A stretch of 64,000 nt of DNA, from the NCBI RefSeq assembly GCF_021431925.1, contig NZ_CP090371.1, forward strand, positions 1,426,001-1,490,000. Direction: 5' to 3'. This stretch comes from Halobaculum sp. CBA1158 (GTDB taxonomy: Archaea; Halobacteriota; Halobacteria; Halobacteriales; Haloferacaceae). The first letter of the stretch is position 1; each line of letters opens with the position of its first letter. The position numbers and the translations under genes were made by a program. Shown in pieces: positions 1-64,000 of this stretch. The notes beneath the pieces are model-generated. The model was not told where the DNA came from, did no database searches, and saw nothing but the letters and a program-made list of their open reading frames with translations.

Positions 1-6
1 TCGATT

Positions 7-504
7 ATGACCGAGATACACGAGGACCAGCGGGTGGCCGTGTTGGCCGACTCGCAGAACCTGTATCACTCCGCACAGAGCGTCTACTCGCGCAACGTCG
101 ACTACTCGAAGATGTTGGAGAAGGCCGTGATGGGCCGTCAGCTCACCCGCGCGATCGCGTACGTCATCCGCGCGGACTCCCCCGACGAGGAGACGTTCTT
201 CGAGGCGCTGCGCGACATCGGCTTCGAGACGAAGATCAAGGAGATCAAGACGTTCGGCGACGGCTCGAAGAAGGCCGACTGGGACGTGGGGATCAGCCTC
301 GACGCCGTGACGCTCGCCGACCACGTCGACACGGTCGTGCTGTGCACCGGGGACGCCGACTTCTCGCGGCTCTGCTCGCACCTGCGCCACGAGGGCGTGC
401 GCGTCGAGGTCGTCGCCTTCGAGGAGTCTGCCGCGGCGGACCTCAAGGCGGCGGCCGACTCCTTCATCGACATGAGCGAGCGCGAGGACACGTTCCTGCT
501 ATGA
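7..504 (+). CDS. NYN-domain (PIN-like) putative RNase
   Basis: This 165-residue protein has the NYN/LabA-type PIN-like nuclease layout. An early strand carries D15 and N18 (ADSQNLY), D91 and D93 lie in the middle (KADWDVGIS), and D116/D118 lie in CTGDADFS. These acidic residues usually bind Mg2+ or Mn2+ for RNA cleavage. The protein is soluble and has no extra domain. Its stop overlaps the start of a PUA-domain gene (ATGA), so the two are probably translationally coupled and work on RNA together, which is an inference from context. The true RNA substrate cannot be read from the sequence. The ATG at position 7 is the first start visible; the window begins only six bases earlier, so an upstream start cannot be excluded. 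Confidence 0.88.
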   Translation: MTEIHEDQRVAVLADSQNLYHSAQSVYSRNVDYSKMLEKAVMGRQLTRAIAYVIRADSPDEETFFEALRDIGFETKIKEIKTFGDGSKKADWDVGISLDAVTLADHVDTVVLCTGDADFSRLCSHLRHEGVRVEVVAFEESAAADLKAAADSFIDMSEREDTFLL

Positions 505-974
505 GCGGCGACGCGACCCTCGCGGACCTCAGGGTCGTCGCCGACTACCAGTTCGGGGCAGGCGCGGGCGAGGCGCTGTTCCCGGCCGACGAGGACGTGA
601 CCGTCCGCCGGTCGACCAGCGGCCGCCCGCGCCAGGTCACCTGCGAGGCCGGACGGATCGTCTCCTACGGGACGGACGGCCGGTTCACCCTCGGCGTCGA
701 GGGGGGACGCCGGCTCCGGGCGTCGCTCCCCCACCCGGAGTACAGCGTCGTCGTCGGCGACGAGTCCGCGCCGTTCGTGCGCGACGGGAAGAACGTGTTC
801 GCGAAGTTCGTCCGGGAGGTGGGCGAGTCGGTCCGCCCGCGCGACGAGGTGGTCGTGGTCCACGACGACGGGACGGTGCTCGCGGTCGGTCGCGCGGAGC
901 TCGCGGCCGCGGAGATGCGCGACTTCTCGACGGGAATGGCTGTGAAGGTCCGGTCCGGCGTCGACCCCGAGTGA
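501..974 (+). CDS. PUA-domain RNA-binding protein
   Basis: This 157-residue protein starts at the ATG overlapping the previous stop. Its C-terminal half reads as a PUA domain: a glycine-rich strand with residues SAPFVRDGKNVFAKFV is followed by PRDEVVVVHDDGTVLAVGRA, the usual PUA pattern found in archaeal tRNA/rRNA modification enzymes. The N-terminal part (about residues 1-70) matches the pre-PUA region of archaeal PUA proteins. No catalytic domain is present, so it is likely an RNA-binding partner. Coupling with the NYN protein suggests an RNA processing or quality-control role, but that is inference. It converges with the presenilin gene 15 bases downstream. Confidence 0.85.
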   Translation: MSGDATLADLRVVADYQFGAGAGEALFPADEDVTVRRSTSGRPRQVTCEAGRIVSYGTDGRFTLGVEGGRRLRASLPHPEYSVVVGDESAPFVRDGKNVFAKFVREVGESVRPRDEVVVVHDDGTVLAVGRAELAAAEMRDFSTGMAVKVRSGVDPE

Positions 975-989
975 CAGCGACCCTGCCGA

Positions 990-1835
990 TCACAGCACCG
1001 CGAGCGCGAGGAGCCACCCCGCGAGCGCGCCGCCGTTCACGAACGGGAGGCCGGCGTGGACGCCGCGGCGGCTGTGGACGAACGCCTGCAGGGCCGCCAC
1101 CCCGACTAGCGACCCGAGGAGCGCGGCGACCGTCCGGCCCCCGACGCCCCCCTCGGCGACCGCGAGACTGGCGGTCAGCATGGCGGGGAACAGCGCGTCG
1201 CCTGCGCCCAGCACGGTCGCCGCCGGCGACCCGGTCGCGTCGGCGTCGCCGACCGTGAGCGCGCGGTCGTCGTAGCCGTCGTCGGTGGGGACGACGAACA
1301 TCGAGGGGACGCGGAGGTCGGCGCTCGCGCTCGCCATGTCGAGCATGTGGCCGGAGCCGTACACCGCGTAGGCGTCGTAGGCGGTCGCGACGACGAGCGC
1401 GACCGCGGCGTACGCCGGGTCGAGGCTCGCGCCGAACAGTCCGGCCGCGCCGGCGACGCCGACCACCGCGACGCCGTTTCGCACGGCGGGCCGGGGGACG
1501 CGCCACGCGAGGAGTCCGCCGGCGACGGCGAGCGCCGCGCCCGAGACGGGGCCCAGCAGCGCTGCGGTCGCGAACCACATCGCCGCCGAGAGCGACACGA
1601 GCATCACCACGCGGACGACCCACCGGGCCGTGCCGTAGCGGACGACCGCCAGCGACAGGAGGGTTCCGACCACGAGTCCCGCCACCAGCGGGACGAGCGC
1701 GTCGCCGCCGTCGCCGTAGCTGACGCCGGTGCCGGCGAGGCGCGGCGCGACCACGACCGCGAGCGCCTGGACCGCGAGGAACAGCGCGCCGACGCCGAGC
1801 GCGCCGCGAACCCGGGGGGTGACGCGTCGGCTCAC
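990..1835 (-). CDS. Presenilin-like intramembrane aspartyl protease (A22 family), copy 2
   Basis: This 281-residue polytopic membrane protein has about nine hydrophobic segments. The catalytic pair is visible: Y153-D154 in TAYDAYAVYG and G210-x-G-D213 in GAGDALFP, the YD and GxGD signatures of presenilin/signal-peptide-peptidase proteases. The third family motif (PAL) is altered: the matching stretch near the C-terminus reads HAGLPFVNGG (260-269). The GTG start overlaps the stop of the upstream homologue (GTGA), so the pair is one operon and probably a tandem duplication. The expected role is cleavage of transmembrane segments of membrane proteins; no substrate can be inferred. Confidence 0.87.
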   Translation of the reverse strand: MSRRVTPRVRGALGVGALFLAVQALAVVVAPRLAGTGVSYGDGGDALVPLVAGLVVGTLLSLAVVRYGTARWVVRVVMLVSLSAAMWFATAALLGPVSGAALAVAGGLLAWRVPRPAVRNGVAVVGVAGAAGLFGASLDPAYAAVALVVATAYDAYAVYGSGHMLDMASASADLRVPSMFVVPTDDGYDDRALTVGDADATGSPAATVLGAGDALFPAMLTASLAVAEGGVGGRTVAALLGSLVGVAALQAFVHSRRGVHAGLPFVNGGALAGWLLALAVL

Positions 1836-2755
1836 AGGTACGCAGCGACGCCCAGCGCCTCCGCGAGCGGCACGCCAGCCGCGAGCGACCCGAGGAGGTA
1901 GCCCCCGATCGCGCCGCCGTTGAGCAGCGGGAGCCCGGCGTGCGGGTTCCCCTTCAGCACCATCCGCAGGAGGACCCCCAGCCCGAGGAAGGTGCCGACG
2001 ATCGAGAGCAGGGACGGCAGCCCCATCGCGGGGACGACGGGGAGACCGAACGCCGGCGCGGGCGACCAGAACGCCGCCGAGGCGGCCATCACCGCCGGCA
2101 TCACAGCGTCGCCGAGGCCGATGAAGAACACCTCGCGGTCGGCCTCGTCGGTGCCCTCGGTCGCGCCCTCGGTCGACCCCTCCGCGAGCAGCGAGTAGGA
2201 CCACTCCAGCGGGATGACGAGCACGACCGGGATGTTGAGGTCGAGCACGCCGTCCGCGAGGTCGAGCATGTGCTCGGTGCCGTACACCGAGATAGCGTCG
2301 TACACAGCGAGCACGGAGAGGAGGGCGATCGCCGGGAGGAGTCCGAAGGAGATGCCGAACAGTCCCGCCGCGCCCGCGCCCATCAGCGCTCCCGCGGTGT
2401 CGATGACGTACCACTCGGGGTACGCGAGCAGCGCGGCAGAGACGAGGCCGGCGGCGACGAGCGCCGCCGTCCCCGGAAGGAACACCGAGAACACGTACCA
2501 CGAGAGCGCGCCCGAGGAGGCGACGATGACGAGCCTGACGACCCAGTCGAGGTCGTACTTGAACGCCGCGAGCATCAGCGCCGTGGCGACGAGGATCGCT
2601 CCGATGTACAGCCCGGAGTTCGTGGGATCCTGCGGGTCTTCGACGGTCTGGTAACCCGCGGCGTCGAACGTCGGCGCGAGCGACACCGCCCCGACGTGGA
2701 CGACGAGGAACAACAGGGCCGCGAGGAGGACGCCGCGCGCCGCGCGTGTGTTCAT
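1832..2755 (-). CDS. Presenilin-like intramembrane aspartyl protease (A22 family), copy 1
   Basis: This 307-residue membrane protein has Y152-D153 (VYDAISVYG) and GLGDAVMP with D216, the two catalytic aspartates of the presenilin family. The region between them holds the usual hydrophilic loop, here rich in Glu, Gly and Thr (about 192-207). As in the downstream copy, the PAL motif is replaced by HAGLPLLNGG. The start MNTRAARG was chosen because it is directly followed by the first membrane segment; the in-frame sequence further upstream is Arg/Ser-rich and unlike haloarchaeal protein. It is the promoter-proximal gene of the two-gene operon and better conserved in appearance than copy 2. Confidence 0.88.
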   Translation of the reverse strand: MNTRAARGVLLAALLFLVVHVGAVSLAPTFDAAGYQTVEDPQDPTNSGLYIGAILVATALMLAAFKYDLDWVVRLVIVASSGALSWYVFSVFLPGTAALVAAGLVSAALLAYPEWYVIDTAGALMGAGAAGLFGISFGLLPAIALLSVLAVYDAISVYGTEHMLDLADGVLDLNIPVVLVIPLEWSYSLLAEGSTEGATEGTDEADREVFFIGLGDAVMPAVMAASAAFWSPAPAFGLPVVPAMGLPSLLSIVGTFLGLGVLLRMVLKGNPHAGLPLLNGGAIGGYLLGSLAAGVPLAEALGVAAYL

Positions 2756-2948
2756 CGACGGCGGCTTAGACCGGCCCGCGTTTGGCGGTTGTGGTTCGGA
2801 ACGCCCTCGACCGATCCGGGATCTCGGATTCGATATAGCGGTCGAAGATTTATCGAAGCCGTATCGCGATCGACTGCGATACGACCCGAATCGACTGATT
2901 TCGACGCTTTCGGCGCTCACGTCCGGTCATTCGCTCGTCTGACGCGGG

Positions 2949-2954
2949 TTTATA
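2949..2954 (+). promoter_or_regulatory. TATA box for the 2978 gene
   Basis: TTTATA lies 24-29 bases before the ATG at 2978 in otherwise GC-rich DNA. This spacing fits an archaeal promoter producing a leaderless or nearly leaderless transcript. It probably drives the coiled-coil gene and the following smc-scpA genes, since no comparable box is seen between 3341 and 3408. Confidence 0.55.
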
Positions 2955-2977
2955 CGCGTGGAAGCGCGTCCCCGTGT

Positions 2978-3340
2978 ATGGGAAATCGGGTCGATGACCT
3001 CGAAGCGCAAGTCGCCGAGTTGCAGGCCGCGGTCGATGGCCTGACCGAGGAACTGGTCGAAGCCAAAGAGCGGATCTCTCAGTTGGAGCGGTCCAACGCC
3101 GTCGAGGCCGACCCCGTCGAGGACCACAACCCCAACGCGGAGTTCGTCCCCAACGAGTCCGCCACCGCCGGGAACGCCAACGGGAGTTCGACGGGCGCGG
3201 CCGACGACGGCCGGGTCATGGCCGACGACGAGGACGACGCCCAGAAGGCGGCGCGCGGTGCCGACGGCGACGGGGCGGAGGGAGCCGACGACGACGCCGA
3301 CTCCACCGACGACGACTCCGACGACATCATCGTCGCGTAA
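2978..3340 (+). CDS. Short acidic coiled-coil protein upstream of smc
   Basis: This 120-residue protein is unassigned. Residues 1-42 form a heptad-like coiled coil (MGNRVDDLEAQVAELQAA, then more Leu/Glu repeats). The rest is low-complexity and strongly acidic, ending in a run of Asp/Ser and IIVA. It has no catalytic motif or membrane segment. The start follows a good TATA box with leaderless spacing. It is 68 bases upstream of smc on the same strand, so it may be co-expressed and could be a small partner of the SMC complex; that link is by position only. Similar small coiled-coil/acidic proteins occur in haloarchaea, but I do not assign a family name. Confidence 0.82.
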   Translation: MGNRVDDLEAQVAELQAAVDGLTEELVEAKERISQLERSNAVEADPVEDHNPNAEFVPNESATAGNANGSSTGAADDGRVMADDEDDAQKAARGADGDGAEGADDDADSTDDDSDDIIVA

Positions 3341-3408
3341 CGCCGCCAGCGACGCCTCCGGGCGGGGCGTCACGGCTCACGACACACACCACGCCCCCAA
3401 CCACACGC

Positions 3409-6400
3409 ATGCACATCACCGAACTCGTCCTGGACAACTTCAAGAGCTTCGGGCGGCCGACGCGGATCCCCTTCTACGAGGACTTCACCGTCATCACGGG
3501 CCCGAACGGCTCCGGCAAGTCGAACATCATCGACGGGGTGCTGTTCGCGCTCGGCCTCGCCCGGACGCGCGGCATCCGCGCGGAGAAGCTGACCGACCTC
3601 ATCTACAACCCCGGCTTCGAGGACGACGAAGGGCCCTCCGGGGACCGGGAGGCCAGCGTCGAGGTCGTCCTCGACAACGCCGACGGCACCCTCGACCGCT
3701 CGCAGGTGGTGAGCGCCGCCGGCAGCGACGACATCGGCGACCACGAGGAGATCACGATCAAGCGCCGGGTGAAGGAGACCGACGACAACTACTACTCGTA
3801 CTACTACCTCAACGGGCGCTCGGTCAACCTCTCGGACATTCAGGACCTGCTCGCGCAGGCAGGGATCACGCCCGAGGGCTACAACGTCGTCATGCAGGGC
3901 GACGTGACCGACATCATCAACATGACGCCCCACGAGCGCCGGGGGATCATCGACGAGATCGCCGGCGTCGCCGAGTTCGACGCGAAAAAGGAGGACGCCT
4001 TCGGCGAACTGGAGACAGTCGAGGAGCGCATCGACGAGGCCGACCTCCGCATCGAGGAGAAGGAGGAACGGCTCGACCAGCTCGCCGACGAGCGCGAGAC
4101 CGCCCTCCAGTACCAGGACCTCCGCGACGAGAAGCAGGAGTACGAGGGGTACCTCAAGGCCGCCGAGTTGGAGGAGAAGCGCGCCGACCTCGAGGAGACG
4201 CGCGAGTCGATGGCGAGCAGGGAGGACGAACTCGAGGAGCTTCGGGCGGAACTCGACGAGCGCCAGGCCCGCGTCGACGACTTCGAGAGCGACCTCGACG
4301 AGATCAACCGGGAGATCGAGCGGAAGGGCGAGGACGAACAGATCGCGATCAAATCCGAGATCGAGGAGATCAAAGGCGAGGTCTCTCGGTTGGAGGGGAA
4401 GATCGAGAATCAGCGCGAGCGCGTCGAGGAGGCCGAGGGCGAGCGCCGCGAGGCGTTCGTCGCGATCGACAAGAAGGACGAGGAGATCGACGAACTCGAG
4501 TCCGACATCCGGGAGACGAAAGTCGAGAAGGCGAACGTGAAGTCGACGCTGACCTCGAAGCGGACCGATCTGGCGGACGTGCAGGCCGAGATCGACAGCG
4601 TCGACACGGAGTTCGACGAGCTGAAGGCGGATCTGGCCGAGAAGAAGGAGACGCTCGAGGAGCTGCGGAGCGAGAAGAACGAGCTCCAGCGCGAGAAGGA
4701 CCGCCTCCTCGACGACGCGCGCCGGCGTTCGAACGAGATCGGCGACACGGAGGAGGAACTCCAGGAGACGCGCGAGGCGATCCCCGACCTGAATGAGCGC
4801 GTCTCGAACCTCCACTCGGAGCTGGACAAAGCGGAGAAGAACAAGGTCAACATCGACGGCGTCATCGAGGACTTACGCGGCGAAAAGGAGGAGTACCAGG
4901 ACGAACTCGAGGAGGTCGACGCGGAGATCCGCGAGATGCAACAGGAGTACTCGAAGCTCGAGGCGCGGGCGGACGACTCCGGTGACACGTCGTGGCCGCG
5001 GGCGGTGACCGAGGTGAAGAACGCGCAGTTCTCCGGCGTCCACGGTCCGGTCGGCGAGCTCGCGTCGGTCCCCGGCGAGTACGCGACGGCGTGTGAGACC
5101 GCCGCCGGCGGTCGGCTCGCGAACGTCGTCGTCGACGACGACGGCGTCGGCTCCGACTGCATCGACTACCTGAAGCAGCGCAACGCGGGGCGCGCGACGT
5201 TCCTACCCATCACGGAGATGGACGAGCGCGGCCTGCCGTCGCTGCCGAACGATCCCGGCGTCGTCGACTTCGCGCGCAACCTCGTCGACTACGACGCGGA
5301 GTACGAGGGGATCTTCTCGTACGTGCTCGGGTCGACGCTGGTCGTCGAGGACATGGACACGGCCCGGCACCTGATGGGTAACTACCGGATGGTCACCCTC
5401 GACGGCGACCTCGTCGAGAAGTCCGGTGCGATGACCGGCGGCTCCGGCGGCGGCTCCCGCTACTCCTTCTCGAAGTCAGGGAAGGGGAAGCTGGAGCGCG
5501 TCGCCGAGGCGATCCACGAACTCGAGGACGAACGCCAGCGGATCAAATCCGAGATCGCCGACGTCGACGACGACCTGGAGGACGCCCGGTCGCGCGCGTC
5601 CGACGCCGCCGAGAAGGTCAGGGACATCGAGTCGGACATCGACCGCGTCGAGGAGCAACTCGAGACGAAAGAAGAGCGGGTCGGCGAGCTGGAGGACCGC
5701 CTCGAGGAGCTGCGCGAGGAGCGCGAGTCCGTCGACGAGGAGATGACGGCGCTGGACGGCGAGATCGAGGAGGCGGACGAGGAGATCGCGTCGATCGAGG
5801 CGGACATCGAGGAGTTGGAAGCCGAGTTGGCCGACTCGAAGATTCCCGAGCTGTCGGCCGAGGCAGACGAGATCCGCGCGGAGATCGACGACCTCGAGGA
5901 GCGGATGGACGACCTCGACGGCGAACTGAACCAGCTCCAACTGGAGAAACAGTACGCCGAGGAGGCCGTCGACGACCTCCACGACACCGTCGAGGAGGCG
6001 CAGTCGAAGAAGGCCGACGCCGAAGAGCAGATCGACGAGTACGAGGAGCAGATTGCCGAGAAGGAGTCGACGCTGGAGGAGAAACGCGACGCGATAGCCG
6101 AGTTGGAGGACGAACTCGCGGACCTCAAGGAGGAGCGCGAGGGCGTCAAGGAGTCGCTCCGAGAGGCGAAGGCCGAGCGCGACGACCAGGAGAACGAGGT
6201 CGAGCGCGTCGTCTCGACGCTGGAGTCGCTGCGCGAGACCGCAGAGCGCCTGGAGTGGGAGATCGACTCGCTGGAGGAGCAGGTCGGCAGCTACGACCCC
6301 GAGGAGATCCCCGACCACGACACCGTCGAGTCCGAGATCGACCGGCTGCAAGAAGCGATGGAGGAGCTGGAGCCGGTGAACATGCTCGCGATCGACGAGT

Positions 6401-6996
6401 ACGACGACGTGCAGGCGGACCTCGACGACCTCCGGGAGCGCCGCGACGTGCTCGTCGACGAACGCGAGGCCATCGAGGAACGGATCGACCGCTTCGAGTC
6501 CCAGAAGCGGGCGACGTTCATGGACGCCTACGAGGCGATCGACGAGCAGTTCACCGAGATATTCCAGCGGCTTTCCGCCGGGACCGGTGAGCTGGTCTTA
6601 GAGGACCCCGAAGATCCCTTCGAAGGGGGGTTGACGATGAAGGCCCAACCGGGGGACAAACCGATCCAACGGCTCGACGCGATGTCGGGCGGAGAGAAGT
6701 CGCTGACGGCGCTGGCGTTCATCTTCGCCATCCAGCGGCACAACCCCGCGCCGTTCTACGCGCTCGATGAGATCGACGCCTTCCTCGACGCGGTCAACGC
6801 CGAGCGCGTCGGCGAGATGGTCCACGACCTCGCGGGCGAGGCCCAGTTCGTCGTGGTCAGCCACCGCTCGGCGCTGCTGGAGCGCTCCGAGCGCGCCATC
6901 GGCGTGACGATGCAGTCGGACAACGTCTCGGCCGTGACGGGCATCCAGTTGGGTGAGGACGGCGAGCCGGTGCCGGAGGTGCAGGCGGATGATTGA
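3409..6996 (+). CDS. smc: Chromosome segregation protein SMC
   Basis: This 1195-residue ATPase has the classical SMC order: an N-terminal ATP head with Walker A GPNGSGKS (31-38), a long coiled coil, a hinge at about 525-680 with a glycine-rich stretch (MTGGSGGGSRYSFSKSGKGK), a second coiled coil, and a C-terminal head with signature MSGGEKS (1092-1098) and Walker B FYALDEIDAFLD (about 1116-1127). It forms a dimer that entraps DNA and compacts the chromosome with a kleisin. The length is normal for the family. Its last eight bases overlap the start of scpA, showing a coupled SMC-kleisin operon. The coils are very rich in Glu and Asp, as expected for a halophile. Confidence 0.97.
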   Translation: MHITELVLDNFKSFGRPTRIPFYEDFTVITGPNGSGKSNIIDGVLFALGLARTRGIRAEKLTDLIYNPGFEDDEGPSGDREASVEVVLDNADGTLDRSQVVSAAGSDDIGDHEEITIKRRVKETDDNYYSYYYLNGRSVNLSDIQDLLAQAGITPEGYNVVMQGDVTDIINMTPHERRGIIDEIAGVAEFDAKKEDAFGELETVEERIDEADLRIEEKEERLDQLADERETALQYQDLRDEKQEYEGYLKAAELEEKRADLEETRESMASREDELEELRAELDERQARVDDFESDLDEINREIERKGEDEQIAIKSEIEEIKGEVSRLEGKIENQRERVEEAEGERREAFVAIDKKDEEIDELESDIRETKVEKANVKSTLTSKRTDLADVQAEIDSVDTEFDELKADLAEKKETLEELRSEKNELQREKDRLLDDARRRSNEIGDTEEELQETREAIPDLNERVSNLHSELDKAEKNKVNIDGVIEDLRGEKEEYQDELEEVDAEIREMQQEYSKLEARADDSGDTSWPRAVTEVKNAQFSGVHGPVGELASVPGEYATACETAAGGRLANVVVDDDGVGSDCIDYLKQRNAGRATFLPITEMDERGLPSLPNDPGVVDFARNLVDYDAEYEGIFSYVLGSTLVVEDMDTARHLMGNYRMVTLDGDLVEKSGAMTGGSGGGSRYSFSKSGKGKLERVAEAIHELEDERQRIKSEIADVDDDLEDARSRASDAAEKVRDIESDIDRVEEQLETKEERVGELEDRLEELREERESVDEEMTALDGEIEEADEEIASIEADIEELEAELADSKIPELSAEADEIRAEIDDLEERMDDLDGELNQLQLEKQYAEEAVDDLHDTVEEAQSKKADAEEQIDEYEEQIAEKESTLEEKRDAIAELEDELADLKEEREGVKESLREAKAERDDQENEVERVVSTLESLRETAERLEWEIDSLEEQVGSYDPEEIPDHDTVESEIDRLQEAMEELEPVNMLAIDEYDDVQADLDDLRERRDVLVDEREAIEERIDRFESQKRATFMDAYEAIDEQFTEIFQRLSAGTGELVLEDPEDPFEGGLTMKAQPGDKPIQRLDAMSGGEKSLTALAFIFAIQRHNPAPFYALDEIDAFLDAVNAERVGEMVHDLAGEAQFVVVSHRSALLERSERAIGVTMQSDNVSAVTGIQLGEDGEPVPEVQADD

Positions 6997-7855
6997 CGCC
7001 CCGGGCGACGTGCGCGAACTCGGTCCCGGCGACGGCGGGACCGACGACGACGAGGTCGAGCCGGTCGAACTGCTCGTCAACCTCGCGGAGGAGGGGGAGA
7101 TCGACCCGTGGGACATCGACGTGGTCGAAGTGACCGACGCGTTCCTCGACCGGCTCGACGAGGCAGACATCCGGACGGGCGGTCGCGCCCTCTTCTACGC
7201 GAGCGTCCTCCTTCGGATGAAGTCCGACGACATGCTCGCGGCCGACGACGACGACCCCGAGGACGAACTCGAGCCGTGGGAGCGGGCGTTCGAGGGCGGC
7301 GGCGAGATGGCCGGCGAGGGCGCGCCGATCGACGACGGCTTCGACCCCGTGAACGCGCTGGAGGACGAGATGGACCGCCGGTTGGAGCGCAAGAGCACCC
7401 GCGGCTCGCCCGAGACGCTGGACGAACTCGTGCGGGAACTTCGCGAGGCCGAGCGGGGCACCTGGTGGAAGGAGTCCAGGGAGTACGACACCAGCGAGTC
7501 GCCGACCGGGTTCTCCCGGGGGACGCAGACGCTGGAGTATCGAGGGGCCGAGGACCTCAGACAGGAGGGCGAACCGGACGAGGACGACGTGACCGGGACG
7601 ACCCACGAGGAGGACATCGAGGCGGTCATCGACGACGTGCGCGCCGCGTTGCACCCGCAGTACGAGCGCGGGCGGGCGGAGGTGCTGTTCCGAGAGGTCG
7701 CCGACACCGGTAGCACAGCGGTGATGACGTACCTCGCGATGCTGTTTCTGGCGCACCGCGGCGAGATCACGCTGGAGCAGGACGACCTGTTCGGCGATCT
7801 CTGGGTGCGCGACGCCGGCGTCGCCGCCGCGGGCGACGAGGCGATCGCGGACTAA
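6989..7855 (+). CDS. scpA: Segregation and condensation protein A (kleisin)
   Basis: This 288-residue protein has the ScpA N-terminal pattern: VEPVELLVNLAEEGEIDPW is followed by DIDVVEVTDAFLDRLDE, then a helical segment GGRALFYASVLLRMKS. It ends with a winged-helix region (REVADTGSTAVMTYLAMLFLAHRGEITLEQDDLFGDLWV). It bridges the two SMC heads. The ATG at 6989 was chosen because it overlaps the smc stop by eight bases and gives a family-like N-terminus. The central part (about 80-125) is an acidic linker. No scpB is found next to it; the neighbouring gene is convergent. Identification is by overall pattern plus its place behind smc. Confidence 0.93.
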   Translation: MIDAPGDVRELGPGDGGTDDDEVEPVELLVNLAEEGEIDPWDIDVVEVTDAFLDRLDEADIRTGGRALFYASVLLRMKSDDMLAADDDDPEDELEPWERAFEGGGEMAGEGAPIDDGFDPVNALEDEMDRRLERKSTRGSPETLDELVRELREAERGTWWKESREYDTSESPTGFSRGTQTLEYRGAEDLRQEGEPDEDDVTGTTHEEDIEAVIDDVRAALHPQYERGRAEVLFREVADTGSTAVMTYLAMLFLAHRGEITLEQDDLFGDLWVRDAGVAAAGDEAIAD

Positions 7856-7879
7856 ATACCGGTCCCCGATCCGGCTTCG

Positions 7880-8758
7880 TTACTCGTCCAGATACTCGTC
7901 CACGAACAGCCCGACGCGCTCGCGGGTCTCCTCGGGCACGGCCTCGGCGGGCGTGTTGATCGTCCCCTCGAGCGAGCCGTGGGCCTCGCAGTCCATCTCG
8001 TCGGGGAAGGTGCGGACGGCTTCCTCGACGGTCTCTTTGATCGCCTCCTCGTTGGCGGCGGCGTTCTCCAGCACCTCCTCCAGCGTCACCTCGGCGTCCT
8101 GTTTCCACACGTCGTAGTCGGTGACCCCGGCGACCGTCGCGTACGCCATCTCGGCCTCGCGGGCGAGCTTCGCCTCCGGGATCGCGGTCATGCCCACGAG
8201 ATCCCAGCCCTGGCTCTTGTAGAACTCCGACTCGGCCTTCGTGGAGTACTGCGGTCCCTCGATGCAGACGTAGGTCCCCTCGTCGACGACGTCGGAGTCG
8301 GAGCCGAGGTCGCCGAGCGCGCGCTCGGCCGCGTCGGCGAGGTGGTCGGCCAGCTTCGGCGAGTACGGGCGCGTGAACGGCTGGTGGACGACGATCCCGT
8401 CGCCGAAGAAGGAGAGGTCTCGGTGTTTCGTCCGGTCGTAGATCTGGTCGGGGACCACGAGCGTCTGCGGCGACAGCTCCTCCTTCAGTGAGCCGACGGC
8501 GTTGCTGGCGATGACGTACTCGACGCCCGCCTGCTTCAGCGCGTGGATGTTCGCCTTGTACGGCAGGTCCGTGGGCGAGCGCTGGTGGTCGGGGCCGTGC
8601 CGGGGGAGGAACACGACCTCGCGGCCGGTGTCGCCGAACTCGCCGATCTCCAGGTCCGCGGAGGGCTCGCCGAAGGGAGTGGTGACTGACTCGGTGCGCG
8701 TGTTTCGCAGCGGGAGCGCCTCGTAGATCCCGCTGCCGCCGATGAAGCCGATGGTCAT
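7880..8758 (-). CDS. mtnP: S-methyl-5'-thioadenosine phosphorylase
   Basis: This 292-residue protein belongs to the MTAP/purine nucleoside phosphorylase family. It begins TIGFIGGSGIYEAL, has the phosphate loop FLPRHGPDHQRSPTDLPY, the nucleoside region ASNAVGSL, and the family block CIEGPQYSTKAESEFY followed by DLVGMTAIPEAKLAREAEM. It splits methylthioadenosine with phosphate into adenine and methylthioribose-1-phosphate, the first step of methionine salvage after polyamine or related reactions. It diverges from a deaminase of the same substrate family across a symmetric promoter. The ATG at 8758 has a CTTTAG box (minus strand) 29-34 bases upstream, supporting a leaderless start. Confidence 0.95.
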   Translation of the reverse strand: MTIGFIGGSGIYEALPLRNTRTESVTTPFGEPSADLEIGEFGDTGREVVFLPRHGPDHQRSPTDLPYKANIHALKQAGVEYVIASNAVGSLKEELSPQTLVVPDQIYDRTKHRDLSFFGDGIVVHQPFTRPYSPKLADHLADAAERALGDLGSDSDVVDEGTYVCIEGPQYSTKAESEFYKSQGWDLVGMTAIPEAKLAREAEMAYATVAGVTDYDVWKQDAEVTLEEVLENAAANEEAIKETVEEAVRTFPDEMDCEAHGSLEGTINTPAEAVPEETRERVGLFVDEYLDE

Positions 8759-8786
8759 TCGTGACTCACGGTTCCGGCGGTTCGGG

Positions 8787-8792
8787 CTAAAG
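8787..8792 (-). promoter_or_regulatory. TATA-like box for mtnP
   Basis: Read on the minus strand this is CTTTAG, 29-34 bases before the mtnP ATG at 8758. The equivalent box for the divergent gene (CTTTGT, 8852-8857) lies exactly the same distance from its own start. Confidence 0.45.
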
Positions 8793-8795
8793 CGA

Positions 8796-8848
8796 TGTGG
8801 ATCCGATCGGGAGAGGGATCACCTCGCCGATCGGAACGCGGATCCACA
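8796..8848. promoter_or_regulatory. Inverted repeat (candidate operator) between mtnP and the deaminase gene
   Basis: Arm TGTGGATCCG at 8796-8805 is repeated as its exact reverse complement at 8839-8848. The dyad centre is about 8822, which is also the midpoint between the two divergent ATG codons (8758 and 8886). Each arm sits just upstream of one TATA-like box. Two CCGATCGG octamers (8803-8810 and 8827-8834) lie inside. The geometry suggests one regulator controlling both genes, which is an inference. Confidence 0.5.
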
Positions 8849-8851
8849 CGT

Positions 8852-8857
8852 CTTTGT
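8852..8857 (+). promoter_or_regulatory. TATA-like box for the deaminase gene
   Basis: CTTTGT lies 29-34 bases before the ATG at 8886. It mirrors the box on the mtnP side. Confidence 0.4.
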
Positions 8858-8885
8858 ACGACGACGAGGGAGAGAACTCGGACCC

Positions 8886-10193
8886 ATGCTACTCGCCGGA
8901 ACCGTCGTCGCCGACGCCGAGACGGTCATCGAGAACGGCGCGGTCGTCGTCGACGGCGACCGGATCGTCGCCGTCGGCGACGAGGCCGGTCTCCGCGAGC
9001 GCTACCCCGACCACGCGCGCCGCGAGTTCGGGATCGTCGCCCCCGGCACCGTCGGCGCGCACGTCCACTCCGTGCAGTCGCTCGGCCGGGGGATCGCCGA
9101 CGACGCCGCGCTGCTCGACTGGCTGAACGACCACGTGCTGCCGATGGAGGCCGGGCTCGGTGCCGATGGAATGCGACTCGCGGCCGAACTCGGCTACCTG
9201 GAGTGCATCGAGTCGGGCGTCACCACCGTGATCGACCACCTGTCGGTCCACCACGCCGACCAGGCGCTGGCGGCGGCCGTCGACTCGGGCATCCGCGCCC
9301 GCGCCGGCAAGGTGCTGATGGACACGAACGCCCCCGACGGCCTCAGCCAGGAGACGGAGCGGGCGCTCGCGGAATCGGAGGCCCTGATCTGGAACTACCA
9401 CGGAGCCGACGACGGCCGGATCCGCTACGCCGTCACCCCGCGGTTCGCCGTCACCTGCACCGACGAGTGTCTGCGCGGCTGTCGCGACCTCGCCGACGCC
9501 TACGACGGCGTCCGGATCCACACCCACGCCTCCGAGAACACCGACGAGATCGGCGTCGTCGAGGAGCGTACCGGCAAGCGAAACGTCGCGTACCTCGACG
9601 AAGTGGGCCTCACCGGCGAGGACGTGATCCTCGCCCACTGCGTCCACACCGACGAGACGGAACGCGAGATCATCGCCGAAACCGGGACGCACGTGACGCA
9701 CTGCCCGTCCTCGAACATGAAGCTCGCATCCGGGATCGCGCCCGTCGAGGACTACCTCGCGCGCGGCGTCACCGTCGCCCTCGGCAACGACGGCCCCCCG
9801 TGCAACAACACGCTCGACCCCTTCACGGAACTGAAGCAAGCCAGTCTGCTCGCGAAGGTGGACGCGCGCGATCCCACGGCCGTCGACGCCGCCACGGCGT
9901 TCCGGATGGCGACCCGAAACGGTGCCGAGGCCGCCGGGTTCGAGGCGGTCGGCGCGCTCCGTGAGGAGTGGAAGGCCGACGTGATCGGCATCGACACGGA
10001 CCTGACGCGGGCGACGCCGATCCACGACCCCGTGGGCCACCTCGTGTTCGCGGCCCACGGCGACGACGTGGCGTTCACGATGGTCGACGGCGCGGTGCTG
10101 TACGACGAGGCCGACGGCGGGCACCGGACGCTCGACGCCGAACGGATCCGTCGCGAGGCGAACGCGTTCGACGTGCCCGGCGTCGACGCCTGA
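8886..10193 (+). CDS. mtaD: MTA/SAH/5'-deoxyadenosine deaminase-type amidohydrolase
   Basis: This 435-residue protein is a metal-dependent amidohydrolase. The first metal motif is GAHVHS following PGTV, the next is IHTHASEN with its His, then LAHCVHTDETE, the substrate segment CPSSNMKLASGIAPV, and the last metal Asp in LGNDGPPCNNTLD. These match deaminases of methylthioadenosine, S-adenosylhomocysteine and 5'-deoxyadenosine, which convert the adenine base to hypoxanthine. Being divergent from mtnP supports a role in clearing S-adenosylmethionine by-products. The exact preferred substrate cannot be told from sequence; guanine deaminase or another TrzA/AtzA-type hydrolase is a less likely alternative. 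The start follows a TATA-like box with leaderless spacing. Confidence 0.85.
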   Translation: MLLAGTVVADAETVIENGAVVVDGDRIVAVGDEAGLRERYPDHARREFGIVAPGTVGAHVHSVQSLGRGIADDAALLDWLNDHVLPMEAGLGADGMRLAAELGYLECIESGVTTVIDHLSVHHADQALAAAVDSGIRARAGKVLMDTNAPDGLSQETERALAESEALIWNYHGADDGRIRYAVTPRFAVTCTDECLRGCRDLADAYDGVRIHTHASENTDEIGVVEERTGKRNVAYLDEVGLTGEDVILAHCVHTDETEREIIAETGTHVTHCPSSNMKLASGIAPVEDYLARGVTVALGNDGPPCNNTLDPFTELKQASLLAKVDARDPTAVDAATAFRMATRNGAEAAGFEAVGALREEWKADVIGIDTDLTRATPIHDPVGHLVFAAHGDDVAFTMVDGAVLYDEADGGHRTLDAERIRREANAFDVPGVDA

Positions 10194-10224
10194 ACCGGCC
10201 GACCCGGGCCAGCCCGTCAGTTAG

Positions 10225-10674
10225 TCAGTCAGTCCGCGACCGCTCCGCCTCCGCCGCCTCCACGTGCCCGCGAGTGAACCCGGGTACCTCGTCGTCGCGC
10301 TCGATCCGGTGGACGGTGTACCAGTCGACGGCCGCGACCTCGTCGGGCGCGGCCGGGTACGGGTCGCCAGTCTCGTGCTCGGCTAGGCAGACGACGTTCA
10401 GACACGGCTCGCCGGTGTCTAACTCGAACACGCCGCTGGTGACGGCCACGACCTCGCCCACCTCGACGGCGACCTCCTCGCGGAGTTCCCGGCGGACGGT
10501 GTGTTCAATTGCGTCCGCGTCTCCGGGCTCGGATTCGAGGGTGCCGCCAGGGAGTCCCAGCGTCCCCGGCGCGTGGTCTTCGTCGGCACCGCGCTCGATC
10601 AGCAGGTACTCCGGGTCGCCGTCGCTGAGGCGGTACACCGCGGCGTCGACGTTGACGACGTAGCTGTCGACCAT
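10225..10674 (-). CDS. Nudix hydrolase
   Basis: This 149-residue protein has the Nudix box: GLPGGTLESEPGDADAIEHT is followed by VRRELREEVAVEV. The REL-REE core that binds the divalent metal is intact, while the usual Gly after EE is Ala and the first half is slightly longer than canonical. It probably hydrolyses a nucleoside diphosphate linked to another group; the substrate cannot be assigned. The start MVDSYVVNVDAAVYRL begins directly with the first beta strand; in-frame sequence further upstream belongs to the antisense of the MATE gene. It converges with the amidohydrolase and diverges from the MATE gene. Confidence 0.85.
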   Translation of the reverse strand: MVDSYVVNVDAAVYRLSDGDPEYLLIERGADEDHAPGTLGLPGGTLESEPGDADAIEHTVRRELREEVAVEVGEVVAVTSGVFELDTGEPCLNVVCLAEHETGDPYPAAPDEVAAVDWYTVHRIERDDEVPGFTRGHVEAAEAERSRTD

Positions 10675-10774
10675 ACGTCCGCTCCCGACGGACGCGTGAA
10701 AGCCGTTCGGTCCCCGTGTTCCGTGATACCACGCGTGAGAAGCGTTCAAGGCCCGCCTTCGCTTCAGAGGAGAT

Positions 10775-12214
10775 ATGACCGGTTCCCCCTCCTCAGCGCA
10801 CGCGTCGGATCTCGTCGAGGGGGATCTCCTCCGACCGATGTTGCGCGTCGCGTGGCCGCTGGTGTTGATCCAGTTGCTGCAGGTCATGTACAACGTCGCG
10901 GACACCTTCTGGCTCGGTCGGCTCTCGGCCGACGCCGTCGGCGCGCTCTCGCTGGCGTTCCCGATCGTGTTCCTGTTCATCAGCGTCGGCGGCGGCTTCA
11001 CCGCCGCGGGGGCGATCCTCGTCGCCCAGCACACCGGCGCGAGCGCCGCCAGTTCCGGCAGCGACCGCGAGGCGGGCAGAGTCGCCGGCACGGCGCTGGG
11101 GTTCGTCATGATCGTCGCGACGGCACTCGGCGCGCTCGGGTACGTCGCCGTCGAACCGGCGCTGGCGCTCATTCCAGCGGACGCGGCGACCGCGACGGAG
11201 GTCGTCCCGCTGGCGGCGGCGTACATGCGGGTGTTCTTTCTCGCGACGCCGTTCCTGTTCGGCTTTTACGCGTTCGTCGCGCTGATGCGCGGCTTCGGCG
11301 ACACGCGCGCGCCGCTGCGGGTGATGGTCGTCTCGGTCGCGTTCAACGTCGCCCTCGACCCGGTGCTCATCTTCGGGTGGGGACCCGCCCCCGCCCTCGG
11401 CATCGAGGGGGCCGCGTGGGCGACGTTCGCCGCCCGCGCGGTCGCGACCGTGGTCGGCTGGTACGTGCTGTTCGGCACCGACGCGGGGCCCGAGATCCGC
11501 CTCGGCGACCTCGTGCCGGACCCCGAGATCGTCCGGCGGATCGTCCGACTGGGCGTCCCCTCGGCGCTGGAGCAGTCCGGCGTCTCGCTGGCGTTCGTCG
11601 TGCTGACGGCGCTGGTGGCGACGTTCCCGCCGGCGGTCGTCACCGCCTACGGACTCGGGAACCGCCTCATCTCGCTGGTGGTGTTGCCGGCGATGGGGCT
11701 CGCGCAGGCGGTCAACACCGTCGTCGGGCAGAACCTCGGAGCCGAGCGTCCGGACCGCGCGTGGCGGGCCGTCCGGGCGGCGCTGGGCGTCGTCGCGGCC
11801 GTGATGCTCCCGGTCGCGATCCTCGCGGCCGCGTTCCCGGTGCCGATCGTGCAGGTGTTCCTCCCCCCGGGGTCGCCCGACGCCGCGGGGACGATCGACT
11901 ACGCGGTGACGTACCTCCGGGTCGCCTCGGTGATGTTCGTGTTCCTCGGGGTGTTCGAGGTCATCCGCGGCACCTTCCGGGGGGCCGGTCGGACCACGAC
12001 GGCGCTGGCGCTGTCGCTGGTCGCCGTCTGGGTCGTCAGGGTACCCGCGACGTACGGGGCCGTCTTCGTGTACGACTTCGGCACGACGGGGATCTGGTGG
12101 GCCGTCGTCGCCGGCGACGTGGTCGGTGCGATCGTCGGCCTGGCGTGGCTCTACCGGGGCACCTGGACGAGCGCCGTCGTCGACCCGCCGGCGGGCACGC
12201 CGGCCGACGATTGA
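10775..12214 (+). CDS. MATE family multidrug/cation exporter
   Basis: This 479-residue protein has about twelve membrane helices in two halves, as in MATE transporters. The N-terminal signature LRPMLRVAWPLVLIQLLQVM followed by YNVADTFWLGRLSADAVGA, and the second-half PSALEQSGVSLAFVVLTALV with GLGNRLISLVVLPAMGLAQ, are diagnostic. It should export cationic drugs or metabolites in exchange for Na+ or H+ across the cytoplasmic membrane. A purine-rich GAGGAG lies only two bases before the ATG, which is closer than a normal Shine-Dalgarno site. It sits alone between a divergent Nudix gene and a convergent carrier gene, so no substrate can be inferred from context. Confidence 0.92.
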   Translation: MTGSPSSAHASDLVEGDLLRPMLRVAWPLVLIQLLQVMYNVADTFWLGRLSADAVGALSLAFPIVFLFISVGGGFTAAGAILVAQHTGASAASSGSDREAGRVAGTALGFVMIVATALGALGYVAVEPALALIPADAATATEVVPLAAAYMRVFFLATPFLFGFYAFVALMRGFGDTRAPLRVMVVSVAFNVALDPVLIFGWGPAPALGIEGAAWATFAARAVATVVGWYVLFGTDAGPEIRLGDLVPDPEIVRRIVRLGVPSALEQSGVSLAFVVLTALVATFPPAVVTAYGLGNRLISLVVLPAMGLAQAVNTVVGQNLGAERPDRAWRAVRAALGVVAAVMLPVAILAAAFPVPIVQVFLPPGSPDAAGTIDYAVTYLRVASVMFVFLGVFEVIRGTFRGAGRTTTALALSLVAVWVVRVPATYGAVFVYDFGTTGIWWAVVAGDVVGAIVGLAWLYRGTWTSAVVDPPAGTPADD

Positions 12215-12304
12215 CGCGAGAGACACGCGGGTCGTTCACGATTCTTCCCCGTGCTCTCGAACGGTCGAGACGCTCGAACTGAGCCGGGTCCCGTCCCCGT
12301 TCGA

Positions 12305-13261
12305 TCAGATCACCGCGCCGCTCTCTAGCACGGCGATCAGCACAGTAAGCATCGGGATCGACGCCACGGTCGTCACGAGGATGACGGTGCTCACGTACTC
12401 GGGGACCGAGACGCCGCCGATCTCGAGGTCCTCGGCGAACGCGCCGACGAGGATGAGCGGCGTCACGGCGGCGGGCATCGCCGACTCGAGGACGAACACC
12501 CGCGCGACCGTCGCGTCCTGAAAGCCGACGGCGACCGCGACGGCGACGGCGACCGCGGGCGCGACGACCATCTTCAGGACGGACGGCGTCGCGGCCTGCG
12601 AGAAGGCCGCGCCGTAGTCGGTCTTCGAGAGCTGGATCCCGAGGATCAGAAGCATCACCGGGATCGACGAGTCGCCGACCAGTTGGAGCGTCTGCATCGC
12701 CGTACCGTCGGCGGGCGGCACGGCTCCGAACGCCCGCGCGCCGAGCGCGACCGGGACCGCCCAGACGAGCGGGATCTTCAGCACGCGCCGAACCCCCTGG
12801 ACACCCCCGCCGCCGCCGGCGCGCGAGGCGACGTACACGCCGACGGTGTAGATGAGCACCGACTGGATCGCGAGATACAACACGGCGGCCGGTCGACCCC
12901 CGCTCGGGAACGCGAAGTCAGAGAGCGGGATGCCGTAGTTGCCGCAGTTGGGGAACGTCGCCGCGAGCACGAGCGCCGAGAGCCGGGGCTCCGACTCGCC
13001 GAGCAGTCGACCCACTCCCTCGGCGACGACGAGCATGCCGAGGATGTAGGCGGTCACCGCGACCGTCATCCGCGCGATGGTCGCGCCCGAGAAGGCGGCG
13101 GTCGCGAGGCTGTGGAGCACGAGCGCCGGCGCGAGCACGTACACGACGACCGTGTTCAGCGGGCCGGCGTCCACGTCGCTGGCGTGCCCGAGCGCGAAGC
13201 CCACCGCCGCGACGGCGACGATCGGGAGGACCGCACCCGCGAAGATGTCGAGAAGCGCCAC
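12305..13261 (-). CDS. AEC family transporter (auxin efflux carrier type)
   Basis: This protein of about 318 residues has ten predicted membrane helices in two five-helix repeats. The first repeat has LNTVVVYVLAPALVLHSLA and AATFPNCGNYGIPLSDFAF, the conserved NxGNxG(I/L)P region of AEC carriers. The second has SIPVMLLILGIQLS and LESAMPAAVTPLILV. AEC proteins move organic acids or amino-acid-derived anions; the substrate here is unknown. I chose the GTG at 13261, giving an N-terminus that starts directly at the first helix. A TTG at 13288 would add nine residues and is possible. It converges with the MATE gene and lies upstream of the hybrid kinase in the same orientation. Confidence 0.88.
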   Translation of the reverse strand: MALLDIFAGAVLPIVAVAAVGFALGHASDVDAGPLNTVVVYVLAPALVLHSLATAAFSGATIARMTVAVTAYILGMLVVAEGVGRLLGESEPRLSALVLAATFPNCGNYGIPLSDFAFPSGGRPAAVLYLAIQSVLIYTVGVYVASRAGGGGGVQGVRRVLKIPLVWAVPVALGARAFGAVPPADGTAMQTLQLVGDSSIPVMLLILGIQLSKTDYGAAFSQAATPSVLKMVVAPAVAVAVAVAVGFQDATVARVFVLESAMPAAVTPLILVGAFAEDLEIGGVSVPEYVSTVILVTTVASIPMLTVLIAVLESGAVI

Positions 13262-13346
13262 GACGTTCGATGTCGCCGGGGACGGCAAGAACCGTTCGGC
13301 TCCGGCAGCCGGGGCGACCGATCGCCCGCGATCGGAGTCGGTCCCG

Positions 13347-15515
13347 TTACGGATCCCGGAAGTCCACGCCGGAGAACTCGAATCGAGCGCCGCCGTCGTC
13401 GCTCTCGCCGATATCGATGCGCCAGCCGTGCGCGTCGGCGACGCGTTTGACGATGCTCAGTCCGAACCCGGTTCCGCCCTCGGCCGTGGTGTAGCCGGCG
13501 TCGGAGACGCGATCCCGTTCCGACGGCGGGATACCGGGGCCGTCGTCGGCGACGAAGAACCCGGAGTCGGTCGAGCCGACCGTGACGGAGACGCCGTCGC
13601 CGCCGTGTTCGACGGCGTTGGCGACGAGGTTCTCCAGGAGCTGGCGCAGTCGGTTCTCGTCGGCCTCGACGGCGAACTCCGACTCGGCCGAGAGCGTCGC
13701 GTCCCCGGTCTCGATCGTCTCCCAGCACGCCCTGGTGACCTCCGCGACGGGGACCGGTTCGACATCGATAGCACCCTCGCCCTCGCGTGCGAGCGCGAGG
13801 AGGTCGTCGACGAGGTCGTCCATCCGGGTCAGCGCTCTGTCGATGTGATCGATGTGCTCGCTGTCGACCTCGTCCGCCAGCAGCGTCAGCCGTCCGTTCG
13901 CGACCGTCAGCGGATTTCGCAGGTCGTGGCTCACGACGCTGGCGAAGCGATCCAGCCGTTCGTTGCGCTCGATCAACTCGGCCTCGCGGGCCTTCTGGTC
14001 GCTGATGTCGCGGTCCATCGCGACGAATCGATCCGCCCCGTCAAGGTCGAGTCGGATCAGGTGGATCTCGACGGGGAACGTCGAGCCGTCGCGGCGACGG
14101 AGTTCCCCCTCGAAGCGGTGGGGCGTGTTCGACGGGCAGTCGGCCCAGAAGTCTCGCGCGCGGTCCGGATCGACCTCCGTGTCGACATCCCAGGCCCGCT
14201 TACCGATCAACTCCTCCTCCTCGTACCCCAGCTCCTCGCACATTCGCTGGTTCACGTCGCGCAGGACGCCGTCGGCGTCGTGGGTCACTATCATGTCCGG
14301 CGAGTTCTCGAACAGCGCCTCCAGGCGAGCGGTGCTCGACCGGAGTCGCTCCTCTCGCTGCCTGCGCTTCGTCACGTCCGAGAGGAACCAGACGAGCTGG
14401 CTCACGCGCCCGTCGTCGTCCTCGATCGGCGAGACGTCGACGTGCACCCAGAACGGCTCGTCGTCGGCGTCGTACGCCCGAACGTCGGCGGCGATCGGCT
14501 CGCGCTCCTCAACTGCATCTCGGATCGTCGCGACCGTCTCCGGGTCGGTTTCGGGGCCGCGAAGGAGCTCCCAGTCGAGTCCGAGCGCCTCTTGGGTGTC
14601 GTAGCCGGTCAGCTCCTCGAACCCCTCGTTGACGTAGACGACGGGGTTGTCCGCCACCGTCGGATCGGTGATCACGATCCCGACGGACGCCGCGTCCAAC
14701 GCGTTCGTCTTCAGCTCCAGCTCCGATTCCAACTCGTCGCTGCGGCCCAACTCCTGAACGATACAGACGTGCCCGCCGTCGTCCATCTGTGTCAACACGA
14801 GCTGCTCGGGGACGAGCCGTCCGCCCTCGGTGACGCCGGTCGACCGCCCGCGCCACGTGCCCTCGCTCTCCAGTTCCGGAAGGATCTCCTCGTTGAACCG
14901 ACGGGTCTCGTCGGACGGGTACAACACCTCCCAGTGACGGCCGATCAGCTCCGCGCGGTCGCGGTCGTACACCTCGGCGTACGCCTCGTTCATGTACTGA
15001 TACACGCCGCCGTCGTCGATGATACCGATCCCCTCCTCGGCCGACTCGATCGCGAGAAACCCCTTCCGGACCTGCCGTTCCGCCCAGTACTTCTCGACGA
15101 GGTTCTCCACCTTGTTGGCGAGCACCGGGTACTCCTCGGTGCCTCCCTTCTGCAGGTACTCGTCGACGCCGGCGGAGATCGCGCGGCTCGCGATCTCCTC
15201 GCTCCCCTTCCCCGTGAACAGCACGAACGGGACCTCTACCTCCGCCTCCCGGATCGCCGCGAACAGCTCCAGCCCGTCCATGCCCGGCATGTCGAAGTCG
15301 CTGACGACGCAGTCGTACGTCTCGGCGTTCTCCCGGAGTTCCGCTAGTGCGGCCGACGGGTCCGTGATGCCGGTGGTGTCGGCGTCGGGAAGCTCTCGCT
15401 CCAAGTAGGTCGCCGACAGCTCGACCATCTGCTCGTCGTCGTCGACGAGCAGCACCGAGAGCCGTTCGGGCCCCCCGCCGAACGGGGCGAGCTCACCGAG
15501 GGGTGACGAGGCCAT
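13347..15515 (-). CDS. Hybrid sensor histidine kinase: REC - PAS x3 - HisKA - HATPase
   Basis: This 722-residue soluble protein begins with a response-receiver domain (SVLLVDDDEQM; phosphoacceptor D73 in VSDFDMPGMDG; K in LFTGKG). Three PAS domains follow (about 150-265, 270-385, 395-515), then a HisKA domain with H530 in VSHDLRNPL, and a HATPase with NLVANAVEHGG, DDGPGIPP and GTGFGLSIVK. The second PAS strongly resembles a LOV domain, but the flavin-binding Cys is Trp315 (GLDWELLRG). There is no membrane segment, so it senses a cytoplasmic signal. No response regulator lies next to it; the target is unknown. This REC-first layout is common in haloarchaeal signalling. Confidence 0.93.
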   Translation of the reverse strand: MASSPLGELAPFGGGPERLSVLLVDDDEQMVELSATYLERELPDADTTGITDPSAALAELRENAETYDCVVSDFDMPGMDGLELFAAIREAEVEVPFVLFTGKGSEEIASRAISAGVDEYLQKGGTEEYPVLANKVENLVEKYWAERQVRKGFLAIESAEEGIGIIDDGGVYQYMNEAYAEVYDRDRAELIGRHWEVLYPSDETRRFNEEILPELESEGTWRGRSTGVTEGGRLVPEQLVLTQMDDGGHVCIVQELGRSDELESELELKTNALDAASVGIVITDPTVADNPVVYVNEGFEELTGYDTQEALGLDWELLRGPETDPETVATIRDAVEEREPIAADVRAYDADDEPFWVHVDVSPIEDDDGRVSQLVWFLSDVTKRRQREERLRSSTARLEALFENSPDMIVTHDADGVLRDVNQRMCEELGYEEEELIGKRAWDVDTEVDPDRARDFWADCPSNTPHRFEGELRRRDGSTFPVEIHLIRLDLDGADRFVAMDRDISDQKAREAELIERNERLDRFASVVSHDLRNPLTVANGRLTLLADEVDSEHIDHIDRALTRMDDLVDDLLALAREGEGAIDVEPVPVAEVTRACWETIETGDATLSAESEFAVEADENRLRQLLENLVANAVEHGGDGVSVTVGSTDSGFFVADDGPGIPPSERDRVSDAGYTTAEGGTGFGLSIVKRVADAHGWRIDIGESDDGGARFEFSGVDFRDP

Positions 15516-15668
15516 GCCACCCGTGTTTCCAAGAGAGCGACATAACTGAATCCCTTCGTGTAAAACTATTCATATTTGTGACGTGGGCGCGGTTGCGCTG
15601 TCGCAGACCGACCGGTGAACCGGGATCGAGTCGGGTCGTGCGTCGGGCCCGAACTCGGACCCGCCGAG

Positions 15669-16370
15669 TTACTCTCCCGCGTCGAGCAGCCGGTAGCCGT
15701 CCGCCGTCCGGCGGACGACGTCTCGTTGCTCCATCTCCTCGAGCACCTCGCCGACCCGTCCGGGTTGGGCGATCTCCATTTCGATCCGGTCGATACCGTG
15801 GAACTCCGCGAGGTAGTGGCGCACGTCCTCCAGCGTGAACGCTTCCTGGTCGGCCTGCTCCATCGCGCCGCTGGTCAGGTCGATCATGTCCTCGATGAAG
15901 TTCCAGGGGTACACCATCCAGGTCCACTCCTCCAACTGCTCGCCGACGAAGTCCGGCTCGAACTCGGAGGTCTGGAGCAGTTGCAGGGTCGCGGTCTTCA
16001 CCTCGCCGCAGTCGCGCTCGGTGACGTACTCCTGTGCGCGCTTGATCGACCCGCCGGTGTCGGCGATGTCGTCGATGATGAGCACGTCCTTGTCGGAGAC
16101 GCTCCCCTCCGGCATCGGGTAGCGAACGGTCGGCTCGCCGGACTTCTCGGCGGTGCCGACGTAGTGTTCCATCTTGAGGCTCGTCAGGTCGTTGAGCCCG
16201 AGGAAGTCGCAGACGCACCGACCGGCGAACCAGCCGCCTCGGGCCAGCGCGACGACCACGTCGGGTTCGAAGTCGACCGCCTTCACCTGATTCGACACGT
16301 CCCGACAGAGTCCGTAGATGTACTCCCAGTTCGTGACGGTACAGTCGAAGTCGTCCGGGAGATCGCTCAT
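15669..16370 (-). CDS. Phosphoribosyltransferase (xanthine/hypoxanthine PRTase-like)
   Basis: This 233-residue protein has a type I PRTase core (about 25-160). The hood begins PDVVVALARGGWFAGRCVCD, and the PRPP loop is VLIIDDIADTGGSIKRA. A C-terminal segment of about 70 residues (EAFTLEDVRHYLAEFHGI through GYRLLDAGE) looks like a small winged-helix or helical domain. It probably salvages a purine base to its nucleotide using PRPP; family members are often annotated as xanthine/guanine or hypoxanthine PRTases. The C-terminal extension could also mean a regulatory role. The ATG at 16370 has TTATA (minus strand) 26-30 bases upstream, supporting this start. Confidence 0.85.
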   Translation of the reverse strand: MSDLPDDFDCTVTNWEYIYGLCRDVSNQVKAVDFEPDVVVALARGGWFAGRCVCDFLGLNDLTSLKMEHYVGTAEKSGEPTVRYPMPEGSVSDKDVLIIDDIADTGGSIKRAQEYVTERDCGEVKTATLQLLQTSEFEPDFVGEQLEEWTWMVYPWNFIEDMIDLTSGAMEQADQEAFTLEDVRHYLAEFHGIDRIEMEIAQPGRVGEVLEEMEQRDVVRRTADGYRLLDAGE

Positions 16371-16395
16371 TACCCGGTCGTGGTGGTGGCGGTCG

Positions 16396-16400
16396 TATAA
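16396..16400 (-). promoter_or_regulatory. TATA box for the PRTase gene
   Basis: On the minus strand this reads TTATA, 26-30 bases before the ATG at 16370, in the normal position for a leaderless archaeal transcript. Confidence 0.5.
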
Positions 16401-16673
16401 GGGTTTACAGGTGCGGCCGCGACAACTGGACGGGCGAGCCGCCGGCCGCAGGCTCGCGGGACAATATCGGCCCACAAGGAAACGCATTTACAACCGCCGG
16501 GACTGTGCTTAGGTAATGAGCGGGACGCCGCCCTCGACGCGCAGCCTCGCCGTTGAGTCGGGTGTCCGCCCCGTCTTCTCCGCGAAACCGAAACGTGTGT
16601 GATATCGTTCTCGGCCTGGCGTAGCGGCCGGTCGGGGGTGAGTTCCGGTTCGCCGTCGAGTCGCCCACTACCA

Positions 16674-16723
16674 CCGACGAACGCGACACACGCGACATGT
16701 CCGACGAACGCGACACACGCGAC
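16674..16723 (+). repeat. Two copies of a 23-bp direct repeat (27-bp period) before dapA
   Basis: CCGACGAACGCGACACACGC plus GAC occurs at 16674-16696 and again at 16701-16723, separated by ATGT; a shorter degenerate echo (CCGACACAC) follows. The period is 27 bases, a multiple of three. The second copy lies inside a 16-codon ORF whose stop overlaps the dapA start. Confidence 0.8.
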
Positions 16724-16747
16724 CCATCCGACACACCCACATCATGA
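16697..16747 (+). CDS. Possible 16-codon upstream ORF overlapping dapA start
   Basis: ATG at 16697 opens a reading frame MSDERDTRDPSDTPTS with its TGA at 16745-16747, overlapping the dapA ATG at 16744 (ATGA). This is the same overlap style used between dapB and dapD and between later genes of the operon. The peptide contains no lysine codon, so a classic lysine attenuation peptide is unlikely. It may be a coupling peptide or chance. Confidence 0.3.
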   Translation: MSDERDTRDPSDTPTS

Positions 16748-17685
16748 CCATCCACCACGACACCTTCGCCGGCGTCTACCCGGCGATGACGACGCCGTTC
16801 ACCGACGGCACCGACGAGGTCGACCACGAACAGCTCGCGGCCGATGCGCGACGGCTCGCCGACGCCGGCGTCGACGGGCTCGTCCCGGTCGGTTCGACCG
16901 GCGAGGCCGCGACGCTCACGCACGACGAACACGCCGAGGTCGTCGAGACCGTCGTCGACGCCGTCGACGTGCCCGTCATCGCGGGCACCGGCTCGAACTC
17001 GACGCGCGAGGCGCTCGATCTGTCCGAGCGCGCGGCCGACGCCGGGGCGGACGCGATCCTCCTCATCTCGCCGTACTACAACAAGCCTGAGCCCGCAGGC
17101 CAGTACAACCACTTCGCGACCATCGCGGACGCCGTCGACCTCCCGCAGGTCGTGTACAACGTCCCGAGCCGGACCGGCCTGAACCTCGACGTGGACACCG
17201 TCGTCGACCTGGCGGCCCACGAGAACGTACAGGGGTACAAGGCGGCCTCGGGCGACGCGAACCAGATTTCGGAGATCATCGAGCGCACGCGCGACGAGGA
17301 GTTCGACGTGCTCTCGGGGGACGACGGGATGACGCTCCCGCTCATGTCGATGGGCGCGACGGGCACCATCTCCGTCACCGCCAACGTCGAGCCCGAACGG
17401 ACCGCCGAACTGGTCCACGCGGCGCTGAACGGCGACTTCGAGCGCGCCCGCGAGATCCACCACGGACTCGGCCCGCTGACGCGCGCGCTGTTCCGGGAGA
17501 CGAACCCGATCCCGGTGAAGGAGGCGATGGGGATTCGGGGCTACGGCCCCGCCGAGATGCGCCCCCCGCTGACGCGCGGCAGCGACGAGACCCTGCGCGT
17601 GCTGACGGACCTGCTCGCGGAACTGGAGGCCGACCGCGACGGCGACGCCGACCACGACGGCGACTCGACCGGAACGGGGGCCTGA
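16744..17685 (+). CDS. dapA: 4-hydroxy-tetrahydrodipicolinate synthase
   Basis: This 313-residue TIM-barrel aldolase has VGSTGEAATLTHDEH (the GTTGE-type loop), the catalytic Tyr138 in YNVPSRTG and Schiff-base Lys166 in GYKAASGD. It condenses pyruvate with aspartate semialdehyde, the first committed step to diaminopimelate and lysine. It is the first gene of the operon dapA-dapB-dapD-lysA-dapF-dapE, one base before dapB. The C-terminus carries an Asp/Gly-rich tail (about 297-313) not needed for the fold. Alternative members of the DapA family (sialic acid or KDG aldolases) are made unlikely by the operon. Confidence 0.96.
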   Translation: MTIHHDTFAGVYPAMTTPFTDGTDEVDHEQLAADARRLADAGVDGLVPVGSTGEAATLTHDEHAEVVETVVDAVDVPVIAGTGSNSTREALDLSERAADAGADAILLISPYYNKPEPAGQYNHFATIADAVDLPQVVYNVPSRTGLNLDVDTVVDLAAHENVQGYKAASGDANQISEIIERTRDEEFDVLSGDDGMTLPLMSMGATGTISVTANVEPERTAELVHAALNGDFERAREIHHGLGPLTRALFRETNPIPVKEAMGIRGYGPAEMRPPLTRGSDETLRVLTDLLAELEADRDGDADHDGDSTGTGA

Positions 17686-17686
17686 G

Positions 17687-18484
17687 ATGGCGACCGAGAC
17701 GGGCGGTCCGAGCGGTTCGGTCCGCCTCGCCGTGACCGGGGCGGGCGGCCGCATGGGTCGGGAGGTGATCGAGGCCGCGAGCGACCGCGCGGACTGCGCG
17801 GTCGCGCTCGCGGTCAATCGCTCGCCCGTCGACCCGGTCGCTGGCGTCGAGGTTCGCGACGCCGACGACCTCCCCGCCCTGCTCGCGGAGGCCGACCCGG
17901 CGGTGGACGTGCTCGTGGACTTCACCGGCCCCGACTCCAGCGTGGAGTACGTCGCCGCCGCCGCGGACGCCGGCGTCGCCTGCGTCGTCGGGACGACCGG
18001 GTTCGACGAGGGACAGGAGGCCGCGCTCGCCGACGCCGCCGGGACCGTGCCCGTCCTGCGCGCCTCGAACTTCTCGCGTGGAATCGCGGCGCTGCGCCGG
18101 GCCGTCCGAGCGGCCGCCGGGGCGCTTCCCGGCTACGACGTGGAGGTCACGGAGACCCACCACAACGGGAAGGTCGACGCGCCCAGCGGCACCGCGCTCA
18201 CCCTGCTGGAGGACGTCGAGGACGTCCGATCGGACCTTGACGAGCGCGTCCACGGGCGCGAGGGCGACGCCCCGCGAACCGACGGAGAGATCGGCGTTCA
18301 CGCCCGCCGCGCGGGCGACATCGCCGGCGAGCACGAGGTGCTCATGGCCGGCGACGAGAACGTCCTCGAATTGACCCATCGCGCCGGTTCCCGGCGCGTG
18401 TTCGCCGCCGGCGCGCTCGACGCCGCGGCGTGGCTGGCCGGCCGCGACGCCGGCGAATACGACTTCACGGAGGTACTCGAATGA
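17687..18484 (+). CDS. dapB: 4-hydroxy-tetrahydrodipicolinate reductase
   Basis: This 265-residue NAD(P)H-dependent reductase has the dinucleotide loop VTGAGGRMGREV, VVGTTGF, and the substrate and catalytic block VTETHHNGKVDAPSGTAL, with the His pair and Lys typical of DapB. It reduces hydroxy-tetrahydrodipicolinate to tetrahydrodipicolinate. It starts one base after the dapA stop, and its TGA overlaps the dapD ATG, so expression is coupled. Length is normal for the family. Confidence 0.96.
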   Translation: MATETGGPSGSVRLAVTGAGGRMGREVIEAASDRADCAVALAVNRSPVDPVAGVEVRDADDLPALLAEADPAVDVLVDFTGPDSSVEYVAAAADAGVACVVGTTGFDEGQEAALADAAGTVPVLRASNFSRGIAALRRAVRAAAGALPGYDVEVTETHHNGKVDAPSGTALTLLEDVEDVRSDLDERVHGREGDAPRTDGEIGVHARRAGDIAGEHEVLMAGDENVLELTHRAGSRRVFAAGALDAAAWLAGRDAGEYDFTEVLE

Positions 18485-19326
18485 CGACGACACTGGAATC
18501 CGACATCGACGACCTGTGGCACCGCTACGACGACGGACTGACCGCGGCCGACGCCGACGACGGCGTCCGGCGAACCCTCGACGAGTTCCTCGACGCCCTG
18601 GAGGCGGGCGAGGTCCGCGCCGCCCGCAAGACCGGCGACGGCGTCGACTCCTGGGAGGCCAACGAGTGGGTGAAGCGGGGCGTCCTCCTCAACTTCGGAC
18701 TGCGCGAGACCGAGCGCCGCGAGTACGGCGGCGTCGGCTACTACGACGTGCTCCCGCTGCGCGAGACCGACGATCTGGAAGCCAGGGGCGCGCGCAACAC
18801 CCCTGACGGCACCGTGCTGCGACGGGGGGCCCACCTCGGCGACGACACGATCATGATGAGCCCGTCGTTCGTCAACGTCGCCGCGTACGTCGGAGACGGC
18901 ACGCTCGTCGACTCCTGCGACACGGTCGGCTCGTGTGCCCAACTGGGCGAGAACGTGAAGCTCGGCGCGAACACGCTGATCGGCGGCGTGTTGGAGCCCG
19001 TCGAGGACGCGCCCGTCATCGTCGAGGACGGCGTCTCGCTGGGCGCGGGCTGTCGCGTCACCTCCGGGTTCCGCGTGGGCGAGAACTCGATCGTGGGCGA
19101 GAACACGCTGCTCACCCCGAGGATCCCGGTGTACGACCTCGTCGAGGAGGAGGTCGTCTACGGCCACCTGCCGGAGAACCGCCGGGCGTTCACCCGCTTC
19201 GTCGAGTCGAGCGTGAGCGACCACGCATTGTTCGAGGGCGGCGCGTACAAGCCCGCGGTCGTCGCCACCGACGTGGAGACCGAGACGCTGGAGGCGACAC
19301 GGCGCGAGGACGCGCTCCGCGAATGA
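18481..19326 (+). CDS. dapD: Tetrahydrodipicolinate N-succinyltransferase
   Basis: This 281-residue acyltransferase has a left-handed beta-helix built from hexapeptide repeats (about 100-220: GAHLGDDTIMMSPSFVNVAA, YVGDGTLVDSCDTVGSCAQL and further copies). It includes the GGVLEP and GCRVTSGF stretches that are specific for DapD. It uses succinyl-CoA to block the amino group of tetrahydrodipicolinate, so the organism uses the succinylase branch. The ATG overlaps the dapB stop (ATGA), and its own stop overlaps the lysA start. It works as a trimer in characterised relatives. Confidence 0.95.
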   Translation: MTTTLESDIDDLWHRYDDGLTAADADDGVRRTLDEFLDALEAGEVRAARKTGDGVDSWEANEWVKRGVLLNFGLRETERREYGGVGYYDVLPLRETDDLEARGARNTPDGTVLRRGAHLGDDTIMMSPSFVNVAAYVGDGTLVDSCDTVGSCAQLGENVKLGANTLIGGVLEPVEDAPVIVEDGVSLGAGCRVTSGFRVGENSIVGENTLLTPRIPVYDLVEEEVVYGHLPENRRAFTRFVESSVSDHALFEGGAYKPAVVATDVETETLEATRREDALRE

Positions 19327-20627
19327 GCCCAGAGCAGTCCGACGACGAGGCCCGGGACGCCGACGGCGGTCCGGCGATCCGTCGCCTCGCCGACTGGGAC
19401 GCCGACCAACTCCGGGAGTTGGCTGACGATCACGGCACGCCGCTGTACGTCACGGATCTCGACCGCGTGGCCGAGAACTGCGCGCGCCTCCGAGCGGCGT
19501 TCCCGGACGCGGACGTGAAGTACGCCGTGAAGGCCCACACCGGCCGCGCGGTGCTGGAGACCGTTCGCGGGTCGGGCCTCGACGCCGAATGCGCCTCCGC
19601 AGGCGAGGTGGGACGCGCGCTCGACGCCGGGTTCGGGGGAGGCGGAGTCGACTACACCGCCGTCAATCCGCCCGCCCGCGACCTCGACGCCGTGGTCGAG
19701 TGGTGGGAGGAACACCCCGATCTCACGATCACGGTCGGCGCACGCGACACCCTAGATCGCCTCGCCGATCGTGGCTTCGACGGGGGCGTCTGCGTTCGGG
19801 TGAACCCCGGCGTCGGCGCGGGCCACCACGAGAAGGTGCGCACGGGTGCCGCCCCGAAGTTCGGCGTGCCGTACGACCGCGCCGCCGAGGTGATCGCAGA
19901 CGCCCGAGACCGATTCGAGGTGGTCGGGATCCACGCCCACGCAGGGTCGGGAATCCACGGCGAGGAGGACCTGGCCGCCCATCGCGATCTCGTTTCTCGC
20001 ATGGGCGATCTCGCCCGAGCGGTCGACGACGCCGACCTGGAGTTCGTCGACGTGGGCGGCGGCTTCGGCGTCCCGTACCGCGAGGACGACCCCGCACTCG
20101 ACCTGGACGCCGTCGCCGACGCGACGCGCGAGGCGCTCGGCGAGATTGACGCGACCCTTGCGGTCGAGCCTGGTCGCTACGTCGTCGCAGACGCCGGCGT
20201 CCTCCTTACGACGGTGAACACGGTGAAGCCGACGCCCGAGACCACCGTCGCGGGCGTCGACGCCGGCATGACGGACCTGCTTCGTCCGGCGATGTACGAT
20301 GCGTACCACGCGATCCGGAACCTTGCCGCCGCCGACGCCGCGGACGCGACCGGTGATGCCGCCGCCGGCCGCGAGGTCGGCCCGGTCACCGTCGCCGGCC
20401 CGATCTGTGAGACGGGCGATACCTTCTGCGACGGCCGGGAGCTTCCGGTCCCGGCGCGGGGCGACCTGCTCGCCGTCGGCAACGCCGGCGCGTACGGCTA
20501 CGAGATGGCCTCGACGTACAACTCCCGACCGCGTCCGTCGGAGGTGAGCCTCGCCGGCGACGTGCTCCGCGAGCGCGAGACCCTCGCGGGAGTTACCCGC
20601 CTGGAGCACGGAGGGGCCGACGAATGA
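19323..20627 (+). CDS. lysA: Diaminopimelate decarboxylase
   Basis: This 434-residue PLP enzyme of the alanine-racemase fold has the PLP lysine in VKYAVKAHTG, HAHAGSGI, the phosphate loop VDVGGGFGVPY, and the second-domain motifs EPGRYVVADAG and CETGDTFCDGRELP, with the Cys that completes the neighbouring active site. It decarboxylates meso-diaminopimelate to L-lysine, the last step. The ATG overlaps the dapD stop (ATGA). An Ala/Asp-rich insertion (about 338-358) lies between DAYHAIRNL and GPVTVAGPICE. The N-terminal 20 residues are an acidic halophilic extension. Confidence 0.95.
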   Translation: MSPEQSDDEARDADGGPAIRRLADWDADQLRELADDHGTPLYVTDLDRVAENCARLRAAFPDADVKYAVKAHTGRAVLETVRGSGLDAECASAGEVGRALDAGFGGGGVDYTAVNPPARDLDAVVEWWEEHPDLTITVGARDTLDRLADRGFDGGVCVRVNPGVGAGHHEKVRTGAAPKFGVPYDRAAEVIADARDRFEVVGIHAHAGSGIHGEEDLAAHRDLVSRMGDLARAVDDADLEFVDVGGGFGVPYREDDPALDLDAVADATREALGEIDATLAVEPGRYVVADAGVLLTTVNTVKPTPETTVAGVDAGMTDLLRPAMYDAYHAIRNLAAADAADATGDAAAGREVGPVTVAGPICETGDTFCDGRELPVPARGDLLAVGNAGAYGYEMASTYNSRPRPSEVSLAGDVLRERETLAGVTRLEHGGADE

Positions 20628-21658
20628 GCGAGTCGACGCGCGCGGACGGACCCGACGGGAGCGAGGTCACCGTCCGGGCGACGAAGTACCACGGAACGGG
20701 CAACGACTTCCTCGTCGTCGACGCCGCGGACGCCGACGGCCGAGTGCCCGACCGCGGCGCGTTCGCGGTCCATTACTGCGACCGCGAGACCGGCGTCGAG
20801 GGCGAGGACCGGACGGGCGCGGACGGCGTCCTGTTCATGGACATCACGGACGGCGGCAACGCCGACGGCGACAGCACCGGCGATGCGGACGGCGACAGCA
20901 CCGACGGTACGGACGGCGAGTCGGTCGCCCGCGCGACGATGACGCTCGTCCAGCCCGACGCCTCCATCGCCGAGATGTGCGGCAACGGCGCGCGCTGTGC
21001 GGCCGCGTGGGTGCGCGAGCGGACCGGCGCGCGCGTGATCGACCTCGACACGCCCGCGGGCGTTCGTCGAGCCGAGGTCCGCGGCGGCGACGCGGCGGAC
21101 GGCGACCGCACCGAGGCGACCGTCGAGGTCGAGATGGGTCGACCGTCGTTCGACCCCGCGGACGTGCCGCTTCGCGACGACCGCGAGGAGCCGCTCGTCG
21201 AGGAATCCGTGGAGGGACTGACCGTCACGGCGGTCGACACGGGCGTTCCGCACGCGGTCGCGTTCGTCGACCGCGCGGGCGACGGGGCCGGCGACCTCGC
21301 GAGCGTCGACCTCGAGGCCGTCGCGCCGGCTGTGCGTCACGCCGACGTCTTCCCCGAGGGCGCGAACGTCACCCTCGCGGCCCGAACGGGAGACGACACC
21401 TTCGACCAGCGCACCTACGAGCGCGGCGTCGAGGGGGAGACGCTCGCGTGCGGCACCGGCGCGGTCGCCGTCGGCGCGGTCGCGCGCCGACTCGGCCTGA
21501 CGGAGCACTCGGATCTGGCCGTCTCACCGCCGGGCGGAACGCTGCGGATCACGGTTCCCGACGACGGGCCGGCGACGCTCACGGGCCCGGCCGCCCGGGA
21601 GTTCGACGTGGAGCTACCGGTTCCGGAGTCGAAGCCGGAGGGGAATGAGGCAGAATGA
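20624..21658 (+). CDS. dapF: Diaminopimelate epimerase
   Basis: This 344-residue enzyme has two DapF repeats. The catalytic cysteines are Cys119 in MCGNGARC and Cys276 in LACGTGA, and the N-terminal KYHGTGNDFLVVDA is diagnostic. It interconverts LL- and meso-diaminopimelate for lysA. An acidic Gly/Asp/Ser/Thr insertion (about 77-100) interrupts the first repeat between VLFMDI and ARATMTLV; it is not seen in usual family members of about 275 residues. The ATG overlaps the lysA stop and the TGA overlaps dapE. Confidence 0.95.
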   Translation: MSESTRADGPDGSEVTVRATKYHGTGNDFLVVDAADADGRVPDRGAFAVHYCDRETGVEGEDRTGADGVLFMDITDGGNADGDSTGDADGDSTDGTDGESVARATMTLVQPDASIAEMCGNGARCAAAWVRERTGARVIDLDTPAGVRRAEVRGGDAADGDRTEATVEVEMGRPSFDPADVPLRDDREEPLVEESVEGLTVTAVDTGVPHAVAFVDRAGDGAGDLASVDLEAVAPAVRHADVFPEGANVTLAARTGDDTFDQRTYERGVEGETLACGTGAVAVGAVARRLGLTEHSDLAVSPPGGTLRITVPDDGPATLTGPAAREFDVELPVPESKPEGNEAE

Positions 21659-22887
21659 GCGACGACGCCGACGCGTCCGCGGCAGCGTCACCGGCACCGA
21701 CGGACGAGTTCGATCCCGTCGAGTTCCTCGCCGAGGCCGTGTCGATCGAGTCCCACGAGTCCGTCGACGAGATGCGGTCGTTCCTCGTCGAAACGCTCGC
21801 CGAACGCGGCGTCGACACCCGCGTCGACGGCGCGGGGAACGTCCGCGCGACGCGTGAGTCGCCCGCGCCCGACGACGGTCCGCACCTCGTGCTCAACACC
21901 CACATCGACACCGTCCCGCCCCACGTCCCGTTCGAGCCCGGCACGGACGACGAGGGGAACGAGGTGTTCCGCGGACGCGGATCCTGCGACGCGAAGGGAC
22001 CGCTCGCGGCGCTGCTGGCGGGGTTTCTCGCTGTCGAGCCAGCCCGTGGGCGCGTTACGCTCGCGGTCACGCCCGACGAGGAGACGCTGTCGACCGGCGC
22101 GGACGCGCTCGTGCGCGGCCGGGGGCGGGACCACCCCGACGGCCCCGTCGACCCCGTCGACGGCGACCTGTTCGTGGTCGGCGAGCCGACCGACTGCGAC
22201 GCCTGCGTCGCCGCCCGCGGTCGGTTCGAGGGGACGCTGACGCTCACCGGCTCGGCGGCTCACGCCGCCGAGCCCGACTCCGGGATCAACGCCGTTTCGG
22301 CGCTATCGGACGCGCTCGCGGCGATCGATCGGTTCGACGACGACGCCGAGGCGCACCCGATGCTCGGTGCGCCGACGCTCGTTGCGACGGGCGTCTCCGG
22401 CGGGGAGGCGACCAATCAGGTGCCGTCGGAGGCGACGATCACCCTCGACCGCCGGTCGGTGCCCCCGGAGACCGCCGAGGGGTTTCGCTCGGCGTTGGAG
22501 GCGGCCGTTAGGAGGGCGGTCGCGGACGAAGTCGGCGTCTCCTTCGACCTCACCGAGCGCCCGACGCCGTTCCTGGAGGCGTTCGACACCGACCCCGACC
22601 ACGCGCTGGTGGCGGCCGTCGCCGACGCGGCGCGGGCGGTCGGCGGCGACGGGGACGGGAACGGCGACGGCGAGGGCGACGCGAACGGCGACGGCGAGAT
22701 CCGGCCGTTCGGCGCGGCGACGGAGGCGTCGTACTTCGCGCCGCGGCCGACGGTCGTGTTCGGCCCGGGGCATCTGGCCGACGACGCGGGCGCGGTCGCC
22801 CACAGCGAGCGCGAGTACGTCCGCGTCGACCGCGTGCGCGACGCCGCCGGGGCGGTCCGGCGTGCGGTCGCGACGCTCGTCGGGTAG
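21655..22887 (+). CDS. dapE: Succinyl-diaminopimelate desuccinylase (M20 peptidase family)
   Basis: This 410-residue M20 metallohydrolase has the metal motifs NTHIDTVPP, GRGSCDAKGPLAA (bridging Asp) and VTPDEET (catalytic Glu-Glu). The dimerisation-domain block HAAEPDSGINAV and EASYFAPRPTVVFGPGH follow. It removes succinate from succinyl-LL-diaminopimelate. Being last in the dap operon and overlapping dapF makes the assignment stronger than sequence alone, since ArgE/LysK relatives look similar. A Gly/Asp/Asn-rich insertion (about 328-348) sits before the last metal His region. Confidence 0.92.
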   Translation: MSDDADASAAASPAPTDEFDPVEFLAEAVSIESHESVDEMRSFLVETLAERGVDTRVDGAGNVRATRESPAPDDGPHLVLNTHIDTVPPHVPFEPGTDDEGNEVFRGRGSCDAKGPLAALLAGFLAVEPARGRVTLAVTPDEETLSTGADALVRGRGRDHPDGPVDPVDGDLFVVGEPTDCDACVAARGRFEGTLTLTGSAAHAAEPDSGINAVSALSDALAAIDRFDDDAEAHPMLGAPTLVATGVSGGEATNQVPSEATITLDRRSVPPETAEGFRSALEAAVRRAVADEVGVSFDLTERPTPFLEAFDTDPDHALVAAVADAARAVGGDGDGNGDGEGDANGDGEIRPFGAATEASYFAPRPTVVFGPGHLADDAGAVAHSEREYVRVDRVRDAAGAVRRAVATLVG

Positions 22888-23012
22888 CCGACGGTCGCCG
22901 GGATCGACCTCCGATCGGATCGGTCGGCGTCTCACCGGCCCCCGGGAGCGCTCGGACGACCAGGAGCCCCGGGACCGTCGCGGCTTTCTTCCCGGGCGTG
23001 ATACGACGACGC

Positions 23013-23750
23013 ATGTGTACGCTGACGCTCGCGTGGCGGGTCTTCGAGGGCGCGCCGGTGTGTGTCGCCGCCAACCGCGACGAGTCGTACGGCAGGCCCT
23101 CGGAACCGCCCGCCGTGCGCGACGGCGACGTGGTCGCCCCCCGCGACGCCGAGGCCGGCGGGACGTGGATGGGGGTCGCCCGCGACGGCCCGTTCGTCGG
23201 GATCACGAACCGCTGGGTCGACGGGCTCGCGGGCGAGCGATCGCGGGGGCTCCTCGTCGACGACTGCCTGCGCGCCGGATCCGCCGAGGACGCCGCCCGC
23301 CTCGTCGAGGAGTCGTGTCGCGAGCACGAGTACGACGGCTTCAACCTCGTGCTCGCGGACGGGGAGGCGGCGATCCTCCTGGAGTGGGACGGCCACCTCC
23401 GCGTCACGGGGTTCGAACCGGGCGTCCACGTCGTCGTGAACGTCGGAGCCGACGGCTCGTTCTTCGAACCGGCGGGCCGCCCGGAGGCCGGCCCCGAGCA
23501 GGCCGACAACGCGGCGCGCCTCCGCGGGCACCTCGCGCCCGATCCCGGCGAGTCCGCCGACGCGTGGCTCGACCGGGCGGGCGCGGCACTGGGCGACCAC
23601 GAGTTCGGCGTCTGCGTCCACGGCGACGGCTTCGGGACGGTCTCGTCGTCGCTGATCCGGGTCGACGCCGACGGCGGGGGGATCCGATACGACCACGCGG
23701 AGGGGCCGCCCTGCGAGACGGCCTTCGAACCGGTCGCGGTCGAGTGGTGA
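23013..23750 (+). CDS. NRDE/TANGO2 family protein
   Basis: This 245-residue protein starts MCTLTLAWRV, placing a Cys at position 2, and then has AANRDESYGRPSEPP, which contains the NRDE motif that names the family, followed by GGTWMGVARDGPFVGITN. The family has an Ntn-hydrolase-like fold in which Cys2 would become the N-terminal nucleophile after Met removal. This is why I chose the ATG at 23013 over one five codons upstream. The biochemical role of NRDE proteins is not settled. It is monocistronic by position. Confidence 0.88.
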   Translation: MCTLTLAWRVFEGAPVCVAANRDESYGRPSEPPAVRDGDVVAPRDAEAGGTWMGVARDGPFVGITNRWVDGLAGERSRGLLVDDCLRAGSAEDAARLVEESCREHEYDGFNLVLADGEAAILLEWDGHLRVTGFEPGVHVVVNVGADGSFFEPAGRPEAGPEQADNAARLRGHLAPDPGESADAWLDRAGAALGDHEFGVCVHGDGFGTVSSSLIRVDADGGGIRYDHAEGPPCETAFEPVAVEW

Positions 23751-23825
23751 TGTCGCGGTCGGGTCGTGGTGTCACGGCCGCGGTCGGGTGGCCGGCCGCC
23801 GGTCGCGATCGGACGGAAGGGAAAG

Positions 23826-23832
23826 GGTAAAC
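23826..23832 (+). promoter_or_regulatory. TATA-like box for the 23857 gene
   Basis: GGTAAAC lies 25-31 bases before the ATG at 23857, in the position expected for a leaderless transcript. Confidence 0.3.
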
Positions 23833-23856
23833 GGGGACCGTGTCGTTGGAGGGTGT

Positions 23857-24210
23857 ATGAGCGCCTCCGACGCCGAAGCCGACCTCTCCGAGGTCGAGTA
23901 CGACGGGCTCGAACTCGTTCGCGAGACCGGCGGCATCCACCAGTCCGACTTCTGGAAGGAACTGGACGTCTCCTCGCGCAAGGGGAGCCGGATCGCCGAG
24001 AAGCTCGAGGACCTCGAGCTCATCGAGCGCGAGGAGGCGGTGTACAACGGGCACAACACCTATCTCCTGTTGCCGACGGCCAAGGACCTCGACTTCTCGC
24101 TGATGATGGCCGGCGACATGCTCTCGCCGTTCATCGGCGAGGAGGAGATCGACCCCAACTCCGACGCGTTCACGCAGTGGCTGATGAACCTCGCGTACGA
24201 GGAGTACTGA
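23857..24210 (+). CDS. Small winged-helix DNA-binding protein
   Basis: This 117-residue protein has a compact winged-helix core: ELVRETGGIHQSDFWKELDV is followed by SSRKGSRIAEKLEDLELIER and EEAVYNGHNTYLLLP. This resembles archaeal MarR/ArsR-like or Lrp-type N-terminal HTH domains. The remaining 45 residues (DFSLMMAGDMLSPFIGEEEI and onward) are probably a dimerisation segment. No ligand-binding domain is present. It is likely a transcription regulator of the DUF/COG type found across Halobacteria; target genes are unknown. It stands alone between the NRDE gene and the Rieske gene. Confidence 0.83.
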   Translation: MSASDAEADLSEVEYDGLELVRETGGIHQSDFWKELDVSSRKGSRIAEKLEDLELIEREEAVYNGHNTYLLLPTAKDLDFSLMMAGDMLSPFIGEEEIDPNSDAFTQWLMNLAYEEY

Positions 24211-24358
24211 CGCCGTCGAACACCGTTCTCACGCACCCCTCCCCGCTGTCCGGCCATCTCCGTCCAGTCGCTCCCATCCCCGACAGGATCGCTGCCGGCT
24301 TCAGAGCCGGCGGTCGGAACGACACGCATTTGCCGGTCCTTCGGCTACCGACGGGCGA

Positions 24359-24973
24359 ATGGACGAGCAGGCACGGGTGACGGTCGAGGCGGACGACGAG
24401 GCGACGCGCGAGACCGTGTACGACACACATGGAGAGGTCGAGGCCGGCGGCGTGACGTTCCGGTTCAGCGTCGGCGACGCGGACGGGGCGAGCGATTCGG
24501 ATGGGGCGAACGACCCGGACGGAGCGAGCGCCCCCGACGGGAGTGAGGACCGGACCGACGCCCCCGGCGGTGACGACGGGAACGCGACCGGCGACGACGA
24601 GGGCGACCGGCTGTTCGTCGCGCCCCTGGAGGACGTGCCGACCGACTCCACGATCCGGCGGACGGCGATGCGGCCGGACGACCGCCGGGGCGTGGGGTTC
24701 ATCCTCCGGCGCGACGCCGAGACCGACGAGGTGTTCGCGTGGCGCAACTCCTGTCCCCACAAGCCGGAGGTGCCACTAGACCCCGGTCGTGGCGCGCGCG
24801 TCGACGGCGGCGAGATCGTCTGTCACGAGCACGGCGCGCGCTTCGAGTGCGGTGACGGCCTGTGCACGTGGGGGCCGTGCGTCGGCGAGGAACTCGACCC
24901 CGTGGGCGTCGAGGTCCGCGACGGCGACGTGTACCTCGACGACGAGCGGTTCGCGTCGGTGCGTCCGCGGTAG
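24359..24973 (+). CDS. Rieske [2Fe-2S] domain protein
   Basis: This 204-residue protein has a C-terminal Rieske domain (about 85-204). Ligands are Cys132-x-His134 in SCPHKPEV and Cys155-x-x-His158 in VCHEHGARFECGDGLC. The loop also contains further Cys residues. There is no signal peptide or membrane anchor, so it acts in the cytoplasm, like ferredoxin components of dioxygenases or nitrite-reductase small subunits rather than cytochrome bc subunits. Residues 40-82 are a repetitive Asp/Gly/Ala/Ser tract and probably disordered. No oxygenase gene is adjacent; the electron partner is unknown. It converges with purB ten bases away. Confidence 0.88.
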   Translation: MDEQARVTVEADDEATRETVYDTHGEVEAGGVTFRFSVGDADGASDSDGANDPDGASAPDGSEDRTDAPGGDDGNATGDDEGDRLFVAPLEDVPTDSTIRRTAMRPDDRRGVGFILRRDAETDEVFAWRNSCPHKPEVPLDPGRGARVDGGEIVCHEHGARFECGDGLCTWGPCVGEELDPVGVEVRDGDVYLDDERFASVRPR

Positions 24974-24982
24974 CGACCGCGA

Positions 24983-26377
24983 TCAGTTCCCGTCCTTCAG
25001 TTCGTCCACGAGATCGCCGCCGTAGCCGACGTACGTCGCCGGCGTCAGCGCGTGAAGCTCCTCGCGGACGGACTCGTCCACGTCGAGGTCGTCGAACAGG
25101 TCGCGGAAGTCCTCGACGGTGGTTCGCCTGCCCCGAGTGAGTTCCTTCACGCGCTCGTAGGCGTCGGTGTCGCCCTCCCGCCGGAGGATCGTCTGGACCG
25201 CCTCGCCGATCACCTCCGGTGTCGCCTCCAACTCCTCGCGCATGACCTGCTCGTTGGGAACGACCTTCGAGAGCCCGGCGGCCGTCTTCGAGTAGCCGAT
25301 CAGCGAGTGGGCAAGCGCCGCGCCGACGTTTCGCTTTACCGTGGAGTCCGAGAGGTCGCGCTGGAGCCGCGAGGTGGTGACGTAGTCAGCGAGGAAGGTG
25401 AGATCGGCGTTCGCCTTCGAGAGGTTCCCCTCGCTGTTCTCGAAGTCGATGGGGTTCACCTTGTGCGGCATCGTCGACGACCCCGTCTCGCCCTCGGCGG
25501 CCTCCTGCCCGAGATACCGGTCGGAGACGTACAGCCACACGTCCAGATCGAAGTCGAGCAGGACGTTGTTGACACCTCGAAGTGCGTCGAACAGGGCCGC
25601 GAGGTCGTCGCAGGGGTTCACCTGCGTCGCCAACGGCGTGTGCTCGAGTCCGAGCGAGGTCACGAACTCCCGGGAGAACGCACGCCAGTCGACATCGGGG
25701 TAGGCCGCGCGGTGGGCCGCGTAGGTGCCGGACGCGCCGGCGAGCTTCCCGGAGAGGGAGTCGGCGGCGTCCTCGACCCGACCGATCGCGGTGGCGAGGC
25801 GGGCCGCGTAGACGGCTAACTCCTTTCCCCACGTCGTCGGCGTTGCGGGCTGTCCGTGCGTCCGCGCGAGCATCGGGACGTCCCTGTGCTCGCGGGCCTC
25901 GGTGACGAGCGTGTTGCGGAGGTCGCGAAGCTCCGACACGAGCACCTCCTCGACCGCGGGCGCGACGAGCAGGCGATGGGCGAGGTTGTTGACGTCCTCG
26001 CTCGTCAGGCCGAAGTGGATCCACGGGTGGAGCCGCTCGGGCGTCTCGGTTCGCAGGAAGTACTCGACGGCCTTCACGTCGTGGTTGGTGGCGCTGTACC
26101 CCTCGGCCCCCTCGGTTTCCAGCCGCTTGACGAGCCGGGCGTCCTCTGCCGCGAAGTCGTCGACGACGGTGTGCAGGGCGGCGCGTTCCTCCTCCGAGAG
26201 AGCGACGTCGACCCCCGGTTCGTCGGCCAGCGCGAGCAGGTACTCGACCTCGACCTCGACGCGGGCGCGGATCAGCCCGGCCTCGCTCGCGTACGGCACC
26301 AGCGGCGCGGTCCGACCAGCGTACCGACCGTCCAGCGGCGAGACGGCTGCGAGGGGGTCCTCGCGGGGGATGTCCAT
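24983..26377 (-). CDS. purB: Adenylosuccinate lyase
   Basis: This 464-residue member of the fumarase/aspartase superfamily has SPLDGRYAGRT at the N-terminus, HPWIHFGLTSEDVNN, ARTHGQPATPTTWGKE and the signature loop GSSTMPHKVNPIDFEN with the catalytic Ser. It removes fumarate in two purine steps, from SAICAR and from adenylosuccinate. The ATG at 26377 starts MDIPREDPLAAVSPLD; in-frame sequence further upstream is the antisense of purNH. It diverges from the PurN-PurH fusion, so both ends of the pathway may be controlled from one intergenic region. Confidence 0.96.
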   Translation of the reverse strand: MDIPREDPLAAVSPLDGRYAGRTAPLVPYASEAGLIRARVEVEVEYLLALADEPGVDVALSEEERAALHTVVDDFAAEDARLVKRLETEGAEGYSATNHDVKAVEYFLRTETPERLHPWIHFGLTSEDVNNLAHRLLVAPAVEEVLVSELRDLRNTLVTEAREHRDVPMLARTHGQPATPTTWGKELAVYAARLATAIGRVEDAADSLSGKLAGASGTYAAHRAAYPDVDWRAFSREFVTSLGLEHTPLATQVNPCDDLAALFDALRGVNNVLLDFDLDVWLYVSDRYLGQEAAEGETGSSTMPHKVNPIDFENSEGNLSKANADLTFLADYVTTSRLQRDLSDSTVKRNVGAALAHSLIGYSKTAAGLSKVVPNEQVMREELEATPEVIGEAVQTILRREGDTDAYERVKELTRGRRTTVEDFRDLFDDLDVDESVREELHALTPATYVGYGGDLVDELKDGN

Positions 26378-26449
26378 ACCCCGGGGTCCCGACGCCGGCG
26401 GCAAAGCGGTTTCGGTCGCCCCGCGCCGCGACCACCAAGAGCATGCATA

Positions 26450-26465
26450 CAGACGCGCCTGTCTG
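26450..26465. promoter_or_regulatory. Small inverted repeat between purB and purNH
   Basis: CAGAC and GTCTG flank a six-base spacer in the 178-base divergent gap, with a CATATAC stretch at 26499-26505 on the purNH side. It could be a regulator site for the purine genes, but five-base arms can arise by chance. Confidence 0.25.
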
Positions 26466-26555
26466 GGCGGCAGTCGGTCGATACGATACGCGTTCGTGCA
26501 TATACGTCGGCGACGGACCGCAACGCTCTTTCCGCCGGCGCGGGAGCGATCCGGC

Positions 26556-28163
26556 ATGAAAATCGCGGGCATGGCGAGCAACCGCGGGCGGAACCTCAGG
26601 AACATCGCGGACCGCGCGCCGGGCGGGGCCGAGCTGTCGGTCGTCGTGACCGACGACCCCGACGCGCCGGTGCGCTCGGCGATGGAGAAGCGGGGCGTGG
26701 CGACCGCGGTCGTCGAGCGCGCCGAAGGGGAGCAACGCGAGGCCCACGAGGAGCGCGTCATCGACGCGCTGGCGGGCCACGACTTCGACATCGTCTGTCT
26801 CGACGGCTACATGCGCGTCCTCACGGACGCCTTCCTCGACGCCGCGCCGACGACGCTGAACGTCCACCCGTCGCTGCTTCCGTCGTTCGCCGGACGCAAC
26901 GTCCACGAGCGCGTGCTCGAGGCGGGCGTCCGCCAGACGGGCTGTACCGTCCACGTCGCGACCGAAGAGGTCGACGGCGGCCCCATCGTCACCCAGGAGG
27001 CGGTCCCGGTGTACGAGGGCGACGACGAGGCCGACCTGAAGGAGCGCGTGCTGTACGAGGCGGAGTTCGCCGCCTACCCCCGTGCCGTGAAGTGGTTCGC
27101 CGAGGACCGGGTGACCGTGGATCTGGACGCCCACGAGGTCCACGTCGACGGCGACGACGCCGGTGAAGACGGGGGCGACGGTCGCTTCCCGTCCCGGCGG
27201 ACGACCAGCGAGGACCGCGTGCGGACGCTTCGGTACGGCGAGAACCCCCACCAGGACGCCGCGCTCTACGCCGACACGACCTGTGAGGAGGCGAACGTCG
27301 TCGCGGCCGACCAGCTCAACGAGGGCGCGAAGCAGCTCTCGTACAACAACTACAACGACGCCGACGGCGCGCTGAATCTCGTCAAGGAGTTCGACGAGCC
27401 CGCGGCGGCTGTGATCAAACACACCAACCCCGCCGGCTGCGCGACCGCCGACAGCCTCGCGGAGGCGTACGCCGACGCGCTCGCGACGGACGCGAAGTCC
27501 GCCTTCGGCGGCATCGTCGCGCTCAACCGCGAGTGCGACGCCGAGACCGCCGAACTGATCGTCGATTCGTTCAAGGAGGTCGTCGTCGCGCCGGGCTACA
27601 CCGACGACGCCCTGGAGGTGCTGTTCGAGAAGGACAACCTCCGCGTGCTGGACGTGGGTGACGAGGAGACCGTCACGGAGCGGCCGGAGGCGCTCACCGA
27701 GAAGCCCATCGTCGGCGGCCGCCTCGTGCAGGAGCGCGATCTTCAAGCGCCAACCGCCGACGACCTGGAGGTCGTCACCGAGCGCGCGCCCACCGACGAT
27801 GAGGTCGAGACGATGCTGTTCGCGTGGCGCGTGATGAAACACGTGAAGTCGAACGGGATCCTGTTCGCGACCGGCACGGAGACCGTCGGCGTCGGGATGG
27901 GACAGGTGAGCCGCGTCGACGCCGTGGAGCTGGCGGCGATGAAGGCCGACCGTGACGCCGAGGGCAAGTCCGCCGAGGGTGCTGTGATGGCCTCGGACGC
28001 GTTCTTCCCGTTCCCTGACGGCATCGAGGAGGCCGCCGACGCCGGCGTCGAGGCGGTGATCCAGCCCGGCGGCTCGATCAACGACGACGACGTGATCGCG
28101 GCGGCGAACGAGCACGGCATGGCGATGGCCTTCACCGGAGACCGCGCGTTCCGCCACGACTGA
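26556..28163 (+). CDS. purH: PurN-PurH fusion: GAR transformylase plus AICAR transformylase
   Basis: This 535-residue protein has two domains. Residues 1-185 are a PurN-type formyltransferase with NVHPSLLPSFAGRN and the Asp in VATEEVDGGP. After an acidic linker (about 190-212), residues 213-535 form an AICAR transformylase domain with RYGENPHQDAALY, SYNNYNDADGAL, IKHTNPAGCA, SAFGGIVALN and the C-terminal VIQPGGSINDDDVI. The IMP cyclohydrolase domain that bacterial PurH carries is missing, so ring closure must be done elsewhere, as by archaeal PurO. It uses formyl-folate donors, which fits the nearby folCP. The ATG at 26556 starts directly with the first PurN strand. Confidence 0.93.
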   Translation: MKIAGMASNRGRNLRNIADRAPGGAELSVVVTDDPDAPVRSAMEKRGVATAVVERAEGEQREAHEERVIDALAGHDFDIVCLDGYMRVLTDAFLDAAPTTLNVHPSLLPSFAGRNVHERVLEAGVRQTGCTVHVATEEVDGGPIVTQEAVPVYEGDDEADLKERVLYEAEFAAYPRAVKWFAEDRVTVDLDAHEVHVDGDDAGEDGGDGRFPSRRTTSEDRVRTLRYGENPHQDAALYADTTCEEANVVAADQLNEGAKQLSYNNYNDADGALNLVKEFDEPAAAVIKHTNPAGCATADSLAEAYADALATDAKSAFGGIVALNRECDAETAELIVDSFKEVVVAPGYTDDALEVLFEKDNLRVLDVGDEETVTERPEALTEKPIVGGRLVQERDLQAPTADDLEVVTERAPTDDEVETMLFAWRVMKHVKSNGILFATGTETVGVGMGQVSRVDAVELAAMKADRDAEGKSAEGAVMASDAFFPFPDGIEEAADAGVEAVIQPGGSINDDDVIAAANEHGMAMAFTGDRAFRHD

Positions 28164-28273
28164 TCGCCACGCCGTGAGATGGTACCGATCGATAATTACA
28201 GACCAGAGGCGATGAATCTGATGCGATAGTACTTGTCGGCGTCCTTCCGAACTACCGACGACAACTGACAAAC

Positions 28274-29425
28274 ATGACCCAGCGTAGATCTGAGGGCGAG
28301 GCGGCGGACAGGCCCGCGGAGAAACTGGCGAGCCTACACGCCGCCACCCGGCGGATGATGCGGGCGGACTCGCGCGAGTCGGTCGCCGACATCGCGGCGA
28401 CGGCCGCGACCGACGTGCTCGGTTTCCCGCTTAACACCGTGCGACTGTACGACTCCTCGACCGATCGGCTCCTCCCGACGGCGGTGTCGCCGGGCGTCGA
28501 GGACATCGCGGGCAACCGGCGGGCGTACGAACGGGGGGAGACGATCCAATGGGAGGCGTTCGATCGCGAGGAGCTGCTCACGTTCCAGGACATCACGACG
28601 ATCGACGACGACGTTCCCCGAACCGGCGAGGGGAGCATGATCGTGGCCCCGCTGGACGACCACGGTGTGTTGACGCTCGGCACGACGCGCTCTGACGACA
28701 TCGACAGACCGGACGAGGAACTGGCGCGCGTGTTGGCGGCCAACGTCGAGGCGGCGATGGATCGGGCGGAGGTACGCGCGACGCTGGCCGAGCGAACCGA
28801 ACGGCTCGAGCGTCAGAACGAGCGCCTCGACCGCTTCGCCGCGATCGTGAGCCACGACCTCCGCAACCCGCTCAACGTCGCCGAGGGCTACGTCGAGTTG
28901 GCGCGCGAGACCGACGACGTGGCCACTCTCGACGAGGCGCTGGACGCGCTCGATCGGATGGACGACCTCATCGACTCGGTGCTCACGATCGCACGCGAGG
29001 GGCGGGTCGTCGACGACCCCGAGTCGGTCGACCTGTCGGCGGTCGCCGCCCAGGCCTGGTCGACCGTCGACGCCGCGGAGGCGACGTGCTCGGTCGCGGA
29101 GGACGCGACGGTGGAGGCCGACCGCGAGCGACTCCGAACGCTGTTGGAGAACTGCTTTCGCAACGCGGTCCAGCACGCGGGCGACGACGTGACCGTCACC
29201 GTGGAACCGCTGGCAGACGGCGGGTTCGCCGTGAGCGACGACGGCCCGGGGATCCCGCCCGAGGACCGGGACGCTGTGTTCGATCGGGGGTACACTACCG
29301 CCGACGACGGCACCGGCTTCGGGCTGGCGATCGTGCGCGACATCGCCGACGCCCACGGCTGGACGGCCGCCGTCGCCGAGAGCGACGCCGGCGGAGCGCG
29401 CTTCGAGTTCTCCCCCGACGAGTGA
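28274..29425 (+). CDS. Sensor histidine kinase with N-terminal GAF domain
   Basis: This 383-residue soluble kinase has a GAF-like sensor (about 15-160, with FPLNTVRLYDSSTDRLLPTA and MIVAPLDDHGVLTLGTT), a coiled linker, HisKA with His194 in VSHDLRNPLN, and HATPase motifs NCFRNAVQHAG, DDGPGIPP and GTGFGLAIV. The kinase core is close to that of the REC-PAS kinase at 13.3-15.5 kb, suggesting paralogy. No membrane segment and no neighbouring response regulator are present. It lies between purNH and folCP, which does not reveal its signal. A/T-rich DNA at 28190-28200 and 28222-28235 may hold the promoter. Confidence 0.92.
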   Translation: MTQRRSEGEAADRPAEKLASLHAATRRMMRADSRESVADIAATAATDVLGFPLNTVRLYDSSTDRLLPTAVSPGVEDIAGNRRAYERGETIQWEAFDREELLTFQDITTIDDDVPRTGEGSMIVAPLDDHGVLTLGTTRSDDIDRPDEELARVLAANVEAAMDRAEVRATLAERTERLERQNERLDRFAAIVSHDLRNPLNVAEGYVELARETDDVATLDEALDALDRMDDLIDSVLTIAREGRVVDDPESVDLSAVAAQAWSTVDAAEATCSVAEDATVEADRERLRTLLENCFRNAVQHAGDDVTVTVEPLADGGFAVSDDGPGIPPEDRDAVFDRGYTTADDGTGFGLAIVRDIADAHGWTAAVAESDAGGARFEFSPDE

Positions 29426-29470
29426 CGACGGCGGGGGCGGGACCGCCGGGTCGCGTCCGCTCCCGTTAGT

Positions 29471-29476
29471 CATAAG
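29471..29476 (+). promoter_or_regulatory. TATA-like box for folCP
   Basis: CATAAG lies 25-30 bases before the ATG at 29501. It may start the long folCP-rnp3-methyltransferase-rnp2-psmA transcript. Confidence 0.35.
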
Positions 29477-29500
29477 CGCGCGCCCCGAATCCGTCGGAGT

Positions 29501-32089
29501 ATGCGCTATCACGCGGCGACGGAGTTCCTGTTCGACCTCCGGCGCTTCCAGGTCAAGCCGGGCACCGAGTCGGTGCGCGACCTGTTGGCCCACCTGGGCG
29601 ACCCGCACGAGGGGATCGACTTCGTTCAGGTGGCGGGGTCGAACGGGAAAGGCAGCGTCGCGCGGATGGTCGAGTCGGTGCTCCGCGAGGACGGTCGCCG
29701 GGTCGGCCTCTACACCTCGCCGCACTTCGAGCACCTCCGCGAGCGGGTCCGCGTCGACGGACGGACGATCCCCAAGTCCGAGGTGGCCGCCTTCGTCGAG
29801 CGGGCCCGACCGTGGCTGATCGAGCGGGCGGCCGACGGCGAACCGCTCACGTTCTTCGAGGTCGTCACGGCGCTCGCGCTGTGGCGGTTCGACCGCGCGG
29901 ACGTGGACGTGGCCGTGCTCGAGGTGGGCATGGGCGGCGAGTTGGACGCGACCTCGGCCGTCGACCCCGTCGCCAGCGCGGTGACGAACGTCTCGCTGGA
30001 GCACACGTCGGTCCTCGGCGACACCGTCGAGGAGATCGCCCGCACGAAGGCGAAGGTGGCTCCGGCGGGCGGGCCGCTCGTCACCGCGACCGACGGGGAG
30101 GCGCTCGCGACGGTTCGTGAAGTCGCGGGCGAGGTCGACGCCGACGTGATCACGGTCGCCGGACCCACCGGGGGCCCCGACCCGGCGGAGGCGGACCTGT
30201 CGGCCGCCTACGAGGGGGCTGTGAGCCCGCAGGAGTCGCGGGTGGCGCTCGTCGGCGACGGCTGGGCCGTCGAGACCAGAATTCCCCTGCTCGGGGCGTA
30301 TCAGGCCACGAACGCGGGCGTCGCGGCCGCGCTCGCACGTCGCCTCGGCGTGACCGACGGCGCGACGCTGGCGCGGGGGCTTCGTAACGCCCACTGGCCC
30401 GGGCGCTTCGAGGTGATGGGCACCGGGCCGCTGGTGGTCCTCGACGGCGCGCACAACCCCGCGGCCTGCGAGACGGTCGCCGACACGCTCGGGGAGTTCG
30501 AGTACGACGACCTCCACCTGGTCGTCGGCGCGATGCACGACAAGGACCACCGCGAGATGGCGGCGGCCCTCCCCGAGCCGACGACGGTCCGCACGTGCGC
30601 CCCCGCGATCGACCGCGCGGAGGACCCCGCGGTGCTGGCGCGGGTGTTCGAGCGCGCGGGCGAGGCCGACGTGACCGCCGCCGACAGCGTCCCCGACGCG
30701 CTGGCGGCCGCCCGCGAGGCGGCCGGCCCCGACGACTGCGTGCTCCTCACGGGGTCGCTCTTCTGCGTCGCCGAGGCGCGCGCGACGTGGACCCGTCGCG
30801 TCGTCCCGAAGTCCCTCGAGGACGCCGACGAGGCCCGCGACCTGCTCGTCGCCGCCGACGTGGCGGACGACGACATCGACGCGACCGCGCGGGCGACGCT
30901 CCACGACACCGTCCGAACCCGGGTGTCCGCGACGCAGGCAGAGCACCTCCGTCGGGAGGCCGCCGCCGCGGGCGTCGCCTGCGCGGTCGCCGACGCCGGC
31001 GGCGGGGAACTCGCGCCCGCCGTGCTCGCGGGATCGCGCGCCGCGTTCGCAGAACTGACGGCCGAACTCGACGCCCTCGGCGACGGCCTCGCCGGACTGG
31101 CCGACGACCTCCGTGCGGCCGTCGACGTCGAGGGGGACGCCGCCGGCGACGCCGTCGGGACCGAGATCGGCGACGACGGCGACCCGCCCGCGCGGACGAC
31201 CGCGCCGCCGGGCGACACCTACCCGTGGGAGGACGGCACCGCGGTCATGGGGATCCTCAACGTCACGCCAGACTCCTTCCACGACGGCGGGGAGTTCTTC
31301 GACCCCGAGGACGCGCTCTCGCGGGCGGAGGCGCTCGTCGACGCCGGCGTCGACGTGATCGACGTAGGCGGGGAGTCCACGCGTCCGGGCGCGGAGACCG
31401 TGCCCGTCGACGAGGAGATCGACCGGATCGTCCCGGTCATCGAGGCGGTGGCCGACGCGGACGCGCTGATCTCCGTCGACACCCGGAAGGCGGCCGTCGC
31501 GGAGGCGGCGCTGGACGCCGGCGCGGACGTCCTCAACGACGTGACGGGGCTGGAGGACCCGGAGATGCGCTTTCTCGCGGCCGAGCGCGGCGTGCCGGTG
31601 ATCGTGATGCACAGCATCGACGCCCCGGTCGACCCGGACAACGACCCGGAGTACGACGACGTGGTCGAGGACGTGATCGCGGAGCTGAGCGAGCGCGTCC
31701 TACTCGCGGAGAAGGCGGGGATCCCCCGCGAGCACGTCGTCGTCGACCCCGGGATCGGCTTCGGGAAGTCGCCGCGGGAGAACTTCGAGATCCTCGGCCG
31801 CCTCGGCGAGTTCGACGCGCTGGGGTGTCCGGTGCTGTTCGGCCACTCCCACAAGTCGATGTTCGAACTCACCGGCGAGGCGGCCGGCGACGCGCCCGAC
31901 GGAACCGTGGCGGCGACGGCGCTGGCGGCCGCCAACGGGGCCGACATCGTCCGCGTCCACGACGCCGCCGAGAACGTCGCGGCCGTCCGGGTCGCGAGCG
32001 CGGCCGCGGACCCCGCGGGGTTCGACGCCGAGGGATCCGGCTCGGGAGAGAGCGACGCCGATGGCACCGGCGACGGCGGGGACGCGTGA
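29501..32089 (+). CDS. folCP: FolC-FolP fusion: folylpolyglutamate/dihydrofolate synthase plus dihydropteroate synthase
   Basis: This 862-residue protein has an N-terminal FolC part (1 to about 425) with ATP loop AGSNGKGSVAR, VLEVGMGGELDATSAV, VLDGAHNPAACETVA and VVGAMHDKDHREM. The C-terminal FolP part (about 578-840) has MGILNVTPDSFHDGG, DVIDVGGESTRPGAE, SVDTRKAAVAEAAL, NDVTGL, VVDPGIGFGKS and a final VRVHDAAEN. Together they condense pterin with p-aminobenzoate and add glutamate. Such FolCP fusions are known from haloarchaea. Between the two lies a segment of about 130 residues (430-560) that belongs to neither. A Gly/Ser/Asp tail ends the protein, overlapping the rnp3 start. Confidence 0.94.
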   Translation: MRYHAATEFLFDLRRFQVKPGTESVRDLLAHLGDPHEGIDFVQVAGSNGKGSVARMVESVLREDGRRVGLYTSPHFEHLRERVRVDGRTIPKSEVAAFVERARPWLIERAADGEPLTFFEVVTALALWRFDRADVDVAVLEVGMGGELDATSAVDPVASAVTNVSLEHTSVLGDTVEEIARTKAKVAPAGGPLVTATDGEALATVREVAGEVDADVITVAGPTGGPDPAEADLSAAYEGAVSPQESRVALVGDGWAVETRIPLLGAYQATNAGVAAALARRLGVTDGATLARGLRNAHWPGRFEVMGTGPLVVLDGAHNPAACETVADTLGEFEYDDLHLVVGAMHDKDHREMAAALPEPTTVRTCAPAIDRAEDPAVLARVFERAGEADVTAADSVPDALAAAREAAGPDDCVLLTGSLFCVAEARATWTRRVVPKSLEDADEARDLLVAADVADDDIDATARATLHDTVRTRVSATQAEHLRREAAAAGVACAVADAGGGELAPAVLAGSRAAFAELTAELDALGDGLAGLADDLRAAVDVEGDAAGDAVGTEIGDDGDPPARTTAPPGDTYPWEDGTAVMGILNVTPDSFHDGGEFFDPEDALSRAEALVDAGVDVIDVGGESTRPGAETVPVDEEIDRIVPVIEAVADADALISVDTRKAAVAEAALDAGADVLNDVTGLEDPEMRFLAAERGVPVIVMHSIDAPVDPDNDPEYDDVVEDVIAELSERVLLAEKAGIPREHVVVDPGIGFGKSPRENFEILGRLGEFDALGCPVLFGHSHKSMFELTGEAAGDAPDGTVAATALAAANGADIVRVHDAAENVAAVRVASAAADPAGFDAEGSGSGESDADGTGDGGDA

Positions 32090-32799
32090 GCGACCCGGCC
32101 CCTTACGAAGCGGCGTACGCGCATCCCGACGGCGACGCGACCGCCAGTCGGCTCGCACGGGCCGCACGCGAGTACGGGTACGACGGACTCGTGATCCGCA
32201 CCCGCGAGGCGGAGTTCGACCCCGGGGCGCTCCGGGAGCGCTACGACGTGGACGTGGTGCCCGCCGTCGAGGTCGTCGCGGACGAACCCGCCTCGGCCAG
32301 CGGCGCGGTCGGCAACTTCCGGCCGGAGTACCCCCTCGTGCTCGTGCGCGGCGGGACTGACGCGCTCAACCGGTTCGCCGTCGAGCAGGACCGCGTCGAC
32401 GTGCTCGCCGCGCCGCTGTCGGGCGACGGCGGCTTCAACCACGTGCTCGCGAAGGCGGCCGTCGAGCACGGCACTCGGATCGAGTTCGACCTCGGCCCGG
32501 CGCTTCGCGCGTCAGGGGGCGAGCGCGTCCGGGCGCTGAAGGGGCTCCGGAAGCTCCGCGAGATCGTCGCCCACTACGACGCGCCGTACGTCGTGAGCGC
32601 GCGTCCCGCCTCCCACCTCGAACTGCGCGCCGTGCGGGAGGTGGTCGCGCTCGGTTCCGAGTTGGGGTTCGACGAGGGGTGGATCCGACGGGGGCTCGCC
32701 GAGTGGGGACGGATCGTCGCGCGCAACCGCGAGCGTCGCTCCGCGGGGTTCATTTCCCCGGGCGTCCGAGTGGACGAGTGTGAAGAAGCCGATCGCTGA
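32086..32799 (+). CDS. rnp3: RNase P protein component 3 (Rpp30)
   Basis: This 237-residue protein has the Rpp30/PHP-like barrel: YEAAYAHPDGDATASRLARA, AREYGYDGLVIRTRE, then EFDLGPALRASGGERVRALK and APYVVSARPASHLELRAVRE. It supports the catalytic RNA of RNase P, which trims the 5' ends of tRNA precursors, together with Pop5. The GTG start overlaps the folCP stop (GTGA). Its last 20 bases overlap the start of a methyltransferase gene, followed by rnp2. The length is close to archaeal family members. Confidence 0.93.
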   Translation: MSDPAPYEAAYAHPDGDATASRLARAAREYGYDGLVIRTREAEFDPGALRERYDVDVVPAVEVVADEPASASGAVGNFRPEYPLVLVRGGTDALNRFAVEQDRVDVLAAPLSGDGGFNHVLAKAAVEHGTRIEFDLGPALRASGGERVRALKGLRKLREIVAHYDAPYVVSARPASHLELRAVREVVALGSELGFDEGWIRRGLAEWGRIVARNRERRSAGFISPGVRVDECEEADR

Positions 32800-33442
32800 G
32801 CACGCCGAGCGGTTCTCAGAGGCCGCGGCGTCGTACGACGACGAGCAGAACAGCGAGGAGTACGAGGCCTGCGCGGGACTCGTCATCCGACGAGCGGCTC
32901 CCCACCGGACGGACACCGTCCTCGATCTGGGGACGGGAACCGGGGCGATCGCCCTCGCGCTCGCCGAGGACGCCGACCGCGTCGTCGGTCGCGACGTGAG
33001 CGACGGGATGCTGGATCGGGCCCGGGAGAAGGCCACCGAGCAGGGCGTCGACACCGTCGAGTTCGGCTACGGCGAGTTCCGCGAGCCGAACTACGACGGC
33101 GACGCCCAGATCGTCACGTCGAACTTCGCGCTCCATCACCTCGGTGACGACGAGAAGCGCGAGGCGATCGAGACGTGGGCCGGCCTGGACGGCGGCGGGA
33201 CGCCCAGCCGCGCCGACCCCGTCGGCCCCCGGCGGATCGTCCTCGGCGACGTGATGTTCTTCGGCGAGCCGGACCCCGAGGAGCCCTTCTACAGCCCCGA
33301 GGTCGACGATCCGGCGACCGTCGGCACGCTCGTCGACTACTTCACGGCCGCCGGCTACGCCGTGACGCAGGTGGACCGCGTCCACGACCAGGTCGGCGTG
33401 ATCACCGCCGAGCGCGTCGTCTCCGGCGGTCGCGAGTCGTGA
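32780..33442 (+). CDS. Class I SAM-dependent methyltransferase between the RNase P genes
   Basis: This 220-residue protein has a Rossmann-type methyltransferase core with motif I VLDLGTGTGAIALAL, an acidic residue after strand 2 (VGRDVSDGML), and motif IV-like IVTSNFALHHLGDDE. It starts with a GTG lying 20 bases inside rnp3. Its acceptor is unknown. A tRNA, RNase P component or small molecule would all be compatible; its lodging between the two RNase P subunit genes hints at an RNA-related substrate, but that is inference. The C-terminal part has a PEEPFYSPEVDDPATVGTLV segment typical of small-molecule methyltransferases, so this stays open. Confidence 0.88.
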   Translation: MKKPIAEHAERFSEAAASYDDEQNSEEYEACAGLVIRRAAPHRTDTVLDLGTGTGAIALALAEDADRVVGRDVSDGMLDRAREKATEQGVDTVEFGYGEFREPNYDGDAQIVTSNFALHHLGDDEKREAIETWAGLDGGGTPSRADPVGPRRIVLGDVMFFGEPDPEEPFYSPEVDDPATVGTLVDYFTAAGYAVTQVDRVHDQVGVITAERVVSGGRES

Positions 33443-33458
33443 CCGGCCTCGAGCACCC

Positions 33459-33992
33459 GTGAAACACCTGCCCAAGCACCTCCGACCGCGGTGGCGCTAC
33501 CTCGCCGTCGGACTGGAGGCGTGGCCCGACGCCGGCATCTCGCGGGGGCCGTTCCAGCGGGCGGTGTGGTACGCCGCGCAGAACCTCCTGGGCGACTCCG
33601 GGAGCGCCGACGCCGACCTGACGGTCGTCCGGTTCGCGTTCGCCGACGGCGCGGGAGCGGCGATCGTCCGCGTGCGCCACGGCGAGGTCGACCGCGGGCG
33701 GGCGGCGCTGGCGTGCGTCGACGCGGTCGACGGCGAACCGGTCGGCCTCCGGATTCGCGGCGTCTCCGGGACGATACGGGCCGGTGAAGAAAGGTATTTA
33801 GGCGACGCGGGCGGAGTCGGTGACGAGAGCACCGTCGAACTCGCGGACGCGGACGCCGCCGGTACCGGCTACCGACGCCGGGACGGCGCGGTCGACGTGT
33901 CGACCCCGTCCGGATTCGTGGGCGCGACGGACGCGGACGTTTCACAACCGGGACGGTCCGGCCCGGGCGATGCGGACTCGGACGACACCTAA
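33459..33992 (+). CDS. rnp2: RNase P protein component 2 (Pop5)
   Basis: This 177-residue protein starts with GTG (MKHLPKHLRPRWRYLAVGLE), the archaeal Pop5 N-terminus. It contains GPFQRAVWYAAQNLLGDSGS, ADLTVVRFAFADGAGAAIV and VRHGEVDRGRAALACVDAVD, which build the RNA-binding fold. About 50 C-terminal residues (from GDESTVELADADAAGTGY) form an acidic extension not needed for the core. It pairs with rnp3 to aid tRNA 5' maturation. It is seven bases from psmA, a gene order seen widely in Archaea, where exosome, RNase P and proteasome genes are linked. Confidence 0.92.
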   Translation: MKHLPKHLRPRWRYLAVGLEAWPDAGISRGPFQRAVWYAAQNLLGDSGSADADLTVVRFAFADGAGAAIVRVRHGEVDRGRAALACVDAVDGEPVGLRIRGVSGTIRAGEERYLGDAGGVGDESTVELADADAAGTGYRRRDGAVDVSTPSGFVGATDADVSQPGRSGPGDADSDDT

Positions 33993-33998
33993 CAGACG

Positions 33999-34781
33999 AT
34001 GCAGGGACAAGCCCAACAGCAGGCGTACGACCGGGGGATCACCATCTTCTCCCCGGACGGTCGCCTCTATCAGGTCGAGTACGCGCGAGAGGCGGTCAAA
34101 CGAGGCACGGCGAGCGTCGGCGTGCGAACCGAGGAGGGCGTCGTGCTCGCCGCGGACAAGCGCTCGCGCTCGGAGCTGATGGAGCCCGCTTCCGTCGAGA
34201 AGCTGCACAAGATCGACGACCACGTCGGCATCGCAAGCGCCGGCCACGTCGCCGACGCCCGCCAGCTCATCGACTTCGCTCGCCGGCAGGCGCAGGTGAA
34301 CCGGCTCCGCTACGGCGAGGAGATGGGCATCGAGACGCTGACGAAGACCGTCACCGACCACATCCAGCAGTACACCCAGGTCGGCGGCGCGCGCCCGTTC
34401 GGCGTCGCGCTCATCGTCGGCGGCATCGAGGACGGCGAGCCCCGCCTGTTCGAGACGGACCCCTCCGGGACGCCTTACGAGTGGAAGGCCCTCTCGATAG
34501 GCGCGAACCGGGCCGACGTGCGCGAACGCCTCGAGGAGGGGTACAGCGACGACCTCACGATCGAGGAGGGGATCGAACTCGCGCTCGCCGCGCTCGCGGA
34601 GTCCGGCGACGACGAGGGACTCGAACCCGACGGCGTCGGCCTCGCGACGATCGACGCCGCCGACGAGACGTACGTCGACCACGACGTCGCCTCCGTCGAG
34701 AGCTACCTCGACGAGTTCGGCCACCTCGTCGACGACGAGGACGACGGAGACGCCGACGGCGACGACGCGAGCGACGAGTAA
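33999..34781 (+). CDS. psmA: Proteasome alpha subunit
   Basis: This 260-residue protein has the alpha-type signature YDRGITIFSPDGRLYQVEYA followed by REAVKRGTASVGVRT, then KIDDHVGIASAGHVADARQL and RPFGVALIVGG. It forms the outer seven-membered rings of the 20S proteasome and gates substrate entry through its N-terminus. It lacks the catalytic Thr of beta subunits, as expected. The C-terminus is an acidic tail ending in a run of Asp/Glu, which would lie near the docking surface for ATPase rings. An A/T-rich stretch inside rnp2 (near 33792-33800, GGTATTTAG) might be an internal promoter. Confidence 0.96.
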   Translation: MQGQAQQQAYDRGITIFSPDGRLYQVEYAREAVKRGTASVGVRTEEGVVLAADKRSRSELMEPASVEKLHKIDDHVGIASAGHVADARQLIDFARRQAQVNRLRYGEEMGIETLTKTVTDHIQQYTQVGGARPFGVALIVGGIEDGEPRLFETDPSGTPYEWKALSIGANRADVRERLEEGYSDDLTIEEGIELALAALAESGDDEGLEPDGVGLATIDAADETYVDHDVASVESYLDEFGHLVDDEDDGDADGDDASDE

Positions 34782-35110
34782 CCGTACATCACCGCGACTC
34801 GCTCGCCGCGATCCGGCGTCGTCGTCGCCTCGCTTCGCCCGCCGCCGATTCCGGTGCTGCCGGACGTGTTCGTTCCACCTCCAGCCGCGTCGCCGCCGGT
34901 CCGCTCTGCGAACGGCCGGCGAGTCGGTTCGCGGACGAACGATTCGGCGAGCAGCATTCCGACGGGTGGTGTTCAAGCGAGCAGCGTGTCGGCGAGCGGC
35001 GTGTGACGAGCAGCGTGCCCGAAGGGGACAAATAACGCGAGGTCCGTCGCGGAAAACGATTTACTCGGTGTAGAATAACCCTTTTGCACCCCCGCGTGAT
35101 AGGCTCGTGC
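34782..35110. other. Intergenic region between psmA and gdh
   Basis: This 329-base gap has no convincing gene. The first half is GC-rich with no clear structure. From 34948 to about 35020 there are four degenerate copies of CGAGCAGCGTG at spacings of 30, 15 and 14 bases. A/T-rich DNA at 35051-35090 (AAAACGATTTACTC and TAGAATAACCCTTTTG) is the likely gdh promoter. Confidence 0.5.
34948..35017 (+). repeat. Degenerate short repeats upstream of gdh
   Basis: CGAGCAGC-type units begin at 34948, 34978, 34993 and 35007; the second and fourth read CGAGCAGCGTG and the third CGAGCGGCGTG. The near 15-base spacing could place them on similar DNA faces upstream of the gdh promoter, but function is unknown. 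Confidence 0.4.
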
Positions 35111-36172
35111 ATGAAGGCTATCGCAGTTCGTCGGGGCGACGACTCCCCGGTTCTCATCGAGAAGCCGCGGCCGGTGCCGGCCGACGGCGAGGCGCTGGTG
35201 CGAACGCTCAGGGTCGGCGTCGACGGGACCGACCACGAGGTGATCGCGGGGAGTCACGGCGGGTTTCCGGACGGCGCGGACCACATGGTGCTCGGGCACG
35301 AGGCGGTCGGCGTCGTCGAGGACCCCAACGGGACGGCGCTATCGCCGGGTGACGTGGTGGTGCCGACGGTACGACGGCGACCGAACGGGTCGAACGAGTA
35401 CTTCGCTCGCGGCGAGCCCGACATGGCACCTTCGGGGGAGTACCACGAGCGCGGGATCGAGGGCGCACACGGGTTCATGGCGGAGTACTTCACGAGCCCG
35501 GCCGAACACCTCGTCGAGTGTCCGCCGGAACTCACGGACCTGGGGTTCCTCGTCGAGCCGGCGTCGATCACCGAGAAGGCGATGGAGCACGCGCGGGCGA
35601 GTCGGTCGGCCTTCGAGTGGTCGCCCGAGTCGGCGTTGGTGCTGGGCAACGGGAGCCTGGGTCTGCTGACGGTCGCGATGCTTTCCGACTCCTTCGAGCG
35701 ACTGTACTGCCTCGGGCGACGCGACCGACCTGACCCGACGATCGACGTGATCGAGGCCCTGGGCGCGACGTACGTCGACTCCCGCGAGACGCCCGTCGAC
35801 GATGTCGCCGAGGCGCACGAGCCGGCGGACCTCGTCTACGAGGCGACCGGGTTCGCCCCCCACGCCTTCGAGGCGGTGGAGGCGCTCGCGCCGAACGGCG
35901 TCGCCGCCCTGCTGGGCGTCCCCGGCGACTGGGAGTTCGAACTGAACGGCGGCGCGATCCACCGGGAACTCGTCCTCCACAACAAGGCGCTGGTCGGCTC
36001 GGTGAACTCCAACGTCCGCCACTTCGAACGCGGCGTCGAGTCGATCGCGGCGCTGCCGGACTGGTTCACCGACGACCTCGTGACGGGCGTGTACGGACTC
36101 GACGAGTTCGAGCGAGCGTTCGACGACGACGACACCACTATCAAGACGGCGGTGGAACTCAGCGCACGATGA
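35111..36172 (+). CDS. gdh: Glucose 1-dehydrogenase (haloarchaeal MDR type)
   Basis: This 353-residue zinc-containing medium-chain dehydrogenase is almost a textbook haloarchaeal glucose dehydrogenase. MKAIAVRRGDDSPVLIEKPR is followed by VGVDGTDHEVIAGSHGGFP, where D38 replaces the usual Cys zinc ligand, then LGHEAVG with H63 and E64, and E149 in FLVEPASITEK. The nucleotide-binding part has LGNGSLGLLTVAML and CLGRRDRPDPT, fitting NADP+ use. It oxidises glucose to gluconolactone, opening the semi-phosphorylative Entner-Doudoroff route. The next gene, overlapping by four bases, is gfcR, the sugar-catabolism regulator, so the two are co-expressed. Confidence 0.95.
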   Translation: MKAIAVRRGDDSPVLIEKPRPVPADGEALVRTLRVGVDGTDHEVIAGSHGGFPDGADHMVLGHEAVGVVEDPNGTALSPGDVVVPTVRRRPNGSNEYFARGEPDMAPSGEYHERGIEGAHGFMAEYFTSPAEHLVECPPELTDLGFLVEPASITEKAMEHARASRSAFEWSPESALVLGNGSLGLLTVAMLSDSFERLYCLGRRDRPDPTIDVIEALGATYVDSRETPVDDVAEAHEPADLVYEATGFAPHAFEAVEALAPNGVAALLGVPGDWEFELNGGAIHRELVLHNKALVGSVNSNVRHFERGVESIAALPDWFTDDLVTGVYGLDEFERAFDDDDTTIKTAVELSAR

Positions 36173-36828
36173 AGAACGTCGACGACCTCATCGACGAGGC
36201 GGCGGAGTTGGCCGGGCGCGGGCTCTCGAAGGGAGAGATCGCCGACGAGTTGAACGTCTCTCGCGAGACCGCCTCCTGGCTGGTCGACCGCTCGGGCGCA
36301 CAGCCCGCCGGTGCCGACGACGGCGACGACGGCGACGGCGGCGATAGGGGCGGTCCGGCGGGTCCCCAGGACATCCACGTCGACTGGTCCACGGTCGGAC
36401 GCGACTCCACGCGACTCACCCACGTCGGGAGCGCGATGGCCGACCTGCTCGCCAAGGAGGGCGAGGCGGTCGACCTCACCGTCGGCATCGAGAAGGCCGG
36501 CACGCCGCTGGCGACGACGATCGCCCGCGAACTCGACACGGATCTCGCGGCGTACGCCCCCGCGAAACACCAGTGGGACGAGGGCGACCTCGACCAGACC
36601 GGCGGCGGCTTCTCGCGAAACTTCGCGACGATCCGCGGCCGCGAGTGCTACGTCGTCGACGACACCGTCACGTCCGGCACGACGCTCACCGAGACCGTCG
36701 AGGCCGTCAAGGCCGAGGGCGGTCAGCCCCGCGCGTGCGTCGTCATCGTCGACAAGCAGGGACTCGACGAGGTCGACGGGGTCCCCGTCTACTCGCTGAT
36801 CAACGTCGTCGGCGTCGGTCGGGACTGA
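36169..36828 (+). CDS. gfcR: Transcriptional regulator GfcR (HTH plus PRTase-like domain)
   Basis: This 219-residue protein has an N-terminal helix-turn-helix (MKNVDDLIDEAAELAGRGLS then KGEIADELNVSRETASWLV) and, after an Asp/Gly linker (45-65), an orotate-PRTase-like domain with VGIEKAGTPLATTIA and the PRPP loop CYVVDDTVTSGTTLTET. PyrE-like proteins of this design activate glucose and fructose degradation genes in haloarchaea, where they are called GfcR. The PRTase fold probably senses a phosphorylated sugar intermediate. Start ATGA-overlaps the gdh stop. A true orotate phosphoribosyltransferase is unlikely because of the HTH and the gdh neighbour. Confidence 0.88.
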   Translation: MKNVDDLIDEAAELAGRGLSKGEIADELNVSRETASWLVDRSGAQPAGADDGDDGDGGDRGGPAGPQDIHVDWSTVGRDSTRLTHVGSAMADLLAKEGEAVDLTVGIEKAGTPLATTIARELDTDLAAYAPAKHQWDEGDLDQTGGGFSRNFATIRGRECYVVDDTVTSGTTLTETVEAVKAEGGQPRACVVIVDKQGLDEVDGVPVYSLINVVGVGRD

Positions 36829-36971
36829 TCCGTCGAGGGCGTCGCGTCATCGGGCCGACCGGGTGGGGTCGCCGCCGCGGTGCCGGCGGCCGACGCACGC
36901 GCACCGCGCCGCCGTCGGTCGGGGTCGGCGGCGTCACAACCTCTATGAACCGGAGTCGCCTACGCGCTCGT

Positions 36972-37319
36972 ATGGCATTCCAATCCGAAAGCGAACTGAC
37001 GGCCGAGGAGGCCACAGAGCGCGTCGAGGAAGTCCTCGCCGACAACGACGTGGTGCTGTTCATGAAGGGCAACCGGCTGATGCCCCAGTGCGGCTACTCG
37101 AAGCGCGCGCTCGGCCTCATTTCCGAGCACGTCGAGGAGTTCGAGACGGTCGACGTGCTCCCCGCGCTCCCCGAGTACCGCGCGGCGCTGGAGGAGACGA
37201 GCGGCTGGGAGACCATTCCGCAGACGTTCGTCGACGGCGAGTTCGTCGGGGGGAGCGACGTGCTCGCGGAACTGGACGAGCGTGGCGAGTTAGCCGAGAC
37301 CCTCGGCGTCGACGAGTAG
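36972..37319 (+). CDS. Monothiol glutaredoxin family protein
   Basis: This 115-residue protein has a thioredoxin fold with active site CGYS (Cys40 in MPQCGYSKRA), the FMKGN strand before it, TIPQTFVDGEFVGGSDVLAEL with the cis-Pro TIPQ, and the GGSD glutathione-loop. It is close to the CGFS monothiol glutaredoxins that handle iron-sulfur clusters. Haloarchaea use gamma-glutamylcysteine rather than glutathione, so the thiol ligand may differ. The ATG at 36972 lies about 28 bases after a weak CTCTATGA box. It stands alone downstream of gfcR. Confidence 0.9.
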   Translation: MAFQSESELTAEEATERVEEVLADNDVVLFMKGNRLMPQCGYSKRALGLISEHVEEFETVDVLPALPEYRAALEETSGWETIPQTFVDGEFVGGSDVLAELDERGELAETLGVDE

Positions 37320-37512
37320 CCCGCGCGAGTGCCGGCATGTCCGGGCGCGTCTCCGACTCGCGTGAGACACCGTCACGGGGTGGAAGCTGCCGGGGACAGG
37401 TGTTTTACGCGCTCGGCCCGTAGGTACCGGCGAGTAGGGACGGAACTCACGGCCAGCCGCGCGACGCAGCAAGTACCCATCACGTCCACCCACATCGTTC
37501 ATCACCTCACAC

Positions 37513-38073
37513 ATGACAGGCCGCGTATACCGACTTCACTCGACGCTCGAACTGCCACTCGAAGACCTCCAGGACCACTTCGACGAGGACCCCGAACTCC
37601 CGGAGGGAGTCGAGGACGTCGACATCAACAGGCGTAACAACACGCTGATCCTCAAGGCGGTCTCGGACGACGAGTCGATCGGCAAGTACACCCCGACCGC
37701 CCAGTTGAAGGCGAGCGTCTCCGAGACCCGCGTGTACGAGGAGGAGCCGCCTCGGACCGGCGGCGGTTGGATGCAGGAGGAGGAAGAGGAGATCCCCTCC
37801 GAACTCGTCGAGTTCGCCTGCTTCAAGGGCGACCGCGAGACCGTGCTCCAGAACACCGCGCTCCAGTACCAGATGTTCCTCGTTCTCCGGGAGATCGCCC
37901 TGCTGTCGGAGAAGGGGACGCTCACCGCCATCACCGAGATCGACGAGGAGTTGCACGCCCACCGCATCGTCGAGGGCGAGGAGCGACCCGCGAGCGTCGA
38001 GGTCGTCGAGACGCCCGACCGCAACTCCGAGAAGGGCGGCGTCGAGTGGCGCGACAACAAGTTCATCAGCTGA
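37513..38073 (+). CDS. Conserved haloarchaeal protein of unknown function
   Basis: This 186-residue soluble protein has no family I can name with confidence. The N-terminal 75 residues alternate acidic turns and beta strands (TGRVYRLHSTLELPLEDLQD, VDINRRNNTLILKAVSDDES). A central Glu-rich patch (GGWMQEEEEEIPSEL) is followed by a helical region with a Cys (FACFKGDRETVLQNTALQYQ) and a final hydrophilic tail. There is no catalytic signature or membrane segment. The clean codon usage and acidic composition show it is a real gene. A GTTTTACG stretch near 37402-37410 is the nearest A/T-rich promoter candidate. Confidence 0.85.
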   Translation: MTGRVYRLHSTLELPLEDLQDHFDEDPELPEGVEDVDINRRNNTLILKAVSDDESIGKYTPTAQLKASVSETRVYEEEPPRTGGGWMQEEEEEIPSELVEFACFKGDRETVLQNTALQYQMFLVLREIALLSEKGTLTAITEIDEELHAHRIVEGEERPASVEVVETPDRNSEKGGVEWRDNKFIS

Positions 38074-38170
38074 TCGGGCACCCTGACGGGTGACACGGAC
38101 TCGTTTCGGCCGATCCGGTCCCGTTCCGATTTCGCCTCCGCGGTGTCGGTCACAAGACCTTTAGCCTTCT

Positions 38171-38180
38171 AATTATATCT
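38171..38180 (+). promoter_or_regulatory. TATA-like promoter for the 38192 gene
   Basis: AATTATATCT is the most A/T-rich stretch nearby and lies 12-21 bases before the ATG, with TTAG further upstream at 38161-38164. A start site inside or just after the ATG region, or an unusual spacing, would be needed, so the exact box is uncertain. Confidence 0.35.
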
Positions 38181-38191
38181 AATTACCACGC

Positions 38192-39175
38192 ATGGCCGAC
38201 TCACAGCAGCAGTTCCCGGAGTATCTGGACGTGGATTACACCGACGGCGAGGGAGAGTCGCCGGCCGACTACCCGAGCATCGAGCACAAGCTCGAGAAGG
38301 CGCTGGAGGTCGTCGAGACGGGGCTGCGCGAGTACGACAACCCCGCGGTGATGTGGACCGGCGGGAAGGACTCGACGCTCACGCTGTACTTCGTGAAGGA
38401 GGTCGTCGAGCAGCACGACGAACTGGAACTGCCGACCACCGTCTTCATCGACCACTACCAGCACTTCGACGAGCTGATGGACTTCGTCGAACACTGGGCC
38501 GACGAGTGGGACCTCGAGGTCAAGTGGGCACGCAACACCGACGTCGGCGAGTACGTCGACGAGAACGGCCTGGAGCCGGGCGACGACATCCCGGTCGAGG
38601 CGCTCTCAGAGCACAACCAGCACCACATCCGGGACATCCTGGAGTACGAGGAGGACACCTTCCCGTTCCTGCTGGACACGTACGTCGGTAACCACCTGCT
38701 GAAGACGGTCGCGCTCAACGACACCCTCGAGAGCGAGGACATCGACGGCATCATCTCCGGCATCCGGTGGGACGAGCAGGAGGCCCGCGCCGACGAGACG
38801 TTCTTCTCGCCGCGCCACGACCCCGACATCTACCCGCCCCACGACCGGATCCAGCCGATCCTGCAGTTCGAGGAGGCCGACGTGTGGGACGCCTTCTGGT
38901 ACTTTGTCGTGCCCGAAACCGTCGAGGGCTACCCCGAGGACGGCTACGTTCCCCAGGGGTTCGACGACCTGCCGGAGGGCATCGAGATCGAGGACATCCC
39001 GGTGTCGCCGAAGTACTTCGCGGGCTTCCGCTCGCTGGGCTCGGAGATCTCGACGGACAAGTCCGCCGAGGAGCCCGCCTGGCTGCAGGACATGGAGAAC
39101 ACGACCGAGCGCGCCGGCCGCGCCCAGGACAAGGAGGACCTGATGGAGCGCCTCCGCGACCTGGGCTACATGTGA
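38192..39175 (+). CDS. PAPS-reductase/CysD-like PP-loop ATPase
   Basis: This 327-residue protein has an adenosine-nucleotide alpha-hydrolase core. The PP-loop is MWTGGKDSTLTLY (G57-G58-K59-D60-S61), followed by FIDHYQHFDELMDFVEHWAD and GIRWDEQEARADETFFSPRHD, patterns shared by PAPS reductases and the CysD subunit of sulfate adenylyltransferase. There is no CysN, CysI or other sulfate-assimilation gene nearby, and the C-terminal Cys-Gly-x-x-Cys of PAPS reductase is not seen. So it may act on another substrate, for example in a tRNA or cofactor thiolation step. Family is secure, reaction is not. Confidence 0.87.
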   Translation: MADSQQQFPEYLDVDYTDGEGESPADYPSIEHKLEKALEVVETGLREYDNPAVMWTGGKDSTLTLYFVKEVVEQHDELELPTTVFIDHYQHFDELMDFVEHWADEWDLEVKWARNTDVGEYVDENGLEPGDDIPVEALSEHNQHHIRDILEYEEDTFPFLLDTYVGNHLLKTVALNDTLESEDIDGIISGIRWDEQEARADETFFSPRHDPDIYPPHDRIQPILQFEEADVWDAFWYFVVPETVEGYPEDGYVPQGFDDLPEGIEIEDIPVSPKYFAGFRSLGSEISTDKSAEEPAWLQDMENTTERAGRAQDKEDLMERLRDLGYM

Positions 39176-39327
39176 AAACCGCGCCGTAACGCGACCGACA
39201 GTCGGAACCCACCGGCCGACGGAACCGGCCGTGACCCGTCACCCGCCCTCCAGCACCTTCCACTCCCCCTCGTCGCCGAAGTCGCCGAACCGTCACGGGT
39301 AAGGTCGCCTCGCCGCGTACCGACGGT

Positions 39328-40089
39328 ATGAACGACGACGCCGAGTCCGACCCGACCGACACCGCGGACGCGACCCCCGACGGCGCGTACGTCGGGCTGT
39401 TCTCCGGCGGCAAGGACTCCTCGTGGGCGGTGTACAGGGCACTAGAACGCGGGCTCCCGGTCGAGCGACTGCTGACGGTCCACCCCGCGGGCGACTCGTA
39501 CATGTATCACGTCCCCGAGACGCGCCTCGCGGCGCTTGCGGCCGAGAGCATCGGCGTCCCGCTGGTGGAGGTCGAACCAGACGACTTCGACGCCGCCGAG
39601 ACGACGGACTCGGGCGCGCAGGGCGACAGCGAACTGGAGCCGATGGAGGCGGCGCTGTCGGATCTGGCCGACGAGATCGACCTGGCGGGCGTCACCGCCG
39701 GCGCGGTCGAGTCGGAGTTCCAGACGAGTCGGATCGAGGCCATGTGCGACCGACTCGGGATCGAGCTGTTCGCGCCCCTGTGGCAGCGCGATCCGCGGAC
39801 GCTCGCCGAGGAGATGCTCGAAGCGGGCTTCGATATCACGATCCTCCAGGTCGCGGCCGCGGGACTTGACGAGTCGTGGCTCGGGCGGACGCTCGACGGC
39901 GACGCGCTCGCGGAGCTCTCGGACTTGCACGAGGAATACGGCGTTCACCTGCTCGGCGAGGGCGGCGAGTTCGAGACGTTCGTCACCGACGGGCCGCACA
40001 TGGATCGACCGGTCGAGTTGGAGTACGACACGGAGTGGGAGGGGACTCGCGGCCGGATCCGGGTGACGGAAGCGAGACTCGGCGAATGA
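39328..40089 (+). CDS. dph6: Diphthine--ammonia ligase (Dph6-type PP-loop ATPase)
   Basis: This 253-residue protein has the PP-loop LFSGGKDSSWAVY (S26-G-G-K-D-S-S32), the diphthine-ligase stretch YHVPETRLAALAAESIGVP, GVTAGAVESEFQTSRIEAMC and the C-terminal signature LLGEGGEFETFVTDGP. It amidates diphthine on elongation factor 2 using ATP and ammonium, the last diphthamide step. It is the usual archaeal length. A GGTAAG box lies 25-30 bases before the ATG. It is the second PP-loop protein in a row, after the CysD-like gene, and converges with the nucleotidyltransferase gene. Confidence 0.9.
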   Translation: MNDDAESDPTDTADATPDGAYVGLFSGGKDSSWAVYRALERGLPVERLLTVHPAGDSYMYHVPETRLAALAAESIGVPLVEVEPDDFDAAETTDSGAQGDSELEPMEAALSDLADEIDLAGVTAGAVESEFQTSRIEAMCDRLGIELFAPLWQRDPRTLAEEMLEAGFDITILQVAAAGLDESWLGRTLDGDALAELSDLHEEYGVHLLGEGGEFETFVTDGPHMDRPVELEYDTEWEGTRGRIRVTEARLGE

Positions 40090-40117
40090 CGCTCCGGAGT
40101 TCTGAGGGGTAGTCCCG

Positions 40118-41086
40118 CTACTCGTCGTTGGTGAGTCGGGAGTGTGCGCCGACCAGCGCGCCCGAGAGGTCGAGACCGTCGACGACGACCTCCTCGTCGA
40201 CGATACTGCGACGCATGTCGGCGTCACGGATCGTCGCGTTCGCGAACACGACCGAGCGGTCGATCGAGGAGTCGACGATCTCGGCCCCCGGAAGCACGTA
40301 CACGCTCTCTCCCAGGTCGCTGTTCTCGACGGTCGCGTCCGGGTGGACGACGGCCTCGCCGTCGAGGTACCACTCCACGGCGTCGAGGTAGCTCTCGGGG
40401 GTGCCGATGTCGAACCACGCGCCGTCGAAGGTGAACGCGTGGACGGGCTGGCGCGACTGGAGCCACTGGATGAACCACCCGGGCTCGTCGGGGTTGTTGC
40501 CGTCGGAGAGGTACTCCTCGAAGTCGGGCAACGTCTCCTGCGGGAACGCGTAGCAGGCGATGGAGACCAGCGTGCTGTTCGGGTCGTCGGGCTTCTCCTG
40601 GAAGTCGACGACGCGGTCCCCGTCTAACTCCACCAGTCCGTAACTCTTCGCGCGCTCGCGCGACCCCACGTCGTAGGCGGCCAGCGCCGGCGTCCCCTTC
40701 GCCTCGAAGAAGTCGACGAACTCGCCCACGTCGAAGGAAATGAGGTTGTCGCCGGCGACGACGATCAGGTCGTCGTCGACGCCCTCGCGCTCGATGAGTT
40801 GGGCGAGCGCGCCGACGACGCCGAACTTCTCCGACTCGGCGGTCGTGTCCTCCACGGAGACGGTCGGTTTCTCGAACGACGAGTCGGCGAGGTACGACTC
40901 GAACTCCCCGGCGAAGCGCTCGTTCGTGGAGACGAACACCTCGTCGACCCGGTCGTCGGCCTCCAGGTCCGCGAATATCTCGTCGATGACGGTCCCGTCG
41001 CCGACCGGCAGGAACATCTTGGGTCGGTTGCGCGTGATCGGCCAGAGTCTCGTCGCGTATCCACCCGCGAGGACGACTGCCTTCAT
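40118..41086 (-). CDS. Sugar-1-phosphate nucleotidyltransferase
   Basis: This 322-residue enzyme has the nucleotidyltransferase N-terminus MKAVVLAGGYATRLWPITRN with RPKMFLPVGDGTVIDEIF, the metal-site VVAGDNL, YGLVELDGDRVVDFQEKPDD and FDIGTPESYLDAVEW. A C-terminal left-handed beta-helix (about 255-315, hexapeptide turns such as VVHPDATVENSDLGESVYVL) follows. It activates a hexose-1-phosphate with UTP or dTTP for glycan or exopolysaccharide synthesis. The exact sugar cannot be told; related haloarchaeal enzymes serve S-layer N-glycosylation. No glycosyltransferase lies nearby. Confidence 0.9.
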   Translation of the reverse strand: MKAVVLAGGYATRLWPITRNRPKMFLPVGDGTVIDEIFADLEADDRVDEVFVSTNERFAGEFESYLADSSFEKPTVSVEDTTAESEKFGVVGALAQLIEREGVDDDLIVVAGDNLISFDVGEFVDFFEAKGTPALAAYDVGSRERAKSYGLVELDGDRVVDFQEKPDDPNSTLVSIACYAFPQETLPDFEEYLSDGNNPDEPGWFIQWLQSRQPVHAFTFDGAWFDIGTPESYLDAVEWYLDGEAVVHPDATVENSDLGESVYVLPGAEIVDSSIDRSVVFANATIRDADMRRSIVDEEVVVDGLDLSGALVGAHSRLTNDE

Positions 41087-41229
41087 GCGAGCCACGTTAC
41101 GCCCGACCGACAAGGGTCTTTCCTCTCCCGCGGTCACGGGTCCGGGGACGAGGCGTCGGCCCCGGTGTCGTCGGGTCGGCGACGGTGCGAGCCGAAAGTG
41201 ATTCGGTCGCGTCGGGACTCTCACGTGTC

Positions 41230-41514
41230 ATGCCGGAGCGAACGACCCGCGAGCGGATCGCCGACGCCCTCCGCGCGCAGCCACGCGACGCGAGCGCGCT
41301 CGCCGCCGAATTCGACGTGACGCGCGCCGCCGTGTACGACCACATCGAGCACGTCTCGCGGTCGGTCCCCGAGGGCCAGCAACTCCTCGTCGCGCCCCCG
41401 GAGTGTCGCGACTGCGGCTTCGACGGGTTCGACGACCGGATCAACACTCCATCACGGTGTCCCAAGTGCAAGGGCGAGAACGTCGAGGAACCGACGTTCG
41501 TGATCGAGGCGTAA
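41230..41514 (+). CDS. Small HTH plus zinc-ribbon transcription regulator
   Basis: This 94-residue protein has an N-terminal HTH (RERIADALRAQPRDASALAA, EFDVTRAAVYDHIEHVS) and a C-terminal zinc ribbon with CRDC (residues about 59-62) and CPKC (about 77-80). It matches the archaeal family of HTH proteins fused to a Zn ribbon. It probably binds DNA directly; target genes are unknown. The ATG at 41230 gives a start just before the HTH; a start 15 codons upstream would add an unconserved tail. It is divergent from the nucleotidyltransferase gene and converges with the DJ-1 gene. Confidence 0.88.
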   Translation: MPERTTRERIADALRAQPRDASALAAEFDVTRAAVYDHIEHVSRSVPEGQQLLVAPPECRDCGFDGFDDRINTPSRCPKCKGENVEEPTFVIEA

Positions 41515-41557
41515 CACGGGGCCAGACGGAACACCTTCCCTCGGGTCTCGTTACCGA

Positions 41558-42253
41558 TCAGGCCGGAACCTCGATTCCCAGTTCCTCGAGGAGCGTCGCG
41601 GCGGCGGCCGACGACGATCCGGGACCCCGAGCGGTGATCAGGTCGCCGTCGACCGTGACCGACGTGTCGGCGTCGAGTTCGGCGTCGAAGTTCCCGCCGG
41701 CGGCGACGACCTCGTCCTCCACCCAGTAGGGGAGCTTGCGACCGTCGATCCGGTCGTGATCGTCGACGATCCCCTCCTCCCACTCGTTCGGGAAGCCGGT
41801 CACGTCGCGACCGGCGACGAGGAACCCGCCGTCCGAGTCGCGGGCGAACGCGAGGATTCCGACGGCGTGGCAGACGACCAGCGCGACGCCGTCGTCGCCC
41901 TCGACGGCCTCCCGGAGGGCCGCCCGAGCGTGGCCGTCCTGATTCACGTCCCACTCGGTGCCGTGGCCGCCGGGGAACACGACGGCGTCGTAGTCGCCGG
42001 CGTCGACCGCGGCCAGCGGCTCCGGATCACGCAGTCGATCGTCGCTCTCGTGGATCTCGCGATAGCGCTCGACCGTCTCCTCGCCCACGTCCTCGGGATC
42101 GAGCGAGCGGTCGTCCACGACCGGCGGCGACCCGGACGGCGTCGCGGCCGTCACGTCGACACCCGCCGAATCGAGCGTCGTGAGCGGCTCGATACACTCC
42201 TCCGCCCAGTACCCCTCCTCGCTGATAATGAATAGCGCGGTCGGATGACTCAT
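41558..42253 (-). CDS. DJ-1/PfpI family protein (Hsp31-like glutamine amidotransferase fold)
   Basis: This 231-residue protein has a class I amidotransferase-like fold: TALFIISEEGYWAEECIEPL, then DAVVFPGGHGTEWD and the nucleophile elbow LVVCHAVGIL with Cys128-His129. The elbow and the EEC segment near the N-terminus match the Hsp31 branch, members of which act as glyoxalases/deglycases or holdases. The length (231) also fits Hsp31 rather than short DJ-1. It is likely a stress or carbonyl-detoxifying enzyme in the cytoplasm. No operon partners. Confidence 0.87.
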   Translation of the reverse strand: MSHPTALFIISEEGYWAEECIEPLTTLDSAGVDVTAATPSGSPPVVDDRSLDPEDVGEETVERYREIHESDDRLRDPEPLAAVDAGDYDAVVFPGGHGTEWDVNQDGHARAALREAVEGDDGVALVVCHAVGILAFARDSDGGFLVAGRDVTGFPNEWEEGIVDDHDRIDGRKLPYWVEDEVVAAGGNFDAELDADTSVTVDGDLITARGPGSSSAAAATLLEELGIEVPA

Positions 42254-42330
42254 TCCTCTTCTAGTCCGAGCGCGACCCCGGAAAGCGTGACGGCGACGGA
42301 ACCGCTGGACTACGCCGCGTGCCCGCGTCG

Positions 42331-42336
42331 TTTATA
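42331..42336 (+). promoter_or_regulatory. TATA box for the 42360 gene
   Basis: TTTATA lies 24-29 bases before the ATG at 42360, in the classic position for a leaderless archaeal transcript. Confidence 0.55.
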
Positions 42337-42359
42337 CCGTCCCGCACGCAACGGCGGGC

Positions 42360-42635
42360 ATGGCAGTCGGCACGCGAACGGTCCTCGCGCTCATCGGCGG
42401 CGTCGTGTTGACCGTCGGCGTCTACCTCCACGCCTCCGACCGCGAGGAGATCGGGCTCGGAACCATGGCGTTCGGCTTCGCGATATCGGCGTTGTGGGCG
42501 TTCCTGGGGATGGAACTGGCTCGTCGGGGGGAGGCGACCGCCCCCGCGGAGACGTATCTCTCCGGCGGGATGGCGGCGGTGACGCTGGCGATGTACTTCG
42601 GACTGCGGGCTCGCGGGTACGGCGACGCGGACTGA
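42360..42635 (+). CDS. Small membrane protein of unknown function
   Basis: This 91-residue protein has three hydrophobic segments: TRTVLALIGGVVLTVGVYLH, then LGTMAFGFAISALWAFLGME, and LSGGMAAVTLAMYFGLRA. Short charged loops separate them. I recognise no functional motif. A very good TATA box with leaderless spacing supports that it is expressed. It diverges from the DJ-1 gene and is followed by 283 bases of non-coding DNA before the peptide transporter operon. Confidence 0.78.
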   Translation: MAVGTRTVLALIGGVVLTVGVYLHASDREEIGLGTMAFGFAISALWAFLGMELARRGEATAPAETYLSGGMAAVTLAMYFGLRARGYGDAD

Positions 42636-42884
42636 GGCCGGGAACGGGCTCGATACTCGACTGCGACCGCACCGTCGCCGCCGATCGTCCGTCCTGCCTC
42701 GATCCGCCTTTGATGAGAAACCGAAGTTGCGTTCGCGGCCGTTTTCGCGGGCGACGCCCCGATACACAATAGCACACAATAGAGTGGGATTTCCGACGGT
42801 ATGGACCTTCTATACTGAGTACTGTAGATGTTCGTCGAGGGACGGCTATCGAACTATCCCGATTCCGCATGGGTAAAACCCGCA

Positions 42885-42892
42885 CAGTTAAG
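42885..42892 (+). promoter_or_regulatory. Possible promoter of the ABC importer operon
   Basis: CAGTTAAG lies 27-34 bases before the ATG of the binding-protein gene, in an A/T-richer stretch (42871-42905). The 283-base gap from 42636 also holds a short direct repeat (ACACAATAG at 42765-42782) and no gene. Confidence 0.3.
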
Positions 42893-42918
42893 TGTGAAAT
42901 ACCATAACGAAGGGGCGT

Positions 42919-44979
42919 ATGTCCGATAACCAATCCGGCTCCAGTCGCCGTCGGTTCCTCCAGGGCACCGGCGTCGCGGCCGTCTCCGCCGGCCTGGCAG
43001 GTTGTTCAGGCAACGGCGGCGACGAGACGGAGACGACCGAATCGACCCCCACCGAAGACGAGACCCCCACCGAAGCGCCAGCCGACTCCGAGGAGATCCC
43101 GACCGGCGGGATCTTCAACTTCGGGATGGGTACCTCCCCGAACACGCTGAACGCCATGGCGAGTTCCTCGGCGTACGTGGGCGCCGTCACGGACCGCATC
43201 TACGAGTCCGGGGCGGCGATCGACCCGGTCAACTTCGAGATGCACCCCAACGTCTTCACGGACTGGGAGTCCGAGGTGCTCGACGAGACCGGGGAGGACG
43301 ACCGGCCGAACGTCGAGATCCGCTTCAACGTCCGCACGGACGGCCTCACCTGGAACGACGGAGAGGAGTTCACCGTGGGCGACGTGGTCTTCTCGTACAA
43401 CTACCTGCTGGAGCAGCAGCCCGGCGGCTACGCGGCGTCCCTCAACGCGATCGAGAGCGTGGAGGAGGCCGACGGCGACTGGGACTGTCTGATGACGCTG
43501 AACCAGCCGAACGGCACGTTCGCGTACGACCAGTTCGGCCTCCCGATCTTCCCCGAACACCGCTGGGCGGACGTGGACGACTACAACGAGTACGAGCCCG
43601 GCGACACCGACTTCGGTCCCGTGGGTCTCGGTGCGGGCGTCGTCACGCAGTACGACCCCGACACGGCCGTCGAGGTGTCGTTCGAGGAGCGCGAGGGCGA
43701 GTACAATCTCTCGGACCTCGAGTGGCGCGAGGAGGTCAACGGCATCATCCCCGGCGGGCCGTTCGTCGACGCGGTTCGGTACCGGATCTACTCCTCGCAG
43801 TCCGCGCTGCACCAGGCGCTGTTCGAGGGCGACATCGACACCCTGTACGGCGGCCTCCGGACCTCCCGGATCCAGGACGGCATCGACAACGAGAACATCG
43901 ACGTGCTCGACGGCTTCGACACCGGGTACGGTCACTACTCGTTCAACCTCCGCCGCGAGCCGCTCGACGACCTGCCGTTCCGGCAGGTGCTCGGGTTCGC
44001 CTTCGACGACGTCTACTACACGCAGCAGCTCCAGCGCGGCTACGCCCAGGAGGGCGACTTCGTCATGCCGCCCGGCTACACCGCGGTTCGGCCGGAGACG
44101 GGCACCGACCAGGAACTTCTGGAGGGCCCGTCGGCGCAGGCGTTCACCTTCCGCCAGGCCAGCCCGAGCGTTCCGGACGTGGAGGGGGTCCGCGAGTTCC
44201 TCACCGAGGGGCAGGTCATCACCGGCGAGGAGGGAACCTTCGTCGGGCAGGAGTACCCCGGCAGCCTGACCGGCGTCACCGCCAGTCAGACGGAGCCCAA
44301 GCACGACTACAGCTTCGGTTCCGTCGAGTCCGAGGTGCTGCTCAACGCCGACGAGGAGGTCGACCAGGAGATCCGCGTCAACGGCGAGCTGCTCACCGAG
44401 ATCCACGACGGACCGCTCACGATGTTGCTGTCGCCCGCTCAGGAGGCACCCCAGTCCGCACAGATGGTCAGCGACTGGATCTCCTCGCTGCGGCAGATCG
44501 GCATCCCGATCAACCGCGAGGTCGTCTCGTTCAACACCCGCGTCACGCGGGCGTACGGCGAGGAGAGCTACGACGCGTTCTCCATGGGATGGGTCAACCT
44601 CTCGCCGTTCGCGACGAACACGCTGTACAGCCTGTTCCACTCTGACAACGCCGACGACCACTCGGTCGTTGAGACCGAGGGCGACGACGAGAACACCTCC
44701 ACGCTCCTCAACAACGCGATGGGGTACGGGCTGTTCGACGACGCCGGAGCCGACGACCTCATCGACGAGGCGCGGACGACGCTCGACCCCGAAGAGCGTA
44801 ACGACCTCTCGCGGCAGGCGGTCGAGAAGATCTACCTCGACTTCCCGACGATGGTTGCCGACTACAGTCTGACGAAGTGGCCCATCAGGAACCGGTTCAG
44901 CGGTGCGATCGGAGACATCCCGGGTCCGGGCTCGACGTACCTGGGAACGCAGATCAACCAGGTCTACCTGGACGAGTAA
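42919..44979 (+). CDS. dppA: ABC transporter substrate-binding lipoprotein (peptide/oligopeptide type)
   Basis: This 686-residue protein begins with a twin-arginine signal (SSRRRFLQGTGVAAVSAGL) and lipobox LAGC, so it is exported folded and lipid-anchored outside. A Thr/Glu/Pro-rich linker follows. The mature part has the family-5 solute-binding pattern (PNTLNAMASSSAYVGAVTDR, RFNVRTDGLTWNDGEEFTVG DVVFSYN split at that point, and the C-terminal ARTTLDPEERNDLSRQAVEK). It captures peptides or related solutes and hands them to the permeases downstream. Ligand type cannot be told; di- or oligopeptides, nickel complexes and oligosaccharides are all carried by the family. Confidence 0.93.
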   Translation: MSDNQSGSSRRRFLQGTGVAAVSAGLAGCSGNGGDETETTESTPTEDETPTEAPADSEEIPTGGIFNFGMGTSPNTLNAMASSSAYVGAVTDRIYESGAAIDPVNFEMHPNVFTDWESEVLDETGEDDRPNVEIRFNVRTDGLTWNDGEEFTVGDVVFSYNYLLEQQPGGYAASLNAIESVEEADGDWDCLMTLNQPNGTFAYDQFGLPIFPEHRWADVDDYNEYEPGDTDFGPVGLGAGVVTQYDPDTAVEVSFEEREGEYNLSDLEWREEVNGIIPGGPFVDAVRYRIYSSQSALHQALFEGDIDTLYGGLRTSRIQDGIDNENIDVLDGFDTGYGHYSFNLRREPLDDLPFRQVLGFAFDDVYYTQQLQRGYAQEGDFVMPPGYTAVRPETGTDQELLEGPSAQAFTFRQASPSVPDVEGVREFLTEGQVITGEEGTFVGQEYPGSLTGVTASQTEPKHDYSFGSVESEVLLNADEEVDQEIRVNGELLTEIHDGPLTMLLSPAQEAPQSAQMVSDWISSLRQIGIPINREVVSFNTRVTRAYGEESYDAFSMGWVNLSPFATNTLYSLFHSDNADDHSVVETEGDDENTSTLLNNAMGYGLFDDAGADDLIDEARTTLDPEERNDLSRQAVEKIYLDFPTMVADYSLTKWPIRNRFSGAIGDIPGPGSTYLGTQINQVYLDE

Positions 44980-45122
44980 CGGCTCGCCCGACGCGCGACG
45001 CCGGGCACCCCGTTCCCGCCCGGGGTTTCACACGGCGTCGCCCGTCCCGCATCGGCCGATTCAACAGGTTAAAGCCCTACCCTTCGTGACACAGACACAC
45101 GCGGAACGGTCACATAAAACGC

Positions 45123-46112
45123 ATGACCAGAATTAGTGGAAAATACCTCGCAAAACGGATCGTCGTCTCGTACCTGACGCTCCTGGTGATCATGTCGCTT
45201 CTGTTCGTCCTCCTGCGGAGCATGCCGGGCTCGTTCATCACGAGCATGATAAGCACGGGGATGACGTCCGAACAGATCGAACGGATCCGGGAGCAGTGGG
45301 GGTTGAACGAACCCCTGTGGAGACAGTATATCGACTTCATGATAAACTACCAGACCGGTAACTTCGGGCGCTCCCCGACGTACAACGCGCCCGTGGCGGA
45401 CCTCATGGTCCGCCGGATGCCGCGGACGCTCGTCCTGTTCGGGTCCACGTTCGTGATCGGGTTCATCATCGGCCCGCTGGTCGGCATGTACCTCGGCTGG
45501 TGGCGGGGCTCGAGGAAGGACAAGTCCATCTTCACCACCTCGCTTCTGATGTACTCGATGCCCAGCTTCTGGATCTCGTGGCTGTTCATCTGGGTGTTCA
45601 ACTACGAGCTCGACCTCCTGCCGAGCGCGTACATGTTCACCCAGTTCCCCGAGTTCGAGTGGACCGCGTTCACGGTGATGCGCGACGTGCTGTACCACAT
45701 CGCGCTGCCGATCATCAGCCTCACGTTCATCGGCTGGGTCGGCTCGATGCTCATCATGCGGCCGACGATGAACCAGGTGACCGACGAGGGCTACGTGTTC
45801 CTCGCGCAGGCGAAGGGCCTGTCAGAGCGGGCGGTGATGATCAAACACGCGGCGCGCAACGCGCTGATCCCCGTCGCTACTGGCGCGGTGGTCAGCCTGG
45901 CGTTCCTCATCGACGGCTCGGTCATCATCGAGAACGTCTTCAACTGGCCCGGCATGGGACAGATCATCGTCTCGTCGGTGCTGAATCGCGACTTCCCGGT
46001 CGCACAGGCGACGTTCTTCCTGTTGGCCGTGCTGGTCGTGATAATGCGGCTACTAACTGACGTCATCTACACGTTCCTCGATCCCCGAATCAAGTTCGGG
46101 GAGGGTGAATAA
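45123..46112 (+). CDS. dppB: ABC transporter permease (DppB/OppB type)
   Basis: This 329-residue protein has six membrane helices. It starts with KYLAKRIVVSYLTLLVIMSL, has EQIERIREQWGLNEPLWRQY before the second helix, and contains the inner-membrane EAA loop YVFLAQAKGLSERAVMIKHA, the contact point for the ATPases. It pairs with the next permease to form the channel. Its TAA overlaps the next ATG by one base (TAATG), showing translational coupling. Confidence 0.93.
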   Translation: MTRISGKYLAKRIVVSYLTLLVIMSLLFVLLRSMPGSFITSMISTGMTSEQIERIREQWGLNEPLWRQYIDFMINYQTGNFGRSPTYNAPVADLMVRRMPRTLVLFGSTFVIGFIIGPLVGMYLGWWRGSRKDKSIFTTSLLMYSMPSFWISWLFIWVFNYELDLLPSAYMFTQFPEFEWTAFTVMRDVLYHIALPIISLTFIGWVGSMLIMRPTMNQVTDEGYVFLAQAKGLSERAVMIKHAARNALIPVATGAVVSLAFLIDGSVIIENVFNWPGMGQIIVSSVLNRDFPVAQATFFLLAVLVVIMRLLTDVIYTFLDPRIKFGEGE

Positions 46113-47074
46113 TGGCAACCCAACAAGGCGACTCCGGAACGGACGAGGGAGCGACGAAGCGGCGCTGGGAGCCGCGGATCGAACGGATGAAGCGCGGGTG
46201 GGACCGGTACACCGAACACCGAATCGGTGTGGTGGGACTGGTCATCCTCGTGATCTTCTCGCTGTGGGCGGTCATCCCCGGGGTGTTCGCGCCTCACTCC
46301 CCCGACTGGATCGCGTACATCGGCGAGCCCCCCATCGAGAGCCGACTCACGGGCGAACAGGTGCGGTCGCTGCCGCACCCGCCCGCCTTCGGCGACCCGT
46401 TCTTCGCGCCGCTCGGCACGAACGCCAACGGCAACGGCGTCCTCTCGCTCGTGATCTACTCGGCGAGCAACGCGATGTACATCGGCCTGGCTGCGGGCCT
46501 GCTCTCGAGCCTGGTCGGCGTCCCGCTCGGGCTCATTTCCGGGTTCTACGGCGACACGTGGATCGACGAGACGATCCAGCGGTTCGTCGACATCATGTAC
46601 GGCCTGCCGTTCCTGCCGTTCCTGATCGTCCTCGTCGCCATCCGCGGGATCACGACCACGAACATCATCATCGGAATCGCCGTCACCTCCTGGCTCAACA
46701 ACTGCATCACGATACGCGGGGAGACGCTCTCGCTGAAGGAGCGGTCGTACGTCGAGTCCGCCAAGGTCGCCGGGGCCTCCGACACGCGGATCATCTTCCG
46801 GCACATCATGCCGAACGTCCTCCCCATCTCGTTCGTGTTCCTGGCGCAGGACGCCGCGGGCGCGGTCATCGCGCAGGCGTCGCTGGCGTACCTCGGGCTG
46901 GCGGACTTCACCGCCAACTCCTGGGGGATCATGCTGGAGAACATCAAGTCTCAGGGATACATCTTCAGCGCCTGGTGGTGGCTCATTCCGCCGGGCATCG
47001 CGCTGATGCTGCTGGCGGCATCGTTCTACTTCATCGGCTTCTCGATGGAGGACGTGACCAATCCGCAACGGTGA
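46112..47074 (+). CDS. dppC: ABC transporter permease (DppC/OppC type)
   Basis: This 320-residue permease has an N-terminal tail of about 35 charged residues, then RYTEHRIGVVGLVILVIFSL, and the typical DppC segment PPAFGDPFFAPLGTNANG before the core helices. The EAA loop is SYVESAKVAGASDTRIIFRH. A periplasm-side insert (IAYIGEPPIESRLTGEQVRS) is somewhat longer than in bacterial DppC. It is coupled with dppB by a one-base overlap. Confidence 0.93.
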   Translation: MATQQGDSGTDEGATKRRWEPRIERMKRGWDRYTEHRIGVVGLVILVIFSLWAVIPGVFAPHSPDWIAYIGEPPIESRLTGEQVRSLPHPPAFGDPFFAPLGTNANGNGVLSLVIYSASNAMYIGLAAGLLSSLVGVPLGLISGFYGDTWIDETIQRFVDIMYGLPFLPFLIVLVAIRGITTTNIIIGIAVTSWLNNCITIRGETLSLKERSYVESAKVAGASDTRIIFRHIMPNVLPISFVFLAQDAAGAVIAQASLAYLGLADFTANSWGIMLENIKSQGYIFSAWWWLIPPGIALMLLAASFYFIGFSMEDVTNPQR

Positions 47075-47087
47075 GACTACTCTACCA

Positions 47088-48245
47088 ATGACACTACTCG
47101 AAGTAAACGACCTCTCGATCCGGTACACGGTCGATGACGGGTCCGCTGTACACGCGGCCGACGGAGTGGACTTCTCCGTCGAGCGCGGCGAGACGTACGG
47201 ACTGGTCGGCGAATCGGGCTGCGGGAAGACCACCCTCGCGAAGAGTCTCGTTCAGCTGCTGGACAAGAACGGCTACATCGAGGGCGGGGAAGCCTGGTTC
47301 GACGCGACGCTTCCGCAGTGGGAAGACGAAAGCGGTGCCCCGAAACAGTCGGTGGTCGACGACCCCGACAAGCCGGTGCGCGAGGACGGCAAGACCGACC
47401 TCGCGGCGCTGACGAACAAACAGATCCGCGACATGCGCTGGCGCAACATCGCCATCATCCCGCAGTCGGCGATGAACGCGCTGAACCCGGTGTACAAGGT
47501 CGGCGACCAGATCGTCGAGGCGATCCTCCGCCACGAACCGGAGACGACCGCCGAGGAGGCGCACGAACGCGCCCGCGACCTGCTCGAACGCGTCGGCATC
47601 GAACCCGACCGCGCGGATGACTACGCCCACCAGTTCTCCGGCGGGATGAAACAGCGCGCGGTCATCGCGATGGCGATGGCGTGCGGCCCGGACCTGCTCA
47701 TCGCGGACGAACCGACGACGGCGCTGGACGTGATCATCCAAGACCGGATCCTCGAAGAGTTGGAGAAGCTCCAGGAGGAGTTCGGCGTGTCGATCCTCGT
47801 CATCAGCCACGACATCTCGGTGATGGCGGAGATCTGCGACCGGATGGCGGTCATGTACGGCGGGAAGGTGATGGAGTCGGGACCGAAAAAAGAGATCTTC
47901 GAGTCGACGGCGAACCCGTACACGCTGGGGCTGAAGAACTCCTTCCCGACGATCACCGCCGCCGACCAGGACCTCGTGTCGATTCCCGGGACGCCGCCGA
48001 CGCTGCGCGATCCCGACGAGGGATGTCGCTTCCGTGAGCGCTGTCCGTTCGCCATCGAGGAGTGTCACGCGCAACATCCCCCGATGTACGACGTCGAAGA
48101 GGCGGAGGCGACCGGTCGCCTCGCCGAGTCGACCGACAGGCGCTCCCACGAGTCGGCGTGTTACAGAATGAACGACCTCGAACAGCTCCGAACCGACGCA
48201 CTCAACGAATCCACATGGACCGAGCAGGAGATCGAGAGCCGCTAG
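47088..48245 (+). CDS. dppD: ABC transporter ATP-binding protein (DppD/OppD type)
   Basis: This 385-residue ATPase has Walker A GESGCGKTT (41-49), Q-loop region NIAIIPQSAMNALNPVY, signature FSGGMKQRAVIAMAM, Walker B LLIADEPTTALDV and H-loop VISHDISV. The C-terminal oligopeptide-transporter tail has a Cys-x5-Cys-x6-Cys array (GCRFRERCPFAIEECHAQHP) and a later Cys (ESACYR), as in family members that bind an iron-sulfur cluster there. An insert of about 45 residues (GGEAWFDATLPQWEDESGAP onward) lies between Walker A and the Q-loop. It overlaps the next ATPase gene by 31 bases. Confidence 0.94.
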   Translation: MTLLEVNDLSIRYTVDDGSAVHAADGVDFSVERGETYGLVGESGCGKTTLAKSLVQLLDKNGYIEGGEAWFDATLPQWEDESGAPKQSVVDDPDKPVREDGKTDLAALTNKQIRDMRWRNIAIIPQSAMNALNPVYKVGDQIVEAILRHEPETTAEEAHERARDLLERVGIEPDRADDYAHQFSGGMKQRAVIAMAMACGPDLLIADEPTTALDVIIQDRILEELEKLQEEFGVSILVISHDISVMAEICDRMAVMYGGKVMESGPKKEIFESTANPYTLGLKNSFPTITAADQDLVSIPGTPPTLRDPDEGCRFRERCPFAIEECHAQHPPMYDVEEAEATGRLAESTDRRSHESACYRMNDLEQLRTDALNESTWTEQEIESR

Positions 48246-49603
48246 TAGAGATCGACGGGCTGCGGAAGCTCTTCGACCAGTCACAGGGTGTCGTCGACAC
48301 CATCCTCGGTCGCGAGCCCCAGCCGGTCCGCGCAGTCGACGGAATCTCGCTCGACATCTACGAGGGAGACATCGTCGGAATCGCCGGCGAGTCCGGCTGC
48401 GGGAAGACGACGCTCGGAAAGATGCTCGTGAAGCTCCACGAGGCGACCGAGGGGACGATCCGCTTCGACGGGACCGATATCACCGATATGACCCGCGAGG
48501 AGGAGCGCGAGTTCCGCAAGCGGGTTCAGATGATCTTCCAGGACCCGTTCGAGTCGCTCAACCCCCGGATGACGGTGTACGACACCATCGCCGAGCCGCT
48601 GAAGATCAACGACGTCATCGAGGGATACGACGAGCGTCGCGCCCGCGTCAAGGAGGTACTCGAGGACGTGGGACTCGGTCCAGCGGAGGTGTACCTCGAC
48701 GCGTTCCCCGACGAACTGTCGGGCGGCGAGCGCCAGCGCGTCGCTATCGCGCGTGCGCTCGTCGTCGACCCGGACTTCATCGTCTGCGACGAGCCGGTGT
48801 CGATGCTCGACGTGTCGATCCGTGCGGGCGTGCTCAACCTGATGAAGGAGCTTCAGGACGAGTACGACCTCACCTACCTGTTCATCAGCCACGACCTCTC
48901 GCTCATCCGCTACATGTGTGACCGCGCGGGGATCATGTACCTCGGCAACATGGTCGAGCAGGGACCGACCGACGACGTGATCGACGACCCCAAACACCCG
49001 TACACGGAGGCGCTGTTCGACGCGGTTCCGGACGTGGAACTCGGCGACGAGCGTCGCCGCGCGAACGCGACCGGCGAGGTACCGTCGCCGCGGAACCCGC
49101 CGACTGGATGCCGATACCACCCTCGCTGCGCACACATCATCCCGCCGGACGACTGGACGGGCAGCCAGGAGGCGTTCCGACGCGCCTACCAGTTCAAGCT
49201 CAGGGTCCGGCGGAATGAACTCAAACCCGACTCCGTCGAGGACGACGCCGTCGACCGCACCGAGGCGCTGGTCGAGCAGGGGTTGACGCTGGACGTGCCC
49301 GAGGAGTACCGCTCTGAGACGGAGGTCGAATCGGGCGGTCACCGTGTCGACATGGCCGAACTCGATCTCCCGGCGGACGCCCGACGGGCCCTGACGGAGG
49401 CGGCCGAGGCCGTCGCCGAGGAGGACACCGAGGCGGCGCTCGCGGCGCTCGAGGATACGATCACGACGCCGTGTGAGAGCCGGCGGCCCGATCCCCAACC
49501 CGAGGGAACGCGCGAGGTCGCGTGTCACCTTTACGACGACGGGATCATCGGAGAGCTGCAGGACTCGAACGCGGAGTTCAACGCCGCGGCCGCAGAGGAC
49601 TAG
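48215..49603 (+). CDS. dppF: ABC transporter ATP-binding protein (DppF/OppF type) with extended tail
   Basis: This 462-residue ATPase has Walker A GESGCGKTT (58-66), QMIFQDPFESLNPRMTV, signature LSGGERQRVAIARAL, Walker B FIVCDEPVSMLDVS and H-loop FISHDLSL. The tail that normally carries four closely spaced Cys is split: Cys299-x5-Cys305 is followed by 114 residues before Cys420, then Cys437 in VACHLYDDG. The insert is acidic and helical. Family members without it are about 320-350 residues. The ATG at 48215 is 31 bases inside dppD. The start gives REPLVEIDGLRKLF, the usual first strand. Confidence 0.92.
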   Translation: MDRAGDREPLVEIDGLRKLFDQSQGVVDTILGREPQPVRAVDGISLDIYEGDIVGIAGESGCGKTTLGKMLVKLHEATEGTIRFDGTDITDMTREEEREFRKRVQMIFQDPFESLNPRMTVYDTIAEPLKINDVIEGYDERRARVKEVLEDVGLGPAEVYLDAFPDELSGGERQRVAIARALVVDPDFIVCDEPVSMLDVSIRAGVLNLMKELQDEYDLTYLFISHDLSLIRYMCDRAGIMYLGNMVEQGPTDDVIDDPKHPYTEALFDAVPDVELGDERRRANATGEVPSPRNPPTGCRYHPRCAHIIPPDDWTGSQEAFRRAYQFKLRVRRNELKPDSVEDDAVDRTEALVEQGLTLDVPEEYRSETEVESGGHRVDMAELDLPADARRALTEAAEAVAEEDTEAALAALEDTITTPCESRRPDPQPEGTREVACHLYDDGIIGELQDSNAEFNAAAAED

Positions 49604-49604
49604 C

Positions 49605-50081
49605 GTGGTCAGGTCCCCAGAAACACAACGAGCCCTCCTCGTCGGTCTCGCGGTCATGCTCGCGGTGAGCGGCGTCGCGTTCGCGTCGACGGCGAACGGA
49701 CAAGTCGCCTGGCAACAGCGCGATGCGATCGACGTCTCGCCGACGACGTACGCCGTCGAGGACGGCGAGGAGCCGACGATGGTGGTGGAGTTCGCCGTGT
49801 CGAATCCGACGCGGGTGAGCGCGACGATCGGATCGCCGACCGTCGTCGTGTACAACGGCTCGCCGCGAGACGGCGACGCGCTCACGGTCCCCCGTTCGGC
49901 CGATCTCGTCGACGATGAGACTGTCCTGGCGGGCGGCGAGACGACGACGCTCACGATGGAGGCCGACATCGATCCGGACGACGTGGGGCGCGCACGTGCG
50001 GCGATCGACGCCGGAACGGCCGTCGCCTCGGGATCGTTCGAGGTGACCGTCAGAGACAGGAGGGCGAACACCGATGTCTGA
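49605..50081 (+). CDS. Exported or membrane-anchored protein of unknown function
   Basis: This 158-residue protein starts with GTG one base after the dppF stop. An N-terminal hydrophobic segment (RALLVGLAVMLAVSGVAFAS) is a signal peptide or anchor. The rest is a beta-rich domain with the ring of an Ig-like or CARDB fold (TYAVEDGEEPTMVVEFAVSN, VLAGGETTTLTMEADIDP and SFEVTVRDRR). It could be an extracellular adhesion-like domain. It overlaps the next gene by eight bases, forming a pair. Although it is directly behind the importer genes, a shared function is not proven. Confidence 0.8.
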   Translation: MVRSPETQRALLVGLAVMLAVSGVAFASTANGQVAWQQRDAIDVSPTTYAVEDGEEPTMVVEFAVSNPTRVSATIGSPTVVVYNGSPRDGDALTVPRSADLVDDETVLAGGETTTLTMEADIDPDDVGRARAAIDAGTAVASGSFEVTVRDRRANTDV

Positions 50082-50538
50082 CCGGTCGGCGGGCATCCGT
50101 CTGGCGCTGGCGCGGCCGGCGACCGCCTCGTTCGGCACCCGCAGTCAGCGGACGATAGCGGCTCTCACGGTCGGTGTGCTCGCCGGTGTGCTCGGCGCGA
50201 CCGCGACGTACACGCTCCGACTGCAGACCGTTGCCCCCGCGTGGGCCGGAGAGACGGCGATGGGCGCGCTGGTGTTGGTCTCCGGCGCGTTCGTCAAACT
50301 GCTGTGTCAGGAGCTTCGAACGAGCGTCCTCGCGCTGGTGGTCGCGGTCGTGAGCGGCGGCGTGCTCGCGTTCGCCGCCGCGGTCGCGCCGTACCTGCTG
50401 CTCGACATCTCGACGCTGGGCGGGATCGCGTTGCTTCCGACGTTTCGCGACGTGATCACGTTCCTCGTGTTCGGGCAGGTGCCGCTGCAACTCACGGGCT
50501 ATCTCGTCGCCATCGTGTACGACGGGATGACGGCCTGA
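50074..50538 (+). CDS. Membrane protein of unknown function
   Basis: This 154-residue protein has four hydrophobic segments (TIAALTVGVLAGVLGATATY, ETAMGALVLVSGAFVKLLC, SVLALVVAVVSGGVLAFAAA with a following VAPYLLLDI, and FRDVITFLVFGQVPLQLTGY). I recognise no functional motif. Its start overlaps the preceding gene, suggesting a membrane partner for that exported protein. Codon usage is ordinary for the window. Confidence 0.8.
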   Translation: MSDRSAGIRLALARPATASFGTRSQRTIAALTVGVLAGVLGATATYTLRLQTVAPAWAGETAMGALVLVSGAFVKLLCQELRTSVLALVVAVVSGGVLAFAAAVAPYLLLDISTLGGIALLPTFRDVITFLVFGQVPLQLTGYLVAIVYDGMTA

Positions 50539-50590
50539 ACCGCCGACGCGCGACGACAGGCATATGTCCCGGCCGGCGGTACGCGGGGAC

Positions 50591-50851
50591 ATGCCGCGGG
50601 ACATCCCGACCGAGGAGAAGTCGGTTCGCGAGCGCGGGACGTACGCCAACGACGGAAACGACCCGACGATCGCGTCGTACCTCTCCTCGCTGTTTTTCCT
50701 CCTGTCGGTGCCGGCGCTGGTGTCGGTCACCTACGTCGGCTACTGGGGCGGTCTGTACGGCGAATCGGCCGTCGTTCCGATCTTCGCCGGCCTCCTGATC
50801 GCGTCGATCGCGGGGGTGTTCGCAGTGATGCACGTCACGACGGGTCGGTGA
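50591..50851 (+). CDS. Small two-helix membrane protein of unknown function
   Basis: This 86-residue protein has two hydrophobic segments (IASYLSSLFFLLSVPALVSV and PIFAGLLIASIAGVFAVMHV) after a charged N-terminus. Start could also be nine codons upstream (50564); I chose the ATG at 50591 because MPRDIPTEEKS begins a typical acidic leader. No motif gives a function. It is convergent with the minus-strand gene ending at 50990. Confidence 0.72.
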   Translation: MPRDIPTEEKSVRERGTYANDGNDPTIASYLSSLFFLLSVPALVSVTYVGYWGGLYGESAVVPIFAGLLIASIAGVFAVMHVTTGR

Positions 50852-50989
50852 GCGTCGGGAGGCCAATTCGGGTGTCGTAGGAAGGCGGGAGACGCGCGGG
50901 CGACGCGGTCGCCGTGTGCGTTGACCGAGCGGCGAGCGTCGAGACGGAGGACAGTCAGCGGATCAGCGAACCTTGGCCGCGAGCCGGGA

Positions 50990-51529
50990 TCAGTACCACT
51001 TGTCCTTGTAGACGCACTGCAGCGGCTCGCCGACGACGTTGGTCACCAGCGCGAGCGAGACGATCTGGACGCCCCCGTCGTACTCCGCCGGGTCGGTGCC
51101 GTCGCTCCATCCGGCGAGTCCGACGCCGAGCTCGACGTGGTAGTCGTAGACCGTGACGAGCCACTCGTCGGGGAGGCTTCGATTCTCCTCTTCGGACTCG
51201 TTGACGACGCGCAGGAGGTACTTGAACGTCGTGTCCTCCCGTTCCGAGAGGTCGCTGCCGGCGTCGTAGTCGGGGACGTTCGGCGTCCCGAACAGCTGGA
51301 CGAGCCGGTACAGCGCCGTGCCGATGTCGTCGTGACTGCCGCGGTCGGTCGGGTCGGGCTCCAACTCGACGTGTACGTCGTCGCGCGCCTCGCGGACGTT
51401 CACCTCGGACAGCTCCTCGCCGTCGGCCCGGCGGTCGACGATCTCCTCGCGGGCGACGGGGACGAGCGTGAACTCGCGAAGCTCTTCGATCGAGGGGGCG
51501 TCCGGATGATCTCTGATGTCGTGGATCAT
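50990..51529 (-). CDS. Soluble protein of unknown function
   Basis: This 179-residue acidic protein has no recognised family. It starts MIHDIRDHPDAPSIEELREF, has several beta strands (DVHVELEPDPTDRG, TTFKYLLRVVNESEEEN, EWLVTVYDYHVELGVGLAG) and ends LQCVYKDKWY. There is no membrane segment. It starts one base after the stop of the small membrane protein gene upstream, so the two are one operon and may act together at the membrane. Confidence 0.78.
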   Translation of the reverse strand: MIHDIRDHPDAPSIEELREFTLVPVAREEIVDRRADGEELSEVNVREARDDVHVELEPDPTDRGSHDDIGTALYRLVQLFGTPNVPDYDAGSDLSEREDTTFKYLLRVVNESEEENRSLPDEWLVTVYDYHVELGVGLAGWSDGTDPAEYDGGVQIVSLALVTNVVGEPLQCVYKDKWY

Positions 51530-51530
51530 C

Positions 51531-51776
51531 TCAGTAGGCGAACTCCATGAAGCCCTTCCAGCCGACGTAGCCGACCACGACGCTGCCGACGCCGGTCGCG
51601 CCGACGATCGCCGCCTCTACGTCTGAGATCCCCTCGATCCCGTTGAGGTCGAAAAAGAGCGTGAATCCGAGCATGAGGAAGATGTATCCCAGTACAAGCC
51701 CCAGGATCATGACACCTAGAGAGGTGACGCTGAGAGGACCCTTCAGCCGATCGGGGACGCGATTTCTCACGGACAT
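51531..51776 (-). CDS. Small two-helix membrane protein
   Basis: This 81-residue protein has two strongly hydrophobic segments (LGVMILGLVLGYIFLMLGFT and AAIVGATGVGSVVVGYVGWK) after a basic N-terminus (MSVRNRVPDRLKG), so the N-terminus is probably inside. I recognise no family. It lies one base before the 179-residue gene in the same operon. Confidence 0.75.
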   Translation of the reverse strand: MSVRNRVPDRLKGPLSVTSLGVMILGLVLGYIFLMLGFTLFFDLNGIEGISDVEAAIVGATGVGSVVVGYVGWKGFMEFAY

Positions 51777-51890
51777 TCCTATCTCTCCGTACCGTGGTCC
51801 CGGGTCTTAATTCCCCCGCTACGCGGTGACACACCGGAACGCGGCGGGGATGGTTCGGCCGACGACGCGACGGTGTGACGGCGAGCGTCT

Positions 51891-52313
51891 CTACCGGTCG
51901 GCGTCCCCCTCTCGACGTTCGCGCTCGGCGTCGCCGGGCTCGGCGTCGCCGAGGGGGCTCATCGCGGGGTCGAAGGCGTCGTCCGTCCCGTCGGTGTCGG
52001 AACCGTCGTCGGTCTCCTCACCCGACGGCGTCGACGAGTCCGACGGACTCGAGGGACTTCGCCCGCGCTCTCGTTCGTGTTCGCCGCGCTCGCGGGCGTC
52101 GCTCGTGAGCGCGTACTCCTCCGCGACGGGCCTGCGCGCGCGGTAGCCGATCGCGATCGCGATGACCCCCGCGACGCCGTAGACGACGACCGGCGTGGCG
52201 GTGAACGACACTTCGCCGGTGACGATCGTGAGGTGAAACACCTGTCCGATCGAGAGCGCGCCCACGACGAGCATGGAGGTGCTGATCACGCCGAGCAGCC
52301 GGGTCGAGACCAT
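51891..52313 (-). CDS. Membrane protein with acidic cytosolic tail, unknown function
   Basis: This 140-residue protein has two hydrophobic segments (LLGVISTSMLVVGALSIGQV and TPVVVYGVAGVIAIAIGYRA) and then a long Ser/Asp/Glu/Arg-rich tail (about 75-140), probably disordered. The start MVSTRLLG was chosen just before the first helix. Nothing indicates function. It lies between the small operon and hpt, 114 bases from each. Confidence 0.75.
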   Translation of the reverse strand: MVSTRLLGVISTSMLVVGALSIGQVFHLTIVTGEVSFTATPVVVYGVAGVIAIAIGYRARRPVAEEYALTSDARERGEHERERGRSPSSPSDSSTPSGEETDDGSDTDGTDDAFDPAMSPLGDAEPGDAERERREGDADR

Positions 52314-52426
52314 ACGTCTGGTCGGGGTGCCGCCGTGAAAAAGAGCCGGGACCGCGCGGCCGACGGCGTCGCCGGCGTTCGACCGCTCCACCGCCGGCGA
52401 CCCGGAACGCCGACCACGACGGGCAG

Positions 52427-52993
52427 TCAGTCGTCGCCGAACTCGTCGACGACGACGACCTCGCCGTCCTCGACGGTGACGTTAATCAGCGTCTTCACCG
52501 AGTGGTCGGTGTCGTCGAGCTTGTTGGGTCCGGCCTTCTTGATCACGGCGACCACGTCGACCACGTCCGCCCCGATGTGGGTGAGCGCGTCGAGGATCCC
52601 CTTCATCGTGCCGCCCGTCGAGAGCACGTCGTCGAGCACGAGCACCTTGTCGCCCTCGAACACGTCGTTGATGTACATCTCCCCCTCGGAGTAGCCCGTC
52701 TCCTGCTGGAGCGCGACCTCGCCGTCGAGGCCGTACTCGCGCTTTCGGATGACGACCAGCGGGATGTCGGTCATCAGCGAGAGGGCGGTGGAGATGTGGA
52801 TCCCCATCGCGGCGGGCGTGACGATCTTGTCCACGTCCTCGATCTGCGCCTTCCGGATTATCCGGATGACGATCTCCCGGAGGAGCTCCGGCTCCAGCAT
52901 CGGAACCCCGTCGCTGATGGGATGAACGAAGTACTGGTACTCCCCCTTCTCGATGATCGGCGCGTCCAGCAGGGACTGACGCAGACGGTCCAT
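52427..52993 (-). CDS. hpt: Hypoxanthine/guanine phosphoribosyltransferase (archaeal Hpt)
   Basis: This 188-residue PRTase matches the archaeal Hpt family closely: [58 protein letters not shown] and the PRPP loop [17 protein letters not shown], with [20 protein letters not shown] at the end. It salvages hypoxanthine or guanine with PRPP in the cytoplasm. The ATG at 52993 gives the conserved start; further in-frame sequence upstream is Arg-rich and not coding-like. It follows the antiporter operon on the same strand after a gap of 175 bases. Confidence 0.94.
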
Positions 52994-53168
52994 GTCGCTG
53001 CGACGGCGAGGACCCCGTAAAGCCTGACGGATCCCCCGTGCGTTCCGAGGCGGCGTCGGGACCGCGCGGGCGAGCCGGCGGGAGCCGCCGTCGCCGCGGC
53101 GACGTGACGACGAGCCGGTGCCGACGCGTCGGCACCGCGCCTGCACCACGCCGTCACCGAGTCCCCGT

Positions 53169-54977
53169 TCAGATCACGAGTACCAGCGCCGCGACGAGCA
53201 GCAGCGTGACCAGCAGCACGCTCGCCCCGAACCCGGCGCTGAGGTCGACCGTGCGACCATCGCTCGCGGCGTCGCCGGCGTGGTTCGCATCGCTGGCGTG
53301 GTCCGCGTCGCCGCCGCGGTCGCCGTCGGCCCCGGCGATAGCGCGGACGACGCCGATGCCGCCCAGCGTCTGCTCCGGCCGCCGAACCGCCGTCGCGACC
53401 GCGCCCGTGGCGGCGACGGTCGCCCGATCGACGGCGGCGTACAGTTCCGTGACGCCCACGACCAGCCCGCGGGTGCCGTAGAATCCAACGCGGTTGTAGA
53501 CCGCGTCCACGTCGGGAACCCGGCCGACCTTCGCGAGCGGCTTCTTCAGGATCACGAAGCCGACGACGCCGAGCGCCGCGAGGATCAGCCCCTCCTCGAC
53601 GTGGCCGACGGTGTAGGTGGTGTAGTCGTAGCTTCCGGTGTCGGGAAGGATCGCGAACAGCGCGGGCGGGTAGACGCCGAGCACGACGCACGGAACCGCC
53701 ACGGCGACCATCGCGACCTTCTGCCCGAGGTTCGCGGGCGTCACCTCGCCCTCGTACTCGCCGTGGAGGAACACGTAGTACCCCAACTTGATGAACGAGA
53801 GGAACGTGCCGACGCCCCCCGCGAGCAGGAGATACCAGATCACGTCGTAGTGCTTCTTGTGGGCGGCCCCGAGCACCATCCCCTTCGAGACGAAGCCGTT
53901 GAACCCGGGGAACCCCGCGATCGACAGCGCCGCGATGAGGAACGCGACCGCGGTCAGCGGGAGTTTCCGCCAGAGACCGCCCAGGTTCTCCAGGTGCTCC
54001 TCGCCGGTGCGGTAGATGACGACGCCGACGGTCATGAACAGCAGGCTCTTGTAGAGGATGTGGTTGAACACGTGGCCGAACGCGCCGGCGGTCGCGAGCG
54101 CGCCGCCGAGGCCGACGCCGGCGACCATGTACCCCACCTGCGACTGGATGTGATACGAGAGGAGCCGGCGCATGTCGCCCTGAAGCAGCGCCATTCCCGC
54201 CCCGAAGACGGCCATCAGCGCGCCCATGTACGCCACGGCGATCTCTCCCTCGGGGAACACCCGGAACATCCCGTACACGCCGGTCTTGGTCGTGAAGACG
54301 CACAGGAAGACGCTGGCGGCGATGTGCGGGCGCGGATAGGTGTCGGGCAGCCACGCGTGGAGGCCGATGAACCCGACGTTGACGCCGACGCCGACCGCCG
54401 CGAGCAGGGGCGCGACGGTGCCCGCGAGGCCCTCGCCCGTGAACAGGAACGTCCCCGTCGCGACGTAGTGCCAGACGATCGCCCCCAGGAGGAGCGTGCC
54501 GCCGATCCCGTGCAGCAGGGCGTACCGGAAGCCCGCGCGGACGGCGCGGCCGCCGTAGTGCCACACCAGCAGCGTGCTGGTGACGGCCATCAGCTCCCAG
54601 AAGAAGATCAGCGTGAGCCAGTCGCCGCCGAAGACGGCCCCGAGGCTCGTGCCGACGTACCCCAGCGCGAAGGCCGTCTGGCGGGGCGAGGCGTCGGTCG
54701 CCCACGAGTACAGCACGGCGACCGCGCCGATGAAGCCGAAGATGACGCCCATCAGCCGCGAGAAGCCGTCGACGTTGAACAGGACGGCGTCGAAGCCGAA
54801 CAGCAGCGTCGGCAGGTGCGCGCCGGCGGGCGCGAGCCACACGTACGGCACGACCGCCGCGGTCGCGAGCACGCCCAGGGCGTGGCCCGCGCGTCGACCC
54901 AGCAGCGGGACGACGAGCGCGGCCGCCAGCACGAGCACGAACGGCGGGACCAGCGGGTCGACCAACGGTTCGACCAT
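53169..54977 (-). CDS. Proton-conducting D-like antiporter subunit 3 (Mrp/Mnh family)
   Basis: This 602-residue protein has about fourteen membrane helices of the NuoL/M/N-MrpD family. E128 in the TM5 motif IFFWELMAV is kept, as is K231 in TTKTGVYGM. The TM7 lysine is replaced by Asn200 ([15 protein letters not shown]). A long tail (about 505-590) links to a last helix and includes an Asp/His/Ala-rich stretch. In Mrp and complex I relatives, such subunits form proton or ion half-channels. The start ATG overlaps the upstream stop (TGATG). It is the last antiporter gene before hpt. Confidence 0.9.
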
Positions 54978-56746
54978 CAGACCGCCACCCCCGTCACCGC
55001 CTCGACGACGAGGCGGACGACCCTGAGGAACACGGCGGCGTCGGGGACGAGCCCGAGGACGACCGAGCCGAGCGCGACCGTCAGGATCGGACCGAGCATG
55101 AACCACGTGGACTCGCCGCCGGTCCACCCGCGGCGCTCCCAGCCGCCGGCGTGACTGTCGTCGTCGCGGTCGTGCGCCCTGTCGCCGTCGCGGTCGGTGT
55201 CGCCGTCGCGGTCGGTGTCGCCGTCGCGGTCGGTGTCGCCATCGCGGTCGTGTGCCTCGCCGCCGTCGGCGACGGCGTCGGTGTCGTCGTCGTCAGCCGC
55301 CTCCGCCAGCGGGTCGCGCTCGGCGTCGGCGACGGCCGCGCGGCCCCACGCCAGCCGTCCGCCGAGTGGCCCCTCGATCAGCGGCTTCTCGTCGGTCTCC
55401 TCGGGCGACTCGAAGAACGCGGTGTAGACGATCGGCCAGAAGTACGCGACGTTGAGCACGCCCGAGACGAGCAGCGCGACCGCGAAGAGGGTCTGCCCGG
55501 CCGAGACGCTGCCGATGAGCAGGAAGTACTTGCTCACGAAGCCGGCGATCAGCGGGATGCCGGCCATCCCCGCCGCCGCGACCGCGAAGGCGGTCATCGT
55601 CAGCGGCATCCGCCGGCCGATGCCGGCCATCTCGGAGATGTCGTCGGTGTGGGTCTCCACGTGGATCGCGCCGGCCGCGAAGAAGAGGGTGATCTTCATG
55701 AACGCGTGTGCCGGGATGTGGAGCAGGCCGCCCACGATAGAGGTGGGCGTCAGTACCGCTAACCCGAGGACGATGTACGACAGTTGGCTCACCGTCGAGA
55801 ACGCGAGCCGGCGCTTGAGGTTGTCCTGTCGAAGCGCGATGACGCTCGCGACCGTCAGGGTGAACGCCGCCACCGCCGCCAGCGGGAGCCCCATCCCGAG
55901 GTTTCCGACGGTCTCGGGACCGAACACGTCGAGGACGACCCGCGCGATGCCGAAGACGCCGCTCTTGACGACCGCGACCGCGTGCAACAGCGCCGAGACC
56001 GGCGTCGGTGCGACCATCGCGTCGGGCAGCCACGAGTGCAGCGGCATCAGCGCCGCCTTGACGCCGAACCCGCCCGCGAGCAACGCGAACGCGAGTCTCG
56101 CCATCGCGGGGTCGGCCGCCGCCAGCCCGTCGATCCCTCCGGAGGTGAACGCGACCGTGCCGGTGAGCCAGTAGACGAGCGCCGTGCCCGCGAGGACGGC
56201 GACGCCGCCGCCGAAGGTGTACGCGAGGTACTTGCGGCCGGCCGCCCGGGCCTCGTCGGTCTCGTCGTGGGCGACGAGCGGGTACGTCGCCACCGTGAGC
56301 AGTTCGTAGAACACGAACAACACGATCAGGTTCGACGCGAACGCGACGCCCATCGCCGCCGAGAGGCTCGCGGCGAACGCCGCGAAGTAGCGGGTCTGGG
56401 CGTGCTCGTCGAGCCCGCGCATGTACCCGACGCTGTAGCTGCTCGTGACGATCCACAGGAGGCTGGCGAGCAGGCCGAACAGGAGCCCGAGGGCGTCGAC
56501 CTCGAGCGCGAACCGGATCGGGTCGGCCCCGGGAAGCGGGAGGAACGCCCCGAGGTCGGTGACGTACGCGTCGCCGGCGAGCACGCCGGGGACCATGCTG
56601 GCGACGATGCCGAACTTGAGCACGCCCGCGAGGAACGTCCACGACTCGCGGAGGTTCGGGCGCGACCCGGACAGCAGTATCGGGCCGATTGCGACGGCCG
56701 AGACGAGCACGGCGGCGATCGGTCTGAGTGAGGATATCTCGGTCAT
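54977..56746 (-). CDS. Proton-conducting D-like antiporter subunit 2 (Mrp/Mnh family)
   Basis: This 589-residue polytopic protein has the full set of channel residues: E148 in LFVFYELLTVATYP, K230 in GVKAALMPLHSWLPD and K261 in VVKSGVFGIA, plus SQLSYIVLGLA later. Between about residues 450 and 545 a cytosolic loop carries an acidic Asp/Arg tract with six-residue repeats (RDGDTD), before a final helix. It should act as a Na+/H+ or K+/H+ exchanging half-channel in the complex. Stop overlaps the next start by one base and the start overlaps the upstream stop by four. Confidence 0.92.
   Translation of the reverse strand: MTEISSLRPIAAVLVSAVAIGPILLSGSRPNLRESWTFLAGVLKFGIVASMVPGVLAGDAYVTDLGAFLPLPGADPIRFALEVDALGLLFGLLASLLWIVTSSYSVGYMRGLDEHAQTRYFAAFAASLSAAMGVAFASNLIVLFVFYELLTVATYPLVAHDETDEARAAGRKYLAYTFGGGVAVLAGTALVYWLTGTVAFTSGGIDGLAAADPAMARLAFALLAGGFGVKAALMPLHSWLPDAMVAPTPVSALLHAVAVVKSGVFGIARVVLDVFGPETVGNLGMGLPLAAVAAFTLTVASVIALRQDNLKRRLAFSTVSQLSYIVLGLAVLTPTSIVGGLLHIPAHAFMKITLFFAAGAIHVETHTDDISEMAGIGRRMPLTMTAFAVAAAGMAGIPLIAGFVSKYFLLIGSVSAGQTLFAVALLVSGVLNVAYFWPIVYTAFFESPEETDEKPLIEGPLGGRLAWGRAAVADAERDPLAEAADDDDTDAVADGGEAHDRDGDTDRDGDTDRDGDTDRDGDRAHDRDDDSHAGGWERRGWTGGESTWFMLGPILTVALGSVVLGLVPDAAVFLRVVRLVVEAVTGVAV
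55181..55252 (-). repeat. 18-bp tandem repeat inside antiporter subunit 2
   Basis: Four consecutive 18-base units (55181-55198, 55199-55216, 55217-55234 identical; 55235-55252 with changes) encode the repeated DRDGDT residues. The length is a multiple of three, so copy-number change would keep the frame. It lies in a predicted cytosolic loop. Confidence 0.9.
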
Positions 56747-58269
56747 GACAGAAGCACCTCGATCGTCGGCGCGAGCGCGGACTCGTAGGCCGGAACGGCC
56801 GCCCCGAGCCCGAGCGCCAGAAGCGTCGCGGCGGCGACGGCGGCGTACATGCCCAGCGAGACGCGGCCGCCGTCGGTGGCGACCGTCGCCCCCGTCGGCT
56901 CGGCCGTGCCGGGTACCTCGCCGGTGTCCGGGCCGTCGCCGACGGCGTCAGCGTCCGAGGCCGCGCGGAAGAACATCCGCTCGACCAGTCGGGCGAAGTA
57001 CGCGAGCGTCAACAGCGTCGACAGGAGGATGACGACCGCGAGCGACCACGCCCCCGCCTCCAGCGTCCCGACGACGATGTACCACTTCCCGAGGAAGCCG
57101 ATGGCCGGCGGGACGCCGACCATCGCGAGCGCGAGCGCGCCGAACGCGGCCGCGGCGACGGGCATCCGATCGGCGAGGCCGTCGTAATCGGCGACGCTCC
57201 GACCACCGGTGCCCGTCGAGACGAGTCCGGCGGTCAAGAACAGTCCGCCCTTCATGACGGCGTGACCCACGAGGTGGACCGCGAGGCCGACGAGGGCCGT
57301 GCCGTTCGCCACCGACAGCGCGGCGACGATCAGTCCGAACTGCGAGACCGACGAGTATGCGAGCATCCGCTTGATCTCCGTCTGCGCGACAGCGAGCAGG
57401 CTGCCGACGACGATACTGACGGCGGCCGTCGCCGCGAGCAGGGTCCGTGCGAACGGGACTGCAGAGAGGAACTCCGGCGTGAACACCGTGAGCACGATCC
57501 GGACGAGCGCGTAGGCGCTGACCGTCGACACGAGCGCGGCGATGAGCGCGCTCACGGAGTCGGGCGCGCCGGCGTAGGCCCCCGGCTGCCAGGTGTGCAG
57601 GGGGAACATCGCGACCTTGACGAAGAGGCCGACGACGACGAACGCGAACGACGCCCGGACCAGCGGCGACGCGTAGCCCACGTCGGCCAACTGAACGGCC
57701 AGGTCGCCCATGTTCAGCGTCCCCGTCGCGACGTAGGCGTAGCCGACGCCGAGCAGGTACAGCGACGCGCCGAACGTCCCCACGAGGAGGTACTTCAGGC
57801 CCGCGACCGCCGAGCGTCCCCGGTCGCCGCTGGCGACGAGCGCGTAGGCGGTCAGCCCGGTGATTTCGAGGAAGACGTACATGTTGAACGCGTCGCCGGT
57901 GATCGACATCCCGGTGAGGCCGGTGACGAGCAGCAGGTACGTCGCGTAAAACCGGTTCGAGCGCGGGCCGGCGCGGCGGGCGTACGCGAGCACGCCCAGC
58001 GCGACCGCCGCGACGAGCACCACCATCGTCGCCGTCAGCCCGTCGATGAGCAGTTCGATACCGATCGGGGGCTGGAACCCGCCGACCGCGTAGCCGGAGG
58101 GGTCGCCGCCGAGGCCGCGTGCGGCGAACGCCGCCGCCAGCGCGACCTGCACCGCCAGCACGACGACGGCGACCGGCCAGCCGCTCTCCTCGCGGATCAG
58201 GCCCGCGATCATCGAGCCGAGCGCGCCCAACAGCGGGACGACGACGAGCAGGGCGGCGAGGTCACTCAC
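56743..58269 (-). CDS. mnhD: Proton-conducting D-like antiporter subunit 1 (MnhD)
   Basis: This 508-residue protein is the most typical MnhD of the three. It has E135 in NMYVFLEITGLTAYALVA and K218 in LFVKVAMFPLHTWQPGAY. The TM8 lysine position is Thr/Val (LVSTVSAYALVR) instead of Lys, unlike subunits 2 and 3. SQFGLIVAALS and HAVMKGGLFLTAGLV follow. It follows mnhC directly with an eight-base overlap, the usual C-D order in Mrp operons, so it is the canonical D subunit. Confidence 0.93.
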   Translation of the reverse strand: MSDLAALLVVVPLLGALGSMIAGLIREESGWPVAVVVLAVQVALAAAFAARGLGGDPSGYAVGGFQPPIGIELLIDGLTATMVVLVAAVALGVLAYARRAGPRSNRFYATYLLLVTGLTGMSITGDAFNMYVFLEITGLTAYALVASGDRGRSAVAGLKYLLVGTFGASLYLLGVGYAYVATGTLNMGDLAVQLADVGYASPLVRASFAFVVVGLFVKVAMFPLHTWQPGAYAGAPDSVSALIAALVSTVSAYALVRIVLTVFTPEFLSAVPFARTLLAATAAVSIVVGSLLAVAQTEIKRMLAYSSVSQFGLIVAALSVANGTALVGLAVHLVGHAVMKGGLFLTAGLVSTGTGGRSVADYDGLADRMPVAAAAFGALALAMVGVPPAIGFLGKWYIVVGTLEAGAWSLAVVILLSTLLTLAYFARLVERMFFRAASDADAVGDGPDTGEVPGTAEPTGATVATDGGRVSLGMYAAVAAATLLALGLGAAVPAYESALAPTIEVLLS

Positions 58270-58618
58270 CGTCGCTCACCTCCTCGATCAGGTCCGCACG
58301 AAGCGTCCCGTACTCCCCGTAGATGCGGACGATGAGCCCCAGCGCGACCGCGGTGAGGCTCACCCCGACGACGATGGCCGTCAGGATCAGCACGTGCGGC
58401 AGCGGGCTGACGTACGGCTCCGGCTCCGTCAACAGCGGCGCGGACGCGCCGGTGACGTACGCCGAGGCGATGAAGAACAGGAAGATCCCCGTCTGGAAGA
58501 CGTTCATACCGATCACCTTCTTCACGAGGTTGCGGTCGCCGATCAGCATGTACGCGCCCACGCCCATCAGGAGGAAGGCGACCGCGAAGTACGCGCGGTC
58601 GGCCAGCGCGGCGATCAC
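58262..58618 (-). CDS. mnhC: Antiporter subunit C (MnhC/NuoK-like)
   Basis: This 118-residue protein has three membrane helices with FLLMGVGAYMLIGDRNLVKK, VIGMNVFQTGIFLFFIASAY and PLPHVLILTAIVVGVSLTAV, a clear NuoK/MnhC pattern. Start is a GTG overlapping the subunit B stop (GTGA). Such a subunit lines the lateral ion path between B and D in Mrp complexes. Confidence 0.93.
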   Translation of the reverse strand: MIAALADRAYFAVAFLLMGVGAYMLIGDRNLVKKVIGMNVFQTGIFLFFIASAYVTGASAPLLTEPEPYVSPLPHVLILTAIVVGVSLTAVALGLIVRIYGEYGTLRADLIEEVSDGE

Positions 58619-59148
58619 CGGTCCACCTCCTCGTCCGCGGCGGGGGAGTGACCCGCCGCCAGCGCGAAGAACAGCCCGACGACGGTGCCGGAGACGATGA
58701 TACCGATCCCCACCTCGACGAGTTCGATCCCGTACTTGCTGGCGTTGTACACCGGGATGGCGGTGTACTGGAGGAACGCCCCGTCGAACGCGAGCGCGAG
58801 CAGGCCGATCCCCATGAACAGCGCGACGCCGAACACGACCAGCACGGTCAACAGCGACGAGGAGATCCACTCGCGGGTCGGGCCGATCCCGAAGGCGATG
58901 GCGAGCATCAACACGACCGTTCCGACGATGACGCCGCCTTGGAAGCCGCCGCCGGCGGAATCGGCACCGTGGAACATGATGAACGCGCCCAGGGTGAACA
59001 CGAACGGGGCGACGATCCGGACGGTCGCCATGATGATCGGGCTCTCAACGTACGGCCGCCCCTGACGCGCATCCCCGCCGAGGCGGAGGCGGTCGGCGGC
59101 GTCGCCGGCGTCGGCGTCGGCGTCGGTCTCGCCGTCTCTGGTGCTCAT
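58615..59148 (-). CDS. mnhB: Antiporter subunit B (MnhB)
   Basis: This 177-residue protein has four membrane helices with the MnhB signature FVFTLGAFIMFHGADSAGGG followed by FQGGVIVGTVVLMLAIAFGI, then KYGIELVEVGIGIIVSGTVV. The N-terminal 30 residues are an acidic cytosolic tail. It overlaps both its neighbours by four bases (GTGA and ATGA). The family's HGxxxPGGGFQGG pattern is present with Ser-Ala for Pro. Confidence 0.92.
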   Translation of the reverse strand: MSTRDGETDADADAGDAADRLRLGGDARQGRPYVESPIIMATVRIVAPFVFTLGAFIMFHGADSAGGGFQGGVIVGTVVLMLAIAFGIGPTREWISSSLLTVLVVFGVALFMGIGLLALAFDGAFLQYTAIPVYNASKYGIELVEVGIGIIVSGTVVGLFFALAAGHSPAADEEVDR

Positions 59149-59678
59149 TCCATCACCTCACGGTCGAGCACGACCAGCAGTCCGATCAGCGCGGCGAACA
59201 CCACGACCGCCTCGCCGAGCGTGTCGAAGCCGCGGTAGGCGGCCAGCACGGCCGTCACGGCGTTCTCGACGCCCGTCTCGCTGTACGCGTTCGCGAGGTA
59301 GTGCTCGGTCACCCGCGAGGTCGCCACCGGCGTCGACGACGACCCGACCGGCGGAAGCGCCGTCAGCGTCGTCGCCAGCGCGGCCACGAGCAGCCCCGAG
59401 ACGCCCAGCGCCGGGACGTTCACGTCGACGAACACGCCGTCGCCCGGCGGGCGCACGGTCTTGGCGATCGTCAACAGGAACAGCACGGTCGTCACGCCGG
59501 CACCGACGGCCGCCTCGGTCAGGCCCACGTCGGGCGCGCGAAGCAGCAGCCAGACGACGGCGATGCCGAGGCTGTACGCGGCGAACGCGATGATCGACGC
59601 GAGCACGTCCCGCAACAGCGCCGTAGCCAGCCCGCAGCCGATCACGAACACCAGCACCGCGATCTCGACCGGCGTCAC
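59145..59678 (-). CDS. Antiporter subunit with MbhD/MbhE-like (DUF4040) domain
   Basis: This 177-residue protein has five membrane helices. The first part (MTPVEIAVLVFVIGCGLATA, then SIIAFAAYSLGIAVVWLLLR and PDVGLTEAAVGAGVTTVLFL) is the MbhD/DUF4040 region that forms the C-terminal end of bacterial MrpA. The second part (after TVRPPG, ending FDTLGEAVVVFAALIGLLVV) resembles MbhE. It therefore supplies the MrpA tail as a separate subunit. ATGA overlaps link it to mnhG and mnhB. Confidence 0.9.
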   Translation of the reverse strand: MTPVEIAVLVFVIGCGLATALLRDVLASIIAFAAYSLGIAVVWLLLRAPDVGLTEAAVGAGVTTVLFLLTIAKTVRPPGDGVFVDVNVPALGVSGLLVAALATTLTALPPVGSSSTPVATSRVTEHYLANAYSETGVENAVTAVLAAYRGFDTLGEAVVVFAALIGLLVVLDREVME

Positions 59679-60103
59679 GGGCGGTCACCCCCGTCGGCGG
59701 CGGCGTCGCCGCCGTCGGCCACGCCGGACGTCCCGGCGGCATCGCCCCGGGGCGCGTCGTCCGCCCCGTCGGCGGGGGCACCCGCGCCGTCGCCGGCGTC
59801 GTCGACGGTCCACGGCTCGATTCCCTCCTCTGCGGCCGCCCGGGTGATGGCGTGGGCGGCCGTCGGATTGGTGATGAACATGAAGACTATCAGGAAGAGG
59901 AGCTTCAGCGTCTCGACCTCCGCGCCGAGCGCGACTGCGGCGGCCCCGAACGCGAGCACGGCCCCGAGCGTGTCGCTCTTGGAGGCGCTGTGGGCACGGG
60001 TGTACAGATCCGGCAGGCGGATCAGTCCGACGGCGGCGACGACTCCGAAGAACAGCGATCCCACGAGCAGGGCGATCACGCCGGCCTCGGTGACGGTCAC
60101 CAT
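59675..60103 (-). CDS. mnhG: Antiporter subunit G (MnhG)
   Basis: This 142-residue protein has three helices with the MnhG signature GVVAAVGLIRLPDLYTRAHS followed by ASKSDTLGAVLAFGAAA, then LKLLFLIVFMFITNPTAAHA. The tail (about 100-142) is an Asp/Gly/Ala-rich cytosolic extension. It lies directly downstream of mnhF with no gap (stop at 60104, start at 60103). Confidence 0.94.
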   Translation of the reverse strand: MVTVTEAGVIALLVGSLFFGVVAAVGLIRLPDLYTRAHSASKSDTLGAVLAFGAAAVALGAEVETLKLLFLIVFMFITNPTAAHAITRAAAEEGIEPWTVDDAGDGAGAPADGADDAPRGDAAGTSGVADGGDAAADGGDRP

Positions 60104-60379
60104 CTACAGCACCCCCCCGCGCTCGACCGTGAACTTCGAGATGGCGATGCTCATCAGGAAGTTCAGCAGGGCGTACACCAGCGCGATGTCGAGCGCGCCG
60201 GGCGTGTCGGTCGCGGCCGCGAACAGCGCGGCGACGACGACCGTGTTCGACCCGATGACGTTCACCGCGATGACGCGGTCCTGCATCGTCGGGCCCTTGA
60301 CGGCGCGGTACAGCACGACCACGGAGATGAGCACGAACCCCGCCGCGGTCGCCAACAGCGCGTCGGCGATGAGGCTCAC
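60104..60379 (-). CDS. mnhF: Antiporter subunit F (MnhF)
   Basis: This 91-residue protein has three helices with the MnhF pattern LISVVVLYRAVKGPTMQDRV followed by IAVNVIGSNTVVVAALFAA and LDIALVYALLNFLMSIAISK. The start is a GTG overlapping the subunit E stop (GTGA). Order E-F-G is that of all Mrp operons. Confidence 0.94.
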   Translation of the reverse strand: MSLIADALLATAAGFVLISVVVLYRAVKGPTMQDRVIAVNVIGSNTVVVAALFAAATDTPGALDIALVYALLNFLMSIAISKFTVERGGVL

Positions 60380-61395
60380 TCCTCCACCTCCTCGCGCTCG
60401 GCGACGGTGGGCCGCCGGGCCGCCGAACGCCCGTAGAAGACGAATCGGACGGCCCGCTCGAGCGTTCCCCCGGCGAGTTCCTCTCGCGCGTCGGCGGTCA
60501 GCGAGTGGATGGTGAAGTGTCGGCTCTCCACGTCGACGGTGAGCGTTCCGGGCGTGAGCGTGATGCTGTTCGCCAGCGTCGCCGCCGGCACCGTCGACCA
60601 CACGTCGGCGTCGAACTCGACGACCTTCGGGTCGATCGGCAGCGACGGGTGGAGGACCACGTACGCGACCTGGAGGTTCGCCTTCGCGATCTCCCACAGC
60701 AGGAACGGCGCGTACAGGCAGAGCCGCCCGAACTGGACCGCCAGTCGGCGCGGGCGCACCGACCCCGTCAGCGAGACGTGCCACAGCGTCGCGGCGACGG
60801 CGGCGGACGTGACCGCCCCGGACAACAGATTGTACGGCGTGAGCGACCCGGCCAAGAAGAGATAGAAGCTCGCGGACAGCCCGAACAGCAGGACGAACTG
60901 ATCGAGGCCGGAGCGACGGACGAGCCGACTCCGGCGCGACTCGCGCTCGACGGGAGCCTCCTCCACGTCGAGGCCGCTTTCGGACAGCTCCCAGTTCAGG
61001 GCGGGCAACAGCGGCGTCGTCCCGGCAGGCCGGTACCCGGGGTCGACCACGATCGACTCGATGTCGTGTTCGGTGGCGTACGCGGCGATCGAGTCGGCGT
61101 AGTCGCCCGGGCTGAACAGGTACTCGTCCTCGCCGACCGTCGCGGTCTCCACGCCGATCGCGGCCTCGATCCCCTCCAGATCCTCGCCGACCCACACCTC
61201 GATACGGTCGAGCAGTTCCGCCGCCGTCTCGGCCTCCGACCCGCTTCGACCGCGGCTCCTGAGCGGGTACACGAAGTGGAGCGTCACGGCCTCCTGGGCG
61301 TCGACCGCCCCGCGGACGACGTGGCCGACGGTGTTTCGGAGCGTGGTCGACTCCCCGACCGGAACGAGGATCTCGTGTCCGGTCACGGCGGCCAC
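60376..61395 (-). CDS. mnhE: Antiporter subunit E (MnhE) fused to an N-terminal USP-like domain
   Basis: This 339-residue protein has an N-terminal soluble domain (1 to about 150) resembling universal stress proteins: HEILVPVGESTTLRNTVGHV, VTLHFVYPLR, then AAYATEHDIESIVVDPGYRP. The C-terminal 165 residues are MnhE: FVLLFGLSASFYLFLAGSLT, RLCLYAPFLLWEIAKANLQV and SITLTPGTLTVDVESRHFTI. MnhE alone is about 160 residues, so the N-terminal domain is an addition that may sense a nucleotide or stress signal. It is the first antiporter gene; the promoter should lie in 61396-61500, where the A/T content rises. Confidence 0.9.
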   Translation of the reverse strand: MAAVTGHEILVPVGESTTLRNTVGHVVRGAVDAQEAVTLHFVYPLRSRGRSGSEAETAAELLDRIEVWVGEDLEGIEAAIGVETATVGEDEYLFSPGDYADSIAAYATEHDIESIVVDPGYRPAGTTPLLPALNWELSESGLDVEEAPVERESRRSRLVRRSGLDQFVLLFGLSASFYLFLAGSLTPYNLLSGAVTSAAVAATLWHVSLTGSVRPRRLAVQFGRLCLYAPFLLWEIAKANLQVAYVVLHPSLPIDPKVVEFDADVWSTVPAATLANSITLTPGTLTVDVESRHFTIHSLTADAREELAGGTLERAVRFVFYGRSAARRPTVAEREEVEE

Positions 61396-61537
61396 CCCGG
61401 CCCGCCCGGTCGAGCCCCGTCGGAGCGACCCACGCTACGGTAGCTGGATGATGTCACGATCTACTGTGTGTCCGTTTGAATGAGCGGATCAAAACCGTTG
61501 TGATCCGCGGGGGTCCGCGGCTCCGACAGTCCGTACG

Positions 61538-62743
61538 TCACGTCGCTCCCAGCGTCGCGCCCAACTCGTCGGCCACGACGAGCCCGAGCCCCAGTTTCGA
61601 TCCCGAGAACTCGCCGACCGTGTCGGCGCGGACGACGAGCGCGCGCGTCTCGGCCGCGCCCATCACGCTCGCGTCGTTGGCGACGACGAACGCGAGGTCG
61701 GCCCGGTCGAGCGTCGACCGCGCCCGCGACACCAGCGCGTCGTCGTCGCCCTCGCTCTCGGCCTTGAACCCTACGAGCGCCAGGTTGGGGTACTCCTCTC
61801 GAACGGTGTCGAGCAATTTCGGCGTCGGCGACAGCTCCAGCGTCAGGGACTCCGAGCCCGACCGGATCTTCTCCTCGGCCGGCTCAACGGTGTAATCGGA
61901 GATGGCCGCCGCCGAGATCAGCGCGTCTGCGTCGGAACACGCCGCGAGCGCTGCCTCGGTCATCTCCGCCGCCGTCTCCACGTCGACCACCTCGGCGTAC
62001 GGCACGTCGCCGCTTTCGCCCCCGTCGCCCCCGCCGGCGGCGCTCGCGTCGTGCAGGAGCGTCACGTCGGCCCCGCGGGCGACGAGCGCGCGGGCGACCG
62101 CCCGGCCGGTGCGACCGGACGCGCGGTTCGTGAGCACGCGGACGGTGTCGATCGGCTCGCTGGTCGGCCCGGAGGTGACGACCACGCGTTCGCCGGCCAG
62201 CGGACGGTCGCCGGCAGCCCGCGCCGTCGCCGTCACGATCGCCTCCTCGGTGGCGATCTTCGCTTTCCCCTCCTCGATCCGCGGGTCGACGAACTCGACG
62301 CCCCACGACTCCACGCGGTCGATGGCCTCCAGCACGCCCGGATGGTCGTACATCGGCTCGTGCATCGCCGGCGCGCACACGACGGGTACGTCCGCCCCCA
62401 ACGCCGTCGTCGCGCAGGTGGTGACCGGCGTGTCGTCGATCGCGGCGGCGACCTTCCCGACGGTGTTGGCGGTCGCCGGCGCGAGCAGGAGCACGTCGGC
62501 CCAGCCGTCCCTGCCGCACAGGTCGACGTGCTCGACGCCGCCGGTGATCTCGGTGACGACGTCGTTCTCGGTCGCGAACTCGACGGCCCACGGGTGGACG
62601 ATCCCGGCGGCGGCGTCGGTCATCACTCCGCGGACGCTCGCGCCGTGACGGCGGAGTTCGTGGGCGAGTTCCACCACTTTGACGGCCGCGATGGACCCGG
62701 AGACGCCGAGCGCGACGTTGGTGTCGGCGAGGAGATCGCTCAT
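61538..62743 (-). CDS. coaBC: Phosphopantothenoylcysteine decarboxylase / phosphopantothenate-cysteine ligase
   Basis: This 401-residue bifunctional protein has a CoaC flavoprotein half (1 to about 180) with LGVSGSIAAVKVVELAHEL, LLLAPATANTVGKVA, and APAMHEPMYDHP. The CoaB half has VVVTSGPTSEPIDTVRVLTN followed by RASGRTGRAVARALV, SAAAISDYTVEPAEEKIRSG and LVGFKAE with its Lys. It converts 4'-phosphopantothenate to 4'-phosphopantetheine on the way to coenzyme A. In archaea the pathway upstream is different, but this step is shared. It lies alone after the antiporter operon. Confidence 0.95.
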   Translation of the reverse strand: MSDLLADTNVALGVSGSIAAVKVVELAHELRRHGASVRGVMTDAAAGIVHPWAVEFATENDVVTEITGGVEHVDLCGRDGWADVLLLAPATANTVGKVAAAIDDTPVTTCATTALGADVPVVCAPAMHEPMYDHPGVLEAIDRVESWGVEFVDPRIEEGKAKIATEEAIVTATARAAGDRPLAGERVVVTSGPTSEPIDTVRVLTNRASGRTGRAVARALVARGADVTLLHDASAAGGGDGGESGDVPYAEVVDVETAAEMTEAALAACSDADALISAAAISDYTVEPAEEKIRSGSESLTLELSPTPKLLDTVREEYPNLALVGFKAESEGDDDALVSRARSTLDRADLAFVVANDASVMGAAETRALVVRADTVGEFSGSKLGLGLVVADELGATLGAT

Positions 62744-63051
62744 CGCGGTGGGGTAGGAGGGTTCGGGTGGTAAATCCTCGCCGTGTGGTCGTCCGCGCCG
62801 TTGCCCAGTCCTCGCCCGCGACGATCACCGTCGCAAGGTCCGCCCGATCGAGAACCACCACGGCGGTGGGTCGGCGACGCCTCCGTCACGACGGGCGCGT
62901 CGTACTCGGCGTCGGCGTCGAGCGTGGTGTCGGTCACGGTCGACGGCGCTGTTCGCGACGGCTACAGTTCCGCGATCGATCCACCGAGGCAGATTCCACC
63001 GACCGTGGGAGCGTGACAACGCCTTTCGGGACCGCGGTCCAACCGTGCGCC
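62744..63051. other. Intergenic region between coaBC and the GYD gene
   Basis: This 308-base divergent gap has no intact gene I can support. It holds a possible broken short gene on the minus strand (see next entry). The plus-strand promoter of the GYD gene would lie near 63017-63028 (ACAACGCCTTTC), about 27 bases upstream of its ATG. No tRNA-like structure is seen. Confidence 0.4.
62762..62937 (-). pseudogene. Possible frameshifted remnant of a short acidic protein
   Basis: From a GTG at 62937 the minus strand reads MTDTTLDADAEYDAPVVTEA plus SPTHRR with haloarchaeal G/C-ending codons, then becomes unlike protein. Shifting one frame gives VVVLDRADLATVIVAGEDWA followed by TARTT, again with haloarchaeal composition. 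This looks like one short gene broken by an indel near 62860, or a sequencing error. No family is assigned and it could still be chance. Confidence 0.25.
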
Positions 63052-63339
63052 ATGCCGACGTACACCGTACTCGCGGACGCGGACGAGGCGCAGTTCCAGA
63101 ACCCACAGGAGTTGGTGTCGATCTGGGGCGGTATCCGCGAGGACATCGACCGACTCGGAGGCGAACTGGAGGATAGCTACGCGCTCGTCGGCGGCCACGA
63201 CTTCATGCTCACCTTCGAGGTCGACGAGGAAGACGCCGCCCTCCAGATCGCGCTGGCCATCGAGGGGCGCGGGCTGGACACCGAGACGCTGCGGTCGATC
63301 CCGATCGATCGAATGGGCGACCTCGTCGAGGACGTCTGA
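63052..63339 (+). CDS. GYD-domain protein
   Basis: This 95-residue protein has the GYD pattern: PTYTVLADADEAQFQNPQEL, then SIWGGIREDIDRLGGELEDS and YALVGGHDFMLTFEVDEEDA, ending ETLRSIPIDRMGDLVEDV. GYD-domain proteins form small alpha/beta barrels of dimers and are of unsettled role. Start is the ATG at 63052; in-frame sequence upstream is not haloarchaeal in composition. It converges with the ABC exporter gene. Confidence 0.88.
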   Translation: MPTYTVLADADEAQFQNPQELVSIWGGIREDIDRLGGELEDSYALVGGHDFMLTFEVDEEDAALQIALAIEGRGLDTETLRSIPIDRMGDLVEDV

Positions 63340-63382
63340 CCGCCGGCTCCGGCGGTCCTGGAGAACCCCGCGTCGTCCCGCT

Positions 63383-64000
63383 TCAGTCGTCGTCCGGGTT
63401 GCCGACGAGCGTCTCGGCCTGTCGCTCGCGGGCCCGCTGGACGAACTCCTCCGGCAGCGACTCGATCTCGCCGGCCTGCACGCCCCAGAGCTTCGCGTAC
63501 AGCCCGTCGGCCGCAAGCAGTTCCTCGTGGCCGCCGCGCTCGACGACCTCGCCGCCCTCCAACACGAGCACCTCGTCGGCGTCCTTCACCGTCGACAGGC
63601 GGTGGGCGATGACGAACGTGGTGCGGTCCTCGGCGAGGCGGTCGAGGCTCCGCTGGATGAGCATCTCGGTCTCGGTGTCGACGGCGCTCGTCGCCTCATC
63701 GAGCACGAGCACGTCCGGGTCCTGAAGGACGACCCGGGCGATGGAGAGGCGCTGGCGCTGCCCGCCCGAGAGCTTCACGCCGCGCTCGCCGATCCGGGTG
63801 TCGTAGCCGTCCGGGAGGTTCTCGATGAACTCGTGGGCCTCCGCGGCCGTCGCGGCCTCTCGGACCGCCTCGTCGTCGGCGTCGAATCGGCCGTATCGGA
63901 TGTTCTCGGCGACCGTCCCGTCGAAGAGGTACGTGTCCTGGCTCACGTAGCCGATCGACTCCCGGAGCGAGCGCACGGTCACGTCGCGCACGTCGTGGCC
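63383..64000 (-). CDS. ABC transporter ATP-binding/permease protein (3' part, cut by window end)
   Basis: Only the last 205 residues are in the window. They hold the C-terminal half of an ABC exporter nucleotide domain: [20 protein letters not shown] (Q-loop), signature [18 protein letters not shown], Walker [17 protein letters not shown] and H-loop [15 protein letters not shown]. The frame is open to the window edge, with no real start, so the membrane domain and Walker A must lie beyond 64000. It is an MsbA/MDR-like exporter half-transporter by sequence type; the cargo is unknown. Confidence 0.93.

Follow-up and report, generated by a model that had tools for sequence, protein, structure and literature searches.

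An inverted repeat between the divergent mtnP and dadD genes of Halobaculum probably represents two copies of one promoter-proximal element

The perfect inverted repeat that lies between the divergent genes mtnP and dadD in Halobaculum sp. CBA1158 probably consists of two independent copies of a single promoter-proximal element, each including a putative regulator site and each serving one of the two promoters; we assign this reading a probability of about 0.55. What looked like a striking palindrome thereby becomes a more modest, testable claim, namely that a compact promoter element is common to purine-nucleoside salvage genes in one haloarchaeal genus.

Results

The mtnP-dadD spacer

The window, a continuous stretch of 64,000 nt, contains mtnP and dadD on opposite strands, with their start codons at 8758 (minus strand) and 8886 (plus strand) separated by a spacer of 127 nt (Table 1). 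An earlier, sequence-only reading of this DNA had reported a perfect 10-base inverted repeat in the spacer and two boxes, CTTTAG and CTTTGT, at mirror positions 29-34 nt from each ATG; the repeat proved exact in both sequence and coordinates, and the boxes lie where they had been placed. The arm sequence TGTGGATCCG occurs a third time in the window, within the dadD gene.

The same reading had called the mtnP product a methylthioadenosine (MTA) phosphorylase, and this assignment holds, in that the protein scores above the curated cut-off of TIGR01694 and its TDYD stretch aligns with the archaeal MTA phosphorylase structures 1v4n and 1wta. The best-scoring family of the neighbouring deaminase, again above the cut-off, is 5'-deoxyadenosine deaminase (NF005557). 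By family score, the dadD product is therefore a predicted 5'-deoxyadenosine deaminase, which may also accept MTA or S-adenosylhomocysteine (SAH); SAH is a further substrate of the archaeal DadD from Methanocaldococcus (PMC10978960). The earlier idea that the two enzymes represent competing fates of MTA thus keeps its footing on the MtnP side but less so on the side of the deaminase, and a choice between phosphorolysis and deamination of MTA is possible.

Table 1. Positions of the genes, repeat arms and promoter elements in the window
Feature	Position	Strand	Sequence or support
mtnP, S-methyl-5'-thioadenosine phosphorylase, 292 aa	7880-8758	-	TIGR01694, 286.5 bits (cut-off 274.85)
mtnP TATA-like box, CTTTAG	8792-8787	-	TTTA invariant in 11 genomes
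Arm 1, candidate mtnP promoter-proximal element	8796-8805	-	TGTGGATCCG; reads CGGATCCACA toward mtnP
GATCC of the mtnP-side arm	8803-8799	-	within arm 1
Arm 2, candidate dadD promoter-proximal element	8839-8848	+	CGGATCCACA, complement of arm 1
GATCC of the dadD-side arm	8841-8845	+	within arm 2
dadD TATA-like box, CTTTGT	8852-8857	+	CTTTGT invariant in 11 genomes
dadD-like 5'-deoxyadenosine/MTA/SAH deaminase, 435 aa	8886-10193	+	NF005557, 644.2 bits (cut-off 522)
hpt, hypoxanthine/guanine phosphoribosyltransferase	52427-52993	-	NF040646 (HPT_Archaea), 249 bits (cut-off 200)
Single element copy before hpt	53018-53033 (G000:C1:1479018-1479033)	-	GATCCGTCAGGCTTTA; scan match

Conservation of the two boxes within the genus

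In the 11 Halobaculum genomes that we compared, mtnP and dadD are always divergent. The spacer measures 117-167 nt in seven of them and 660-1315 nt in the other four, and these long spacers (L034, L035, L040 and L041) hold a Polyketide_cyc2-type gene, a gene for a PEMT-type membrane protein, or both. A poorly supported gene tree would be consistent with the compact layout having arisen through the loss of these intervening genes.

All 11 mtnP promoters have the form GATCC-(RYR etc.)-TTTA with a gap of 6-7 nt; once this difference of 1 nt is allowed for, the GATCC is invariant, and the bases between GATCC and TTTA vary. Ten of the 11 dadD promoters carry GATCC and the remaining one ATATCC, in every case 6 nt before CTTTG, and the dadD element is conserved at 1.8 bits per column, compared with 0.5 just upstream. 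The distance between the two boxes, in contrast, is 27, 30, 34, 37, 67, 78, 571, 689 or 1227 nt and follows no constant helical phase. Because each copy stays at a fixed distance from the TATA-like box of its promoter and the distance between the copies is variable, we concluded that the arms belong to their own promoters and not to each other. The alignment of the spacer in relatives, which the sequence-only reading had suggested as a check, therefore has a divided outcome: the GATCC-type boxes are kept throughout the 11 genomes, but in most relatives the arms are imperfect as a repeat.

Other promoters with the element

The pattern GATCCRY-N4-CTTTD (where D is A, G or T) occurs at 36 sites in the 11 genomes of the genus, and the ten other gap lengths from 0 to 10 give a mean of 7.5 sites each. 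These gap lengths served as the control in place of the reversed pattern, which contains CTAG, a sequence that is rare in haloarchaea. Four orthologous promoters account for 30 of the 36 sites, namely those of dadD (10), mtnP (6), hpt (8) and ilvA (6), and the remaining six correspond approximately to the background rate. Glycerol kinase genes hold three of these six, of which one was read completely and two were recognized by having the same flanking sequence, and a fourth site lies in another coding region; a GATCCACTCGACTTTG match common to three genomes was rejected because it falls inside the glycerol kinase gene.

Both hpt and ilvA carry the element as a single copy. The exact form GATCCRY-N4-CTTT is present in eight of the 11 hpt promoters that were read, and in the other three it is shifted or altered. 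The ilvA gene encodes a threonine ammonia-lyase, identified by a family score above the cut-off, and its element, GATCCACGCAACTTTT, ends approximately 32 nt before the ATG (L233 1501-1549; G000:C1:25628); the exact form is found in six genomes of the genus, three of these loci having been read and the other three assigned by near-identical 16-mers.

According to the sequence-only reading, the motif should be sought before other genes linked to S-adenosylmethionine (SAM). Among the loci that were readable with a clear start, neither the ahcY promoters (three genomes) nor the metK promoters (four genomes) have a GATCC box adjoining the TATA-like box. These readable loci argue against a SAM-cycle regulon, and the other genes found with the element are hpt and ilvA. 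A near-perfect copy of the element is also present at a purine nucleoside ABC transporter (Bmp/PnrA-like) in one genome, G006, and was taken as background, since the relatives are without the element there and their promoter has a different conserved box, CGAAACGCGCCGTTTAT. This promoter-like box precedes the ATPase gene of the transporter cluster (L242-L252) and is strongly conserved across the genus.

Outside the genus, the box was found in one of 77 mtnP promoters and in none of 19 dadD promoters of other haloarchaea. The single case is the mtnP promoter of an uncultured member of the Halobacteria (L123, approximately 150-195), which reads CGATCCACACAGTTTAGCC and has no dadD adjoining. In many mtnP promoters of other genera the corresponding position is occupied by CGAACC or CGATTC, so it is possible that the box descended from an ordinary BRE-like stretch. 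Two copies of mtnP per genome were observed in archaeon A07HR60 (L128 and L139, with differing sequences) and in Halorussus halobius (L132 and L135, with identical upstream sequence).

Discussion

What might the element be? We considered that its two halves may differ in nature. In a background promoter sample comprising 304 kb of the same genome, for which gene calling was rough, CCACA is over-represented 4-5 nt upstream of TTTA or TTTT, A is in excess 4-5 nt before TTT, and CGAA is weakly in excess 8-9 nt before TTT boxes. From the enrichment of CCACA, the inner half of each arm looks like a general TFB-recognition region. The outer GATCC half is not general and is nearly confined to four promoters. 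Because the element is nearly confined to so few promoters, with both mtnP and dadD among them, a shared regulatory input is plausible.

The arrangement that we propose, read in order, would comprise the GATCC box, a CACA-type BRE-like stretch, the CTTTR TATA-like box and, after approximately 30 nt, a near-leaderless start codon. The CCACA next to the TATA-like box would be situated where TFB contacts the DNA, and the GATCC box most likely binds a putative regulator that would act on TFB/TBP from beside the BRE, at each promoter separately, either activating or repressing. We infer the TATA and BRE roles and the regulator itself, together with its ligand and the direction in which it would act. 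As in a promoter-proximal element of the UAS type, the distance to the own TATA-like box is fixed and the sequence recurs as a unit before hpt and ilvA.

A precedent exists in Halobacterium, where UASA and UASD, the sites of GvpE, adjoin the BREs of the divergent gvpA and gvpD promoters, and where a close distance between UAS and BRE is essential (PMC4390858). There, as here, divergent haloarchaeal promoters each have their own site beside the BRE, in opposite orientations; because the layout matches this precedent, a regulator site beside the BRE, separate at each promoter, is the interpretation that we favour. The GvpE sites, however, are 20 nt long, consist of two 8-nt halves and overlap centrally, whereas the element described here has a single box of approximately 5-8 nt, the copies of which may be more than 1 kb apart. 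The haloarchaeal TrmB sites, located upstream of or overlapping the BRE at metabolic genes (PMC10817205), are similar in their position relative to the BRE and in the metabolic nature of the genes, but the motif of TrmB is partly palindromic, spans 19 bp and recurs hundreds of times in the genome, and the present element is short, rare and, in most relatives, non-palindromic.

The single-copy sites before hpt and ilvA further suggest a likely common control of a small set of genes in which the salvage of purine nucleosides and bases is over-represented. We tentatively propose, from these four genes, a small Halobaculum regulon in which one factor that reads GATCC beside the BRE would jointly control mtnP, dadD, hpt and ilvA, possibly in response to purines. 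If true, this previously undescribed regulon would join the breakdown of MTA, 5'-deoxyadenosine and SAH, the salvage of hypoxanthine and guanine, and the deamination of threonine. Several observations count against a regulator: the box is all but absent outside the genus, ilvA does not belong to the purine genes, the hpt box is lost or changed in three of the 11 genomes, and a CGAW at about the same place within the genus could be part of an extended BRE. A literature search for haloarchaeal regulators of purine salvage yielded no relevant reports.

The main rival of the regulator site is an extended TFB-recognition element, in which the whole arm would be recognized by the same TFB/TBP pair, perhaps a paralogue, with a preference for CGATCCACA-N4-TTTR and with no dedicated regulator. 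The enrichment of CCACA and the weaker excess of CGAA before TTT boxes agree with it, as do the CGAACC and CGATTC stretches in the mtnP promoters of other genera and the published haloarchaeal BRE consensus, CGAAA (PMC4983044). The promoters studied here resemble the haloarchaeal core promoter (BRE CGAAA, TATA element TTWT and leaderless start) in having a box approximately 30 nt before the ATG and a BRE-like stretch upstream of it; the core promoter elements, however, are general, unlike the GATCC box. A general GATCC at this spacing would be expected at dozens of promoters, but it rises above background at only four, and in the mtnP promoters the conservation of GATCC exceeds that of the putative BRE. 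We judge the extended recognition element to be possible but the less likely of the two.

The model put forward in the sequence-only reading, in which a single dimeric regulator or a shared operator on the dyad balances the two genes, fares considerably worse. In its favour, the 10-nt arms are perfect here and centred on the midpoint of the start codons, and both arms are conserved. However, the dyad centre, though correctly located, adds no independent evidence: the TATA-like boxes of this genome are found for the most part 27-35 nt ahead of the start codon (in the rough promoter sample), and because both boxes are at this usual distance, two promoters facing apart centre on the midpoint automatically. 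The symmetry is a by-product of mirrored promoters, and the spacer offers a clean example of how back-to-back, near-leaderless promoters create an apparent dyad, a trap for the reading of archaeal motifs. Moreover, the arms follow their own CTTT boxes at varying separation and without constant helical phase, one or two genes stand between them in four genomes, they are imperfect in most relatives, and the element is single at hpt and ilvA. The dyad operator is thus very improbable and largely refuted, and could be rescued only by a DNA-looping protein that tolerates separations of 27-1227 nt.

The inverted repeat taken alone is weak evidence, because in 3000 rounds of dinucleotide shuffling of the 127-nt spacer a perfect repeat of this kind, with arms of 10 nt or more, arose in 2.0% of cases, and 41 (4%) of the 999 tiles of 127 nt taken from the window contain one; a repeat whose centre falls no more than 2 nt from the midpoint arose in 0.07% of the shuffles. 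Such frequencies would allow two unrelated upstream sequences to share ten bases by chance, but this explanation is scarcely credible and is refuted by conservation, the box having been kept in 11 of 11 mtnP and 10 of 11 dadD promoters amid diverged surroundings.

The spacer and its margins contain further repeated or conserved stretches. A perfect 12-nt inverted repeat, which the sequence-only reading did not mention, is formed by ACGGTTCCGGCG (8768-8779) in the mtnP leader and CGCCGGAACCGT (8894-8905) within the opening codons of dadD. The mtnP leader (8759-8786, minus strand) has, downstream of its TATA-like box, a stretch, CGAACCGCC(A/G/T)GAACCGT, that is conserved in most of the genus and contains two GAACCG units approximately 10 nt apart. 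In the dadD leader (8866-8876, plus strand), a GGGAGAAC-like stretch located 10-20 nt before the ATG is conserved in most genomes of the genus.
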